Below are positions 1 through 64,000 of a stretch of 64,000 nt of DNA, piece after piece. Position 1 is the first letter of the stretch; each line of letters starts with the position of its first letter. This DNA comes from Opitutales bacterium. GTDB lineage: Bacteria > Verrucomicrobiota > Verrucomicrobiia > Opitutales > Oceanipulchritudinaceae. The notes below the pieces were generated by a model. The model saw only the letters and a program-made list of their open reading frames with translations. It searched no databases and had not been told where the DNA came from. The DNA lies in contig JAFIGE010000004.1 of assembly GCA_020831585.1 (NCBI GenBank), positions 1 through 64,000 on the forward strand, written 5' to 3'. Both the position numbers and the translations under genes were made by a program.

Positions 1-490
1 ACCGGTTATACCCGATCGAAAACCGCTGCTTCAGCACCTTCACAAACATCGGCAAACTTCCCATCCGCCTGAGCAACAGATCGCGCATGTAAGCCCGCGT
101 CGCCCCGCCCTCCGCCAGCGCCCCCTCCACCATCAAAAGCGTCAGCGGCTGCCCCGGACGCACCTTCCCCCCATACAAAAACCCCGCCCGCCGGATCAGC
201 TCCGCATCCGACAGCTCCCCGACCTCCCCCGGCACCTCCACCAGCAAGTGGAAGTGGTTGTCCAAGATACAATAGGTCAGCAGTTCCACCCCGCAAAAAG
301 CCGCCACCCGTCCAATCAGATCGCGCATTCGCTCCTTCTCCACCGCGCCCAGCAGAAACTCCTGCCCGCACGTGCGGCTCACCACATGGTAAACCGCCGA
401 TCTCCCCGGCCTCGCCAGCACCCGCGGCCGCCGCCGGCCCCTCTTCGGCAAAAGCCCCTTCGCAAATCCCATCGCCACACTATCTTCCAT
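1..490 (-). CDS. REP-associated tyrosine transposase (RAYT), cut by window edge (copy A)
   Basis: The frame is open from an ATG at 490 (MEDSVAMGFAKGLLPK) to base 1 with no stop, so about 163 codons are visible and the 3' end lies outside. The protein has the Y1/HUH transposase HxH motif (HFHLLVEV, about residues 87-94) preceded by LLTYCILDN, and the conserved FSIGYNR segment with the nucleophile-type tyrosine close to the edge. By eye it is about 90% identical at DNA level to the complete copy at 25292-26386, and the similarity continues upstream of the start codon. RAYTs are single-copy housekeeping-type relatives of IS200/IS605 transposases that act on hairpin repeats. It is divergent from the pyrophosphatase gene. 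Confidence 0.85.
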   Translation of the reverse strand, partial: MEDSVAMGFAKGLLPKRGRRRPRVLARPGRSAVYHVVSRTCGQEFLLGAVEKERMRDLIGRVAAFCGVELLTYCILDNHFHLLVEVPGEVGELSDAELIRRAGFLYGGKVRPGQPLTLLMVEGALAEGGATRAYMRDLLLRRMGSLPMFVKVLKQRFSIGYNR

Positions 491-600
491 CCACCCACCC
501 CACCAAACTCCCAGCTCCCGTCAATAATATTTTTCAATTTAGAATATTATTGGAAATGCGGTGGACATATGGAGGAGAGTGGGCAGGATCGGGGGGACTG

Positions 601-2301
601 ATGAATTTGAATAACCCGACTTATGTGATGGGACATCGGAATCCGGATGCGGATGCGATTTGTTCGGCAATTGGGTATGCGGAGTTGAAGCGGGAGCGGG
701 GCCATGCTTCTTGCGTGGCGGCACGGTGCGGGAACTCGAATGCGCGGATTGATGCCATCTTGCGTCGCTTTCATACGCCGTTGCCCCAGTTCCTCGGCGA
801 CGTGACGCCCCGGGTGCGGGATGTGATGGTGCGGGATGTGAAGAAAGTGCACGCGGAGGCGATTTGCGCGGAAGCACTGGAAATGATGGATGCCCACGAT
901 GTGCGGGTGCTGCCGGTGGTGGATGATGGCGACCGGCTCCTGGGGGCGGTGACGATTTTTGCCTTGGGTGACTACTTCATCCCGAAGCCCAAGCAGGAAC
1001 GGCGGCTGCGTCATGTTTTCACGAGTCTGCGGGATATCGTGCGGGCGCTGCACGCCGAGACCGTGGCGCTTTTCGATGAAGACCGGGAGGAGGATCTGTA
1101 TGTGCGTATCGGCGCGATGGATATCCGCTCTTTCGGTCGGGATTATGCAACGAATGCGGACTTGGCCAAATCGAGCGTGATTGTGGTGGGGGACCGCTAC
1201 GATATTCAGCAAAAGTCGATTCAGGCAGGCGTGCGTATGCTCGTTATCACCGGGGGCCTTCCCGTGGAGGATGATGTCGTGGCGATGGCGCGCGAACGGG
1301 GGGTGAGCCTGATCATCAGCGATAATGACTCGGCCACGACTTCGTGGATCATCCGCAGCGCGGGGCGGGTGAGTGCCATGGTGCAGAAGGATGTGCTTCG
1401 CTTCGATCCGGGGGAAAAGCTGGCCCTCGTGCGCAGGCGGATCGCGGCGCGGCGCGATGCCCCGGCCTACATGGTGGTGGATGAAAATGAACGGCTGGTG
1501 GGCATCTTCACCAAGACCGACCTTCTGAAACCGTCGCCAGTGAATCTGATTCTGGTGGATCACAATGAACTGAGCCAGGCGGTGCCGGGTGCCGATCAGG
1601 TGAACATTCTGGAAATCGTTGATCACCATCGCCTGGGCAACCCGCCCACGCAGCAGCCTATCTTTTTTATCAACAGCCCGGTGGGGTCGACTTCGACCAT
1701 CGTGGCCGATCTTTTCCGCAAGGAGGGCCTCCAGCCTTCGCCTTCAACGGCGGGCGTTCTCATGGGGGGCATCATTGCGGACACCCTGAACCTGCGGGGA
1801 CCGACGACCACGTCGACCGATGCCGATTGCCTAGGCTGGCTGGAGGCGATCGCCGGTTGCACGGCAGACGACCTGGCCACGCTGATCTTCTCCTCGGGCT
1901 CGCTCATTTTGAGCAAGAGCGCGGAGGATGTCGTGCGAACGGACCTGAAGGTATATGAAGAGGGCGGCATCCGCTTTGCCGTGTCACAGATTGAAGAGCT
2001 GGGTTTCGACAATTTCTGGACGCATAAGGAATCGCTCGACGAAGCGGTGAGCACGCTGCGTGATCAGGAGAATCTTTATTTCGCGGCCCTTCTCGTTACC
2101 GACATTAACACGCAAAACTCCCTCTTTCTGGTTCGCGGCAACGAGGAGTTCATCTCCCAGGTGACTTACCCGCAAAAGGAGTCGAGCGACGTTTTTGAGC
2201 TGCACGGGATCGTGAGCCGAAAGAAGCAGGTGCTGCCCTTCATCACCACCACCCTGCGGAGCCTCGGCGTGATTGCGCCCAATGGTGGTGCGCCCGCCTG
2301 A
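601..2301 (+). CDS. ppaC: Family II Mn-dependent inorganic pyrophosphatase with CBS and DRTGG domains
   Basis: This enzyme hydrolyses pyrophosphate to two phosphates in the cytoplasm. The N-terminal DHH half has HRNPDAD at residues 12-18. An insert follows with a CBS domain (about 70-125), a DRTGG-like domain (about 190-265) and a second CBS domain (about 268-310). The DHH half then resumes with VDHN (319-322) and DHH (341-343) and ends in a C-terminal lobe with SRKKQ, the substrate-binding motif of the family. The length of 566 residues fits the nucleotide-regulated CBS-PPase class, in which adenine nucleotides bind the CBS pair. The start at 601 was preferred over an in-frame ATG at 550 because family proteins begin just before the HRNPDAD strand and a G-rich ribosome-binding stretch precedes 601. 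It is convergent with recN. Confidence 0.93.
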   Translation: MNLNNPTYVMGHRNPDADAICSAIGYAELKRERGHASCVAARCGNSNARIDAILRRFHTPLPQFLGDVTPRVRDVMVRDVKKVHAEAICAEALEMMDAHDVRVLPVVDDGDRLLGAVTIFALGDYFIPKPKQERRLRHVFTSLRDIVRALHAETVALFDEDREEDLYVRIGAMDIRSFGRDYATNADLAKSSVIVVGDRYDIQQKSIQAGVRMLVITGGLPVEDDVVAMARERGVSLIISDNDSATTSWIIRSAGRVSAMVQKDVLRFDPGEKLALVRRRIAARRDAPAYMVVDENERLVGIFTKTDLLKPSPVNLILVDHNELSQAVPGADQVNILEIVDHHRLGNPPTQQPIFFINSPVGSTSTIVADLFRKEGLQPSPSTAGVLMGGIIADTLNLRGPTTTSTDADCLGWLEAIAGCTADDLATLIFSSGSLILSKSAEDVVRTDLKVYEEGGIRFAVSQIEELGFDNFWTHKESLDEAVSTLRDQENLYFAALLVTDINTQNSLFLVRGNEEFISQVTYPQKESSDVFELHGIVSRKKQVLPFITTTLRSLGVIAPNGGAPA

Positions 2302-2306
2302 CATTC

Positions 2307-2350
2307 GGCCGGGCCTTTCGCGCCGGGTGAAGCGACCAGGGCGCCCGGCC
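2307..2350. terminator. Inverted repeat between convergent genes, candidate bidirectional terminator
   Basis: GGCCGGGC (2307-2314) pairs perfectly with GCCCGGCC (2343-2350) in the 54-base gap between the pyrophosphatase stop and the recN stop. The loop of 28 bases contains further G/C-rich pairing possibilities. There is no clean T-run, so a classical intrinsic terminator is not proven. Confidence 0.45.
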
Positions 2351-2355
2351 TGTTC

Positions 2356-4023
2356 TCAACCCGGTCCGCGCAATAGCTCTTCGGCATGGCGACGGGCATT
2401 GGCGGACGAGCGGTCGCCGAGCATGCGGGCGAGTTCGTCCAGACGCGCGCCCCGGTCTCCATGCACGGGGCCGATCTCGACAAATGTCGCTTTGTCGGTC
2501 TGGGATTTGCGAACAACAAAGTGCGACGCGGCCACCCCGGCGACTTGCGGCAGGTGGGTGACGCAGAAGACCTGATGGGCCTTGCCCAGTTCGGCCAGTT
2601 GCGCGGCCACGGCACCGGCGATTTCGCCGCCGACATTGGCATCGACTTCATCAAAGACGAGCACGGGGGTGGCATCGCTTCCCGCGAGGACAGCCTTGAG
2701 GGCGAGCATCACGCGGGCGAGTTCGCCACTGGAGGCGATCTTGTTGAGGGGCAGAAGGTCCTCGCCGGCATTCGGAGCAAAGCGAAAGGAACAACGGCTG
2801 TGCCCGTGCTCGCGAAGGCCGTCCTCGCGGAGGATTTCAATGGTGAGGCGGGCCTTGCGAAAGCCGAGGTGCACGAGCACGGCGGTCGCCTCCTTGGCCA
2901 GGCGGGACGCGGCATGCACGCGGGCTTCGCGAATTTTCTCGGCTCGGGCGATGAGCTTTTTTTCGAGGGCGGCGGATTCGTTTTCCAGTTTGCGCATGCG
3001 CCCCTCGACATCGCCCTGCCGCTCCAGTCGCTCAGCCAACTGCGCCCGCTTGTCCAGAACGAGCGCCACATCGCCCCCGAAGCGCCGCTTGAGGTTCATC
3101 CAACTTTGCATGCGCGCCTCGATAGTCGCGGCGGCTTCCTCATCAAACTCCACCTCACCGAGCAGCCGTTCATAATCCCCGGCGATATCGGCGGTCTCCA
3201 CGATGAGCGACTCGATGCGGTCGGCGAGGCCGTCGAGGGAAGCGTCGATGCGGGCGAGTTGCCGGGCGGTGAGGAGGAGTTGCCCGAGGCGGGGACCGAC
3301 GCCATCGTCACCATTGAGGCCCTCGACGAGATGACCGGCCTGTTGGGTGAGTTCCTGGGCTCCGGAGAGGCGGGCGAAATCGCGCTCCAACTGCGCCATG
3401 CCCTCGGTGGACACCTCCGCCGCATCGATCATCTCGATTTGTGCCTGGAGGAAGGCGCGCTCGTCGTCGCTCAGTTGCTCGGCGGTGCGCAGGGCCTCGA
3501 TCTCGGCGAGGAGTTTGCGCCATTCGCGATAGCCGGAGCGGTAGGCGTCCATGGCTTCGCCGTGTTCGGTGTAGGCATCGAGGAGGGTGAGTTGCCAGGC
3601 CTCGGAGAAAAGCTTTTGGGGCTCGCCGGGGCCATGGAAGTCGATCCAGCCTTCCCCGATTTCCTGGAGAGCACGGAGGGTGGTGAGGACGCCGTTGATT
3701 TGCACGCGCCCGGCTTTCTCGCGGGGAATGGTGCGGCTGAGGAGGAGGCTGCCCTCTTCGCAGGGGGGCAGATCCAGGGTAGCCAGGCGTTGATTGATAT
3801 CGGTTGTATCGGAAAAATGGATAACGGCTTCCACCTCGCAAGCCGCCGCGCCCCGGCGGATGATGGTCTTTTCCGCGCGCGCCCCCGAGAGCAGACTGAG
3901 CGCTCCGAGGAGGACGCTTTTCCCCGCACCGGTCTCCCCTGTGAGCGCGATGAAACCGGCATCGAACTCAAGTTCGACAGCATCGAGGAGGGCGAGGTTG
4001 GCAATGCGCAAATACTGCAACAT
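2356..4023 (-). CDS. recN: DNA repair protein RecN
   Basis: RecN is an SMC-like ATPase acting in recombinational double-strand break repair. The protein starts MLQYLRIANLALL, with Walker A GETGAGKS at residues 29-36, a long coiled-coil middle part, an ELARVMLALKAVL signature region, Walker B ending VLVFDEVD (about 454-461), and VTHLPQVA, typical of RecN. The length of 555 residues is normal. The start at 4023 was chosen because RecN N-termini begin with MLxxLxIxN; an upstream in-frame ATG at 4092 would overlap the preceding protease gene. It lies 13 bases downstream of the M16 protease stop and is the last gene of a three-gene operon. Confidence 0.96.
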   Translation of the reverse strand: MLQYLRIANLALLDAVELEFDAGFIALTGETGAGKSVLLGALSLLSGARAEKTIIRRGAAACEVEAVIHFSDTTDINQRLATLDLPPCEEGSLLLSRTIPREKAGRVQINGVLTTLRALQEIGEGWIDFHGPGEPQKLFSEAWQLTLLDAYTEHGEAMDAYRSGYREWRKLLAEIEALRTAEQLSDDERAFLQAQIEMIDAAEVSTEGMAQLERDFARLSGAQELTQQAGHLVEGLNGDDGVGPRLGQLLLTARQLARIDASLDGLADRIESLIVETADIAGDYERLLGEVEFDEEAAATIEARMQSWMNLKRRFGGDVALVLDKRAQLAERLERQGDVEGRMRKLENESAALEKKLIARAEKIREARVHAASRLAKEATAVLVHLGFRKARLTIEILREDGLREHGHSRCSFRFAPNAGEDLLPLNKIASSGELARVMLALKAVLAGSDATPVLVFDEVDANVGGEIAGAVAAQLAELGKAHQVFCVTHLPQVAGVAASHFVVRKSQTDKATFVEIGPVHGDRGARLDELARMLGDRSSANARRHAEELLRGPG

Positions 4024-4036
4024 GCCGCCTGTTTTC

Positions 4037-6598
4037 TCAGGGGCCGACGCGCAAGGCAATCCCATCGCTCGCCTGCCACCACTTTTCCACATAGGCCTGC
4101 AAAACGGCGGGGGTGAGGGCGGAAACGCGGTCGTCGAAATCGAGCCAATCGTTCACGGGCAGGCGGTAGAGGGCATTGAGGGAGGCTTGGGCGGCGCGGG
4201 CGCTGATGGATTGGAGGGCCATGCGCTTTTGCACGCGAAGGCGGGCCTGGGCGCGGGTCAGTTCCTCGGGTTTCATGCGGCCATCGCGCAGGCGCTCCAC
4301 CTCGGCACGCAGTTCCTTCAGGAGCCGATCGGCCGTCTCGGGGTGGGTGCCTCCGTAGAGGAAAAACATCCCCTTGTGGATACCCGCCATGCGGTTTGCT
4401 CCAACAAAGTAAGCGAGGCTCTGTTCCTCGCGCACACGCCGGAAGAGATCGCCGGACATGTCGTTGAGCATGACTTGGAGGGCGGTGCCGGTGAGATGCG
4501 AGGGTGAGCGGATGCCGGCGTCGGGAAAGGCGTTAAAGAGAACGGCTTGTTCCTTGGGCACGCGTTCATCGAAGAAGGCTCCGCCCGCCGAAGCGTAAGG
4601 GTGGTCGCCAGCCTCGGAGAAGGCGCCCGTGGAGAGCGGCGTGAGGAGGTTTTCGAGCTGCGCGGCGAGGGCGTCCTCATCGAAATCCCCGCTCACGGCG
4701 AGGACGGTGTTGGCACCGCAAAGAAGTTGGCGATGGTGCCGGCGGAGGTGCTCCGCGGTAAGGGCGCGGAGCATCTCCGGGGTGCCGTCGGGATCGATGG
4801 CAAAGGGGTGATCGCCGAAAAAGTGGCGACGGAGGCACTTCTCGCCCACTTCCACGATTTCATCCATGTCTTCCTCAATCTGGGCAATTTGGGCGGCACG
4901 TTCGCGGGAAAAAGTATCGCCGTCGAAGGCGGGGGCGAAGAGGGCCCCGCCCATGAGATCGATGGCGGTGGGCACGTCGTCGCGCAGGACCTCCAGGCTG
5001 AACCCGAAAGCGTTGTTGCCGGCATATTCGTGGAAGGCACCTCCGATGTTCTCGACCATCTCGGCGACTTCCGCAGCGGTTCGGCCGGCTGTGTCGCGGG
5101 TGAGAAGGGTGGCCAGCAAAGTGGTGAGGCCCCGCTCGGCTGCGGGCTCATAGAGGGCACCCCCGAGAGCGGCGAAGCGGAAGTGAACCTTGGGCAGGCG
5201 CGGATCGCGGTTGAGAAGAATGCGTGCCCCGTTGGAGAGGGTGCGCTCTTCGAAAACAGGCGGAGCGGATAGCGCGGCCGGTTGACGAAAGCCGCGCTTC
5301 GGGGTCTTTTCGCGCGGGAGAAAAGCCACCGCCGTCATTTGGTCGCGGCGGAGGTAATGCCGGGCCAGGCGCGTGAGATCCTTCGGTTCGAGCGCTTCGA
5401 GGTGGCGAAGGTAGCGATTGCGGTAATCCAGATCGCCCACCACGACTTCGGACAACCCAAGGCGGGCAGCCTGCCCGCTGACAGTTTTGCGGGAATTGAT
5501 TTCCCCCACAACGGCCTGGCGGCGGGCTTTTTCCAGTTCGGCGAGGGTCACGCCGTCTTGGCACAATTCGCCGACGGCGTCGTGCACGGCGGTTTCGACG
5601 GCGCCCATCTTGGCCACATCGGCCACGTAGGTCACCCACAGGAGGCCCGACGTTCCGGGATTCCACGCCATGGAGTCGACGTGGTGCACAAGGTTGCGCT
5701 CTTCGCGCAGAGACTTCCAGAGACGGGAGCTGCGACCGCCGCCGAGAATGCCCGCGACCATATCGAGGCCGGGCGCATCCGGATGCGAGAGTGATGGTAT
5801 CCGAAAAGCCAATACGCCGCGCCCGATGGTCACATCGCCACGAATGGTCTCGCGCCGCTCCCCCAACTGGGGGGGCTCGGCGGCGACCGGGGCAGGCGCG
5901 CAAAAACCCGTTGGGCGGGTGGCAAAGCGCTCTTGCATTTGCGCCTCAAGGGTCTCGCGATCCACCGCTCCGGCCACGACCACAACGATGTTATTGGGCG
6001 TGTAACGCTCCCGATAATAAGAGCGCAATTGCTCCGGACTGACGGCTTCAAAAAGCGGGCGGTGCCCGATCACCGGAAGGCGGTAGGGGTGCACACGAAA
6101 GGCGTTGCGAAAGGCGGCGCGGGAGAGTTGGCGGTCCGGATCGTCCAGCCCCATATCGATTTCGCGGAGAATGACGCTGCGCTCGGCGGCGATATCGGCA
6201 TCGCTCAGGGTGGCCTCAAAGGCCATTTCGTAGAGGATATCGAGGGCCTCGGGGGTGTTCTCTGCGGGCAGGTCGATGTGATAGACGGTGCGGTCAAAGG
6301 TGGTGTAGGCGTTGATGTAGCCGCCCATGGCCTGCACCCGCTCAGCGATGACACCGGGGCCATAGGACCCCGTGCCTTTGAAAAGCATGTGTTCGAGATA
6401 GTGGGAGAGGCCCGAGCCGAGGAGCGCGCCTTCGTGGATGCTGCCCGTCTTCACCCAAATTTGCACAGAGGCGAGGCCGCACGAACCGTCTTCGAGATGG
6501 AGCACGGTGAGGCCGTTTTCCAGAGCCCAACGGTTTTGTGGAAGCGGGGGCGGAAGACTGAGGGTGGAAGCGGGGGTGGCGGGGCGGAGGGGGGTCAT
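4037..6598 (-). CDS. M16 family zinc metallopeptidase (processing-peptidase/pitrilysin type), no signal peptide
   Basis: The protein has 853 residues with two M16 lobes. The inverted zinc motif HYLEH is at residues 66-70 and the third ligand Glu is at about 146 (ILREIDM), the canonical spacing of 76. The second half (from about 430, VFEERTLSNGARILLN) repeats the fold without the zinc site, as in fused M16B or PqqL/YmxG-like proteases. No Sec signal is visible, so it is probably cytoplasmic, unlike the second M16 gene at 59115-62012. Its ATG directly abuts the TGA of the upstream TIGR04138 gene (TGAATG), implying translational coupling. Substrate unknown. Confidence 0.9.
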   Translation of the reverse strand: MTPLRPATPASTLSLPPPLPQNRWALENGLTVLHLEDGSCGLASVQIWVKTGSIHEGALLGSGLSHYLEHMLFKGTGSYGPGVIAERVQAMGGYINAYTTFDRTVYHIDLPAENTPEALDILYEMAFEATLSDADIAAERSVILREIDMGLDDPDRQLSRAAFRNAFRVHPYRLPVIGHRPLFEAVSPEQLRSYYRERYTPNNIVVVVAGAVDRETLEAQMQERFATRPTGFCAPAPVAAEPPQLGERRETIRGDVTIGRGVLAFRIPSLSHPDAPGLDMVAGILGGGRSSRLWKSLREERNLVHHVDSMAWNPGTSGLLWVTYVADVAKMGAVETAVHDAVGELCQDGVTLAELEKARRQAVVGEINSRKTVSGQAARLGLSEVVVGDLDYRNRYLRHLEALEPKDLTRLARHYLRRDQMTAVAFLPREKTPKRGFRQPAALSAPPVFEERTLSNGARILLNRDPRLPKVHFRFAALGGALYEPAAERGLTTLLATLLTRDTAGRTAAEVAEMVENIGGAFHEYAGNNAFGFSLEVLRDDVPTAIDLMGGALFAPAFDGDTFSRERAAQIAQIEEDMDEIVEVGEKCLRRHFFGDHPFAIDPDGTPEMLRALTAEHLRRHHRQLLCGANTVLAVSGDFDEDALAAQLENLLTPLSTGAFSEAGDHPYASAGGAFFDERVPKEQAVLFNAFPDAGIRSPSHLTGTALQVMLNDMSGDLFRRVREEQSLAYFVGANRMAGIHKGMFFLYGGTHPETADRLLKELRAEVERLRDGRMKPEELTRAQARLRVQKRMALQSISARAAQASLNALYRLPVNDWLDFDDRVSALTPAVLQAYVEKWWQASDGIALRVGP

Positions 6599-7075
6599 TC
6601 AGGAAAGCGGATCGTCGGTGCCGGGGGTCGGGCTCGGGGTTTTTGAGGTGAGGCGCAGCCCGTCGCGTTGGTTGAAACGGCGGGTCGCCCGAGGGAGGAA
6701 GGGTTTTTGAAAGGCTTCTTGAAAAGAATAAATCTCCATGAAGTCCTCGATGGAGTCGGTTTCGTTTTTTGCGAAGACCTCGTATTCAATCAGGTTGAAG
6801 ACGATGTGGCCGAAGTCGATCGTGGCGCGCAGGCCCCATTCACGCAGAAGGGTGTAGGCCATGGGGCCGTATTGTTCGATAGCGTAGTCGCGGATGCCCA
6901 GGCACAGCTGCCCGCCATCAACGTGACGCGGGACGGCTACTCCCGGCCGCTTGCTCGTCTCGCGGCGGCGGAGAGTGAAGTCGAGACCCTCGCGCACAAA
7001 AAAGTAGGCCCCCGGTTCGTAGCGGGGATCTTCACGGGCAATGAGGCGGACGACTTCGAGGAAATTTTTGGCCAT
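6599..7075 (-). CDS. TIGR04138 / Minf_1886 family protein of unknown function
   Basis: A 158-residue soluble protein. The N-terminal half (LIAREDPRYEPGAYFFVREGLDF, then DGGQLCLGIRDYAIEQYGPMA) and the segment LREWGLRATIDFGHIVFNLIE match my memory of the small uncharacterised family found in Verrucomicrobia and Planctomycetes. A low-complexity C-terminal tail rich in Pro/Ser/Thr follows. No enzymatic motif is visible. It is the first gene of the operon with the M16 protease and recN. The start at 7075 follows a pyrimidine-rich stretch and has no Shine-Dalgarno sequence. Confidence 0.75.
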   Translation of the reverse strand: MAKNFLEVVRLIAREDPRYEPGAYFFVREGLDFTLRRRETSKRPGVAVPRHVDGGQLCLGIRDYAIEQYGPMAYTLLREWGLRATIDFGHIVFNLIEYEVFAKNETDSIEDFMEIYSFQEAFQKPFLPRATRRFNQRDGLRLTSKTPSPTPGTDDPLS

Positions 7076-7231
7076 TTGGAGGGGGGAGGAGGATTTCGCC
7101 TAAAAGACGGTCCTCTAGCATAAACTATACTAATTGAGGAATTGCCCCCGAAAATCAAATCAAAGTAAGCCTCGGGTTTGCGGGGAACCCGATTCGCGGG
7201 CGGCGATTGCGAAGTGTCGGGAATGCGGTAA

Positions 7232-7978
7232 ATGAAGACCGTGGCTATCGATTCCCCGCATCCCACCGGCTCACCGGCCCGTTCCGTTCTGACGATACGC
7301 CGCCTGCGCAAGGCGTATGGCGAACGGGTGATTCTGCGCGACCTCGATCTGGAACTGAAAGCGGCGGAGCGGGTTGCGCTCATGGGGCCCTCCGGTTCGG
7401 GTAAAACGACCCTGCTCAATGTGGTAGGGGGGATTGACGGGGCGGATACGGGCGAGGTGGTCTTTGAGGGCCGCGAACTCACTGGGCTCTCCGACGACGC
7501 GCGGGCAGACTTGCGGCGGCGCGCCATTGGCACGGTGTTCCAGTTTTTCCACCTGCTCCCCACGCTGACGGTTTGGGAAAATGTCGAGCTTCCGCTGCTC
7601 CTCATCCATCAACCGGCGAAGGAGAGGCGGGAACGGGTGCGGTCGCTCCTCGAGGAAACCGGGGTAAACCATCGCGCGGAGGCTCTGCCGGAGGCCTTGA
7701 GCGGGGGAGAGATGCAGCGGGTGGCCATCGCGCGCGCCCTCGCGCCTCAACCGCGCCTGCTTCTTGCGGACGAACCGACGGGCAACCTCGACTCCAAGAC
7801 GGGCGAGCGGATTCTGGATCTTATGGAGGCGGTTTGCGAACGCCATCGAACCGCCTTGCTCATGGTCACGCACAACGCCGCCTCGACGCGCATTTGCCAC
7901 CGCACCCTGCACATGCGCGACGGTCAATTCACCGAGGAGCTTCCGCGCGAGGCGGTCGGGCTGGTTGAGGAATCCTGA
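7232..7978 (+). CDS. ABC transporter ATP-binding protein, LolD/MacB/YbbA type
   Basis: A 248-residue ATPase with Walker A GPSGSGKT (52-59), a Q-loop Gln at 104 (VFQFFHLLP), the signature LSGGEMQRV (156-164), Walker B LLLADE (176-181) followed by PTGNLD, and an H-loop VTHN. The VFQFFHLLPTLTVWENVELP segment is typical of LolD/YbbA-type proteins that drive FtsX-like permeases in envelope lipid or lipoprotein release. It overlaps the permease gene by one base (TGATG), so the two form one transporter. The 156-base gap to the divergent TIGR04138 gene must hold promoters in both directions. Confidence 0.93.
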   Translation: MKTVAIDSPHPTGSPARSVLTIRRLRKAYGERVILRDLDLELKAAERVALMGPSGSGKTTLLNVVGGIDGADTGEVVFEGRELTGLSDDARADLRRRAIGTVFQFFHLLPTLTVWENVELPLLLIHQPAKERRERVRSLLEETGVNHRAEALPEALSGGEMQRVAIARALAPQPRLLLADEPTGNLDSKTGERILDLMEAVCERHRTALLMVTHNAASTRICHRTLHMRDGQFTEELPREAVGLVEES

Positions 7979-10581
7979 TGCGACCGGGGCTCTACGCACA
8001 CCTGTGGGTGAAATTCACCTGGCGGCACTGGACGCGTGCGCCATGGCAAACGCTCACCTTTGTCGCGATCCTTGCCCTCGGCGTGGCCACATTTCTTTCC
8101 ATCCGCATGGCCACGCGGGCGGCGGTGACCAATTTCTCGGGCTTCGCGGAGGCGGTGAGCGGGGGCAGCGACTGGATGATCCAGGGGATTGCGGGCAAGC
8201 TCCCGGTGGAGGTTCTCGAGGAGCTGGAAGATCTGCTGTCGGACCTGCCCGTGCACATCCTGCCGGTGCTCGAATCCACGGGGACCTTTGTGCACACCCG
8301 GGACGGGCGCGAGGAAAGCCGGGTCCTGCGACTCCTCGGCATCGACCTCATCGGCGCGGCCAACCTCCCGCAGCGAAGTGATGAGACGCCGCTCATCGTG
8401 CGGGCGGCGGAAATCAATGAGAGCAGTATCTGGGATCTCGTGCGTGACCGCCGGGCGGCCCATGTCGCCCCCGCCTTCGCCAGCCGGGCGGGACTGGAGG
8501 CCGGCGATGTGTTCGGGCTCTTTGTCGATGACCGCAAAGAGGAACTGCGCGTGGCGAGTGTGTTGCCCGGGATGATTGGGCGCGCCCCGGTGCCCGATGC
8601 CCTTGTGGTCATGGACCTGCCGGCTTTGCAAATGCTGCTGGGGCGGGAAACGGAGATCAGCCGGGTCGAGTTTCTTGTCGAAGCGGGCAGTCGGCGGGGG
8701 GCTCACGTGGAAACGCTCCGTGAACGGCTGAGCGCGGACAACGGAAACCGTTGGGTCGGGGGGCCGCCGGAAGATGAGGCGGCGGCAGGCGAGCGCATGA
8801 CGGCCGCCTTTCGCCTGAATCTGACCGTGCTGGCCTTCATTGCCCTGCTCGTGGGCCTCTACCTGATCGCCCAGGGGATGGATGCAGCGGTCGTGCGGCG
8901 GCGGCGCGAAATCGGAATTTTGCGGTCGTTGGGGTTCACGCGGGGGATGGTCGTGCGCCTGTGGTTTGTGGAGTTGGTCGTTCTTGCCTTTGTCGGCAGT
9001 ATTCTGGGGATCCTGCTCGGTCATGCGCTCGCCCAGCTATCAGTGGGAGCCGTGTCGCAAACGGTGAATGCGCTTTATCGCGCCAGCGCGGCGGAATCGG
9101 CGACCCTCACCGCAGCGGATGTTTTCATTGGCCTCGTCCTTGGCCTCGGTGGCGGGATGATTGCCGGTTGGCTGCCGCTACGCGATGCCGCGGCCACCCC
9201 ACCCGCCCAGGTCTTGGCAAAGGGGGATTTCAGCCCGGGGCTGCACCTGCTCAGTCGCCCATGGCTTGGCTGGTTGCTTGCGGGGCTCGGCGGCATCCTC
9301 TGTCTCCTTCCCGCTCTGCCCCTTGAGGGGGGCGGGCGCTTTCCTCTCCCCGCCTACACGGCTGCGTTTCTGTGGTTGACCGGCGGAACGGTGCTTGCCG
9401 CCGCCCTCATCAGCCCCGTCGCGTGCCTGCTAATGCGGTTGCCCATCGTCCAACGATCCGCGCCCGCAAAAGTGGCGCTCTCGCGCTTGCGCCGACCGAA
9501 CAGCCGGCACCGCTTGGCCGTCGCCGGGCTTTACGTGGCGGTGGGTATGGGAGCTGCCATGACTATCCTCATCGCCAGCTTCGAGCGAACCATGCAGGAT
9601 TGGATCGCGGTGCGCTTCCAAGCCGATGTCTACATCAGCACACTGGGTCAAAGCGCGGGAGCTCAAAACCGTTTGCGGGCCGAGACCATCGCGGCCATCG
9701 CGGAGAGACCGGAAGTGCGCGCGGCCGATCCCCTTCGCTTCGAGGCCATCCGCATCGGCGGCCTCGAAACCTTTCTGGCCGCCAGCGACCTCCGCCTGCT
9801 CGGCGTGGAGCAAAACCTTCTCTGGCACACCCCGTTGCGCGCGGCGGCTGCGATTCCAGATGACGTCGACACCTGGGCCATTGCCTCCGAAAGCTTCATG
9901 CGCCGCTTCAATCAACGCGCCGGGTCCATCGTGGAAGTCCCCACCCCCTCCGGACATAAACGGGTCTACATCCGCGGCATCCAAGCCGATTACGGCAACG
10001 AACGCGGGTCCCTCCTTATTGACAGGACGGTTTTTTCCATGTGGTGGGGCGATGCCGATGCCACCAACCTCAGCCTCTTTCTTCACGATTCCACCGACCG
10101 CGACGCCTTTCTCCGCGATCTGCGAGCGGCCTTCCCGGCTTTGGCCATACGCGACAACCGGGAACTGGGCACGGTCATTCTCTCCACATTCCGGCAGACC
10201 TTTGCCGTCACCCATGCCCTGCAGCTCATCGCGCTAGGTGTGGCACTTGCCGGACTGGTCCTCGCGCTCGTCACCCTCCTTCGTGAGGGGGGGGGCTACC
10301 TGGCAACCCTCCGTTCACTCGGTTTCCGCCGAGCCGATATCGCCCAGTGTACCCTTTGGGAAGGCCTCGTTCTCGCCCTCACCGGCCTTTGCGCGGGCCT
10401 CATTCTGAGTTTCGCCCTTGGCACCCTGCTCATCTACGGCATCAACCGCCCCTCCTTTGGCTGGACCCTTCAATTCGCCATCCCGCTCACCCCTCTCGCT
10501 CTCTTCGCCCTCCTCCTCCTCGCCACCGCCGCCCTCGCCGCCCGCCTCACCGGCAACTGGGGTGCCCGCCTCGCGACATAA
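7978..10581 (+). CDS. Large FtsX-type ABC transporter permease
   Basis: An 867-residue membrane protein. An N-terminal membrane segment (about 24-40, LTFVAILALGVATF) precedes a large extracytoplasmic domain. One FtsX block (about 280-400: LTVLAFIALLVGLYLIAQG, RRREIGILRSLGFTRGMVV) follows, then mid-protein helices, a second extracytoplasmic domain and a C-terminal FtsX block (about 750-860: TLLREGGGYLATLRSLGFRR). Both blocks carry the LRSLGF coupling-helix motif. The duplicated layout resembles YbbP-like and LolC/E-like permeases. The partner ATPase is encoded immediately upstream. The cargo is unknown; lipoprotein, lipid or peptide are all possible. Confidence 0.9.
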   Translation: MRPGLYAHLWVKFTWRHWTRAPWQTLTFVAILALGVATFLSIRMATRAAVTNFSGFAEAVSGGSDWMIQGIAGKLPVEVLEELEDLLSDLPVHILPVLESTGTFVHTRDGREESRVLRLLGIDLIGAANLPQRSDETPLIVRAAEINESSIWDLVRDRRAAHVAPAFASRAGLEAGDVFGLFVDDRKEELRVASVLPGMIGRAPVPDALVVMDLPALQMLLGRETEISRVEFLVEAGSRRGAHVETLRERLSADNGNRWVGGPPEDEAAAGERMTAAFRLNLTVLAFIALLVGLYLIAQGMDAAVVRRRREIGILRSLGFTRGMVVRLWFVELVVLAFVGSILGILLGHALAQLSVGAVSQTVNALYRASAAESATLTAADVFIGLVLGLGGGMIAGWLPLRDAAATPPAQVLAKGDFSPGLHLLSRPWLGWLLAGLGGILCLLPALPLEGGGRFPLPAYTAAFLWLTGGTVLAAALISPVACLLMRLPIVQRSAPAKVALSRLRRPNSRHRLAVAGLYVAVGMGAAMTILIASFERTMQDWIAVRFQADVYISTLGQSAGAQNRLRAETIAAIAERPEVRAADPLRFEAIRIGGLETFLAASDLRLLGVEQNLLWHTPLRAAAAIPDDVDTWAIASESFMRRFNQRAGSIVEVPTPSGHKRVYIRGIQADYGNERGSLLIDRTVFSMWWGDADATNLSLFLHDSTDRDAFLRDLRAAFPALAIRDNRELGTVILSTFRQTFAVTHALQLIALGVALAGLVLALVTLLREGGGYLATLRSLGFRRADIAQCTLWEGLVLALTGLCAGLILSFALGTLLIYGINRPSFGWTLQFAIPLTPLALFALLLLATAALAARLTGNWGARLAT

Positions 10582-10904
10582 CTCCCGGACGGGGTAAACA
10601 ACTTTACGAGCGATAGGCTAAGCTTGATAGGCTAAGCTTCACGGTAAAATTTATTGACAACGCAGAGAATTGGATCTCCTGCAAGGCATGTCAAGGAATG
10701 TAAGGTAGCATGCTTCCACATTTCTACATTTTTCAACGCAAAATCTATTGACAGCCCGAAAATGGATGCAATTCGAGGGATGTGAAATTATGCGCGCAGG
10801 TGGCCGTGTGGGCTCAGCAAAAGAGATCCCGGTGGGGGAAGGCCGACTGGGGGGGGATGCCCCGCCATCAAAATCAAGACGGGGCAATGGTGGCGATCAC
10901 GCTA
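10582..10904. other. 323-base gene-free gap with tandem repeat and TTGAC motifs
   Basis: This region lies between the permease stop and the stop of the left NarL regulator, so neither gene needs a promoter here. It holds a perfect tandem 14-base repeat, GATAGGCTAAGCTT (10612-10625 and 10626-10639), and two A-rich TTGACA elements (10643-10659, with GGTAAAAT three bases before TTGACA; and 10737-10753, with CGCAAAAT three bases before TTGACA). Near the right end an inverted GCCCCG/CGGGGC pair (from about 10859) could form a weak hairpin behind the regulator gene. No convincing coding sequence was seen. Confidence 0.5.
10612..10639. repeat. Tandem direct repeat, 2 x 14 bases
   Basis: Two perfect adjacent copies of GATAGGCTAAGCTT. 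They lie directly before a GGTAAAAT-N3-TTGACA element. Function unknown; this could be slipped-strand duplication debris or a tandem protein-binding site. Confidence 0.8.
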
Positions 10905-11555
10905 TCACACAACGGGGGCGTCGACGAGGCCGAAGCCGATGGCGGCTCGAGTGAGGCCGGCGACGTTGTGGACGCTGAGCTTTTGCATGATGTGGCTGCG
11001 GTGGACGTCGGCCGTGCGCGTGCTGATTTCGAGCTTCGCGGCGATTTCCTTGGTGGTGTGGCCCTCAGCGATAAGTTGGAGAATCTCGCGTTCGCGGGAG
11101 GTGAGGCTTTCCAGGCTGCCTTCATGCTCGCCTGCCATGAGAAGCTCAGGCATGCGCTTGATAACGTCGGCACTGTAATAGCAATTGCCCGCAGCGACAG
11201 CCTGAAGGGCCTTGCGCATCTCGTCGAGGCCGGCAGACTTTTCGAGGATACCGTCCGCCTTGGTGAGGAGCACACGCTTGATCGAGCCCAGATTGAGGAT
11301 GCCGCTGAGGACGAGTGTTTTGATCTCCGGGCGCCCCTGCTTGAGGCGCTGCACGACTTCGATGCCGTTAAGACCCGGCAACTTCACATCGGTGATGAGG
11401 ATGTCCGGCTGTTCCGCGAGACAACGTTCCAGACCTTCCGCTCCGTCCCCGCTGGTTCCGAGAATCTCGAGGTCGCGCTCAGCATCGATGAGATCACAGA
11501 GGAGATCGCAAAGAAGCGTGTCGTCTTCAATTATAAATACCTTTTGGGCCGCCAT
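10905..11555 (-). CDS. NarL/FixJ-type response regulator (receiver + LuxR HTH)
   Basis: The 216-residue protein has a receiver domain with the acidic pair EDD near residue 10, the phospho-acceptor Asp at about 56 (ILITDVKLPG), Ser at about 84 (VLSG) and a conserved Lys at about 104 (ILEKSA). A LuxR-type helix-turn-helix follows (LTSREREILQLIAEGHTTKEIAAKLEISTRT). Its C-terminal end resembles that of the regulator at 17109-17813, suggesting paralogues. It is a DNA-binding transcription factor. It has its own upstream gap, which contains one member (11607-11625) of the inverted-repeat family seen before the peptide and YcaO genes, so all may belong to one regulon. Confidence 0.92.
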   Translation of the reverse strand: MAAQKVFIIEDDTLLCDLLCDLIDAERDLEILGTSGDGAEGLERCLAEQPDILITDVKLPGLNGIEVVQRLKQGRPEIKTLVLSGILNLGSIKRVLLTKADGILEKSAGLDEMRKALQAVAAGNCYYSADVIKRMPELLMAGEHEGSLESLTSREREILQLIAEGHTTKEIAAKLEISTRTADVHRSHIMQKLSVHNVAGLTRAAIGFGLVDAPVV

Positions 11556-11606
11556 CGTAATTGTGAAAGGAGGGTTTTGGAAAAGTGGGAGAGAGGTGTC
11601 CCTGAA

Positions 11607-11625
11607 CTTGGGGTAAGATGAACCC
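11607..11625. promoter_or_regulatory. Inverted-repeat site S3 upstream of NarL-type regulator
   Basis: CTTGGGGTAAGATGAACCC lies about 52 bases upstream of the regulator ATG. It matches 16 of 22 positions of the perfect palindrome S1 when its right flank is included, and keeps the CTTGGG and GAACCC arms at the same spacing. Candidate operator; the binding factor is unknown. Confidence 0.4.
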
Positions 11626-11787
11626 GACCGTCAAAGAGATCATTGGGATACCTACTTTCTTCCATCAACAAAAAAGAAACACGTAGCCAATTTATACCCA
11701 GTTTGCGCAGTGACAAGGAAGATCGGCGAAGAATCGCCTCTCTTGGACTTCCTTTTGGCAAACCGACCCTTGGCAATGAGAGATTCG

Positions 11788-12216
11788 TCAGAAGTTTGAA
11801 TGGGTATCAGCGGAGTCAAACTGATTCGTGAAGAATGCCCGAAACTCTCTTGTAATGGGTTTGTGAAAGACCTTACGAAACCCGGCAGCCAGGGCGATAT
11901 CGCGGACTGCGGGCTCAGGGTTGCTCGTGAGAAGAAAGCAGGCAACAGGGTCGAAAGTCGGCTCGGAGCGGAGGCGCTTGAGGGCTTCCGCACCCGTTTG
12001 ACCGTATCCCAGGTAAAAGTCGGAGATGAGGTAATCAATCACTTCTTCGCGAACAAGGGCCACCGCTTGTTGCAGGGTCTCGCAGGCAAAGACTTCATAA
12101 TGGTTTCGCAAAGAGAAGTAGGCCACGCGCAGGGAGGTTGGATCGTCATCCAAAATCAACACACTCGGTCGGCGAAGCTTGGGCGAAGCGGCCGCATCAT
12201 CTGGGGAAGCATTCAT
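11788..12216 (-). CDS. Receiver-only response regulator
   Basis: A 142-residue single receiver domain with a short disordered N-terminus. It has DDD near residue 24 (LILDDDPTS), the phospho-acceptor Asp at about 65 (YLISDFYLG), Thr at about 98 (FLLTSNPE) and Lys at about 118 (FHKPI), so all catalytic positions are intact. There is no output domain, so it probably relays phosphate or acts by protein-protein contact, perhaps with the HPt domain of the hybrid kinase at 13466-17104. It starts 21 bases after the YcaO-like gene and is most likely co-transcribed with it. Confidence 0.9.
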   Translation of the reverse strand: MNASPDDAAASPKLRRPSVLILDDDPTSLRVAYFSLRNHYEVFACETLQQAVALVREEVIDYLISDFYLGYGQTGAEALKRLRSEPTFDPVACFLLTSNPEPAVRDIALAAGFRKVFHKPITREFRAFFTNQFDSADTHSNF

Positions 12217-12237
12217 GGAAGGGGATTCTGTGGGGGA

Positions 12238-13194
12238 TTACGCGGCGAATTTGCCCAAAGCATTTCCGCAAACAGGTTCGAATGCGTAACGCCAGACGTG
12301 AGCGAACTGTTGCCAAGGTCCGTTGACCGGACCGTCATAGAGGAGGCGCGGAGCCGAAGCGGCTCGCCATGGGGGCATATTCAGTCGATCCCGGACGGCG
12401 AGAAATCCACGGTGAGAAGCCCTCCGCAAGAGGGCGGCTTCCGAGCCGGTGGCCTTTTCGGGGTGATCGGCATTTTCCAGAGCCGTCTCCATCCGGAGAG
12501 CTTCCAGCTTGGCGGAGAGCACGGCGGCTGTGCGCGTGCGGGCAGAGCCGGTTCCGTAGGCAGCTGCGAACACCCCTGAGTGGAGGCGGCGGATGGCCAA
12601 AACGACAAAGCCCCGATAGTCTGGCACGCGGATAAAAACGAGGGTGAATCCGTCCTCTTCCACGGCCCAGTGTTCGAAGGCACCGCTCCACCAAGAGTCG
12701 ACGGCATAGTGTTCATAAGCCTCGGCCATGGCGCGGCTTCGGGCGGATGAGGCAAAGAGACCGGGAAATGCGGCCATACCCTTCGTGCTGTCTGCAACCG
12801 GGTATCCATACCTGCCCGCGTCGGGACCGGAACGGGTCTCATAATAGGCCCATCGCTCAAGGGCTTCGGAGACGGCTTTGGCGCGGGCTTCAAACATCGT
12901 CTTACCCACCCCACTCCCGTCCGCCGCACTGAAGACGGCGGATACGGGAGAGAGGGGAGGCTTGAGGTCTGCTTTGAGCGAGACGCGACAGAGCTGCCAT
13001 GTTGCCCCGAGGTAGAGCGCCCGGCCGTGCTCTATCCGGGCTATCGGGCCATTCGCCGATCCCGCCCCGGCATAACGGAGGGGGGAGAGGTCAAGCTGCC
13101 AACGCTCAAACGCGGAACTCCTCTTCACCAACCAATCCGGACAGTCGGGCGGGTTGAGCGATGTGTGAACAGGGTCTGAGACGAGCGTTGACAT
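12238..13194 (-). CDS. YcaO-like protein (candidate ATP-dependent peptide-backbone cyclodehydratase family)
   Basis: The 318-residue protein shows the patterns I associate with YcaO domains. SGVGKTMFEARAKAVSEALERW (94-115) resembles the first ATP/Mg motif, with Glu110 and Glu113-Arg114. DSTKGMAAFPG (135-145) and then AMAEAYEHYAVDSWWSG (155-171) resemble the second acidic helix, normally LLEVIERDAxxxWW. A later segment GTGSARTRTAAVLSAKLEALR (214-234) resembles the third Glu-bearing helix. YcaO enzymes use ATP to activate backbone amides of ribosomal peptides (azoline, thioamide or amidine formation). No partner E1-like or TfuA gene is adjacent. A small secreted-peptide gene lies 63 bases upstream on the same strand and a receiver gene 21 bases downstream. 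The protein is shorter than many YcaO proteins, and family membership is by motif only. Confidence 0.6.
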   Translation of the reverse strand: MSTLVSDPVHTSLNPPDCPDWLVKRSSAFERWQLDLSPLRYAGAGSANGPIARIEHGRALYLGATWQLCRVSLKADLKPPLSPVSAVFSAADGSGVGKTMFEARAKAVSEALERWAYYETRSGPDAGRYGYPVADSTKGMAAFPGLFASSARSRAMAEAYEHYAVDSWWSGAFEHWAVEEDGFTLVFIRVPDYRGFVVLAIRRLHSGVFAAAYGTGSARTRTAAVLSAKLEALRMETALENADHPEKATGSEAALLRRASHRGFLAVRDRLNMPPWRAASAPRLLYDGPVNGPWQQFAHVWRYAFEPVCGNALGKFAA

Positions 13195-13218
13195 GGATGG
13201 CTAAACGCAGCAGCTTTT

Positions 13219-13242
13219 CTAGGGTTAAATTGCTAATTCAAG
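13219..13242. promoter_or_regulatory. Inverted-repeat site S2 upstream of the YcaO-like gene
   Basis: The left arm CTAGGGTTAAATT and the right arm TAATTCAAG lie between the peptide stop and the YcaO start, ending about 25 bases before the ATG. Compared with S1 it has a two-base insertion at the centre and a GG-to-AA change in one arm; otherwise the two sites align base for base. Candidate operator giving the YcaO gene an additional promoter or control point. Confidence 0.45.
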
Positions 13243-13257
13243 GGGTTGGCGGGGCAT

Positions 13258-13437
13258 TTAGCGCCGATCGCCGCCATTACCCCCCGCGCAATAGATGGAA
13301 AGAATGATGACGTCGTCGCTGGCATCCTGCATATCGGGGAGCACCTTCTGGGTGAGGGCGTCCGCGTGGGCGGAAAAACCAACGGTGGCAAGGGCGGAGG
13401 CTGCGAAGAGGATTGCTGTCTTTTTGAGTGTTTTCAT
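13258..13437 (-). CDS. Small secreted peptide, candidate substrate of the YcaO-like enzyme
   Basis: The 59-codon gene has a textbook Sec signal: basic MKTLKK, hydrophobic TAILFAASALATVGF, then SAHA before DA (predicted cut after residue 25). The 34-residue remainder begins DALTQKVLPDMQDAS, continues DDVIILSIYC and ends in a Gly-rich, basic tail, AGGNGGDRR. It has one cysteine (residue 50) and no lipobox. The frame runs ATG at 13437 to TAA at 13258-13260. The gene is first in a likely operon with the YcaO-like protein and a receiver. YcaO enzymes act on Cys/Ser/Thr or neighbouring amides of short ribosomal peptides, so this is a plausible precursor, but a secreted signal or structural peptide unrelated to YcaO is equally possible. 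No homologue is known to me. Confidence 0.6.
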   Translation of the reverse strand: MKTLKKTAILFAASALATVGFSAHADALTQKVLPDMQDASDDVIILSIYCAGGNGGDRR

Positions 13438-13465
13438 AGGGACACGAGTTTATCCGGTTCCGCCT

Positions 13466-16400
13466 TTGGCGTCCCGTTTCGTTTTAGCGTGTTTCCTTCT
13501 CTGGCTTGGGTTAAATTTAACCCAAGGCCTGCTGGCGCAGCCGGTGGATGGCCCGGCGCACCTACTGGCGAGGCAACTGCCGAACGCTCCGGCGGAGGAG
13601 TTGGCGGATTTGGCTGTCGCCGACGGGATTCTCTGGGTCGCGGGAAACGCCCTTCATCGCTTCCGTGAAGGTGAATGGGAGACGGTCTATGAAGAGAGCC
13701 GCATCCTGGCGTTGGAGTATGTTCCGGAGCGGGGCGAGCTGTGGTTTGCGGGGACGCAGGCCTTCGGAGTGATTGATCTAGAGACCGGGACTCATTCGAT
13801 ACTGCCCCTGATCAAAGGCTTTATCTGGGACATCGTGGCGTTGGACGGGCGTCTCTGGTATTTTGGGGGAGGCGGCTTTGGATGGATCGATTTGGAAACG
13901 CGTGCGCCCGCTCGCTTCTGGGCGGTGGATTTCTCGCCCCGCCCATTTGTCATGGGTCCATGGAGCCAGCGGGGGGAGATTCTTCTGGGCAGTGACTCCG
14001 GATTGGCAACGGTATGCCCGGAAAACGGATGGGTTCCCGTCCTGAGCCCTGCGGGGGACTTGACCGGTCAGCTGATTACATGGGCTCAACCGATTCCGGA
14101 AGGCGGATATTTTCTCGGTTCATCTTCCGGAGCCTTCCAATGGGACGGCATGCCGGAAGGCACGGTTTCTCTGGTGCAGACAAAATCGGATCAATTTACC
14201 CGGGGCATCAACAACGCACATACATGGGGCCGCATTTCCGCCATCGTGGATTTTCCTATCGGCATCGCCCTGTGGGACGGGGATCAGGCAGCCTTCACTG
14301 GCGTATCCAATGACAAAAACGGTTTGCTAATCGGGGATATCTATAAGGTTGGGGGGCACGGACCCGATGTCTACTTGTTGGGCAGCCACGGCATCGCCCG
14401 GGTGGACCTGAAGGACGCGGCACGTTTTTTCCCGGGGGATGAAGTCTTACGGGGTGCCTCTCTCCGCTATGGATTTTTTCATGAAGGAACGGCCCATGTC
14501 TTTCCCGTTGACTCGGCGGCCCCCAATGATCGGCTCCTCCGGCTCAGCACGGACCATTGGACAGTCGAGCGGCTGCCAGCGCAGCCCTTCAGCGCAGGGG
14601 TGGATACAGGAGGGCACCTCAGTTACACGACCTTGCACCACCGCAAACGCTTTATCAACGGGGCTTGGGAACAGCAAAACCTCGGCACGGCGGTGCGCTC
14701 CGTCCTTTGGACCCCGCGTGGCGGATTTGCCACCGACCCGGATCATCTTCACGCATTAAGCTCCGACGGCGCGCTGCGCATCCTCACCGAAGCCGGACCC
14801 TCCGACCGCTTAATCAGTTGGATTGATGACAGCCTTTTGGCGGTGGACCACGAACACCGGCCGGTCATTTTCCGCTCACGCGGGGCCGCTTGGTCGCGGG
14901 AACGCCTTGCCGGCTCATTGGGAAATCGCGCTGTCTCCAGTGCAGCGGTTTCCGGCGGAGCCTATGTTGCGACCGAAGGCGGCGACCTCTTTTTCGTCGA
15001 CCATCGGGGTGCGCGGGCGATCCAGCTTGCTCCTCAATGGATCGCGCGCGCCGTCGCCGCAAAAGATAGCGAAGTCTGCGTTATTCTGCACCACACCGAA
15101 TCCGGAAAAAATGCTTTGGCATCGTGGAACGCGGCGGGTGAATCGAGCATGTGGCGCGTCCGTCAGCTGAATCTCATCGGAAAGCCGGGGATGGTCTTCA
15201 CCGATGAGCGCCAGATCGGCTTGGCGGGGGACGGCGGCATTTTGATTCTACCCTTGGCTGAGCTGGAAAGAGTCTCCCCCCCAGCGCCTAACTTTGCCTT
15301 GATCCACGGGACGGCTGCCGTGTCGGGCGCACGGCTTCCTTACGGTACCCAACGCCTCAGCCTCACCGTGACCAACGCCGCAGATCTGCTCCCCGCCTAC
15401 ATTCAATTCCGGGTGAACGGGGGAGAGTGGCAGGCCCTCCACGGAGAAAACGCCACCATCCAAGTCGGGGGTCATGGATCATTCCGGATCGAAACGCGTA
15501 TGCTTCTGCCCAATGGCGTGGCCATCGAATCGCCGCAGTCCATCCATTTCCGGATTTCACCGCCGTGGTATCAACAACCGCTCGTGCAACTGGCGACCCT
15601 CCTTTTCTTCGCCCTGGCCATCACCGGCGGCGTGCGCTGGCGCATTGCCAGCCTGAACCGTATGAACACGTGGCTGCGGGAAACCGTCGATTCGAAAACG
15701 CGTGAACTCGAAGCCGCCACAGCGGCGCGCACCAACTTCCTTGCCGGCATCTCGCACGATGTGCGCAACCCCCTCAACGGTGTCCTCCTCCTCGCCGATT
15801 CCCTTGCCATGGATCCACCGAGAGACCCCCTTGACAATCGCCTCCGTGAGCTGAAGGACCTCGGAATGGTCGTGGACCGCATGCTCGGCGAAGTGCTCGA
15901 TTTCTCATCCATCGACCACAAGTCCATTCCCTTGAACCCCTCGCCAGTGACCCTCGGCGAAATCATCGACGCCGCCGTGAGCCAAAACCAATGGATTCTC
16001 AGCCGCTCCCTCATCAACCTGACAACCCGCCTCACTTCCCACGAACGCCGCTTCGCGATTCAAGCGGATTTCAGTTGGCTCGTGCAAATTCTCTCCAACC
16101 TGCTCATTAACGCCGTCCATTACTCGCAGACCGAGCGCGTGGAGATCGGTGCGCGCATCCTCTCTGAAGGAGAAGCCACTGCTGTAGTGGAGTTTTCAGT
16201 ACGGGACTGGGGTGTGGGCATTGATCCCTCGGAGAGCGAACTCATCTTTGACCGCTTCGTCCGGGGCGAACGCGGTATTGAAAGCGGCCACCACGGCACG
16301 GGTCTCGGCCTCGCCATTTCGCGTGAAGTGATGCGGGCCATGGGCGGCGAACTGCGTTTGGAGAAAAACGATCCCCATGGGGCCGCTTTCTTCATCACCC

Positions 16401-17104
16401 ACCGCTTCGACCGCGCCTCCGCGAAAACCCTCCCGGACTATGCCCGCATTCTCGCCGATCTCCGCGGCAAACGCGTGCTCGTCGTTGAAGATCTCGACTA
16501 CAATCGCGACGCCATGGAGCGCTTTTTCCGGGATCGTGGCTGTATCGTGCATTGCGAGGAAGCCGGACCCGCGGGCCTGCAAGCACTTGTTGAAGGCACG
16601 TTCGATCTTGCCCTTCTGGACTGGGACCTACCCGGAATCACCGGCCCTCAAATCGCCCGCAGCTTCCGCCGCCAGTGCCCGCAAAAAGAAACCATCCTGC
16701 TGGCCCTCACCGCCTACACGGACGGCGCCAAACAGCGCGAAGCCCAGCGATCCGGCATGAACGGCTACCTCGCGAAACCCCTCACTGCTCAACGCCTCGC
16801 CCGCACCCTCGCTATCATCCAAGGCAACCCCGTTGCCCGGGAAATGGAAGAGGGCAGCGCCATCGACAACGACCGCCTGGCCGGGGCCGTTCAAGAACAG
16901 TTGCGCATCTGCCAGACCCTCGGGGATCAGCTCGACTTCGAAGGCCTCCGGCGCGCCGCTCACCGCCTCACCACCCTCGCCCTCATCCTCGGCGATGAAG
17001 CCATGCAACGATCCTGCCGCGAACTTCAGGTAAGTGCGTCGGAAAACGACAGCGAAAGAGTGCGCCTCGGCTTGCGCGAGCTGCGGAAGTGGGTCCATTC
17101 CTAA
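13466..17104 (+). CDS. Hybrid sensor histidine kinase: periplasmic beta-propeller, Y_Y_Y, HisKA, HATPase, receiver, HPt
   Basis: Taking TTG at 13466 as start gives 1212 residues with an immediate signal peptide (ASRFVLACFLLWLGL, ending near LLAQ). A long beta-propeller-like sensor (about 30-590, repeated LWVAG/LWFAG/LWYFG blades) is followed by a Y_Y_Y-like domain ending in PPWYQQ and one membrane helix (about 700-725). The catalytic part has HisKA with His at about 764 (ISHDVRNPLNG), HATPase with DWGVGID and GTGLGLAI, a receiver with Asp at about 1052 (LLDWDLPG) and an HPt domain with His at about 1166 (AAHRLTT). A complete phosphorelay is thus in one chain. An in-frame ATG at 13295 exists but lies inside the antisense peptide gene and would bury the signal peptide, so I rejected it; the true start is uncertain. 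Confidence 0.9.
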   Translation: MASRFVLACFLLWLGLNLTQGLLAQPVDGPAHLLARQLPNAPAEELADLAVADGILWVAGNALHRFREGEWETVYEESRILALEYVPERGELWFAGTQAFGVIDLETGTHSILPLIKGFIWDIVALDGRLWYFGGGGFGWIDLETRAPARFWAVDFSPRPFVMGPWSQRGEILLGSDSGLATVCPENGWVPVLSPAGDLTGQLITWAQPIPEGGYFLGSSSGAFQWDGMPEGTVSLVQTKSDQFTRGINNAHTWGRISAIVDFPIGIALWDGDQAAFTGVSNDKNGLLIGDIYKVGGHGPDVYLLGSHGIARVDLKDAARFFPGDEVLRGASLRYGFFHEGTAHVFPVDSAAPNDRLLRLSTDHWTVERLPAQPFSAGVDTGGHLSYTTLHHRKRFINGAWEQQNLGTAVRSVLWTPRGGFATDPDHLHALSSDGALRILTEAGPSDRLISWIDDSLLAVDHEHRPVIFRSRGAAWSRERLAGSLGNRAVSSAAVSGGAYVATEGGDLFFVDHRGARAIQLAPQWIARAVAAKDSEVCVILHHTESGKNALASWNAAGESSMWRVRQLNLIGKPGMVFTDERQIGLAGDGGILILPLAELERVSPPAPNFALIHGTAAVSGARLPYGTQRLSLTVTNAADLLPAYIQFRVNGGEWQALHGENATIQVGGHGSFRIETRMLLPNGVAIESPQSIHFRISPPWYQQPLVQLATLLFFALAITGGVRWRIASLNRMNTWLRETVDSKTRELEAATAARTNFLAGISHDVRNPLNGVLLLADSLAMDPPRDPLDNRLRELKDLGMVVDRMLGEVLDFSSIDHKSIPLNPSPVTLGEIIDAAVSQNQWILSRSLINLTTRLTSHERRFAIQADFSWLVQILSNLLINAVHYSQTERVEIGARILSEGEATAVVEFSVRDWGVGIDPSESELIFDRFVRGERGIESGHHGTGLGLAISREVMRAMGGELRLEKNDPHGAAFFITHRFDRASAKTLPDYARILADLRGKRVLVVEDLDYNRDAMERFFRDRGCIVHCEEAGPAGLQALVEGTFDLALLDWDLPGITGPQIARSFRRQCPQKETILLALTAYTDGAKQREAQRSGMNGYLAKPLTAQRLARTLAIIQGNPVAREMEEGSAIDNDRLAGAVQEQLRICQTLGDQLDFEGLRRAAHRLTTLALILGDEAMQRSCRELQVSASENDSERVRLGLRELRKWVHS
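13505..13526. promoter_or_regulatory. Perfect 22-bp palindrome S1 upstream of the secreted-peptide gene
   Basis: CTTGGGTTAAA is followed directly by its exact complement TTTAACCCAAG. It lies 68 bases upstream of the peptide ATG and inside the beginning of the divergent kinase coding region (over the signal-peptide codons). Degenerate copies occur before the YcaO-like gene (S2) and the left NarL regulator (S3). The position fits an operator for the peptide promoter; a dimeric LuxR-type regulator encoded in the cluster is an obvious candidate binder, by inference. Confidence 0.6.
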
Positions 17105-17108
17105 CAAC

Positions 17109-17813
17109 GTGGGCGAGCCGCTAAAAACGATCATTGTTGAAGACCAGCGCCTTGGGATTGACCTCTTGCGCTCCTGCCTGGACGACCGCTTCGCCGTCTG
17201 TGCGGCTGTTCAGTCCATTGCCGCCGCTTGGGCTGCTTTCGAAGAGCACGATCCCGATTTTGCCATACTTGATATCGAATTGCCCGACGGCAGCGGCCTC
17301 GACCTCGCCCAACGTATGCTCGACGGCAAGCGCCATATCAAGCTCCTCGGCGTTTCCGCAAAAACAGACCCCTACACCCTCTATCGCATCTTCATGATGG
17401 GCTTTTCCGGGTTTGTGGATAAGAATTGCGGAAGTGTCGACGAGCTGCACACCGCCATCGACCAAGTTGCTCAAGGAAACTTTCACTACGCTTCCATCGT
17501 GCAAGACGTCATGCGCGAGCAATATGCGAATCCCGAAGCTTTTTCGAAAATCCTCACGGAACGCGAACAGGAACTCATGGTCCACCTCGGTGTGGGCTCC
17601 TCCAACGAAGCCATCGCCGCGCGCCTTGGCTTGCGCCCCGTGAGCGTGCAAGGCCACCGCCACCGCATCATGCGTAAACTCGGCCTATCCACCACGATCG
17701 ACCTCATTCGCTACGCCATGCGCACCGGGTTTGTGAACGCCTTTGACCTGAAAGCGGATTTCACGGAAAACGAAAACGGCGGGGCCCACCGAAGGAAAGC
17801 CCCTCCCCAATAA
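17109..17813 (+). CDS. NarL/FixJ-type response regulator downstream of hybrid kinase
   Basis: A GTG start four bases after the kinase stop gives 234 residues beginning VGEPLKTIIVEDQ. The receiver has ED at about 10-11, phospho-acceptor Asp at about 53 (FAILDIELPDGSG), Ser at about 80 (GVSAK) and Lys at about 102 (FVDKNCG). A LuxR-type helix-turn-helix follows (LTEREQELMVHLGVGSSNEAIAARLGLRPVSVQGHRHRI). The C-terminal tail is polar. Tight spacing shows co-transcription with the kinase, so this is its most likely final phosphate acceptor and a candidate binder of the S1-S3 palindromes. Confidence 0.93.
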   Translation: MGEPLKTIIVEDQRLGIDLLRSCLDDRFAVCAAVQSIAAAWAAFEEHDPDFAILDIELPDGSGLDLAQRMLDGKRHIKLLGVSAKTDPYTLYRIFMMGFSGFVDKNCGSVDELHTAIDQVAQGNFHYASIVQDVMREQYANPEAFSKILTEREQELMVHLGVGSSNEAIAARLGLRPVSVQGHRHRIMRKLGLSTTIDLIRYAMRTGFVNAFDLKADFTENENGGAHRRKAPPQ

Positions 17814-17897
17814 AGTCAGCGCCTTTTGCCTCCCTCTGCATCTCGGACGACAAACCTTCACCCCCCGCTTCAGGATGGGCTTTACAAAGGAGATGGG

Positions 17898-19085
17898 ATG
17901 ATGGATGCGATACGGATACAGCCTCCCAAAACCCCTAAAAAAATGTCTTCGTTTAGCGACTCCCCCCTCCACGTCCCCCTTACCTTTCCGCGAGCAGGCC
18001 GCACGATGCGCAACCGTATTGCCCTTGCTGCCATGACCAATCAACAGAGTGGAGACGACGGCCTCCTCAGCGACGATGAATACGCCTGGCTTGTGCGCCG
18101 CGCCGAAGGAGGATTTGGCATGGTCACCACCTGCGCCGCCCATGTGCACAGAACGGGACGCGGTTGGCCCGGTGCGCTTGGGATCGATTCTGATGCCTGC
18201 CTCCCCGGCCTCACGCGCCTCGCCAACGGCATCCGTGAAGCTGGTGGCCTTGCCATCGTGCAGATTTTCCACGGTGGTGCGCGAGCCCCCTCCGCCCTCA
18301 GCGGGGTCCAGCCTCTCAGTGCCTCACCCGGTATCCTCCCCGGCTCCGGCCCCTCCGCCGAATCCGCCCGCGCCGCCACCACCGCCGACCTCCGTGAGAT
18401 CATCGGTGCCTTCGCCACAGCCGCCCACCGCGCCGAGCAAGCCGGCTGGGATGGAGTCGAACTCCACGGAGCACACGGTTATCTCCTCGCCCAATTCCTC
18501 TCCCCGCTGAGCAACCAACGCAGCGATGAATGGGGCGGATCTTACCAGAACCGGCTCCGCTTCCTCCGCGAAACGCTCGCCGCGGTGAAAGCTGCCGTCT
18601 CTCCGCGATTCATCGTCGGCGTGCGCCTATCTCCGGAAAACTTTTCCAATCAACCCCCGGAGGTCACCCTTGAAGCCTTCGAGACAGCCCGCCGCCTTCA
18701 GAAAGACGGTGTCGACTTTCTTCATTTCTCCCTCTGGGATTGCGATGCCTGCCTAAGATCCAACGAGGGTGGTGCCCCCGGCCCCACCCTCCTTTCGCTC
18801 GCCCGCGAGGCGGTAGCCCCCGCTTGCCCCCTCCTCGTAGCCGGCAAAATCCATACCCGCGCCGACGCTGAGCGCGCCCTTTCGCAAGGGGCTGACGCCG
18901 TCGCCCTCGGGCGCGTCGCCATCGCTTATCCCGAGTGGCCCCGCGCAATTAGAGAGGAAGCCTTTACCCCCGCCCAGCCCCCGCACGCGGAAGAAAGCCT
19001 CCGTGCCGCTGCCGTCGGCCCCAAATTCCTCGCCTACCTCCGCCGCTGGCCCGGCTTCGTGGCAACGACCCGTGATGACGCCTGA
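17898..19085 (+). CDS. NADH:flavin oxidoreductase / Old Yellow Enzyme family
   Basis: An FMN-dependent TIM-barrel ene-reductase. It shows the N-terminal LTFPRAGRTMRNRIALAAMTN, QIFHGGARA, GWDGVELHGAHGYLLAQFLSPLSNQRSDEWGGSYQNR (the substrate-binding HGAH and the RxDxxGG-like segment) and the C-terminal phosphate-binding GADAVALGRVAIAYPEW. The ATG at 17898 is preferred because AAGGAG lies five bases before it; 17943 (MSSFSDSPLHVP) is an alternative closer to the domain start. There is no clear link to the signalling genes, although the gene lies 84 bases downstream on the same strand and may be read through. The physiological substrate cannot be told from sequence. Confidence 0.9.
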   Translation: MMDAIRIQPPKTPKKMSSFSDSPLHVPLTFPRAGRTMRNRIALAAMTNQQSGDDGLLSDDEYAWLVRRAEGGFGMVTTCAAHVHRTGRGWPGALGIDSDACLPGLTRLANGIREAGGLAIVQIFHGGARAPSALSGVQPLSASPGILPGSGPSAESARAATTADLREIIGAFATAAHRAEQAGWDGVELHGAHGYLLAQFLSPLSNQRSDEWGGSYQNRLRFLRETLAAVKAAVSPRFIVGVRLSPENFSNQPPEVTLEAFETARRLQKDGVDFLHFSLWDCDACLRSNEGGAPGPTLLSLAREAVAPACPLLVAGKIHTRADAERALSQGADAVALGRVAIAYPEWPRAIREEAFTPAQPPHAEESLRAAAVGPKFLAYLRRWPGFVATTRDDA

Positions 19086-19138
19086 CCCGGTTTCTCCAGC
19101 TCACCAAAACACCAGTCAACCGACCAATTCGTCGCACG

Positions 19139-19297
19139 ATGCCCGGCTCCTCGACTCCCTCCACCGAAAAGCCCGTGCCCCCAACCTTTGCCGAAGCTCT
19201 TTTGGTGTGGATCAAAATCGGGTTGCTCAGTTTCGGCGGACCGACCGGGCAGATCGGGCTGATGCACCGCGAGTTGGTCGAAAGGTGCCGCTGGTGA
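19139..19297 (+). pseudogene. chrA: Truncated remnant of chromate transporter ChrA (N-terminal fragment)
   Basis: A short frame from ATG at 19139 reads into PPTFAEALLVWIKIGLLSFGGPTGQIGLMHRELVERCRW before a TGA. This matches the well-conserved ChrA N-terminus (first amphipathic/TM helix, LSFGGPxGQIxLMHRxLVE). Complete ChrA proteins have several hundred residues; here only 52 remain, and the araB stop codon lies 24 bases beyond. No continuation was found in any frame. I read it as the 5' stump of a chrA gene whose remainder was deleted. Confidence 0.65.
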
Positions 19298-19321
19298 TCC
19301 GCCACAGGCGCGTTCAGGCGT

Positions 19322-21016
19322 TTATGCACGGGGGGCCTGCCGCGCCTTCTCTTTGATTCTCAAGAGCGATTTCATAAGCCCCCCCAGATCCGGCTGAGCG
19401 ACGCCGCCGAACGCATCATGGAGCTGGCGATAAAGTGCGTAGAGCTGATCGTAAGCGGCTCGCGCGCCGGACTGCGGGGTGTAGGCCACTTCTTTCAGCC
19501 CCGTCATCGCCCTCTGCGCCGATGGGAAGTCTGCATGGCCGCCCGCTTCTTTGCCAGCGACAACGGACGCGGCGATCGCCGCCCCGAGAGCGCAGGCTTG
19601 CCCAGAGCGGGCAATGCGCATTTCCCGGCCCGTGATATCGGCGTAAATCTGCATCAGCATAGGATTCTTCTCAGCGATGCCACCCGCGCAGACAATGCGC
19701 TTCACCGGAACCCCATAAGCTTCGATGCGCTCAAGAATCGCCCGCGCACCAAATGCCGTGGCTTCAATGAGCGACCGGTAAATCTCCGCACGCGTCGTCT
19801 GAAGCGTTTGGCCAAGGATGAGACCGGTGAGGCGTTGATCGACGAGGATGGTGCGGTTGCCGTTATTCCAATCGAGCGCCAAAAGACCGCTTTGTCCCGG
19901 GCGCAACTTTTGCGCTTCCTCGGTGAGTTTCCCATGGAGTTCCCCGGAACCGCCGCAAACCCCCTCCACCCACCATTTGAAGATGTCACCCACGGCGGAC
20001 TGCCCTGCTTCAATCCCGTAGAAGCCCGGCAAGATGGCACCCGGCACGATCCCGCAGATCCCCGGAATGTCGGCCACGTCCTTATCCAGAGAGAGCACCG
20101 CACAGTCGCAAGTGGACGTGCCGATGACTTTAACCAAGGTCCCTTCGGCAATTCCGGATCCGATCGCCCCATAATGCACATCCATCTCCCCGATGGCGAT
20201 GGGAATACCCTTCGGAAGCCCAAGCGCCGCCGCCCATTCCGCGCAGAGGTACCCGGCAACCGTCGAAGCGTCGTAGGCTTTTTCATATAGCCGGTCACGC
20301 AGTTCCGCCAGCGCCGGATCGAGGAGGGAAAGAAACGCCTTGTCGGGAAGGCCTCCCCATTCATCGCTGTAAAGAGCCTTGTGCCCAGCCGCGCAGACGC
20401 CCCGGCGAATCGCGGCAGGATCGGTCACGCCCGCCAAGATCGAGGGCACCCAATCGCAAAGCTCCACCCAGGAATGGGCCACGCGAAAAACAGACGGAGC
20501 CGTCCGCAGGCAATGCCAGATTTTGCTCCAAAACCACTCGGACGAATAGGTGTTGCCGCACTTGGCCACATATTGGGGACGGTGCTCCCGTGCCAATGCC
20601 GTGATGTGGGCCGCCTCCGCATGGCTCGTGTGGTCCTTCCACAACCAGCATTGAGCGGCCGGATCCCGTTGGAAAGGGGCGTGATGCGCAAGGGGACGGT
20701 TGTTCTTGTCGACCGGAATCGGGCTGGAGCCGGTCGTGTCCACACCCAGCCCAATCACCGCGTTGGCCGAGAATCCGGAATCGCTTTCTTTGGCCTCCCG
20801 CAGCGCCCCGGCCACCGCCTTCTTGAGCCCAAATTCGTAATCGGCCGGATGCTGCCGGGCAACAAGATCGTTGTGCGGATCAAGGATCACCCCCTCTTCG
20901 CCGGAAGGGTAAGGAACCACACAGGAACCAAGCTCAGCCCCATCCGCACAACGCGCCACAATCGCGCGGACAGAGTTCGTGCCATAATCCAAACCAATCG
21001 TGAATTTGGAAGTCAT
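19322..21016 (-). CDS. araB: Ribulokinase AraB
   Basis: An FGGY-family sugar kinase that phosphorylates L-ribulose in arabinose catabolism. The protein starts MTSKFTIGLDYGTNSVRAIV (phosphate-1 motif) and has GLGVDTTGSSPIPVD (about 86-100), the ribulokinase hallmark. It continues with AQCWLWKDHT, SSEWFWSKIW, GEMDVHYGAIG, IGTSTCDCAVL, and the FGGY-type C-terminal CAGGIAEKNPMLMQIYADITGREM. The length of 564 residues is normal. The start at 21016 was chosen from the family N-terminus; an upstream in-frame ATG at 21082 adds an unrelated basic stretch. No araA or araD is adjacent, so the gene is isolated here. Confidence 0.96.
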   Translation of the reverse strand: MTSKFTIGLDYGTNSVRAIVARCADGAELGSCVVPYPSGEEGVILDPHNDLVARQHPADYEFGLKKAVAGALREAKESDSGFSANAVIGLGVDTTGSSPIPVDKNNRPLAHHAPFQRDPAAQCWLWKDHTSHAEAAHITALAREHRPQYVAKCGNTYSSEWFWSKIWHCLRTAPSVFRVAHSWVELCDWVPSILAGVTDPAAIRRGVCAAGHKALYSDEWGGLPDKAFLSLLDPALAELRDRLYEKAYDASTVAGYLCAEWAAALGLPKGIPIAIGEMDVHYGAIGSGIAEGTLVKVIGTSTCDCAVLSLDKDVADIPGICGIVPGAILPGFYGIEAGQSAVGDIFKWWVEGVCGGSGELHGKLTEEAQKLRPGQSGLLALDWNNGNRTILVDQRLTGLILGQTLQTTRAEIYRSLIEATAFGARAILERIEAYGVPVKRIVCAGGIAEKNPMLMQIYADITGREMRIARSGQACALGAAIAASVVAGKEAGGHADFPSAQRAMTGLKEVAYTPQSGARAAYDQLYALYRQLHDAFGGVAQPDLGGLMKSLLRIKEKARQAPRA

Positions 21017-21211
21017 GAGCGAGACTGTGGCGAATCCACGGAGAAAACGAAAGCCTCTTTCCGCTGCCAAGGGAACGATCACACTTGATCGTAAACCAAC
21101 CCCTCCAAAACCGTTTTATCCCAGTTGGAGAGACACCCGGCGGACGGATTCGTTTCCAATTCGTTTTCGTTTGCGAAGCCCCTCAGCTTGTGCCTACCCT
21201 TTTTTCAGTTT

Positions 21212-21314
21212 GGGCGAACCCGGGGCGCCGGGCTGAGATGAGAACACGATCCGTTCCCGTAGCCTTCGAACCTGATGCGGTTAGGACCGCCGAAGGGAAA
21301 ACGGTTCAAGGCCC
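21212..21314 (+). promoter_or_regulatory. TPP riboswitch (THI element)
   Basis: It contains the conserved blocks CGGGGCGCC, GGCTGAGATGAGAAC, then CCTTCGAACCTGATGCGGTTAGGACCGCCGAAGGGAA. P1 closes as GGGC-GAACC (21212-21220) with GGTTC-AAG-GCCC (21303-21314). It binds thiamine pyrophosphate and normally shuts off the genes behind it, here thiS-E-G-H-F. Between aptamer and thiS ATG (21368) a small CGGCG-ATT-CGCCG hairpin could be part of the expression platform; no clear anti-terminator or T-run is seen, so control may be at translation. Confidence 0.93.
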
Positions 21315-21367
21315 GGGTGGGAAAGGAATCGGTTTCCAACGGCGATTCGCCGCCAACCGAGAAACCC

Positions 21368-21592
21368 ATGCCAGATAGCCCTTCCACACAGATCCACTTC
21401 ACCCTAAACGATCAGCCCTGCTCCGCCCCGGACGCCACCCGCCTGGAGACTTTTCTCCACGATAAATTTGGTGCCCGCACCGGCATCGCCATCGCCGTCG
21501 ATGGCACCGTCGTCCCGCGCACGGAATGGGCCGCCACGCCCCTATCCGAAGGCATGGACATCCTCGTCATCGAAGCGACCCAGGGAGGCTGA
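21368..21592 (+). CDS. thiS: Sulfur carrier protein ThiS
   Basis: A 74-residue ubiquitin-like protein ending in the required Gly-Gly (EATQGG). Its C-terminus is adenylated by ThiF and converted to thiocarboxylate, the sulfur donor for thiazole formation. The fold is indicated by IHFTLNDQP, LETFLHDKFG, IAIAVDGTVVPRTEW and GMDILVIEATQGG. The start at 21368 is the first ATG after the TPP riboswitch. First gene of the thi operon; its stop is three bases before the GTG of thiE. Confidence 0.93.
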   Translation: MPDSPSTQIHFTLNDQPCSAPDATRLETFLHDKFGARTGIAIAVDGTVVPRTEWAATPLSEGMDILVIEATQGG

Positions 21593-21595
21593 CCC

Positions 21596-22243
21596 GTGCC
21601 CGACGCCCGCACATTGGACCTCCTCGTCATCACTCCACCGGAAGACCTCAACGGGGAAACGGATACCCTTGTGTCCCTCGTGGAAGCCGGCCTCACCGCC
21701 ATCCATGTGCGCAAACCCCATCACCGTCCCGCCGATCTCGAAAAATGGCTCACGCGTCTCCCGCCCCTTCTTCGCCCGCACACCGTGGTGCACGGTCCCC
21801 CGGAGATGGCGCGCGGATTTGCTCTGGCTGGATGGCATGAACGGGATCGAGGCCTCGAACCCTTCCGTCCCTCCCCGCCCGACACCCCGCTTGGTCTGCG
21901 GTCGGGGGCCGTGCATACGGTGGAGGGCTTGCGCAGCGCCCTCGATGCTTTCGACCGCGTCCTCTTCTCCCCCGTCTATCCCTCTATCTCAAAGCCCGGT
22001 TACGGACCCACTGAGCCCGCCCAGCGCAAAGCGGTATCCACTTTGCTCAAACAAGGCCCGTGCGGCTCACGGCGCGCCCGTGTTTTCGCCCTCGGCGGAA
22101 TCACCCCCGACAAACTCGACCAACTCCGCTCCTGGGGGTTTGATGGGGGCGCCCTCCTCGGAGCCATTTGGCTCTCGCCCGACCCCGTCGCCGCCTTTCT
22201 CGAATTTCAAAAACAATCATCACCTTCACCTGTTTCCGCATGA
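21596..22243 (+). CDS. thiE: Thiamine phosphate synthase ThiE (TenI-like branch)
   Basis: A 215-residue TIM barrel that couples HMP-PP and thiazole phosphate to thiamine phosphate. Motifs are [14 protein letters not shown], a truncated HTVVHG strand, [16 protein letters not shown] (the phosphate/product loop) and [12 protein letters not shown]. The GTG start lies three bases after thiS, and the stop overlaps the thiG ATG (ATGA). The RKP and [14 protein letters not shown] signatures belong to the TenI-like branch, where synthase and aminohydrolase-type regulators are hard to separate. Its place in a thi operon supports the synthase role. Confidence 0.85.
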
Positions 22244-23025
22244 CACCCTCCCCTTTAACCATCGCCGGAGAAACCCTCCAGTCCCGCCTCCTCACTGGAA
22301 CCGGAAAATTCGCCTCCGCCGAAATCATGGCCGCCTGCCTCGAGGCGTCCGCCAGCGAACTGGTCACCGTCGCCCTCCGCCGCATCCGCACGGATGGCGC
22401 ACCCGATGACATCCTCGCCCACCTCGACCGGGATCGCTTCCGCCTCCTGCCCAACACCTCCGGCGTGCGCAACGCCCGCGAAGCCATCCTCGCCGCCGAA
22501 CTGGCCCGCGAGGCTCTCGAAACGAATTGGCTGAAACTCGAAATCCACCCCGACCCGAAATACCTCATGCCGGATCCCGTGGAAACGCTGGAAGCGGCCG
22601 AGGCCCTCGTCAAAAGAGGCTTCGTCGTTCTCCCCTACGTCCACGCCGACCCCGTCCTTTGCAAACGCCTCGAAGAAGTGGGGACGGCCGCCGTCATGCC
22701 CCTGGGCGCGCCCATTGGGACAAACCGCGGCCTCGCCACACGCGATTTCCTTGAAATCATCATCGCCCAAAGCAACGTGCCCGTCATCGTTGATGCCGGC
22801 CTGGGCGCGCCTTCCCATGCCGCAGCCGCCCTCGAGATGGGGGCCGATGCCGTCCTCGTGAATACCGCCCTCGCCACAGCGGCGGACCCCGTGGCCATGG
22901 CACACGCCTTCCGCAGCGCCGTCGAAGCCGGACGGCTCGCCTTTGAAGCCGGCTTGCCCGCTGCCGCCTCCGGTTCCCTTGAAGCCCGCGCTTCCTCCCC
23001 GCTCACCACCTTCCTCAACACCTAA
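22240..23025 (+). CDS. thiG: Thiazole synthase ThiG
   Basis: A 261-residue TIM barrel that builds the thiazole phosphate carboxylate from DXP, ThiS-thiocarboxylate and dehydroglycine. It has LTGTGKF (18-24), [15 protein letters not shown] (69-83), the Schiff-base lysine at 99 (NWLKLEI), [13 protein letters not shown] and [30 protein letters not shown], all strongly family-typical. The start overlaps the thiE stop by four bases. Confidence 0.97.
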
Positions 23026-23030
23026 GCACC

Positions 23031-24176
23031 GTGAGCTTCCTGCAAATCTGGCAACAGCACAACTTCTCCGAAACCGCCGAACGTATCCAAAACTCCACGA
23101 CGGCGGATGTAAGGCGCGCCCTTGGCCGACGCCCCGGGACCCTGACGCTCGACGATTTCGCCGCCCTTCTCTCCCCCGCCGCCGAGCCCTTCCTCGAGGA
23201 GATGGCCCAGCGCAGCCACGCCCTCACGGTCGAACGTTTTGGACGCGTGATGCAACTCTATGCGCCCCTTTATCTGTCCAATGTATGCGGCAACGTGTGC
23301 CACTATTGCGGCTTCAGCGCGACCAACCGGATTCCCCGGAAGATCCTCAGCGAAAGCGAGATTCTCAGCGAAGGCGAGGTCCTGCGCGGGGAGGGCTTTC
23401 GCCACGTGCTTCTCGTCACCGGCGAGTCCGGCCGCGTCGGCACCGGTTACTTTGCCCGCGCCCTCGATCTTCTCCGCCCCCTCTTCGCCAATCTCTCCAT
23501 CGAAGTCCAACCCCTTTCCGAAGCGGAATACGCCCAACTCACCCGCCATGGCCTCAGCGCCGTGCTTGTCTATCAGGAAACCTATGACCCCGCCGCTTAC
23601 GCCCTCCAGCACACCAAGGGCCCCAAGCGGGACATGCCCTACCGCCTCGAAACACCTGACCGCCTGGGACGCGCGGGTGTGAAAAAAATCGGACTTGGTG
23701 CGCTCTACGGCCTTTCCGATTGGCGCGCGGATGCCTGGTTCACCGGGTGCCACTTGCGCTACATGGAAAAAATGTATTGGAAAAGCCGCTACAGCATTTC
23801 CTTTCCCCGGCTCCGTCCCCACGAGGGAACGGAAATTCCCGTCACCCCCTTCAATGAGAGGGATCTGGTGCAAACCGTCTGCGCCTTCCGCCTCTTCGAC
23901 CAGGAAGTCGAGCTTTCCCTCTCCACGCGCGAGAGTGCCCGCTTTCGCGACCAGGCCTTTCGTCTGGGATTCACCACGATGAGCGCAGGTTCAAAAACGA
24001 ACCCCGGCGGTTACGCCAGTGAACCCGAATCCCTGGAGCAATTTTCCATTGACGACGCCCGCTCTCCCGCCGAGATCGCTGCCTTCCTCCGTCATCATAA
24101 ATACGATCCGCTCTGGAAAGACTGGGACCCCACCTACGACGGTTGGTCGCCCGCAATCAAGGAAGCCATCTCATGA
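23031..24176 (+). CDS. thiH: 2-iminoacetate synthase ThiH (radical SAM)
   Basis: Cleaves tyrosine by radical SAM chemistry to supply dehydroglycine for ThiG, an oxygen-sensitive route. The 381-residue protein has the cluster motif CxxxCxxC at Cys86, Cys90 and Cys93 (NVCGNVCHYCGF), HVLLVTGES, VLVYQETYDPAAY and FPRLRPHEG, typical of ThiH. The GTG start lies five bases after the thiG stop, and the stop overlaps thiF. Presence of ThiH rather than glycine oxidase ThiO implies anaerobic-type thiazole synthesis. Confidence 0.96.
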   Translation: MSFLQIWQQHNFSETAERIQNSTTADVRRALGRRPGTLTLDDFAALLSPAAEPFLEEMAQRSHALTVERFGRVMQLYAPLYLSNVCGNVCHYCGFSATNRIPRKILSESEILSEGEVLRGEGFRHVLLVTGESGRVGTGYFARALDLLRPLFANLSIEVQPLSEAEYAQLTRHGLSAVLVYQETYDPAAYALQHTKGPKRDMPYRLETPDRLGRAGVKKIGLGALYGLSDWRADAWFTGCHLRYMEKMYWKSRYSISFPRLRPHEGTEIPVTPFNERDLVQTVCAFRLFDQEVELSLSTRESARFRDQAFRLGFTTMSAGSKTNPGGYASEPESLEQFSIDDARSPAEIAAFLRHHKYDPLWKDWDPTYDGWSPAIKEAIS

Positions 24177-25279
24177 CCCCTCATCTCACCGCCGAAGAAA
24201 TCCGCCGCTACCAGCGCCACCTCAGCCTATCCGGTTTTGGACCGCACGCACAAGCGCGGTTGAAAGCAAGCACCATGCTGGTGATCGGGGCCGGCGGACT
24301 CGGTTGCCCCGCTCTCCTCTATCTCGCGGCCGCCGGAGTCGGGGAGATCATCCTCATGGATGCGGACCGGGTGGATGTATCCAATCTTCAACGACAGATT
24401 CTCTTCACCACCGAAGACGCCGGTGTCCTCAAGGTGGAAGCGGCCGGAAAACGGCTGCACGCGCTCAACCCGCTCATTCGTGTGACCCCGGTCCCGGAGC
24501 GGATCTCCCGCGAAAACGCCATCGCCTGGATCCAACGGGCGGATGTCGTCGTTGATGGCAGCGACAACTTCGCCACACGCTACCTCGTGAATGACGCCTG
24601 TGTGCTGGCGGATCGCCCGCTGATCTACGGGGCAATCCGCGACTTCTCCGGACAGGTCAGCGTCTTCAACTGGCAGGGTGGGCCGACCTACCGGTGTCTC
24701 TTTCCCGAGCCGCCCCCACCGGGAAGTGTCCCCACATGTTCGGAAGCTGGCGTGCTCGGCGTCCTCCCGGGATTGGTCGGATCTCTGCAAGCGACCGAAG
24801 CCTTGAAGGCTTTGACCGGAATCGGCCAATTGCTCTCGGGGCGCCTCCTTATTATCGATGCCCTGACAGCCCGCTTTCGCACAGTTGAACTTCTGCCCAA
24901 TCCAGCATCCCGGGAAATCACAGACCTCCCGGCAGGTGATTACGGACAAACCTGTTCAACCGATTCGGCCGACGAGGACGCGGACGAGATCGACGTGGCC
25001 ACTGCCCGTCGAAACCAGCACGCGTATCAATGGATCGATGTCCGCGAATCAGTGGAACGCGTGGTCTCGGTCATCGATCCCTCCGTTCACATACCCCTTG
25101 GGCGACTCCACCAAGCGCACCCTGCCCTGCAATCCCTCGATCCGGATCGCCCCACGATTGCCTATTGTGCAGCAGGTATCCGGAGTTTGCACGCCCTCGA
25201 CATCCTCCGCCAAACCCACCGCTTCACCAACGTGCGCAGCCTCCGGGGAGGCATCCGCGAGTGGAAAATGAACACCTGA
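24173..25279 (+). CDS. thiF: ThiF/MoeB-type adenylyltransferase with C-terminal rhodanese domain
   Basis: A 368-residue E1-like enzyme that adenylates the ThiS C-terminus. It has GAGGLG (39-44), MDADRVDVSNLQRQ (62-75), DGSDNFATRYLVND, TCSEAGVLGVLPG with the catalytic-type Cys, and a C-terminal rhodanese domain with active-site Cys at about 332 (YCAAGIRS) that can carry persulfide. The usual MoeB/ThiF zinc site (two CxxC pairs) is not intact: the first pair reads TYRC, and the second is absent in LLPNPASREITDL. The start overlaps the thiH stop (ATGA). Last gene of the operon; thiC and thiD are not in the window. Confidence 0.92.
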   Translation: MTPHLTAEEIRRYQRHLSLSGFGPHAQARLKASTMLVIGAGGLGCPALLYLAAAGVGEIILMDADRVDVSNLQRQILFTTEDAGVLKVEAAGKRLHALNPLIRVTPVPERISRENAIAWIQRADVVVDGSDNFATRYLVNDACVLADRPLIYGAIRDFSGQVSVFNWQGGPTYRCLFPEPPPPGSVPTCSEAGVLGVLPGLVGSLQATEALKALTGIGQLLSGRLLIIDALTARFRTVELLPNPASREITDLPAGDYGQTCSTDSADEDADEIDVATARRNQHAYQWIDVRESVERVVSVIDPSVHIPLGRLHQAHPALQSLDPDRPTIAYCAAGIRSLHALDILRQTHRFTNVRSLRGGIREWKMNT

Positions 25280-25291
25280 GTCCCAATTCCC

Positions 25292-26386
25292 TTACCTCAG
25301 CGGATCGCTCAAATCCCGCAGGGAACAAAGCCCACCGAAGTCGCCCCCCTTCATGGGACGCGCACCCGTCTGTCTGCGTCCAAACGACTCCTTTACCCCC
25401 GAAAACCAATCCTCCACAAAGGCCCGGCTCCCAATCACCGCCCCTTCCGTCATATACCTTATCCGGCAGCGCAAAAGTTGCCCTCGCGTCAAGCCACCAC
25501 CCGCCGCATCCACCTTCCAAAAGGCCACCTTCGGCAGCACCCGCCCCTTCTCCGAAGCACTCCCGTCCGTCGCCACCTCAAACATCAGCAACCGATACAG
25601 CCGCCCGGCCGCTTCCAGACATGCTGGGGTGTCTGCTCGATCCACGCCCTTGCGCAGCAACTCCGCCCCGAAACCCATCCCTGCCAACCGCACCAGCAGC
25701 GCATACTCGCCCAGCTTCCCCTTCCCCACCGCCTCACCATAACCGCAGAAGCGATAATCCTTCGGATCCTCCACAATCCCCGCCCGCACCGCATTCAGAT
25801 CGATATACGCCCCCACCAGCGCCAGCGCCTCCTGCGAGTTCTCCACCAACACGCTCCGAAACGGCCCCTCCCACAGCGTCCCCTTGCGCTCATTCAAGCG
25901 GTTATATCCGATCGAAAAGCGCTGCTTCAGCACCTTCACAAACATCGCCAGGCTCCCCATCCGCCTAAGCAGCAGATCCCGCATGTAAGCCCGTGTTGCC
26001 CCGCCCTCCGCCAGCGCCCCCTCCACCATCGTCAATGTCAGCGGTTGCCCCGGACGCACCTTGCCTCCATACAGAAATCCGGCCCGCCGGATCAGCTCCG
26101 CATCCGACAGCTCCCCGACCTCCCCCGGGACTTCAACCAGCAAATGGAAATGGTTGTCCAAGATACAGTAGGTCAGCAGCTCCACGCCACAAAACGCCGC
26201 AACCCGGCCGATCAAATCCCGCATCCGCTCCTTCTCAACGGCCCCCAGGAGGAACGTCTGCCCGCACGTCCGGCTGACCACATGATAAACCGCCGACCTT
26301 CCCGGCCTCGCCAATACCCGCGGTCGCCGCCGCCCCTTCTTCGGCAAAAGCCCCTTCGCAAATCCAATCGCCACACTATCTTCCAT
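25292..26386 (-). CDS. REP-associated tyrosine transposase (RAYT), complete (copy B)
   Basis: The 364-residue protein is the complete relative of the gene cut at the left window edge. N-terminal PGRSAVYHVVSRTCGQ, the HxH motif HFHLLVEV and the conserved LKQRFSIGYNRLNERKGTLWEGPFRSVLVE define the Y1 transposase domain. The later AAYIDLNAVRAGIVEDPKDYRFCGYGEA is standard for RAYTs. The C-terminal third carries a DNA-binding-like extension. It sits between the thi operon stop (12 bases away, convergent) and ilvE. The TTGACGGGAG block just upstream of the start is shared with copy A. Confidence 0.92.
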   Translation of the reverse strand: MEDSVAIGFAKGLLPKKGRRRPRVLARPGRSAVYHVVSRTCGQTFLLGAVEKERMRDLIGRVAAFCGVELLTYCILDNHFHLLVEVPGEVGELSDAELIRRAGFLYGGKVRPGQPLTLTMVEGALAEGGATRAYMRDLLLRRMGSLAMFVKVLKQRFSIGYNRLNERKGTLWEGPFRSVLVENSQEALALVGAYIDLNAVRAGIVEDPKDYRFCGYGEAVGKGKLGEYALLVRLAGMGFGAELLRKGVDRADTPACLEAAGRLYRLLMFEVATDGSASEKGRVLPKVAFWKVDAAGGGLTRGQLLRCRIRYMTEGAVIGSRAFVEDWFSGVKESFGRRQTGARPMKGGDFGGLCSLRDLSDPLR

Positions 26387-26476
26387 CCACCCACCCCACC
26401 AAACCCCAAGCCTCCCGTCAACAAAATTTTACGTTTTAAAATGTTTACGGCAAAACGAGAAATTGGATGGGATTGC

Positions 26477-27343
26477 TCAGATGCGGGTGCCGTCGGTGCG
26501 GGCGCGGGTTTGGAAGAGGGCGCGGAGGCGGGTGGTGGTGTCTCCGGGGAGGCCCGTGCCGATGGTGCGGCCATCGACATCGACGACGGGGATGATTTCG
26601 GCGGCGGTGCCGGTGAGGAAAATCTCGTCGGCGGTCCAGACTTCGTAGCGGGTGAGGTTGGTTTCGACGGCTTGGATGCCTTCGTCGTTCATGATGTCGA
26701 GAACAGCTCCGCGGGTGATGCCTTTGAGGGCTCCGGCATGGAAGGGAGGGGTGGCCCAGCGGTCCTTGTGACGAAGGAAGATATTATCGCCGGTGCACTC
26801 GGCGACGTAGCCCTGGTCGTTGAGCATGATGGCTTCGAGGCAACCGGCGAGACCGGCGTCGGCCTTGGCCATGATGTTGTTGAGGTAGTTGAGCGACTTC
26901 ACCATAGGCGGCAGGGCCGCCGGGTTGATACGCCGCGTGGCCGAGGTGACGATGCGAAGACCTTTTTCGTAGAACTCCTCCGGGTAGAGAGAGATCTTGT
27001 CGGCGATTATAATGATCCCGGGGTTTTTGCAGCTCTTGTGGCTGAGGCCGAGGGAACCCACGCCCCGGGTCACAACGAGGCGGATGTAGCCGTCCTTGAG
27101 ATTGTTGACGCGACAGGCTTCGCAAACGGCCTCGGAGAGTTCCGCGCGGGTGAGCGGGATGTTGAGGAGAATGGCCTTGGCGGAGTGTTCCAGCCGCTCA
27201 AGGTGCTCGTCGAGCTTGAAGACACAGCCGTCGTAGAGGCGGATGCCTTCAAAGACGCCATCACCATAAAGCAGTCCGTGATCAAACACGGAGACCTTGG
27301 CATCGGCCGCATCGACAAACTCCCCATTCATGTAAACCTTCAT
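26477..27343 (-). CDS. ilvE: Branched-chain amino acid aminotransferase IlvE (PLP fold type IV)
   Basis: Transfers the amino group between glutamate and branched-chain keto acids. The 288-residue protein begins MKVYMNGEFVDAADAKVSVFDHGLLYGDGVFEGIR, the hallmark fold-IV start, with the PLP lysine in VKSLNYLNNIMAK (about 156). AECTGDNIFLRH and FLTGTAAEIIPV (phosphate and carboxylate contacts) follow. The start at 27343 was chosen from the family N-terminus; 67 in-frame upstream codons back to 27544 run into the glucokinase gene. It lies 43 bases downstream of that gene. Confidence 0.94.
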   Translation of the reverse strand: MKVYMNGEFVDAADAKVSVFDHGLLYGDGVFEGIRLYDGCVFKLDEHLERLEHSAKAILLNIPLTRAELSEAVCEACRVNNLKDGYIRLVVTRGVGSLGLSHKSCKNPGIIIIADKISLYPEEFYEKGLRIVTSATRRINPAALPPMVKSLNYLNNIMAKADAGLAGCLEAIMLNDQGYVAECTGDNIFLRHKDRWATPPFHAGALKGITRGAVLDIMNDEGIQAVETNLTRYEVWTADEIFLTGTAAEIIPVVDVDGRTIGTGLPGDTTTRLRALFQTRARTDGTRI

Positions 27344-27386
27344 AGAAGGTGCATCTTGCTGGGGAGGCGGGCCTTGTCTAGCCCGA

Positions 27387-28148
27387 TTACACGGTGGCGG
27401 GGCGCGAATCCGCAGTTTGTTCCGAACCGGAGATGGCTGCCCCGATGATACCGGCGCGGTTTCCGAAGGCGGCCAGCTCAACGGGCACCGGGCTTTTGAG
27501 ATAGGGGAGAAATTTCTCGGGTTTTTTCGCGCCGCCGCCGCCAAGGATGATCAACTCCGGCTGGAGGAGGCCGCAGATGTAGACGAGGTAATCGTTAAAA
27601 CGCCCCGCCCACTCCATCCAGGTGAGGTCAGCGCGCTTTCGGGCCGGGGTGGAAATGAGGCTTTCGGCGTCCTTGCCGTGGAGAATGAGGTGGCCGAGTT
27701 CGAGGTTGGGGACGAGATGCCCATCGTGAAAGACAGCCGTGCCGATACCTGTGCCGACAGTAAGGACGAGAACGGTGCCACGCACACCAACACCTGCCCC
27801 CAGGCGCATTTCGGCGAGCGCGGCCACATCGGCGTCGTTGATTACGGGGCAGGTTGCCTGGAAGACCTCTGCCAGATGGGCGGAAAGGTCCCACCCCACC
27901 AACTCGGGCGAAAGGTTGACGGCGGTTTGGATCACCCCTCGGCGCATGACACCGGGAAAGCCACAACCGACCGGACCACGCCACGCAAAATGATCGGCGA
28001 TCTCGGAAATGGCGGAGGAAAGGGCCTGGCGACCGGGATGCTCGGGCGTGGCCACGCGCCAACGCTCCGTGATGAATGCGCCCGTCGTCGTGTCAACCAC
28101 AGCGGCTTTGATGCCGGTCCCCCCAATATCTATCCCGAGTGCATTCAT
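27387..28148 (-). CDS. ppgK: Polyphosphate glucokinase (ROK family)
   Basis: Phosphorylates glucose using polyphosphate and/or ATP. The 253-residue protein begins MNALGIDIGGTGIKAAVVDT (phosphate-1 motif) with ITERWRVATPEHPG. GCGFPGVMRRGVIQTAVNLSPELVGWDL (the PPGK-type sugar-binding region), VINDADVAALAEMRLG with the catalytic Asp, LTVGTGIGTAVFHDGHLVPNLELGHLIL and IILGGGGAKKPEKF follow. These match polyphosphate-type rather than classic ROK repressor-type sequences, which carry the CxCGxxGC zinc motif, absent here. Confidence 0.9.
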   Translation of the reverse strand: MNALGIDIGGTGIKAAVVDTTTGAFITERWRVATPEHPGRQALSSAISEIADHFAWRGPVGCGFPGVMRRGVIQTAVNLSPELVGWDLSAHLAEVFQATCPVINDADVAALAEMRLGAGVGVRGTVLVLTVGTGIGTAVFHDGHLVPNLELGHLILHGKDAESLISTPARKRADLTWMEWAGRFNDYLVYICGLLQPELIILGGGGAKKPEKFLPYLKSPVPVELAAFGNRAGIIGAAISGSEQTADSRPATV

Positions 28149-28221
28149 CGGTTTTGCGGAGAGATACTGGGGCCCTGGAGAAAAATTCCAAGCCGAAATC
28201 CGGCAAAGGCTCGCTTCCGGT

Positions 28222-28971
28222 TCACTTGCGCCGGTAGTGACCCCAACTCTGGACAAAGAAGCCGAGAGTCCCGAGGACGAGAATGATAACGAGTGGCAGA
28301 ATGCGCCCTTCTATCCACTGAAACTCCCTCTCCGGCGAATGAAGGACTTCGAGAAGGGCGGGGCCGCCGAGGAAAAACCACACCCCGTAAACCACCCGCA
28401 GGGCTCCCCCGTATGCGGTCATGGCCATGATGAGGGTGCTGACGAGATAGAGAGCGAGCACAGCAGCGAGGCCACAGGCGAGCACGGAAACCGTCCAAAA
28501 AGCCACGTCGCCCAGGCCGGTCAGGTAGGGAGAGACGAGCGCGAAGGTCCAGAAGGCACCGAGGGAAGCAACACCCACCTTGTAAAAAAACGCAGCAAGG
28601 ATCGCCCCTCCGATCGCCCCCACAATGAGTCCTCCAAGCGACCAAATGGCGGATTGATTCCCCAGTTCGAAACCGGCCCATGCTCCCAACACCGCACCGA
28701 CCAAGGCAACGACCATGGCCAAGGTGAGCCGGAAGATCCTGTATCCAAAAAAACAATCCACGAGCCCCCAAACGATGAGGAAAGCATAGAGAAAAGGCAC
28801 AAAAGCGGGTGCAACCGCGTTGGGGTCGAATGGCGTTTCCACGATGGTCGTCAAACTGCGAAAATGAGATCGAAGTGACGAGGCAAAACGAACGCCTGAG
28901 CCGGAATAGACTTCACCCAAGAAAGCAAAAACATCGAAAATCAACAAGTCTCCTGCCAGATACCTATTCAC
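28222..28971 (-). CDS. Multi-pass membrane protein, DUF4203/TMEM198-like
   Basis: A 249-residue protein with about seven hydrophobic segments rich in Gly and Ala, starting VPFLYAFLIVWGLVDCFFGYRIFRLTLAMVVALVGAVLG and followed by small-residue helix pairs, as in DUF4203/TM7S3-TMEM198 proteins. Function unknown. The GTG at 28971 is only four bases from the divergent VanZ-like ATG at 28976, which is suspicious. An internal GTG at 28842 (VETPFDPNAVAPAF) starts directly before the first helix and may be the real start. The glucokinase gene follows 73 bases downstream. Confidence 0.65.
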   Translation of the reverse strand: MNRYLAGDLLIFDVFAFLGEVYSGSGVRFASSLRSHFRSLTTIVETPFDPNAVAPAFVPFLYAFLIVWGLVDCFFGYRIFRLTLAMVVALVGAVLGAWAGFELGNQSAIWSLGGLIVGAIGGAILAAFFYKVGVASLGAFWTFALVSPYLTGLGDVAFWTVSVLACGLAAVLALYLVSTLIMAMTAYGGALRVVYGVWFFLGGPALLEVLHSPEREFQWIEGRILPLVIILVLGTLGFFVQSWGHYRRK

Positions 28972-28975
28972 AACG

Positions 28976-32914
<3,939 letters not shown>

Positions 32915-32926
32915 TGGGGCGGATTT

Positions 32927-34612
32927 CTACGTATACCGCAGCACCTCGTCGACCGTCGTTACCCCGTCCAACAATCCGCGCAAGCCATCCTCGCGCAACC
33001 CGAGGGTGCCCTCTTCGAAGGCCAGCCGACGCAGCTCCAAGGTAGACGCCCGGCGCGAAATGGCTTCGCGCAATCGATCACTCATAAGAATCATTTCGAA
33101 GAGCCCGTGGCGGCCTTTGTATCCACTCCCGTGGCACTGCTCACAGCCCTTGCCGTAGGCAAATTTGCGATCACCGATCCGCTCACGGGTAATCTGCAGC
33201 CGATGCAGGGTGTCCTCATCCGGCACATACCATTGACGGCAATTTGAGCAGATGCGGCGCACGAGCCGCTGCGCCAGAACCGCTTCGAGAGAAGCCGCGA
33301 TCAGATACGGCTCCACCCCCATGTCAACGAGCCGCGTCACCGCCCCGGCGGCGTCATTGGTGTGCAACGTACTGAGCACGAGGTGGCCGGTCAGGGAGGC
33401 CTGCACGGCAATTCGCGCCGTCTCCAGGTCCCGGATTTCGCCCACAAGGATCTTATCCGGATCTTGGCGAAGAAATGAACGCAGGGTCGTGGCGAAGTTT
33501 AACCCGATTCCCGGGTGCATCGCTACCTGCATGATGCCGTCGATCTCGTATTCGACAGGATCTTCCGCCGTGAGGATCTTTGTGTCTTCCGTGTTTACTT
33601 CTCGCAAAGCGCTGTAGAGCGTCGTCGTTTTCCCGGATCCGGTCGGACCCGTGACGATGAAGATGCCGTTTGGCCGCTTCGCCAACTCACGGACACGGTC
33701 GAGAATGTCTACGGGCATGCCCAGGCCTTCGAGGTCCAGATTGACCACCGACTTATCGAGCACACGCAGCACCACGCTTTCCCCAAACTGGGTGGGTAGC
33801 GTGCTCACCCGCAAGTCCACCGCGCGCCCGTCCACCGATAGCTTGATCCGCCCGTCCTGTGGAACCCGGCGCTCGGCTATATTCAGATCGGCCAACACCT
33901 TGATGCGCGCCGTTACCGGTCCGGCGAGGCGCCGGGGTGTCGGTGTCATGGCAAACAAGGCTCCATCCACCCGATAGCGGATTCTCAGGGCGTCCTCAAA
34001 GGGTTCGAAGTGAATGTCACTCGCCCGTTCGCGGATCGCTTGACGCAAAACGACATCGACCAAGCGCACAACCGGTGCATCCCCCGCGACCGACTCCAGC
34101 TCGGCTTTTTCCGCATCTTCGCCCAGCTCCGGCCCACCGCCAAGGTCCGAAAGAACCTCTTCCAGCGAGGCCTGCTCGACACCATAGACCGACTGTAAGA
34201 GTTGCTGCACGGCATCCGGATCGGCCACGACGCTCTCGATATCCATATCGAGAGCAAAGGTGAGATCGTCCACCACCTGTGGGTTAAAGGGATCCAGCGC
34301 AACGACGGTGAGCCGCTTTCCCTCACGCTGCAAAGGGACAACCCCATACGAGCGCGCACGCTGGGCCGAAACCAATCTCAGCACCTCCGGCGGGACGGTC
34401 TGTGGAAGCTCCGGTCGCAGCGCGAGACCGAGAAAATCCGCCACGGCTTCCAGCAAACTCTCCCGGGTATACCAACCCTGTTGGACGGCCAAGGTCGCCA
34501 TCGCCTCACCCGTGCGTTCCTGCGTTTCCCGCAAAGCTTCCAGTTCGGAGGGCGAGCATCTCCCCGATTTCTCGAGAATCTCAAGGACGACGCCGTTGTG
34601 CTCTGGATACAT
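32927..34612 (-). CDS. pilB: PilB/GspE-type pilus assembly ATPase (first paralogue)
   Basis: A 561-residue hexameric ATPase for type IV pilus extension or type II secretion. It has an N-terminal MshEN-type domain, then RASDIHFEP, the Walker A GPTGSGKT (about 319-326), Asp box EDPVEY, Walker B ILVGEIRD, His box LTGHLVLSTLHTNDA, and a four-cysteine zinc site (CSNCRQW at about 455 and CEQCHGSGYKGR at about 492). It is the last gene of comM - pilB - pilT - pilB and is convergent with the heme oxidase gene, 12 bases away. Confidence 0.93.
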   Translation of the reverse strand: MYPEHNGVVLEILEKSGRCSPSELEALRETQERTGEAMATLAVQQGWYTRESLLEAVADFLGLALRPELPQTVPPEVLRLVSAQRARSYGVVPLQREGKRLTVVALDPFNPQVVDDLTFALDMDIESVVADPDAVQQLLQSVYGVEQASLEEVLSDLGGGPELGEDAEKAELESVAGDAPVVRLVDVVLRQAIRERASDIHFEPFEDALRIRYRVDGALFAMTPTPRRLAGPVTARIKVLADLNIAERRVPQDGRIKLSVDGRAVDLRVSTLPTQFGESVVLRVLDKSVVNLDLEGLGMPVDILDRVRELAKRPNGIFIVTGPTGSGKTTTLYSALREVNTEDTKILTAEDPVEYEIDGIMQVAMHPGIGLNFATTLRSFLRQDPDKILVGEIRDLETARIAVQASLTGHLVLSTLHTNDAAGAVTRLVDMGVEPYLIAASLEAVLAQRLVRRICSNCRQWYVPDEDTLHRLQITRERIGDRKFAYGKGCEQCHGSGYKGRHGLFEMILMSDRLREAISRRASTLELRRLAFEEGTLGLREDGLRGLLDGVTTVDEVLRYT

Positions 34613-34648
34613 GCAAGGGGTGCTTACGGGGAATCGAAAGAACGGAAC

Positions 34649-35782
34649 TCAAATGGGTGGCAGACCCTCTTCGGGGCCAACATCAAACCCGGCCGCTTTG
34701 AATCGGTTCCGCATTTCAATGGGAGCTTGCGCCTTTTCCAGGGCTTGCTGCGGGGAAATCACATTGCGGTTGACCAGGCTCGTGAGGTGCGCGTCCAAAG
34801 GAATCATTCCGTATTGGGAACCCGTTTGAATATCTGATGCGATCCGGTAGGTCTTGTTCTCGCGGATAAGCGCGGCGATCGACGTGGTGGTCACCATGAT
34901 CTCAAAGGAGGCAACCCGGCCTCCAGCGGTCTTGCGGCAAAGGACCTGCGAAATAACCGCGACGATGGAGGAGGCCAGCTGGGTCCGGATCTGGTCTTTC
35001 ACGTTCGAGGGGAAGGCGTCCACGATCCGGTCAACCGTGCGGGCCGCACCTGTCGTGTGCAGCGTTGCGAAAACCAAGTGGCCCGTCTCGGCCGCACTCA
35101 CCGCCGCCTCAATCGTTTCCAAATCCCGCATTTCCCCGACCAGGATCACATCCGGGTCCTGGCGAAGCGCGCCGCGGATCGCCTCCGCGAAACTCGGGGT
35201 GTCTGTTCCAAGCTCACGTTGAGTGACAATGCAATTTTTGTGGTCATGGTAATACTCAATCGGATCTTCGATGGTGATGATGTGGCCGTCCCGGTTCTCA
35301 TTGATCCAATTGATCATGGAAGCGAGGGTCGTGGACTTGCCCGAACCAGTCGGCCCTGTGACGAGGATTAAACCCCGGGGCCGGGAGAGGAGATCTTTGA
35401 TGGAATCGGGGAGACCGATCTCCCGCAGACCAAACATCTTCTTCGGAATCGTCCGCAACACCAGCCCGTAGTTCCCCTTGGCCTTGAGCACACTCGTTCG
35501 GAAACGGGCTTTGTCGAGATAAGCAAAACCAAAATCAGAGCCGCCCGTTTTCCGCAGTTTATCCTGATGCGCGTCCGGCGTAACAGCGCGCATGAGAACT
35601 TCGGTGTCCACCGGACGCAAAGCGGGCCCCTCAACCGGCACCATCCCTCCGCTTATCCGCAGGGTGGGAGGCTGGCCCACCTGCAAGTGCAAATCGCTCG
35701 CATCCTGGTCCACCATCAACTCGAGAAGATCGTTCATCTCGTAGGGGCATTCGGTGATTTCCGTTTTTGTTTCGATAGTCAT
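34649..35782 (-). CDS. pilT: Twitching motility ATPase PilT
   Basis: The 377-residue retraction ATPase lacks the long N-terminal domain and zinc site of PilB. It has [10 protein letters not shown], Walker A GPTGSGKS (143-150), EDPIEYYH, the [12 protein letters not shown] Walker B, the His box [16 protein letters not shown] and the C-terminal PilT signature region ([31 protein letters not shown], the AIRNLIRE-like element). It lies between two PilB-type genes on the same strand, 36 and 34 bases from them, and powers pilus retraction. Confidence 0.94.
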
Positions 35783-35816
35783 ATCCGGTTATTCGTTGAG
35801 TTTGGTGATGGGCATT

Positions 35817-37577
35817 TTAGGTGATCGGGAGCGCGTTGGCGGGGTCGGCGACCGTTACGGCCAGGACCTCATCAAGTGTGGTCAAACCTGTGATTGCTTT
35901 TCGGATACCGTCTTCGCGCATTGTGCGCATTCCGGCTGCCCGTGCGGCCTGTCGCAACTCCGAAAGGCTGGCATGGTCGTATATAAGCTGCTGAACAGCT
36001 TCCGTGATTTCAAAGATCTCAAAAATTCCCCGCCGCCCGCGATAACCCCGCCCGGCGCAGGCAGGACATCCCGTGCCCCGTTGAAAACGAGCTTTGGAAG
36101 CCGCCGCCGCCGACACCCCCGCCAAACGCAGCAGCCGCTCGTCCGGTGTGTCCGGCGCGGCACACTCCGGGCAGACCATCCGCACGAGTCGCTGGGCCAT
36201 GGCCGCCCGCAGAGAAGCCGCCACAAGAAAGGGCTTCACCCCGATATCAATCAAGCGCGAGACTGCGCTCGGCGCATCATTCGTGTGCAGTGTGGAGTAA
36301 ACCATGTGACCGGTAAGCGAGGCGTTCACGGCGATCTCGGCGGTCTCCAGGTCCCGGATTTCACCCACCATGATCGTGTTCGGAGCCTGGCGTAACATCG
36401 CACGCAGGGCCGCAGCAAAGGTCATTCCCACCTCCCGGCGCACCTGCACTTGATTGACGCCCGCCAACTGATACTCCACCGGATCTTCCACCGTGATGAT
36501 CTTCCGGTCGGGCTTGTTTATGTGATGAAGCGCCGAATAAAGGGTCGTCGATTTGCCCGATCCCGTCGGACCTGTAACAAGAAAAATGCCGTCCGGGAGC
36601 GTGATCAGGCGCTTGAAGACCGCCTCGTCGTCACTCAGGAAGCCCAGTTCCGGCAGGCCGATGCGCAGACCCTCTTTATCCAGTATCCGCATCACAATAG
36701 ACTCTCCAAAGACCGTTGGCACGGTCGAAACCCGCAAATCAAGATCTTTACCCTCGACCACGATTCGGATTCGCCCGTCCTGCGGGAGGCGTTTTTCCGC
36801 AATCGAAATTCCCGCCATGAGTTTGGCCCGCGAAAGAATCGAGGGCTGCAAACGCTTCGGGGGGCTACCGATCTCCTGCAATCGCCCGTCCACCCGAAAT
36901 CGGACGCGAAAGCGGCGCTCCAGAGGCTCCATGTGGATGTCCGAGGCCCGCCGCTTAACCGCCAGAGAGATAAGCTGGCCCATGTATCGTTCAATGGGAC
37001 CGTCCGCCACCGCCAAATCTATCTGCCCCGCAGGCATTTCCTCCTGCAAAATCTGGTCGAGGTGCGAGAGATCCTGTAAAGGATCGCCTGCCGATTGAAT
37101 GGACCTGCGGGAATCCGGCGTTTCTGAATCCAGACCTCCGTAAGCTTTCGCTATCGCCGCATCCAGCGTCCCCGCGCCGACCAACCGCGGATCGATAAAC
37201 AAACCAAGGCGATGCCCGAGGGTATCTGTTTCTTCAATACAAAGCGGATCGATGATACCTAACACCAGACTGCCCGCCTCCTTCGCTATCGGCAGCCACC
37301 CGTTCAGCCGCGCCTCTTCTTCCGTCACAAGCTGCAAAGCGTCTGGCTGGGGACGTAACGCCCCGCCGGTGATCGCCTCGATGGCAAAAACCTCCGCCAA
37401 GACTGAAACCACGGCTGGCTCTTCGGCAAAGTTCCGGTGATGCAGTTCTCTCAGGCGGGCCAACCGGGGGGGCGAATCGGCCGGAGAGACTTCACGTTCA
37501 AGAAGAGAAGCTTGCGCGTGCGTCAAAACACCCCGCTCCACCAAGGCACTCAAGACCTCGTCGGCTAGAGTCTGCAT
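35817..37577 (-). CDS. pilB: PilB/GspE-type pilus assembly ATPase (second paralogue)
   Basis: A 586-residue paralogue of the gene at 32927-34612. It has an N-terminal MshEN-like domain (ERGVLTHAQASLLEREV), KRRASDIHMEP, Walker A GPTGSGKS (about 340), EDPVEYQLAGVNQVQV, MVGEIRD, the His box LTGHMVYSTLHTNDAPSA and zinc cysteines CPECAAPD and CPACAGRGYRGRRG. Clear divergence outside the motifs argues for an old duplication with distinct roles, for example two pilus systems or a pilus plus type II secretion. The inverted repeat at 37674-37697 lies upstream of its start. Confidence 0.92.
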   Translation of the reverse strand: MQTLADEVLSALVERGVLTHAQASLLEREVSPADSPPRLARLRELHHRNFAEEPAVVSVLAEVFAIEAITGGALRPQPDALQLVTEEEARLNGWLPIAKEAGSLVLGIIDPLCIEETDTLGHRLGLFIDPRLVGAGTLDAAIAKAYGGLDSETPDSRRSIQSAGDPLQDLSHLDQILQEEMPAGQIDLAVADGPIERYMGQLISLAVKRRASDIHMEPLERRFRVRFRVDGRLQEIGSPPKRLQPSILSRAKLMAGISIAEKRLPQDGRIRIVVEGKDLDLRVSTVPTVFGESIVMRILDKEGLRIGLPELGFLSDDEAVFKRLITLPDGIFLVTGPTGSGKSTTLYSALHHINKPDRKIITVEDPVEYQLAGVNQVQVRREVGMTFAAALRAMLRQAPNTIMVGEIRDLETAEIAVNASLTGHMVYSTLHTNDAPSAVSRLIDIGVKPFLVAASLRAAMAQRLVRMVCPECAAPDTPDERLLRLAGVSAAAASKARFQRGTGCPACAGRGYRGRRGIFEIFEITEAVQQLIYDHASLSELRQAARAAGMRTMREDGIRKAITGLTTLDEVLAVTVADPANALPIT

Positions 37578-37673
37578 TCGCCTGCCTCCCTCGACTGGAA
37601 AAACATTTCAACGATCCCTTCCATGCATCTCGGAAACGTGAAGCAGACAAACCCTCCCGACAACTCTGGATGT

Positions 37674-37697
37674 GTAAAGTTCACGTGAATCCTTTAC
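37674..37697. repeat. Composite inverted repeat between comM and pilB
   Basis: GTAAAG (37674-37679), the perfect 10-base palindrome TTCACGTGAA (37680-37689), two bases, then CTTTAC (37692-37697). Arms and core are nested in one dyad. It lies just behind the comM stop and about 100 bases before the second pilB. It could be an operator or a weak hairpin; no T-run follows. Confidence 0.5.
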
Positions 37698-37702
37698 CCC
37701 AT

Positions 37703-39238
37703 TTACAAAACCGCATCCCGGTCGAGACTGCGATATTGAATGGCCTCCAGAAGGTGCGGCGTCTCAATGGCCTCCTTGCCATCCAAATCCGCGATCGTGC
37801 GCGCGACTTTGAGGACGCGGTCGTAGGCCCGCGCACTCAACCGCAGACGTTCCATGGCCGCTTCCAACAAATTGCCCTGATCATTCGTGATCGTGCAGTA
37901 TTTCCGGATCAGGCGCGGCGTCATGTGTGCGTTCACCTTGGCCCGGTCTTTTCGAAAGCGCGCCGCTTGCCGGTCTCGCGCCGCCTGCACGCGCGCCCGG
38001 ATCACCGCCGAACTCTCCCCGGGTCGCGCCGTTCGCAACTCACTCACCGAAAGCGCCGGCGCTTCCACATGAAGGTCGATGCGGTCCAACAGCGGGCCGC
38101 TCACACGCGAACGATAGCGCTGGATCTGCGCTGCCGTGGAACGGGTGCCCTCCTTTCCATACCCGTCCGGACTCGGGTTCATCGCCGCCACCAGCATGAA
38201 CTGCGCCGGCAGGGTGATCCGCCCCGCGCTCCGCGAAATCGTCACCTCACCATCCTCCAGAGGCTGCCGCAAGACCTCCAGGGTGCGTCGCTGAAACTCC
38301 GGCAACTCATCAAGAAAGAGCACACCATTGTGCGCCAGGGAAATCTCACCCGGACCAGGAACAGAGCCACCCCCGATCAACCCCACGTCGGAAATCGTAT
38401 GGTGCGGGCTGCGAAAAGGCCGCCGAACAACCAACCCGTCCATCTCCAAGGTCTTTCCGGAAGCGGAATAAATACGCAGAATTTCCAGATACTCCTCTGG
38501 CAGCAGATCCGGCATGATCGTCGGAATCCGCTTCGCGATCATCGACTTTCCCGAACCCGGCGGGCCGATGAGCAAAATATTGTGTGCCCCCGCGACGGCT
38601 ACTTCCACTGCGCGCCGCACCGAGTGCTGTCCCTTCACCTCGGCAAAGTCGTGCTCGGTCGCCCTCTGCTCCGCACGCTCCGCTGTCCACATTTCCAGAC
38701 CACCCCCGAGAGGCGCAATCGGGCTCACTCCCGTGAGAAAACGGATCGCCTCATCCAGCGACCGAACCGGATAGACCGGCACCCCCTCGACCAGTGCGGC
38801 TTCCCGCGCCGTCTTCTCCGGCAAAAGCACCCCCCGCTTGCCCATCTCCCGCGCCAGCGTCGCCAGGGCCAGTCCCCCGCGCACCGGGCGCGTCTCCCCG
38901 CTCAGGCTCAGCTCGCCCGCAATCAAATAATCCTCCAAATCCTCCAACGGGGCCTGCCCTGTGGCGGCCAACACACCCAGCGCAATCGGCAAATCATAGA
39001 GCGCGCCCTCCTTCCGCAGGTGACCCGGGGCCAAATTAATTGTCATGCGGCGAAAAGGCGTTTCAAAACCCGAGTTCGTCAGCGCCGAGTAGACCCGGTC
39101 CTTCGACTCCTTTACCGCCGTCGTCGGCAAGCCCACAATCACCGCTGTCGGCTCCCCCTCTTCTCCCGAGTTTACCTCGACCGCCACCCCGACGGCCTCA
39201 ATCCCCTGCAAAGCACCCGAAATCGCCACTGACAGCAT
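37703..39238 (-). CDS. comM: YifB/ComM family Mg-chelatase-like AAA+ ATPase
   Basis: The 511-residue protein has an N-terminal Lon-protease-like fold ([31 protein letters not shown]), Walker A GPPGSGKS (about 228), [17 protein letters not shown] and Walker [52 protein letters not shown] follows, then a C-terminal Mg_chelatase domain. ComM is a branch-migration helicase that helps integrate DNA taken up by natural transformation, and type IV pili take up DNA. It is the first gene before the pilus ATPases, a context consistent with competence. The usual C4-type cysteines between the PDG loop and RYRS are missing, as in many members. Confidence 0.92.
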
Positions 39239-39277
39239 ACCCGCACCCTACCCCTCCCCCCGCCCCTGTCCAGCGTC

Positions 39278-39302
39278 AAAAAAAATATCTCTGAGATTTT
39301 TT
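39278..39302. promoter_or_regulatory. A/T-flanked palindrome in divergent comM / RAYT intergenic region
   Basis: ATCTC-T-GAGAT (39287-39297) is a perfect dyad, preceded by eight A (39278-39285) and ending in a run of six T (39297-39302), so the whole element is nearly self-complementary. Both flanking genes point away from it. It resembles an operator or a bidirectional promoter element more than a terminator, since nothing transcribes toward it. Confidence 0.4.
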
Positions 39303-39338
39303 ATTGCGTTTGTTTTGGACGGGTTGCATGGTTTGCGC

Positions 39339-40283
39339 ATGAGTGAATGGTCACATGTCATTTCGAGGGTTGTGCAAAGGAGGTTCCTGATGGGACCCGA
39401 GGAGATGGAGGCGTTTCGGCATATTCTTCGAACGCAGGCCGCCTTTGCGGGTGTGGAGGTGGTTACCTACTGCTTCATGACGAACCACTTCCACCTGCTC
39501 CTTCGGGTCGATCCGCAGGCTGAGGTGGGCGATCCGGAGCTTGTTCGGCGTTTTCGCGCACTTTATGGAACGAAGCGGTCGGCTTCGCTCGGAGTGGATG
39601 CGGAGGCGCTGGAGCTTCTCCTTGCCCGAGATGATGACCGGGCAATGGACCTCCGAAAGAAACTCAAGGCACGGATGGGCCAAGTTCCCCCGTTCATGCA
39701 AGAACTGAAGGCACGCTTCACGCTTTGGTACAACGCCCAACACGACTGCGTGGGAACGTTTTGGGCAGAGCGTTACCGTCGCGTTCTCGTCGAACCGGGC
39801 TCGCAGGCCGCCCGATTGGTGGCCGCGTATATCGATCTCAATCCCCTCCGGGCCGGGCTTGTGGAGGACCCGCTGAGCTACCGGTTCAGCGGTTTGGGTG
39901 AGGCGGTGGGCGGTGGCTCTGCCGCCCGCCGGGGGCTTTGTTGGCTCGATCCTGTCAACGACCGCATAGGTCGCGTCTCCGATGCCCGAAACACCTGGCA
40001 GAGGCACCTGAGCACGGTTCGCCGGGCCATGCTGCGATCAGGAGACCCCGGGACGGACGCTCTCCCGGAGGGCGACCGTCTGAGCGAACTTCAATTGGCC
40101 TACCGCCAGTGCCGTTACTTCAGCGAGGGACTGGCCATCGGCACACGTGCCTGGGTGAGTCGTTTCTGCAAAAAGGGCGGGCGCTTCGGGTTTCGTCGCA
40201 CCCGCTCACCCTCGCCCATTCCCGGTTTTAACGAGGGCGACACCGCCGTCACCGTCGCCCGTCAGCGTTTCCGCCAAGTTTGA
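39339..40283 (+). CDS. REP-associated tyrosine transposase (RAYT), second subfamily (copy C)
   Basis: About 314 residues from ATG 39339 (MSEWSHVISRVVQRRFLMG); an upstream in-frame ATG at 39315 adds eight residues. The Y1 domain has TYCFMTNHFHLLLRV (HxH), LKARFTLWYNAQHDCVGTFWAERYRRVLVE with the Tyr, and AAYIDLNPLRAGLVEDPLSYRFSGLGEAVGGGSAARRGL. It belongs with copy D (49700-50692) and is clearly distinct from copies A and B. The C-terminal region after about 230 is specific to this subfamily (YFSEGLAIGTRAWVSRF) and resembles GSRAFVEDWF in copy B. Confidence 0.92.
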   Translation: MSEWSHVISRVVQRRFLMGPEEMEAFRHILRTQAAFAGVEVVTYCFMTNHFHLLLRVDPQAEVGDPELVRRFRALYGTKRSASLGVDAEALELLLARDDDRAMDLRKKLKARMGQVPPFMQELKARFTLWYNAQHDCVGTFWAERYRRVLVEPGSQAARLVAAYIDLNPLRAGLVEDPLSYRFSGLGEAVGGGSAARRGLCWLDPVNDRIGRVSDARNTWQRHLSTVRRAMLRSGDPGTDALPEGDRLSELQLAYRQCRYFSEGLAIGTRAWVSRFCKKGGRFGFRRTRSPSPIPGFNEGDTAVTVARQRFRQV

Positions 40284-40369
40284 GAACCGGTGGGGGGGGG
40301 CGATCAACCAACTATCCCGCAAAAGGCCGATACTCCCTTCCGCTCACCTGCTCCCAAAGGTGCCAGGAC

Positions 40370-41332
40370 TCACTCCTCCGGCTGACCTTTTGCCAAAGTC
40401 GCCGGGCGTAGCCGCCAATCTGTCCAGACCGGCCGGTGGTCGCTGGCGATGAGCACGCGGGGATCGTCGTCGATGGCCATCCCCATCAACTCCCAGCGCA
40501 GCTCAAAGGCCGGTGAAGGCAGGATGTAATCGACACGCGTGTAGGCATCCTCCCGCCGAAAGCGGTGCGTCCATCGCTGCCCGCGCGAATCCTCCGCATC
40601 CAGTCGCCGGGTAATGGTGCGTCCGCTCACTTGGGTCAGGCGGCGAAGAGGTGCGCTGCCCGCCGTGTCGTTCACATCTCCGGCGATGACAAACGCCACC
40701 TCGTCGGGCGGATAGGTATGCCGAATGTAATCACGGATCACCCGCGCCTCGCTCGTGCGCCGAACTTCCGACCGGGGGTCCTCCCGCTCATCCGTCAGGC
40801 GGCTCTTCAGGTGCAAATTGAAGAGAATCCAGCGCTCGCCACCGATCTCGAAGTGCAGCTCGTGCAACCCCCGTTTCACACCGATCCGCTCACCGAAGTA
40901 AGGGAAGTCGAGATCCGTAACCGCCCGCACCTTGACCGCTTCAAAGCGCGACATGACAGCCGTCCGGCGAACCGGGTCCAGCCCCTCCATCAGGTAGACA
41001 AACGGATAGTCCAAGCCCTCCCGCTGCAGATCGCGCTGCAATTCGCGCAAGTCCCCCCACTCCCCGAATTCCTGCAAAGCCCAGACATCCGCGTCGATCT
41101 TGTGGATGATTGCGCGGACAGCGGTCTTCTCCTCCTCCGGCTTGGGGTATTGAAAAGTCCACATGCCCTCGACCATGCGGTCACGCGTCAGGTAGTCATA
41201 GATATTCCAGGTAGCCAAGCGAAACGCAGGCGCGTTATCGCTGCCACCAAGCAACAACGGAGAGCCGCCTGTGAAAGCGAAAACGAGAAGAAAACGGACA
41301 AGGAACGAGGACAGATAAACGACAGATTTCAT
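40370..41332 (-). CDS. Secreted endonuclease/exonuclease/phosphatase-fold hydrolase
   Basis: The 320-residue protein has an N-terminal signal or anchor (LVRFLLVFAFTGGSPLLLGG). The EEP fold follows: FRLATWNIYDYL (catalytic Asn), ADVWALQEFGEW (Glu metal ligand), FPYFGERIGVKRGLHELHFEIG, ILFNLHLKSRL (His), VIAGDVNDTAG (Asp and Asn) and IASDHRPVW (catalytic Asp-His). All catalytic positions are present. Substrate may be extracellular DNA, a phospholipid or a nucleotide. It lies 36 bases downstream of the M48 protease, probably in one transcript. Confidence 0.88.
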   Translation of the reverse strand: MKSVVYLSSFLVRFLLVFAFTGGSPLLLGGSDNAPAFRLATWNIYDYLTRDRMVEGMWTFQYPKPEEEKTAVRAIIHKIDADVWALQEFGEWGDLRELQRDLQREGLDYPFVYLMEGLDPVRRTAVMSRFEAVKVRAVTDLDFPYFGERIGVKRGLHELHFEIGGERWILFNLHLKSRLTDEREDPRSEVRRTSEARVIRDYIRHTYPPDEVAFVIAGDVNDTAGSAPLRRLTQVSGRTITRRLDAEDSRGQRWTHRFRREDAYTRVDYILPSPAFELRWELMGMAIDDDPRVLIASDHRPVWTDWRLRPATLAKGQPEE

Positions 41333-41368
41333 AGACAGAATTGAATGCGACAGAAGAGACGGTACCCG

Positions 41369-42622
41369 CTACGGCGGCCCCGCGCTCACAGCCCCCTCCC
41401 GCTCCAGAAGGGTCGGGTGGGAATAGTAAAATCCGCTGTAGACCGGGGCCGGTGTGAGGTTGCTGAGATTCTTCGCGCTGAGTTTCCGCAAGGCGGAGAC
41501 CAAGGGTTGCGGATCGCCCGCCATGGCATCGCGGGCAAACGCATCGGCTTCATACTCGTGCTTTCGCGACAACCGGTTGGAAAGCGGCGAGATCCAAAAC
41601 GTCACCAAGCCGCTCAACAGCATGAACAATAACAACGCGGGTCCCAGCCGATCCGCCTCCCAGGCGAAACCAAACGCCTCCACGAACCACGGGCTCGCGG
41701 CCAGCCAGCCAATCACCGCAAACGAAACGAACAGGCTCACGGCAGCGAGCCCCAACATGCGCGGAATGTGCCCGCATTTATAATGGCCAATCTCGTGCGC
41801 CAGAACAGCTTCCAGCTCCGGTTCATCCATCTGCCCGATGAGGGTGTCAAAGAGGACTATTCTGCGGAATCTGCCAAACCCGGTGAAAAAAGCATTGGAG
41901 TGGGCGCTGCGTTTGCTCCCGTCCATTTGCAAAATCGTCTTTGCGCGGAAGCCCGTGCGGTCAGCGAGGGCAAAGAGGCGGCGCTTGAGCTCACCCTCGG
42001 GCAGTTCCTCGAATTTGTTGAACAGCGGCATGATGATCATCGGAAAGAGGACCATCATGATGATCTGAAAGACAAAAATCGCCGCAAACGCCCAGAGCCA
42101 CCATACCTCGCTCATCCCAACAAGCCACAAAATGAGGGCAATCAGCGGAATCCCCAGCAACACGCCCAAAAACAACCCCTTCACCTTGTCGGAGATCCAA
42201 AGGCCCACTGTGCTGCGGTTAAATCCAAAACGCTCCTCCAGACGAAAGGTGCCATACCAGTCGAAGGGCAGCCCCGGAAGGGAGAGCAGCCAGCCAATGA
42301 CAAAAAGCGAAAGCGCATCCGCCCACACCCCGGTTCCCCAGATCCCTGCGAAAGCCGTCCAAAGCCAAGGCAACAACCCGCTAAGCAGGACCACCGCGAG
42401 GATAGCCGCATCCCACACCACCTCCACGCGCGTGAGCCGCCCCTTCGCCAGGGTGTATTCAATCGATTTTGCGTAAGTCGCCTCGTCGATGAAAGAACGG
42501 AAAGGAACCGGCACAGAACCGGAAGCCGCCAAAACAGCGCGGCTGTTGGCCCATTCCAGATAAAGTTGCATGCCCATCCGGGCGATCAACAAACCCACTA
42601 CAATCCAAAGAAGCGTATTCAT
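41369..42622 (-). CDS. M48 family zinc metallopeptidase, Ste24/CAAX-prenyl-protease-like
   Basis: A 417-residue integral membrane protease with an N-terminal helix, a cluster of helices between about 70 and 200 ([32 protein letters not shown] as in Ste24), the zinc motif HEIGH at 276-280, and the third ligand Glu in [10 protein letters not shown] (about 359). Further helices lie between about 290 and 345. This follows the M48A layout rather than the short HtpX. Bacterial roles are mostly membrane-protein quality control. It is divergent from the ATP synthase operon, with 194 bases between the starts. Confidence 0.92.
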
Positions 42623-42816
42623 AGAAAATCAGTGTAAAGGGCTCGGCCGAACCCTTTCGCCTGAACGAACCCGCCCGCCCCTCTCAGGTCAAGAGTGGAA
42701 GTTGCTCCCCAAACAACGAAAATGGCAAGTTGCGCACTCCGGGGTTGACGAGGGTTTCGGGGCTCTCCAAACCTCATCCCTTTTCACGGTTTCCGGTTTT
42801 CCACCACCGCCAGTGA

Positions 42817-43659
42817 ATGAAGCGTCTGATCCCAGCTATTCTTTTCGTTTTCACCGCCGCGCCCGCCTGGGCCTCCGGTGTTTCCCCGCGCCCCTACACA
42901 CTCGTTGAGGCGGATCGGTTTTTTGGTCTCCCGCTGACCAATACGATCATCACGAGTTGGGTGGTCTCGCTTTTGCTCATCCTCTTTTTCCGGTGGATGG
43001 TTTCCAAGCCAACCCTGATCCCTACGCGGGGCCAGGCGGTCGTGGAGAGCCTCATCGGGGGCCTGCGGGAAATGTTGGGCCCCATCGTGGGCAAGCACGC
43101 CATGCCCGGTGTCTTCCCCTTCCTCGTGGTCCTGTTCCTCTTCATCCTCGTCCACAACTGGAGCGGTTTGCTCCCGGGCGTGGGGACCTTTGGCTTCTAC
43201 GATGAAAAGGGCAAACTCATCTACTGGATGCGCCCGGGCAATACCGACCTTAACATGACCATCGCCCTCGCCGTGATTTCCATGGGCGCCTGGCTATTCT
43301 TCTGTCTGAAGTACGCCGGGCTGAGGGTTCTGATGTTCGACCTCTTTGGAAACAAGGCTGACCGCAAAGAGACGCCCCTGATCGTCTATCTCGGGCTTAT
43401 CCCGATTTTCGCCTTTGTGGGGATCATTGAGGTGGTTTCCATCGCCTTTCGCCCGGTCGCCCTGAGCCTCCGTCTCTTCGGAAACATGTTCGGGGGCGAG
43501 AACCTCTTGGATGGCCTCATGGGTTTCTTTATCACCATCCCCTTCTATTTCTTCGAGTTCATGGTCGGCGGTTTGCAGGCCTTCATCTTCACCATCCTCG
43601 TGGCCATTTACATTGGCTTGATCTGCAACCACGACGACTCCGAAGCCCATGAACACTGA
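42817..43659 (+). CDS. atpB: ATP synthase F0 subunit a
   Basis: The 280-residue membrane subunit forms the ion half-channels against the c-ring. An N-terminal signal-like helix ([18 protein letters not shown]) is followed by helices at about 45-60, 100-115 and 145-165. The essential-arginine helix [22 protein letters not shown] and the last helix [17 protein letters not shown] follow, with the C-terminus in His and acidic residues. First gene of the operon. A TTGACG at 42745 could be a -35 element but lacks a convincing -10, so I do not mark a promoter. No atpI precedes it. Confidence 0.95.
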
Positions 43660-43683
43660 TCTTTCCTGCGCCAATCGCGACCA

Positions 43684-43702
43684 TGGCGGCCTTCGGGACC
43701 GC
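43684..43702 (+). other. UUCG-tetraloop hairpin between atpB and atpE
   Basis: GGCGG-CC-TTCG-GG-A-CCGCC folds into a seven-pair stem with one bulged A, capped by a cUUCGg tetraloop, an exceptionally stable RNA hairpin. It sits in the 121-base leader of atpE. Likely an mRNA stability or processing element, by inference. Confidence 0.6.
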
Positions 43703-43780
43703 CTTCACGCCCGCTCCGGGTGTGTCGCTCTCGTGGGCGGCTGACGCAGCGAACAAACCATCATACAAACGCACATCATC

Positions 43781-43996
43781 ATGTTCGAAATGTTCAACCT
43801 CCTCGCCGAGATCACCGGCAGTCTTCCGGTGGCCCTCGCCGCCCTCTCCATTCCGCTTTGTATCGCCTTCATCGGCTACAAGGCGTGTGAAGCGGTCGGC
43901 CGCAACCCCGGTGCCAGCACCAAGATCCTCATTCAGTCGATTATCGCCATGGCCCTCGCCGAAGCGATTATCTTCTTCGTTATCTTCCTTGCGTAA
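43781..43996 (+). CDS. atpE: ATP synthase F0 subunit c
   Basis: The 71-residue two-helix subunit has the polar loop GRNPGA (40-45) and the ion-binding glutamate at 61 in [10 protein letters not shown]. No Ser/Thr follows the Glu, which argues for protons rather than sodium. The first helix lacks the usual GxGxGxGxG packing motif: residues 17-31 read [15 protein letters not shown], with bulky residues and a proline, which could alter ring size. This needs comparison with other verrucomicrobial subunits. The gene is bracketed by two strong hairpins. Confidence 0.94.
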
Positions 43997-44007
43997 CGTT
44001 TTCCGGA

Positions 44008-44039
44008 GGGTCGCCGCGCTCAAAAAGACGCGGCGGCCC
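44008..44039 (+). other. Strong intercistronic hairpin directly after atpE
   Basis: GGGTCGCCGCG (44008-44018) pairs with CGCGGCGGCCC (44029-44039) over eleven positions, one of them T-G, around a ten-base A-rich loop. It starts eleven bases after the atpE stop. There is no T-run and transcription must continue into atpF, so it is better read as a 3' end protector for atpE mRNA than as a terminator. Confidence 0.65.
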
Positions 44040-44071
44040 TTCGGCCCCTTTCCTCTTCACCCCGCGCAGAC

Positions 44072-44638
44072 ATGCTCAGTTTTTCCATTCTGGCTTTGGC
44101 CGAAACCGTTGATGCGGAGAACGTAAACAAGATCTCCGAGCTGGCGGACAGGTTTGGCCTGCTCACATCGAGCTTCCTCGCTCAGATCGTGAACTTTGCC
44201 ATCGTGGCCTACGTGCTCTACCGCTTTCTCGTGAAGCCCGTCCTGGCCACCATGGATGAGCGCCAGCAGAAGATCGCCGACGGCCTCCAGTTCGCCGAAG
44301 AGGCCAAGCTCCGCCTCGCCGAATCGGAGAAGAAGCAGGCCCAGGTCATCCAGGAAGCCCAGGCCGAAGCCCAGCGCATCCTCAAGGAAGCCCGCATCAC
44401 GGCGGAAAAGCACGAAGAGCGCATGCGCGCCGAAACGGCCCGCCAGATCGAGGAAATGCGCCGCCGCGCCGATGAGGCCAACGAACTCGAGCGCAAGCGC
44501 ATCCTCGGTGAAGTGCGCGGCGAGGTCGCCCGCCTGGTCGTTCTCACGACGGGCAAAGTGCTGCGCAAAGAGCTGTCCGACAAGGATAAGGATACGCTCA
44601 ACACCGCCGCCGCACGCGAGATTGGCTCACTCAATTAG
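44072..44638 (+). CDS. atpF: ATP synthase F0 subunit b
   Basis: A 188-residue stator protein. A short N-terminus precedes one membrane helix (FLAQIVNFAIVAYVLYRFLVKPVLATM) and a long charged coiled coil (about 60-165, AEEAKLRLAESEKKQAQVIQ and similar heptads) that contacts F1. The segment LEQIVNF/LYRFLVKP is family-typical. It precedes the delta gene by 18 bases. Confidence 0.93.
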   Translation: MLSFSILALAETVDAENVNKISELADRFGLLTSSFLAQIVNFAIVAYVLYRFLVKPVLATMDERQQKIADGLQFAEEAKLRLAESEKKQAQVIQEAQAEAQRILKEARITAEKHEERMRAETARQIEEMRRRADEANELERKRILGEVRGEVARLVVLTTGKVLRKELSDKDKDTLNTAAAREIGSLN

Positions 44639-44656
44639 GATCCGTCCGCCCCCGCC

Positions 44657-45070
44657 ATGGCAGAAACCCTCAACCCAACGGCCCGCCGCCTCGCCAAGCG
44701 CCTCGCCCTCTTCGCCCTAGATGCCGGAGAGACGGCGGAGGCCGAGTTTGGCCCCGCCCTTGAGCGCGTCCTGCGCGGTCGTCCCGTGACATTTCGCCGG
44801 GCCTTCCTTGTTTACCTGCGCCGGTGCCTGGTGCGCGGACTGCGCGAGCGCGAACTCCTCGTGGAGCACGCCGGCCCGGTCGATGCAGCCGAAGTGGAAA
44901 CCCTCCGCACAAAGCTCGAGGCGACCTCACCGCACAGCCTCAGCGCCCGCCTTCAGCCCAACGACGACCTTCTCGGCGGTCTCCGCCTCTCCATCGGCGA
45001 CATCGTTTACGACGCCTCCGTGGCCGGACGCCTCCGCGCCCTCGAAGCCGCCACCGCCGCCTCCCTTTAA
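44657..45070 (+). CDS. atpH: ATP synthase F1 subunit delta, short
   Basis: The 137-residue OSCP-type subunit links stator to F1. The C-terminal strand region (LSARLQPNDDLLGGLRLSIGDIVYDASVAGRL) matches the family's GGxxxxxGxxxxDxSxxxxL signature, and position between b and alpha confirms identity. It is about 40 residues shorter than the usual length near 175-180, and the shortening is in the N-terminal helical bundle. Upstream extension is impossible without overlapping atpF. Confidence 0.88.
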   Translation: MAETLNPTARRLAKRLALFALDAGETAEAEFGPALERVLRGRPVTFRRAFLVYLRRCLVRGLRERELLVEHAGPVDAAEVETLRTKLEATSPHSLSARLQPNDDLLGGLRLSIGDIVYDASVAGRLRALEAATAASL

Positions 45071-45121
45071 AACTTCACCCTCTTTCCGCCCAAGCGCCGA
45101 AAACCAGATCCTTTCGCAACC

Positions 45122-46657
<1,536 letters not shown>

Positions 46658-46690
46658 CCGCCGGACTGAACGACCGCCGAAACCACGCGC

Positions 46691-49035
<2,345 letters not shown>

Positions 49036-49050
49036 GCGCGCCCCCCGGCC

Positions 49051-49467
49051 ATGCCCCTCACCCTCGAAATCGTCACCCCCGAGCGCAAGGTTCTCAGCGA
49101 GACCGTCGAGCACGTTGTCCTCCCCTCGGAGCACGCCGGCGAGATCGACATCCTGCCCGGGCACATCCCCCTCATGACGATGATGGAGCCGGGCGAACTG
49201 CGCTACTTCAAGGACGGTAAACCCGAATCCATCGCCGTCGACAAAGGTTTCATCCGCGTCTACGGCGACACCGTCAGCGTGCTCACCGAAGCCGCCATTG
49301 AGGTGGACAAGATCGACGTCAAGTCCCTCGAAGAAGCCCAGGCCCGCGCCGCATCGGCGGTTGCCGAGGCCAAGCTGAGCGACGTTGATCCCGCCATCCT
49401 CGAGGAACTGGAGACACGCGCCCGCTTCGCTGTCATCCAGAAGATCATCAGCGACAAGAAGCGCTGA
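49051..49467 (+). CDS. atpC: ATP synthase F1 subunit epsilon
   Basis: The 138-residue subunit has the N-terminal beta sandwich (LTLEIVTPERKVLSETVEHVVLPSEHAGEIDILPGHIPLMT) and a C-terminal two-helix part (SLEEAQARAASAVAEAKL) that can inhibit ATP hydrolysis. Last gene of the operon, 15 bases after atpD; a weak terminator candidate lies at 49664-49697. Confidence 0.95.
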   Translation: MPLTLEIVTPERKVLSETVEHVVLPSEHAGEIDILPGHIPLMTMMEPGELRYFKDGKPESIAVDKGFIRVYGDTVSVLTEAAIEVDKIDVKSLEEAQARAASAVAEAKLSDVDPAILEELETRARFAVIQKIISDKKR

Positions 49468-49663
49468 GTGAGGCCATCTCCACCCAAGCTGTCGGCTCTG
49501 GCCACTTCCCCGGCACCGCCAAAGTCCCCGTTGGAGTCCGAGATTCATCGCAAGGCCGCGTCCATATCCGCACCCCGGTTGGGTTGAGAGCGTCTGGGAC
49601 TTCCGCCTGCCTAAGCCTCTGCACCGCGTCAACTCCGGCCAGAATGGGCCTCGGTATATACAT

Positions 49664-49697
49664 AACCGGGGAGCCAAATCCCCTTGTTGGTTTTTGT
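49664..49697 (+). terminator. Candidate intrinsic terminator behind atpC
   Basis: AACC-GGGGA-GCCAAA-TCCCC-TTGTT-GGTT: a five-pair GC stem (49668-49672 with 49679-49683) with outer AACC/GGTT pairing, followed by a T-rich stretch to 49697. The 196 bases between atpC and it carry no recognisable gene. The same hairpin also flanks the 3' end of the RAYT gene on the other strand. Confidence 0.5.
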
Positions 49698-49699
49698 CT

Positions 49700-50692
49700 T
49701 CAGTGTCGTTTTACGACGGTCGCGATCTTCGTGAAATCAGCCCCCTCGTGCTCCACGACCGGTTTGACCCTCCGTCCTCTCCGAAAGCCCAGCCAACCAT
49801 CAGCCGCACAAAAACTCTCCACCCACCCAACCGAACCGACCACCCAACTCTCGCTGAAGGCGCGGATCTTCGAGAGAAGCCCCGATCCTTCGGCAACAAC
49901 GGCCGATTGCCCATCTTTGCCCGCCGCCGCTCCGGAAGGATTCTGGCTTTCCCGGCGAGGCCGCATTCCCGGCCCCATCCGGCTGCATAACCGCGCGCGG
50001 TAGCGCTCGTGCCATTTCGTCGCCCAGGTCATCTTGCCCTCAATCCGGGCAATCCCCCGCCGCGCCGCCGAGCCACCTGCGCACGCCTCCCCGAAGCCAC
50101 TGAAACCATAATCGCCCGCGTCCTCGACCAATCCCGCCCGCACCGGGTTCAAATCGATGTAAGCCGCCACCATCCGTTGCGCCTCCGTATCCGCCTCCAC
50201 GATTACACTGCGGAAACGCTCCGCCCAAAAGGTGCCCACCGTGCCACGCTCCCCATTATACCACAAAGTAAAGCGCGTTTTCACCTCCCGCATGAAGACC
50301 GATACATCCCCCATCCGCGCCTTCAAGCGTCGACGAATGCCCACTGCGGAGTCCCCATTCTTCTTCAGAATCACCTCCAAATCATCCGCATCCAGCCCCA
50401 GTGAAGCGCAACGCGTCCCTCCATAGAGCGCCCGAAACCGCTCCAACAGACCCGCATCGTCCAAATCCTCCGTCTCCCTCGGATCCAGCCGCACGAAGAT
50501 GTGAAAGTGATTCGCCATAAAGCAATACGTCAGCACCTCCATCCCCGCGAACGCCGCCTGCGAGCGCATAATATGGCGCATCGCCTTCATTGCCTCCTCA
50601 TCCATCAAACGCCTTTTCTGCACCACCCGCGAAATAAGGTGGTGGCATGCCAGCCGTGGATACCGCAACCGCCTGCAAAATTTTCTGCTCAT
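49700..50692 (-). CDS. REP-associated tyrosine transposase (RAYT), second subfamily (copy D)
   Basis: The 330-residue protein has CHHLISRVVQKRRLMDEEAMKAMRHIM, TYCFMANHFHIFVRL (HxH), VKTRFTLWYNGERGTVGTFWAERFRSVIVE with the Tyr, and AAYIDLNPVRAGLVEDAGDYGFSGFGEACAGGSAARRGI. It shares all subfamily features with copy C. A C-terminal domain (about 240-330, SESWVVGSVGWVESFCAADGWLGF) follows. Hairpins lie at both ends of the locus (49664-49697 and 50772-50806), as expected if the enzyme acts on hairpin repeats. Confidence 0.92.
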   Translation of the reverse strand: MSRKFCRRLRYPRLACHHLISRVVQKRRLMDEEAMKAMRHIMRSQAAFAGMEVLTYCFMANHFHIFVRLDPRETEDLDDAGLLERFRALYGGTRCASLGLDADDLEVILKKNGDSAVGIRRRLKARMGDVSVFMREVKTRFTLWYNGERGTVGTFWAERFRSVIVEADTEAQRMVAAYIDLNPVRAGLVEDAGDYGFSGFGEACAGGSAARRGIARIEGKMTWATKWHERYRARLCSRMGPGMRPRRESQNPSGAAAGKDGQSAVVAEGSGLLSKIRAFSESWVVGSVGWVESFCAADGWLGFRRGRRVKPVVEHEGADFTKIATVVKRH

Positions 50693-50771
50693 TCAGCCAT
50701 CCAAATAGCACTCCCAGTAACGTCAATGGAAATATACTGAACACCTAAATTTTCCGAAAACTGCTTACTTC

Positions 50772-50806
50772 AAGCATGTGGGGGCATCACCGCCCCCACG
50801 TTGCTT
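50772..50806. repeat. Strong bulged hairpin upstream of RAYT copy D and the GldA-like gene
   Basis: AAGCA-T-GTGGGGGC-ATCACC-GCCCCCAC-GT-TGCTT: an eight-pair perfect inner stem and a five-pair outer stem separated by small bulges. The two flanking genes are divergent from it, so it is not a terminator of either. It could be a REP-like target of the RAYT or a 5' UTR structure of the ABC operon. A GGGTTTTGAC stretch follows on the plus strand. Confidence 0.6.
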
Positions 50807-50851
50807 GGGTTTTGACAGATGAGGGGCGCGTGCCAACCTCTGGGTGTATTC

Positions 50852-51871
50852 ATGCCGAGTTATGTCCAGAGCATCGTCGCCGAAGGGTTGTGTAAATCCT
50901 ACGGCGGGCACCACGCCATCCGCGACCTTTCCTTCTCCGTAAACAGGGGTGAGGTGGTAGGATTTCTCGGTCCCAATGGTGCGGGCAAAAGCACCACCAT
51001 GCAGATCCTCACCGGGCTTCTCGAAGCCACTTCGGGCGAAGCCTATGTCGCGGGCTACGCCGTCGCGCGCAACCCGGCGGCGGTCAAGCGGGCCATCGGC
51101 TACATGCCGGAAAACAACCCCCTGCCGGAAGAGATGCGCGTGCGCGAATACCTCCGCCACCGCGCCCGCCTCAAGGGGCTCGACCGCCGCACGACGCGCA
51201 GTCGTGTGGAAGAGGTGCTCGATCTCTGCGATCTCCAGCGCAAGGCCGCGCGCAAACTCATTCGCAGCCTCTCCAAAGGCTTTCGCCAGCGCGTGGGCAT
51301 TGCCGATGCCATCATCGGTCGGCCCGAGGTGACGATCCTCGACGAGCCCACCATCGGCCTCGACCCGCACCAGGTGCTCGTCATGCGCCGCCTCGTCGAG
51401 CGAATCCGCGAACACACCACGATTCTCCTTTCCAGCCACATCCTTGCCGAGGTGGAGATCTCCTGCGACCGCGTGCTTATCCTCAGCCAAGGGCGTCTGG
51501 TCGCTGCCGGAACACCAACGGAGCTGCGCCGTGAATTCATCCGCAACCACCGCTACATCGCGGAAGTGCGGGGAGAAAGCGCCGCCCTGCGCCGCGAGGT
51601 GGCCGCGGTGCACGCGGAGCTGGCCGTTACCCGCGTGGGCGAGCCGGACGAGGATGGTTTCTATTCCGCAGAGATCGAGTGTCCCCTTGCGGAGGATTTC
51701 GCGGAGCCCCTCCTTCAGCGCCTCCATGCTTGTCCGGCCCTGCGTTTGCGTGCCCTCGCACGCCGCCAACCGAGCCTGGAAGACATCTTTCTCGCCGCCA
51801 CGAAACGGAGCTGGGAACTGGAAATGAACGGTTCCGTCACTCAGACCGCCCAATCCGGAAGCGCCGCATGA
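50852..51871 (+). CDS. ABC transporter ATP-binding protein, GldA-like
   Basis: The 339-residue ATPase starts MPSYVQSIVAEGLCKSYGGHHAIRDLSF. It has Walker A GPNGAGKS, GYMPENNPLPEEMRVREYL, the signature LSKGFRQRVGIADAI, Walker B VTILDEPTIGLDP, and H-loop LLSSHIL. The PENNPL and LSKGFRQR forms are typical of GldA, the ATPase of the gliding-associated exporter. A C-terminal extension of about 90 residues follows the nucleotide-binding domain. The stop overlaps the permease ATG (ATGA). Gliding is not implied, as such clusters occur in many non-gliding bacteria. Confidence 0.92.
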   Translation: MPSYVQSIVAEGLCKSYGGHHAIRDLSFSVNRGEVVGFLGPNGAGKSTTMQILTGLLEATSGEAYVAGYAVARNPAAVKRAIGYMPENNPLPEEMRVREYLRHRARLKGLDRRTTRSRVEEVLDLCDLQRKAARKLIRSLSKGFRQRVGIADAIIGRPEVTILDEPTIGLDPHQVLVMRRLVERIREHTTILLSSHILAEVEISCDRVLILSQGRLVAAGTPTELRREFIRNHRYIAEVRGESAALRREVAAVHAELAVTRVGEPDEDGFYSAEIECPLAEDFAEPLLQRLHACPALRLRALARRQPSLEDIFLAATKRSWELEMNGSVTQTAQSGSAA

Positions 51872-52629
51872 GCCACCTCCCCACCCTTCTTTGGCACGAA
51901 CTCCGCGTTCTCTTCGTCTCCGCCTCGACCTACATAGCAGCCATCCTTGCGCTCGTGATGATGGGGTTTTTCTATTATTTCACGATCATCCAGCTCGTTG
52001 CAGCCGATCAGGAGAGTCCGCCGGGAGAGCTTTTCTTCAGCACCTTCTGGGTGCCCGTGCTGCTCGTCGTGCCCATGCTCACGATGAAGAGCATCGCCGA
52101 GGAACGCCGCCTCGGAACGCTCCAAACCCTCCTCACCACCTCCGTGAGCGCGGGCGAAGTGGTCTTGAGCAAATTCCTTGCGGCCTACATCTTCTATATC
52201 GTTGTTTGGCTGGCCGCGCTGGCCTTTCCCCTGATCGCGGCACAGGTGCTCTCGCAAGATGGCATCCGCGATCTGCTCCTCGATCCCGGTCCGCTCCTCG
52301 GTGGCTACGCCTTCGTTTTCCTCACGGGCGCTCTCTTCATCGCCGTGGGCATCTTCAGCAGCAGCCTGACGCGCAGCCAGCTTGTCGCGGGAATGCTGAC
52401 CTTCAGCATCACCTTTCTCCTCATCATCGGAGTGATGGCCCTGCAGCTCCTCAACCTCAGCAGCGAAGCCGAGGTCCTGGCCGCACCCGCCCTCTCCTAC
52501 CTGCAAATCTTCAACCACTTTGAGGATTTTATCCGGGGGGTCGTCGACACCCGGCCCGTCATCTACTATCTAAGCGGTACTGCTCTCGTTCTGGGGCTCG
52601 CCGTCCTTTCCGTGGAAGCCCGTATCTGA
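51868..52629 (+). CDS. ABC transporter permease, GldF-like
   Basis: The 253-residue ABC-2-type permease begins MSHLPTLLWHELRVLFVSASTYIAAILALVMMGFFYY and has six hydrophobic segments, with VPVLLVVPMLTMKSIAEERRLGTLQTLLTTSVSAGEVVLSKFLAAYIFY between helices two and three (the conserved EERRxGTLExLLT coupling region). It pairs with the GldA-like ATPase and precedes the GldG-like gene by eight bases. Confidence 0.92.
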   Translation: MSHLPTLLWHELRVLFVSASTYIAAILALVMMGFFYYFTIIQLVAADQESPPGELFFSTFWVPVLLVVPMLTMKSIAEERRLGTLQTLLTTSVSAGEVVLSKFLAAYIFYIVVWLAALAFPLIAAQVLSQDGIRDLLLDPGPLLGGYAFVFLTGALFIAVGIFSSSLTRSQLVAGMLTFSITFLLIIGVMALQLLNLSSEAEVLAAPALSYLQIFNHFEDFIRGVVDTRPVIYYLSGTALVLGLAVLSVEARI

Positions 52630-52637
52630 GCCGCGCC

Positions 52638-54107
52638 ATGCTGGAGAAATTTCAATACGCCAATCCGATTCGCCGCCTCAACCGCGTCGTGCAGGTAATC
52701 CTGGCCCTCGGGGCTGCCCTGGGGATCAACCTCGTGGCCTATCACAATTACCACCGCGCCGATCTCACCGGGGGGCACCTCTACTCCCTCTCCGCCGAGA
52801 CCCTCGCCTATCTCGAAGATCTCCGCAGCCCGGTGCACATCATTGTCACGATCTCGCCCAACTCCACCCGTGAGGAGGAGCGCACCCTCTTCCGCTACGT
52901 TGAGCGGCTCCTTAAAGAATATGAATTTTCCGCCCGCGGGGGGCGCGAGGGGCGCATCACGGTAGAGTATGTCGATATCTACCAAGACCTGAACCGCGCC
53001 CGCACCCTCGCCCGCGATTTCAATCTGGACGCCCCCAACAGCCTCCTCGTGGTCGCGGGAGACCGCCAGCGCCTCATCCCGCCCGACCGTATCCTTGATT
53101 TCGCCGACGGCCAACCCGTTGCCTTCCGCGGCGAGCAAGCCATCACCTCGGCCATTCTCGAAGTCACCTCCGACAACGATACAAAGATCTATTTCGTCTC
53201 CGGAAATGGCGAAATGCGCCTCGACGATACAGCCCCCTCCCGCGGACTTTCTTCCCTCGCCGCCGAGCTCGCCGCCCGGCGATTCCGCGTGGAAAACATC
53301 GACCTCGCCCGCGTGCGCGAAATCCCCGAAGACGCCGGGATGGTCGTGGTGGCCGATCCTCAGGGACCCCTGCGGGCCGCCGATGTGGAGAAGTTGCGCG
53401 AATACCTGACCGAGCGGGCCGGGCGTCTGCTCGTCCTCCTCAGCCCCGGCATCGATCACGGGCTCGACTATCTGCTCGAAGACTGGGGCATCCTGGCCGA
53501 CGACAAACTCATCCTCGAACGCAGTGACGATTTCCTCGAAAGCACGGGCAACCTCCTCGTCCGCCGCTTTGCCGAACACCCCGTGACGCAGGTCCTCATC
53601 GACAACCAGACATTTGTCGTCTCCGGCCTCCAGCGCCCTGTGCGGCAGGACCCGGCGGCCCCCATTGACGGCCGCCTGCGCGTCACCCAACTGATGTTCA
53701 GCTCCGATCTGAGCTGGGCCGAGAGCGCCTACCGCAGCCCCGGAGCCCCCTCCTTCGACCCCGCCGTCGATTTGCCCGGCCCCGTGAGCCTCGGAGCCGC
53801 CGCCGAGCGCCGGGCCGCGACCCAACTCGGCATCGATGTGCCGGGCGGGAAAATCATCGTCTTCGGCAGCGGAGACCTTTTCGCCAACCGGCGACTCACC
53901 ACTGTGGGCAACTTCCGCCTCTTCTTCAGCGCCACCAACTGGCTCACCGAGAGCGACCAGACTCTCGCCATTGCCCCCCGCCCCATTCGCCAATACCGAA
54001 TCGTCGCCAGCCACGCCGAACTCCAGCGCGTTGGGCTCTTCTTTCTCCTGGTTCCGGCGTCCGTCTTTGTTCTAGGGACGGTGGTTGTCTGGTTTCGCCG
54101 TTTCTGA
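52638..54107 (+). CDS. GldG-family ABC-associated auxiliary protein
   Basis: A 489-residue protein with an N-terminal membrane helix (VVQVILALGAALGINLVAY), DLTGGHLYSLSAETLAYLEDLRSPVHIIVTIS, a large extracytoplasmic Rossmann-like domain (YFVSGNGEMRLDD, VVVADPQGPLRAADVEKLREYL) and a second C-terminal helix (FFLLVPASVFVLGTVVVWF). This is the ABC_transp_aux / GldG layout. It probably forms the periplasmic part of the exporter made by the two preceding genes. Confidence 0.88.
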   Translation: MLEKFQYANPIRRLNRVVQVILALGAALGINLVAYHNYHRADLTGGHLYSLSAETLAYLEDLRSPVHIIVTISPNSTREEERTLFRYVERLLKEYEFSARGGREGRITVEYVDIYQDLNRARTLARDFNLDAPNSLLVVAGDRQRLIPPDRILDFADGQPVAFRGEQAITSAILEVTSDNDTKIYFVSGNGEMRLDDTAPSRGLSSLAAELAARRFRVENIDLARVREIPEDAGMVVVADPQGPLRAADVEKLREYLTERAGRLLVLLSPGIDHGLDYLLEDWGILADDKLILERSDDFLESTGNLLVRRFAEHPVTQVLIDNQTFVVSGLQRPVRQDPAAPIDGRLRVTQLMFSSDLSWAESAYRSPGAPSFDPAVDLPGPVSLGAAAERRAATQLGIDVPGGKIIVFGSGDLFANRRLTTVGNFRLFFSATNWLTESDQTLAIAPRPIRQYRIVASHAELQRVGLFFLLVPASVFVLGTVVVWFRRF

Positions 54108-54122
54108 GCCCCCTCCCCCGCC

Positions 54123-56024
54123 ATGCGTTTCCGCCTCACCATCGTCCTTCTTCTCCTGAATATCGCGGTCTTCAGCATCCTTTACTTTGTCCGCCAATCC
54201 CGACCGGGCACGGCCTACGAGGAGAGCGCCCGGCTGGTCCTCCCGGTCGGCCTCATGGAAAGCGCGGAGCGCCTCAGCATCGAGATTGCCGAACCGGAAA
54301 GCCGGTGGACGTTTGAACGCAGGCGCGATGAATGGCAGGTGCGCGCGCCTTTTGATTGGCAGGCCAACCCCTTCGCGATGGACCGCCTCACCCAGCAAAT
54401 CAGCCGCCTCCGCTGGGAGGCCCGCTTCCGTGTCGATAGCCTTCGCCGTTCCGGCCAGACACTCGCGCAATACGGGCTCGATCCGGCGCGCGTCATCATC
54501 CGCCTCGAACGGGGCGAGGAAACCTGGTCCCTCGCCATCGGCCAACCCACTGAAGTCGGCAACCGCCTTTACGTGCTCTCGCCGTCCGGCGAGGAGGTGC
54601 TCGTCGTCAGCCGCGATGCGCTCGCCGGGGTGGCCGATTCCGTGCAGACCTTTTTGAGCCACGATGTCCTCGCCATCCCGGCTTTTGAGGCGCGGGCGGT
54701 GAGTGTGCAAAGTGCCGATTCAGGCGGCATCCGCGTCCGCCTGACCCGTCAGGTGGACGACAGCTGGGTGCTCGAATCCCCTCTGCGCGCACCCGCCGAT
54801 ACGGCCCGGCTCCTCCGCTATCTCGACCGCCTCAACACATGGGAGGTGGAACGCTTCACCGATCTCACGCCCGAGCAAGCCGGGACCACAAGCCCGTTCC
54901 TTCGGCTCACGGTGGAGGGCAATAATCGCCGCCAAACTCTCCTTCTCGGCAATCGCACGGGCGACCGCCTACCCGCACGGCGCTACCTCCAGATCGAGGG
55001 CCGGACGGCTGTCGTGGTGGTCGAGGAAGAACCTTTTTTGCCCTTTTTACAGGCCCAGGAAAGCTTGCGTGAACGCCGCTTCCTTTCGCTCGAAGGAGCC
55101 ACCGCCACCTCTATTATTCTGGCCCAGGGCGAGCGCTCCACGCGCCTCCAACAGCTCGAAGAGGGGCGCTGGCAAGTGGTTTTCTCCTCCCCTGAAGGTC
55201 GGCTCCAAACGCTCCCCGCCGACACCGGCGTGGTCAATGATCTCCTCGAACGCCTCGCCATCCTGGAGGCCGAGCGCTTTGTCACGGAAGCCCCCTCCGA
55301 GAGCGAAATGGCCGGTCGCTATGGCCTCGCGCCCCCGCAGCGCCAAGTGACCATTGTCCTCGCGGAAGACCGCCCCCCGGTCGAGCTTCTTCTCGGTAAT
55401 CTCGATGCCGAGGACGGTCTCCTTTACGCACGGCGCACGGGGATGCCGACGATTTTCAAGGTGCGCCCCGGTATCCTCGGAGCCGTTCCCCTTTCCCCCC
55501 TCCATTATCGTGATCAGACCCTCGACCGCCTGCCGCCGGGGGCCGAACTCACCGCCTTTCGTATCGTCCGCCACGCCGATGACGAAGTGCTCTTCAGCCG
55601 CGCGCTCACGCCCTCGCTGGACTCGTGGGAAGCCGTCGAAATTGCCGAAGGGGATACTCTCCGCGATCACATCCACACCGTGCGGCAAGCCCTCCGCCGC
55701 TTCACTGTGCGCTCATACGTGCAAAACCGCTTTACCGATCCGCTCGAACTCGACTCCGAGACCGCGCTCCCATGGATCTACCGGCTCGAAGCCGATGTGC
55801 GCTTGCCCGGCTCACGCGAAGAAGCCCCGCGCACCCTCCGCTACCATCTGAGCGAACGCCTTGGCGGGCGCACGCAATACGGTGGCTCCGAGACCGACCA
55901 GGTCATCTTCGTTCTCCGGCCCTCGCTCATCGATGCGCTCCAAAGCCTCCTCGATGCCGCCGAAGGATCCGAACCGGAGCCCGCCCCCCTGCCTCTCGAC
56001 ACCCCGCTTCCGGCCGACGGTTGA
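54123..56024 (+). CDS. DUF4340 domain-containing protein
   Basis: The 633-residue protein has one N-terminal membrane helix (RLTIVLLLLNIAVFSILYFV) and repeated DUF4340-like units: WTFERRRDEWQVRAPFDWQANPFAMDRL, LGNRTGDRLPARRYLQIEGRTAVVVV, and LLLGNLDAEDGLLYARRTGMPTIFKV. DUF4340 proteins regularly follow GldG-type genes and are predicted to be periplasmic beta-rich accessory proteins. The C-terminus is acidic and Pro-rich. It starts 15 bases after the GldG-like gene. Confidence 0.85.
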   Translation: MRFRLTIVLLLLNIAVFSILYFVRQSRPGTAYEESARLVLPVGLMESAERLSIEIAEPESRWTFERRRDEWQVRAPFDWQANPFAMDRLTQQISRLRWEARFRVDSLRRSGQTLAQYGLDPARVIIRLERGEETWSLAIGQPTEVGNRLYVLSPSGEEVLVVSRDALAGVADSVQTFLSHDVLAIPAFEARAVSVQSADSGGIRVRLTRQVDDSWVLESPLRAPADTARLLRYLDRLNTWEVERFTDLTPEQAGTTSPFLRLTVEGNNRRQTLLLGNRTGDRLPARRYLQIEGRTAVVVVEEEPFLPFLQAQESLRERRFLSLEGATATSIILAQGERSTRLQQLEEGRWQVVFSSPEGRLQTLPADTGVVNDLLERLAILEAERFVTEAPSESEMAGRYGLAPPQRQVTIVLAEDRPPVELLLGNLDAEDGLLYARRTGMPTIFKVRPGILGAVPLSPLHYRDQTLDRLPPGAELTAFRIVRHADDEVLFSRALTPSLDSWEAVEIAEGDTLRDHIHTVRQALRRFTVRSYVQNRFTDPLELDSETALPWIYRLEADVRLPGSREEAPRTLRYHLSERLGGRTQYGGSETDQVIFVLRPSLIDALQSLLDAAEGSEPEPAPLPLDTPLPADG

Positions 56025-56044
56025 GAGTTCTGCCCCCGCCGCAG

Positions 56045-58771
56045 ATGAAAATGAAGAGGTGGCGACGCATTCCGGGTTGGTGCGGCAGCGGCTGCCTTCG
56101 CGGCGGAGCTCTCCTGCTCAATCTTGCGCTCGCCCTCCTCCTCGCCCTTCAGGCCGCCGTCGGTTACAGCCTCCTGCGCGAAGCCCCGCCCCCGATCCCG
56201 AAACAGTGGCTCGTGGCCGCCCTTGAGCGGAGTCTGCCGGAAGACCTCTCCCTCGAATGGGAAGGCATCGAGGCCGATCCGGCGGCCACCCTCCGCGCCC
56301 GCGAAGTGCGCCTCATCATGCGCTCGACCGGAGAAAGCCTCCTCACCTGCCGCTCCGCCCTCATCGACATTCAATGGCTGCGGCTCCTCACCCGATGGGG
56401 GGCCCCCGTGGATTTGATTCAGTTCACCGAGGCCACGGTTTACACACCCGCCATGTGGTCCGGCACCGGCCTCACCGAACCCCTCATCGAAAACCTTTCC
56501 GCCCATATCCTGCTGCGGCGGGATGTTGTCGAAATCCGCGACTTCCGCGGGCGCATCGATCCGCTCCGCTGGGAAGTGAGTGGGCGCTTTCGCCCCGATG
56601 AACTGCGCGCCCACCTCGCCGCGTTGCGCGGGCCGGAGGAAGTCGCCGCCGAGCTCCCCCCGTTTTGGCAATTGCTTCGCCAGGTTCACGAAGCCGCCGT
56701 TCTTTGGCGTCAGCGCATCGCCACGCCGCCCGATCAACCCCTTCACCTGCGCGCCCACTTCGAGCGCGACCCCAATCAAGGCCCCGCCCTCACCCTTCGC
56801 CTGACCGCTCCCGCGATCACCCTGGACGAACACATCCAGCTGCGCCAAACCACCGCCCGCGCCCGGCTCACCTTGCAAAGATACGCCGCCATCCGCGCGG
56901 AAGCGGACCTCGCCTCTCGCGAAATCACCTTTCGTGATTGGCAGGCCGATCGGGTGCGCCTTCATGCAAACACAACCGACCTTCTCAGCCCGGCCCCCCG
57001 CGGTCGCCTCCAGCTTGCCCGCGCCTCCGGTCCCCTGCCCCTCGACCTTACCGGACTCCACGCCGATCTCCACTTCGACGGCACCCGGCTCCACCTTGCC
57101 GATACCCGCGCCCACATCGGGGATTCGACCCTCCGCCTCCACGGCTCCGCCTCTCCCTTCGATTGGAATGATGCCGAGGCCACCGTTGAAATCCGCCCCG
57201 TCCTCGGCAATCTCCTCACCGACCATATTCCCGACCTCGATCCCCGCGTCATCCCGCTCCACTTGGGTCCGCGCCCCCTCGTCCTCGCCCGCCTTTCCCT
57301 TGACCCCACCGGTTCGCCCCGCGCCGACCTGCGCCTCGATGCCATGGGCGTGACCGTTGGCGAACAGACCTACGGCCACGTTCACGCCTCCGGATGGGCC
57401 AACCTCGAGCGCGTCACCCTTCCCCGCGCGGTGGTCACAGAAGCCGACGGACAAGGCGCTCACGGTGCCTTTGCCATCGATTTTTCCGAGGAACGGTTCC
57501 GCATCTTTGCCGAAGGGCACCTGGATCCCGAAAGGCTCCGCAACTACCTCGGCACCTGGTATGCCGGCATCCTCGACACCGTCTCCACCGAAGGCCGCGC
57601 CGCTTGGGGCGATGTCGACGTTTCCGCCCAATGGTCCGATAACCGCTCTTTTTCCACCATTGCGGCGCACACCGGACCCGCAGTCTACAACGGCCAGGCC
57701 GTCAACGATGCCACCACCTTCATTCGCCAGGGTCCCGGCTACGTTTCCCTCCCCCGCCTGCACGCCGAAACCGACCGCGGCCAATTCCACGGCAGCCTGC
57801 GGTGGGAATTCCCTCCCGATACCTTTCAGGAGCGCACCCTCTTCTTCGATCTCAACGCCCACCTTCCCGTGGACCAGCTCTCCGTCGCGCTCGACCAAGA
57901 CTGGATCGCGGAATATTTCTCCGGCGAGGAACCCGTCGCGGTCCATATCCAGGGTGACTCGGAACACAGGCCAGACACCGACACGCGGCTCAATGTTCGT
58001 TTTCAGGTCCACACCCCGCATCCCCTCCGCGCCCACGGCTGGCCCCTCGACTCTCTTCGCCTCGCGGGCACCGCCGCCCACGAACACCTCCACCTCGACA
58101 TCACCGAAGCAGGTTTCGCTGGCGGCACCCTTGCCGGGTACTTCTCTCTCGAAAACCGCTTCGACGAAACCAGCCCCTTTCAGGCAACCCTGGCCGCCCG
58201 TGCCCTCAACTACCCCCAAACCGTCGAGCAGTTTCGCAACTTTCTCCTCCCCGAGGAAGACCGCCTCGCCCTGCCCCCCATCCCCGAAGACCCTCAACCT
58301 GGCCAAATCCAGCTGAATCTCGACGCCAGCGGCATCTGGAATGCCCCCCTTGACCTCACCGGCACGGGAGACTTCGCCGTCACCGGGGCCGACCTCGGGC
58401 AGATCCGCCTCATCGGCATCCTCTCCCGCGCCCTCGAAGGCCTCGGCATTCCGCTCACCACCTTTGTCGTCCGCGATGCCGAGTCTGCCTTCACCCTCGG
58501 TCAACAGAACCTCCGCTTCCCCGAACTCACTCTCCAGGGACCCGCCGTCCAAATCCGCGTCTCCGGCGATATCCACCTCCCCACCCAAGGTCTCGACATG
58601 GACGCCCGTGTCTTTCTTCTCACCGCCGACAACAACCCCCTCATCAGCACCCTCGGCATCTTCCTCCGGCCCCTCGCTTACGCCCTCGAACTCCGTCTCT
58701 ACGGAACGCTCGCTGAACCCGAATGGCGCCTACGCCGCAACCCCCTCAACCTCCTCTCCCCCACCCCCTGA
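56045..58771 (+). CDS. AsmA-like / YhdP-TamB-type large envelope protein
   Basis: The 908-residue protein has a basic N-terminus, one membrane helix (LRGGALLLNLALALLLALQAAVGYSLL) and then repetitive beta-strand sequence. It ends in an AsmA-like C-terminal domain (IQLNLDASGIWNAPLDLTGTGDFAVTGADLGQIRLIGILSRALEGLG and later RVSGDIHLPTQGLDMDARVFLL). AsmA-clan proteins form periplasm-spanning grooves that move phospholipids to the outer membrane. The start at 56045 is at a MKMKRWRR start; longer in-frame starts run inside the DUF4340 gene. It lies 20 bases after that gene. Confidence 0.82.
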   Translation: MKMKRWRRIPGWCGSGCLRGGALLLNLALALLLALQAAVGYSLLREAPPPIPKQWLVAALERSLPEDLSLEWEGIEADPAATLRAREVRLIMRSTGESLLTCRSALIDIQWLRLLTRWGAPVDLIQFTEATVYTPAMWSGTGLTEPLIENLSAHILLRRDVVEIRDFRGRIDPLRWEVSGRFRPDELRAHLAALRGPEEVAAELPPFWQLLRQVHEAAVLWRQRIATPPDQPLHLRAHFERDPNQGPALTLRLTAPAITLDEHIQLRQTTARARLTLQRYAAIRAEADLASREITFRDWQADRVRLHANTTDLLSPAPRGRLQLARASGPLPLDLTGLHADLHFDGTRLHLADTRAHIGDSTLRLHGSASPFDWNDAEATVEIRPVLGNLLTDHIPDLDPRVIPLHLGPRPLVLARLSLDPTGSPRADLRLDAMGVTVGEQTYGHVHASGWANLERVTLPRAVVTEADGQGAHGAFAIDFSEERFRIFAEGHLDPERLRNYLGTWYAGILDTVSTEGRAAWGDVDVSAQWSDNRSFSTIAAHTGPAVYNGQAVNDATTFIRQGPGYVSLPRLHAETDRGQFHGSLRWEFPPDTFQERTLFFDLNAHLPVDQLSVALDQDWIAEYFSGEEPVAVHIQGDSEHRPDTDTRLNVRFQVHTPHPLRAHGWPLDSLRLAGTAAHEHLHLDITEAGFAGGTLAGYFSLENRFDETSPFQATLAARALNYPQTVEQFRNFLLPEEDRLALPPIPEDPQPGQIQLNLDASGIWNAPLDLTGTGDFAVTGADLGQIRLIGILSRALEGLGIPLTTFVVRDAESAFTLGQQNLRFPELTLQGPAVQIRVSGDIHLPTQGLDMDARVFLLTADNNPLISTLGIFLRPLAYALELRLYGTLAEPEWRLRRNPLNLLSPTP

Positions 58772-59114
58772 CCTCTACTCCCAATTCTCCAATTGAATTT
58801 TGCACGGTAAAATAACTTGACTCGAAGGGGATTACCTCACCGGGCTCATAGGTTGGTTCACTCACTATCTAAATATTTAAAGCGGTAAAATATATTATCA
58901 TCCGCATGATCAAAACCCTTGGATCTGTGTGTATCCGAAGCATATCGCATCACACCAAAGCCAATAGATATCATGTAGTCTTCAGCTGTTTAATTGTTCA
59001 GAAATAAAATGTTGACTCTCCATGGGATGGCCGAGACAGAATGAATAAGAATATGACTGTCCGTTAGATCGACAGAGATGAGGGGGGCGGAACAGGGAGG
59101 CGATAATGAAGACC
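58772..59114. other. 343-base A/T-richer gene-free gap with GGTAAAAT motifs
   Basis: The region between the AsmA-like stop and the convergent M16 stop is visibly richer in A/T than its surroundings. It holds CACGGTAAAAT-AAC-TTGACT (58803-58822), GGTAAAAT-ATA-TTATCA (58884-58900) and AAATAAAAT-G-TTGACT (about 59003-59016). Stops occur in all frames and I found no gene or clear terminator. The first motif shares CACGGTAAAAT exactly with 10640-10650. Confidence 0.5.
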
Positions 59115-62012
59115 TCACTCCGAGTCCGCTTCGTCGTCGCTGTCGGCGGGCGGGGCCATGGCGACGGGGAGAATGCGGATGCGCAAGGCGCGCTCGGGGA
59201 GGAGGTATTGCCGGGCAAGCTCCTCCACTTGCTCGCGCGTGATGGAGGGGAAATCCACGAAGAGGGTGCGCGACCATTCGAGGAGATGCGGGTTTTGCGC
59301 GGCTCCGAGGAGCACACTCAGCCAATAGGGGTTGGAGCGGTATTGATCCTCCAGACTCTTCAGGCGGGGCTGGAGGACCCGGACAAACTCATCTTCGCTG
59401 ATCCCGTTTTCGCGGAGGTCTTCGGCAATGCCTTCCATGATTTCGATGGCGCGCGCGGTGAACTCCGCCTCTGTGTTGACGATGGCGATGAGGTGGCCGT
59501 AGCCCTCGAAGACACGGTTGGCGTTGTGGAAGGCAAAGGGGCTGTAGGTTTCGCCGAGGCGGTTGCGGATTTCCACGCGCAGGCGGTCGCTGATAACGCC
59601 GCCGAGGATGGAGAGGCGGCGGTTGCGCAGGATGTCCATCTGGTCATCGGTCACCCAATGCACGGTGGCGCGGGCGCGGGGAATTTGCGTGGTGTAGCGG
59701 AAGTCGCGGGCCTCGCCCCCCCGGTGGAAGTCCACCCGGCGGGCTTCCGCAGGAATATCGAGCTGCCTGGCGCGGGCAGGCAGGGCCCCGAAGGTGGCGC
59801 GAACGGCTTCCACGAGCGTGTCCGGGTCGAAGTCGCCGACGACGGCGATTTCCAGCGGGCCTTCGCTGAGGTAGGGCATGAACCATTCGCGCAGCTCCGC
59901 CGTGGTGCGTTGCTCCAGCGTGGCGCGGTCGGGGAGACCAAAGCGGAAATCGCCCCCGGCGAGGAAGGCCGCCATTTCTTTGGCCGCGACTCCGTCGACC
60001 GTGTGGTTCACCTGCTGGTAGATTTGCGGAATGAACTGGCGGAAGCGGCGCTCGGCCTCCGGGCGGAACCCGGGGGCGACAAAGGCGGCCGCGAGGAGAT
60101 CGAGCTGGCTGCGCAGATCGCGCGGAGTGGTTTCTCCGCGCAGAGAGAAGGCGTCGTCCTCCACAACGAGGTTGGCGGAGACAGTTTTGCCTGCAAAGAT
60201 GCGACTGAGCTCATCGGCACTGTGCGAAACGAGGCCGCCCGCCGTGAAGGTGTAGGTGGCAAACATGTCGAGCCCCTCGATTTCGGGCCGGAGGCCGAGG
60301 CGACCGCTGCCAAAGCGCGCGCCGAGACGGATGCGGTTTTGCTCGAAGTCGGTGCGTTTAAGGTGCAGGACGACATTGTTGGCAAAAACCACCCGCTCGG
60401 CGTCGAGGCCCTCGACGGGCACGCGTTCGACGATTTCACCGGGTTCGCCAAGGCGGGTGTAGGCAAAGTCGGGGATCTCCAGATCCTCCGGAGCCGCAAC
60501 CGGGAGGGCCAGTGCCCCGCGGAAGGTGGCGCGCATGATGGCAAAGGCCCCGGTGATGTCGGTCTCGCTCTCCAGCCGGACGAAGCGGTCCGTGGGCGAC
60601 CAGGCGTCAGCGAAGACGGCGTGCACATTTTCCGGTGTGATGTAGGGCTGGATGGACTGCGCAAAGACGAGATCCTGCGCCGGGCTGCGGAAAACGCGGT
60701 CGCGGCTGATGGAAGCGGAAAGGCTGTCGGCGATCTGACGGGATTCGCGCGAAGGGGCGCGGGCGGCGGCAGTTTCGGCGGCGTTGAGGACCTCGGCGGC
60801 AACGAGGGCGATTTCGCTTTCGGAGAATCCGTATTCCAGGGCGCGGCGCTTTTCGAGCGTGATGCGCTCGAGGGCGGCGGGCCAGGTGTCCGGATTGGTC
60901 ACGGCGTCAATGCCCGCAATGTCGGCGAAATTCATGAAGCTGTAGGTGTAGGAGGAGGCGCTGCGGAAGGGCGCGTCTTCCTCTTCGGCGATGCGGGCGA
61001 GACGCCGGTTGAGGGCGAGGCGGGCGAGGTTGGCGAGGTAGCTTTCCACGCGTGCCTCGAAGGTGTCGGTGGGATCGGCCGTGAGGCGCACGGTGGAGAC
61101 GGAGACTTCCGTGCCGGGGAGTTCGGGATCGTGATAAAAATGGTAGGACTGGCCGCGCGGAACGATCGTCCCCAGCTTGGGGTCGGGGAGCGGATCGGGG
61201 TTGGGAGCCATGGATCCGAAATACTCTTCGAGCAGTTCGCGCGCCCGCCCGGGCTCGATGTCGCCCACGATGATCACGGCCATACGATCGGTCGTGTACC
61301 AGCGGTCGTAGAAGGCGCGGATGTCCTCATGGTTCATCGTTCGCACGGTCTCTTCGATCCCGATGGGCAGGCGCGTGTGGAAGAGGGTGTGCGGCATGAG
61401 GAAACGGAAGCTGTCAATGAGGGAGCGGAAGGAGGGGGAGTCGCGGTCGAGCATCTCCGCGAGGATCACGCCCCGCTCGGTCTCAGTCTCCTCTTCGAGG
61501 ATAAGGAGTTGATCGGCGTAGTCGCGCAGGGCCTGAAAAGTGGGGAGGAGCATCTCGTCGGCTGCCGTCGGCACCTCGAATTTGTAAACCGTCTCGTGGA
61601 AAGCGGTGTGCGCGTTGGTGTCGGGCCCGAAATCCATACCGAGCCGCTGGCCCAGCTCGATCATCTCGCCCGGGGAGAAGTGGGTCGATCCCTTGAAGCC
61701 CATGTGCTCGAGGTAGTGGGCCATGCCTTGCTCGACATCCTCCTCCATGAGGCTGCCCACTTGCACGAGGAGGCGCAGGCTGATGCGGCGGGGCGGCTCG
61801 TTGTGTTGGAGAATGGCGTAGCGCAGGCCGTTTTCGAGCGTGCCGAAGTGAACCGCCGGATCCGCCTCCAGGTCACTGCGCTCGTGCGCGAAGACGTCAG
61901 CCGGGAGGCTGGGCAAGGAACCAAATAAACTGATGGCCAAGCCCGCGAGGAGCACCCAGGCTCCATTCGAATTAGCCTTGTTCCGGCGACGGGTGGGCAT
62001 AAGGTGACTCAT
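59115..62012 (-). CDS. Secreted M16 family zinc metallopeptidase
   Basis: A 965-residue protein from ATG 62012 (MSHLMPTRRRN), with 62000 (MPTRRR) as alternative. The basic N-terminus and hydrophobic GAWVLLAGLAISLFGSLPSLPA form a signal or anchor. The zinc motif HYLEH is at about 99-103 and the third ligand Glu at about 185 (VILAEML). Two M16 repeats with the inactive C-terminal half are visible, ending in an acidic tail. The track of insulinase-like motifs (HxxEH, FGPDTNAHTAFHETVY) is intact. It is divergent from the Kdo transferase, whose GTG at 62020 lies eight bases away; a longer M16 start at 62039 would overlap it and was rejected. Confidence 0.9.
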   Translation of the reverse strand: MSHLMPTRRRNKANSNGAWVLLAGLAISLFGSLPSLPADVFAHERSDLEADPAVHFGTLENGLRYAILQHNEPPRRISLRLLVQVGSLMEEDVEQGMAHYLEHMGFKGSTHFSPGEMIELGQRLGMDFGPDTNAHTAFHETVYKFEVPTAADEMLLPTFQALRDYADQLLILEEETETERGVILAEMLDRDSPSFRSLIDSFRFLMPHTLFHTRLPIGIEETVRTMNHEDIRAFYDRWYTTDRMAVIIVGDIEPGRARELLEEYFGSMAPNPDPLPDPKLGTIVPRGQSYHFYHDPELPGTEVSVSTVRLTADPTDTFEARVESYLANLARLALNRRLARIAEEEDAPFRSASSYTYSFMNFADIAGIDAVTNPDTWPAALERITLEKRRALEYGFSESEIALVAAEVLNAAETAAARAPSRESRQIADSLSASISRDRVFRSPAQDLVFAQSIQPYITPENVHAVFADAWSPTDRFVRLESETDITGAFAIMRATFRGALALPVAAPEDLEIPDFAYTRLGEPGEIVERVPVEGLDAERVVFANNVVLHLKRTDFEQNRIRLGARFGSGRLGLRPEIEGLDMFATYTFTAGGLVSHSADELSRIFAGKTVSANLVVEDDAFSLRGETTPRDLRSQLDLLAAAFVAPGFRPEAERRFRQFIPQIYQQVNHTVDGVAAKEMAAFLAGGDFRFGLPDRATLEQRTTAELREWFMPYLSEGPLEIAVVGDFDPDTLVEAVRATFGALPARARQLDIPAEARRVDFHRGGEARDFRYTTQIPRARATVHWVTDDQMDILRNRRLSILGGVISDRLRVEIRNRLGETYSPFAFHNANRVFEGYGHLIAIVNTEAEFTARAIEIMEGIAEDLRENGISEDEFVRVLQPRLKSLEDQYRSNPYWLSVLLGAAQNPHLLEWSRTLFVDFPSITREQVEELARQYLLPERALRIRILPVAMAPPADSDDEADSE

Positions 62013-62019
62013 TTTTTCC

Positions 62020-63339
62020 GTGATCTGGTTGTATCGCATACTCTTACCTCCGTTTTTCCTGCTCCTGCTGCCGTATTACCTACTGCGGATGTGGCGGCGG
62101 GGGGGCTACCGACGACAGTTTGGGAACCGGTTTGGAATCGTTCCCCACTTTCCACCCGCCCGCGATGGAGTCAAACGGATTTGGATCCAGGCCGTGAGCG
62201 TGGGCGAGTTGCTCGCGGCCGGCCCGCTTTTGCAGCGCTTTGCCCACCAGGGGAATGTGGAGATCATCCTCACCACCACCACGAGCACGGGCCTGCGCCT
62301 CGCCCATGAGCGCTATGGATCGCTCGCACGGCACATCGGCGTGTTTCCGATCGATTTCTGGCCCTTTTCCGCGCTGACTTGGCGACGGCTGCGGCCGACG
62401 GGCGTCATCCTTTTCGAAAGCGAGCTTTGGCCCGAGCACCTCCGGCAGGCCGCGCGGCGGCAGGTCCCTGTGTATCTGGTGAACGCGCGCCTCTCCGAAC
62501 GCTCCTTCGGGCGGTATTTCCGCCTCCGCGCGCTGGCGCGCCCGCTGCTGCGTCCGCTCACGGGAATTTTTGCCGCCACGCCCTCGGATAAACACCGTTT
62601 TCTCGGCCTCGGCCTGGACGCGCCGGTCACGCTCACGGGCAACCTCAAGGTGGATTTCGATCCCGAGCCCGTCCTCGATGCCGCCGCGCAAACCGCCCTC
62701 CTGAGGGAATGTGGCTTCCTGGACGAGGACGCCGCAAACCCGCCGCCAGTCGTCGTGGGCGCGTCGACTTGGCCCGGCGAGGAAAAGGCCCTCGTCGAAG
62801 CCTGGCAGGACCTCCGGGAGGAGGAAGACTTGGAGGACCTCTGCCTCATCATCGTTCCCCGCCACGCCGAGCGCGCCAAAGCTATCGAGGCCGAACTCAC
62901 GGAAATCCTCGAAGACGGCGACCCGCCCCCGCATTTCCGCACCTGGGACCACCCGGCCCCCGCCGGCACCCGCGTCTACGTGGCCGACACCACCGGTGAG
63001 CTCCGCAAGTTTCTCCAGGTGGCCACTGTCGTCTTTGTCGGTAAATCCCTGCCGCCCCACATGGACGGGCAGACGCCCATCGAGGCCGCCGGCTATGGCA
63101 AACCCCTTGTTTACGGCATGGGTATGAAGAATTTCGCTGACGTCGCTACCGCGCTTCTCTACGACGGCGCGTCGGAAATGGTGCCCGACGCCCTCTTTCT
63201 CACCGAAGCCTTCGGCACCGTCCTGCAGAATCCTACCGTCCGCAAGGAGCGCGCCGCCGCCGCCCGCAAGTGGTTCTCCGCCAACAAAGGAGCCATTGAC
63301 CGCACCTGGGACGGCCTCCAGCCTTTGCTGGAGCGGTGA
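62020..63339 (+). CDS. waaA: 3-deoxy-D-manno-octulosonic acid transferase (KdtA/WaaA)
   Basis: Adds Kdo to lipid A precursor at the inner membrane, so the cell makes LPS. The 439-residue GT-B protein starts at GTG 62020 with one anchor helix (RILLPPFFLLLLPYYLLRM), then IWIQAVSVGELLAAGPLLQRF, ILTTTTSTGLRLAHERY, GVILFESELWPEHLRQA with the catalytic-type Glu, GNLKVDFDP, VVVGASTWPGEEKALVEAW, VPRHAER, VYVADTTGELRKFLQVATVVFVGKSL and GQTPIEAAGYGKPLVYGMGMKNF. All are standard for KdtA. Confidence 0.95.
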   Translation: MIWLYRILLPPFFLLLLPYYLLRMWRRGGYRRQFGNRFGIVPHFPPARDGVKRIWIQAVSVGELLAAGPLLQRFAHQGNVEIILTTTTSTGLRLAHERYGSLARHIGVFPIDFWPFSALTWRRLRPTGVILFESELWPEHLRQAARRQVPVYLVNARLSERSFGRYFRLRALARPLLRPLTGIFAATPSDKHRFLGLGLDAPVTLTGNLKVDFDPEPVLDAAAQTALLRECGFLDEDAANPPPVVVGASTWPGEEKALVEAWQDLREEEDLEDLCLIIVPRHAERAKAIEAELTEILEDGDPPPHFRTWDHPAPAGTRVYVADTTGELRKFLQVATVVFVGKSLPPHMDGQTPIEAAGYGKPLVYGMGMKNFADVATALLYDGASEMVPDALFLTEAFGTVLQNPTVRKERAAAARKWFSANKGAIDRTWDGLQPLLER

Positions 63340-63388
63340 TTCGGGGCATGGAGGGGGACGAAGGAGGCCATCCTCCCGAGCTTTATCT

Positions 63389-63418
63389 TCCTGAAAATCA
63401 GGAGCTTTCATTCAAGTT
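63389..63418 (+). terminator. Weak terminator candidate behind waaA
   Basis: TCCTGA-AAA-TCAGGA (63389-63403) forms a six-pair stem followed by GCTTTCATTCAAGTTTT. The T-tract is interrupted, so confidence is low. The 162-base gap before the sigma factor gene otherwise shows no gene. Confidence 0.35.
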
Positions 63419-63501
63419 TTGATCATCTCCAAAGCATCCCGGGCGATCCATCCGTCAACAATTCGCCTTGAGAAGAAGGGAAGCTTGGTCTTCCTTTACC
63501 T

Positions 63502-64000
63502 ATGATGCCCCCTGAAGCTTATCCTCCCGAGGGTGCCCCACCGGATACGTTGCCGTTTCCGGAGGAGCCGGATGTGCAGTTAATGCTGCGCCTGAGGGAG
63601 GGCGACGAGTCGGCGCTGAATGAACTTGTCGAGCGATGGAAGCACCCGCTGATCAACTTCTTTTACCGCTCAGTCAAACAATACGAACTTGCCGAAGACC
63701 TCTCCCAAGTCACTTTTGTGCGGATCTACCGCTCTGCCCCCAAATACCAGCCGCAGGCGAAGTTCTCCACCTACCTCTTCCACATCGCCCGCAGACTGCT
63801 CATCAACGAATTCCGCCGTCAGCAGCGCAAACCGCTGGATGCCGTTGATCCCGCCGAAATTCGCTTGGCCGACGACTCTGATAGTGAACGCGCCACCCGC
63901 GAAATCGAGGAAGCCTTCCAACATGCACTCGGCGAACTGCCAGAAAACCAGCGCACGGCCCTCCTCCTTTACAAACAGCAAGAGATGAGCTACGCCGAAA
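63502..64000 (+). CDS. RNA polymerase sigma factor, ECF type (3' end outside window)
   Basis: The frame is open from ATG 63502 (MMPPEAYPPEGAPPDTLP) to the window end, 166 codons. Region 2 follows: LMLRLREGDESALNELVERWKHPLINFFYRSVKQYELAEDLSQVTFVRIYRSAPKYQPQAKFSTYLFHIARRLLINEFRR, including the DLxQxTFxRxY and FSTYLFxIARxxxxNEFRR promoter-melting segments. An acidic linker and the beginning of region 4 (ALGELPENQRTALLLYKQQEMSYAE) come next. This is a typical ECF sigma factor. The partner anti-sigma factor is expected just past the window edge. Confidence 0.93.
   Translation, partial: MMPPEAYPPEGAPPDTLPFPEEPDVQLMLRLREGDESALNELVERWKHPLINFFYRSVKQYELAEDLSQVTFVRIYRSAPKYQPQAKFSTYLFHIARRLLINEFRRQQRKPLDAVDPAEIRLADDSDSERATREIEEAFQHALGELPENQRTALLLYKQQEMSYAE

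Follow-up and report, generated by a model that had tools for sequence, protein, structure and literature searches.

A conserved module of four genes, apparently undescribed and confined in the genomes sampled to one order of Verrucomicrobiota, likely constitutes a self-contained autoinducing peptide-pheromone cassette that comprises a precursor peptide, its maturation enzyme, a receptor kinase and a response regulator. No experiment underlies this reading; the gene content of the module and its conservation are shown. The module lies in a 64,000-nucleotide stretch of DNA (the window) on contig C57 of a 5.28-Mb genome, for which the closest named relative found was a MAG labelled Puniceicoccaceae (a family of Opitutia, Verrucomicrobiota). 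Of 373 genomes sampled from the order, 40 gave matches to a profile of its enzyme, with 43 copies in all; in samples of the class (384 genomes) and the phylum (388 genomes), the profile matched members of the order only (Table 1).

Directly 5′ of the enzyme gene and on the same strand, 42 of 43 loci carry an open reading frame (ORF) of 39–104 codons, encoding a peptide with a hydrophobic, mostly Sec-like leader; that of the window translates as MKTLKKTAILFAASALATVGFSAHADALTQKVLPDMQDASDDVIILSIYCAGGNGGDRR. The N-terminal part of these precursors is conserved (...SLLLxxGFxRAAExLDP in many) and includes one invariant glycine, Gly20 in the window's leader, and the C-terminal part is variable. The ORFs were first chosen by eye and afterwards tested by profile: when the tested sequence and its relatives above 60% identity were excluded, the chosen ORF ranked first in 42/42 loci among 11,155 reading frames, and in the window's genome the peptide profile matched a single locus. 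We left L089 (G175) out of the family, its small upstream ORF not being a member. Together with pN/pS values below 1 in all 14 homologous peptide pairs tested (0.18–0.75), the leave-one-out profile shows selection on the peptide and a precursor reading frame beyond chance. On inspection, the Sec-like signal is evident in the window's precursor and in most relatives, and weak in about eight (short leaders without a clear signal-peptidase site occur at L028, L032, L068, L082 and L084–L087). With its conserved leader, its variable core and a modifying enzyme encoded alongside, the short ribosomal precursor fits the definition of a RiPP, the core modification itself being inferred.

One core position, Cys50 in the window, is occupied by Cys in 34 of the 42 precursors, by Thr in 7 and by Ser in 1, against a C+S+T background of 23% of the region, and is preceded by Pro in 27. 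Three of the eight precursors with Thr or Ser at this position lack any Cys in the C-terminal half. Four precursors of the family are distinguished by tandem cores in three to four identical or near-identical copies, namely three copies each of CAQLPCYHRDF in L025 and L030, three of DTCTWPCE in L088 and four of FCDTVCNF in L081.

Table 1. Positions of the cassette's features in the window, and of tandem-core precursors in other loci (numbered within each locus).
Feature	Coordinates	Strand	Evidence
Precursor peptide gene, 59 aa (Sec-like leader + 34 residues)	13258..13437	minus	Translation; homologues in 42 loci; pN/pS < 1
Leader / Sec-like signal peptide, residues 1–25	13363..13437	minus	Alignments; cleavage between AHA and D, by eye
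Cys50 codon, predicted modification site	13288..13290	minus	Column C/T/S in 42/42 precursors
Stand-alone YcaO-family enzyme, 318 aa (very likely)	12238..13194	minus	PF02624, fold, invariant ExxE/ExxER motifs
Receiver-only protein downstream of YcaO	11788..12216	minus	PF00072; position kept in close relatives
Hybrid sensor histidine kinase (propellers + Y_Y_Y sensor, TM, HisKA, HATPase, REC, weak Hpt)	13466..17104	plus	Pfam, sensor model, Foldseek
NarL/LuxR-type response regulator, probable kinase output	17034..17813	plus	Pfam Response_reg + GerE
Perfect 22-bp palindrome CTTGGGTTAAATTTAACCCAAG, candidate operator	13505..13526		68–89 nt upstream of peptide ATG
Tandem-core precursors	L025:6855-7169, L030:8093-8407, L081:7576-7869, L088:5889-6119		

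The enzyme is very likely a divergent stand-alone YcaO, as judged from the Pfam matches of its relatives and its predicted fold. The window protein matches PF02624 only weakly (E = 0.014, below the Pfam gathering cut-off), and 16 of 17 aligned relatives match at E < 0.01 (best 3.9e-08). Foldseek searches with its AlphaFold2 model (mean pLDDT 84.7) returned Methanopyrus kandleri YcaO (6ci7/6cib, E 1.4e-05) as the top PDB matches and then the microcin B17 cyclodehydratase subunit McbD (6gos_D, E 9.4e-04), each at a TM of about 0.5, whereas PDB sequence searches with the single protein or profile A1 gave no YcaO match; no NCBIfam model places enzyme or peptide. Residues E110, E113, R114, E158, E161, W168, W169 and E231 are invariant across 17 homologues, and the E158/E161 region aligns at low probability (27%) with the AR..E..ER segment of Escherichia coli YcaO. 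In the window's clade, ExxEH or ExxEY takes the place of the second ExxER motif, His162 of the window enzyme standing where other members have Arg, a caveat in that the change may conceivably tune activity. Clade-B enzymes start at a conserved ‘LxLAPxRYA’ without an extra N-terminal domain and therefore show no apparent fused recognition element; neither an RRE nor a partner protein is apparent for the enzyme. That the peptide is its substrate is very likely, an inference made without mass-spectrometry data.

A preliminary description, made from sequence alone, had proposed a peptide with a full Sec signal and a 34-residue mature part, encoded 63 bases upstream of a gene with YcaO-like motif residues, the two forming a RiPP-like pair without a TfuA, E1-like or dehydrogenase partner. 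The peptide and the 63-base gap held, with the leader judged Sec-like by eye; so did the motif, every listed residue being among the invariant ones, and the lack of those partners, none being conserved across the loci read. The pairing is supported, its modification remaining unproven by experiment. Three outcomes had been named as refuting: no YcaO fold by HMM or structure, enzyme homologues never beside a similar peptide gene, and a peptide frame not conserved in relatives. None was met, since PF02624 on the relatives and the predicted fold confirm the family (the window protein itself reaching just the weak match above), the neighbourhood recurs in all but one of the loci and pN/pS indicates a conserved frame.

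A homologue of the window's hybrid kinase stands head-to-head with the peptide gene in 42/42 loci with enough upstream sequence. The window kinase is inferred to start at a TTG (13466), its frame being open from 13295. Most of the homologue sensors tested have a Pfam call for Reg_prop and/or Y_Y_Y; the window protein itself has neither, and its sensor model (pLDDT 90.5) matches the Bacteroides HTCS sensors BT4673, BT3049 and BT4663 in Foldseek. By Pfam on homologues and by fold match, the kinase thus meets the criterion for a hybrid two-component system (HTCS), a Reg_prop and Y_Y_Y sensor fused to HisKA/HATPase/REC, and the sensor has the architecture of a periplasmic ligand-binding type with two propellers and Y_Y_Y. 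Of the 42 loci, 32 have a LuxR-type regulator adjoining the kinase and 5 have one after YcaO, 37 in all; five have none within the stretch read. At L064, L068 and L069 the kinase frame is split in two, for which frameshift, sequencing error or decay may account.

The sensor part diverges faster than the kinase part, and core similarity correlates with sensor similarity when kinase similarity is controlled (partial r 0.35; −0.13 for core against kinase with sensor controlled), a correlation that persists with the leader controlled and in a reduced set (0.32). We regard this covariation as supportive, not conclusive, because the permutations ignore phylogeny. In addition, three genomes, G227 (L095), G271 (L096) and G063 (L100), retain the kinase orthologue and LuxR regulator, with no peptide found by profile and no YcaO. 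Their kinases are nested among peptide-linked ones in the kinase tree (support 0.999–1.0), and in G063 kinase and regulator point apart across ~0.25–0.3 kb where L032 has peptide and enzyme. These receptor-only genomes match the pattern expected from lost signal production with sensing kept. That the peptide is the ligand of the kinase is likely, again by inference and without response data.

Upstream of the peptide start, within 150 nt, 12 of 43 loci carry an exact TACY-N8-RGTA dyad, where 0.32 would be expected from its density in the same loci, and several further loci have one with a single mismatch. The motif follows the 7-2-7 arrangement of NarL-type sites. The dyads lie at a 22-bp phasing, near −64, −86 and −109; L078 has three and L074 two. 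Identification of the motif was post hoc, and most loci yielded no site; the enrichment upstream of the peptide is shown, and the sign of regulation is inferred. At the place corresponding to the dyads of other loci the window carries the palindrome instead, which overlaps codons of the kinase signal sequence because only ~28 bp separate the starts of the kinase and peptide genes, assuming that the TTG is the kinase start. The palindrome is unique in its genome at up to 3 mismatches and therefore gave no regulon. Exact or near-exact TACCGGAATTCCGGTA sites number 1–7 per genome. As a separate observation, two such NarL-type dyads in G307 lie upstream of predicted secreted proteins (L123 site 2507, L125 site 2538), in paralogous operons encoding secreted matrixin-type metalloproteases with Ig domains, a plausible target set that remains possible and unproven.

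Across the stretches read around the loci, the shared genes are kinase and regulators only, and the window's neighbours are likewise regulators and kinase. No transporter, immunity, protease, TfuA, E1-like/ocin-ThiF or dehydrogenase gene is conserved across these stretches, no AgrB/AgrD-type maturation pair is among the conserved neighbours, and no conserved outer-membrane exit route or leader protease was found in the locus. The receiver-only gene is likely co-transcribed with YcaO; after it lies a second NarL/LuxR-type response regulator (10905–11555, minus strand), whose membership of the cassette is not established. In five loci only (L082, L085, L088, L028 and L032) a cluster C3 gene adjoins the module, identified by eye as TonB-dependent-receptor-like and outer-membrane (~900 aa); an uptake or exit route is one possible role.

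We propose that the 59-residue precursor would be synthesised in the cytoplasm, where the partner-less YcaO would modify it, most likely through ATP-dependent cyclodehydration of the conserved core Cys/Thr/Ser (Cys50 here) to an azoline, and that the modified precursor would be exported via Sec by its leader and then trimmed. Outside the inner membrane the kinase, encoded divergently, would detect the peptide with its propeller/Y_Y_Y sensor; a His-Asp-His phosphorelay through the receiver and Hpt parts would activate the NarL/LuxR regulator, which would bind the dyads upstream of the peptide gene and close a positive loop. The substrate relation, the chemistry, Sec export, the ligand–receptor relation and the sign of regulation are all inferred. 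The lack of a conserved export or leader-protease gene fits Sec export and a housekeeping signal peptidase. The restriction of the target to C/T/S fits an azoline, since azoline-forming YcaO enzymes cyclise precisely these three residues (PMC7136475); we consider the azoline chemistry as likely to be wrong as right. The earlier suggestion that linkage to a two-component system points to a modified signalling peptide is strengthened, because the hybrid kinase is universal, a LuxR regulator usual, NarL-type operators lie upstream and receptor-only genomes exist; sensing is unproven by experiment.

Several observations weigh against the pheromone model. The window enzyme falls below the Pfam cut-off and has His, or in its clade Tyr, for Arg in the second ExxER motif; there is no apparent RRE or partner, some leaders have no clear cleavage site, and an exit route or leader protease is not conserved. 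Sugars could be what the kinase senses, given that the Bacteroides relatives of the sensor are glycan-linked (BT4663 to heparin). Finally, no operator site was found in most loci, the window's palindrome sits in kinase codons and five loci lack a LuxR regulator in the stretch read.

The alternative that survives best keeps the same system and has the YcaO install a thioamide or amidine in place of the azoline, which we lean slightly against. YcaO enzymes make all three, and bottromycin has a partner-less amidine-forming YcaO (PMC7136475; PMC8442711), but the conserved neighbourhood holds no TfuA and the target position is limited to three heterocyclisable residues. A YcaO-modified bacteriocin or antimicrobial, with the kinase merely regulating production, is unlikely. 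YcaO RiPPs of known function are mostly antibiotics or toxins (for example, PMC7136475) and the cores are short and variable; however, no transporter, immunity or protease gene conservedly adjoins the module, the kinase is universal in testable loci with its variable sensor co-varying with the core, and receptor-only genomes retain kinase and regulator. Equally hard to sustain is a peptide that, for example by binding a metal or glycan, assists the kinase in the periplasm as accessory or co-sensor and is not a diffusible signal: bufferins, known Sec-type RiPPs, bind copper (PMC12452194), relatives of the kinase sense glycans (BT4663) and export past the periplasm is not evident, yet Thr/Ser at the target, in three cases without any C-terminal-half Cys, argues against metal binding, and tandem cores resemble a released multi-copy signal. 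Since eight precursors have Thr or Ser at the target, we rejected a metal chelator as the main reading.

A bolder form of the preferred pheromone reading, towards which we incline by a narrow margin, is an undescribed quorum-sensing class in Opitutia, with a Sec-exported, YcaO-modified (azoline) pheromone and a propeller-sensor hybrid kinase, species-polymorphic, autoregulated through NarL dyads and accompanied by receptor-only genomes. Gram-negative peptide signalling is little known and Sec-exported RiPPs are rare. Minimal at four genes and present in about a tenth of the sampled genomes of the order, the module makes testable the action of a partner-less YcaO on a C/T/S target, the recognition of a peptide by a propeller-type hybrid kinase and what Opitutia coordinate by signalling. 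In the literature searched, which did not cover subscription-only papers, we found no description of a YcaO system with a histidine kinase, in quorum sensing or in Verrucomicrobiota/Opitutia, of a YcaO product as signal of its own two-component system, or of peptide signalling in Verrucomicrobiota.

Among known systems, stand-alone YcaO RiPPs (bottromycin and amidine RiPPs) likewise have a YcaO without E1-like/ThiF or TfuA partner, a short precursor and a heterocyclisable Cys, and bottromycin is a known case of a YcaO that acts without a partner (PMC7136475; PMC4603692). The cassette differs in its N-terminal Sec-like leader, its minimal cluster, a sensor kinase in place of tailoring enzymes and its phylum, whereas bottromycin clusters hold two YcaOs, methyltransferases and more. 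The bottromycin-type layout of N-terminal core and C-terminal follower is not met by a precursor whose conserved leader is N-terminal and whose core is C-terminal; nor is the TOMM/linear azol(in)e type, without a conserved E1-like/ocin-ThiF partner or dehydrogenase, or the thioamitide type (YcaO-TfuA), without a conserved TfuA neighbour. Bufferins and oxazolins share the Sec signal in place of the usual leader and the core Cys, but are made by MNIO (DUF692) enzymes working with partner proteins and bind copper, unlike a cassette of YcaO and two-component system; Sec signals in RiPP precursors have been called highly unusual for bacteria and are experimentally shown only for bufferins (PMC12452194).

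The agr, fsr and Com systems similarly unite precursor, maturation enzyme, receptor kinase and regulator in one cassette, with operators upstream of the signal gene, a variable signal matched to a variable sensor and receptor-only strains; the cassette differs from them in having no AgrB/AgrD-type gene or PCAT transporter in its conserved module, and in its Gram-negative host, YcaO maturation and periplasmic-propeller hybrid kinase. Bacteroides BT4663, BT4673 and BT3049 have the same Reg_prop propellers and Y_Y_Y sensor fused to HisKA/HATPase/REC. Their AraC-type output is fused, and they are linked to glycan use, whereas the kinase described here is linked to a peptide gene and combines a weak Hpt with a NarL/LuxR regulator encoded separately.
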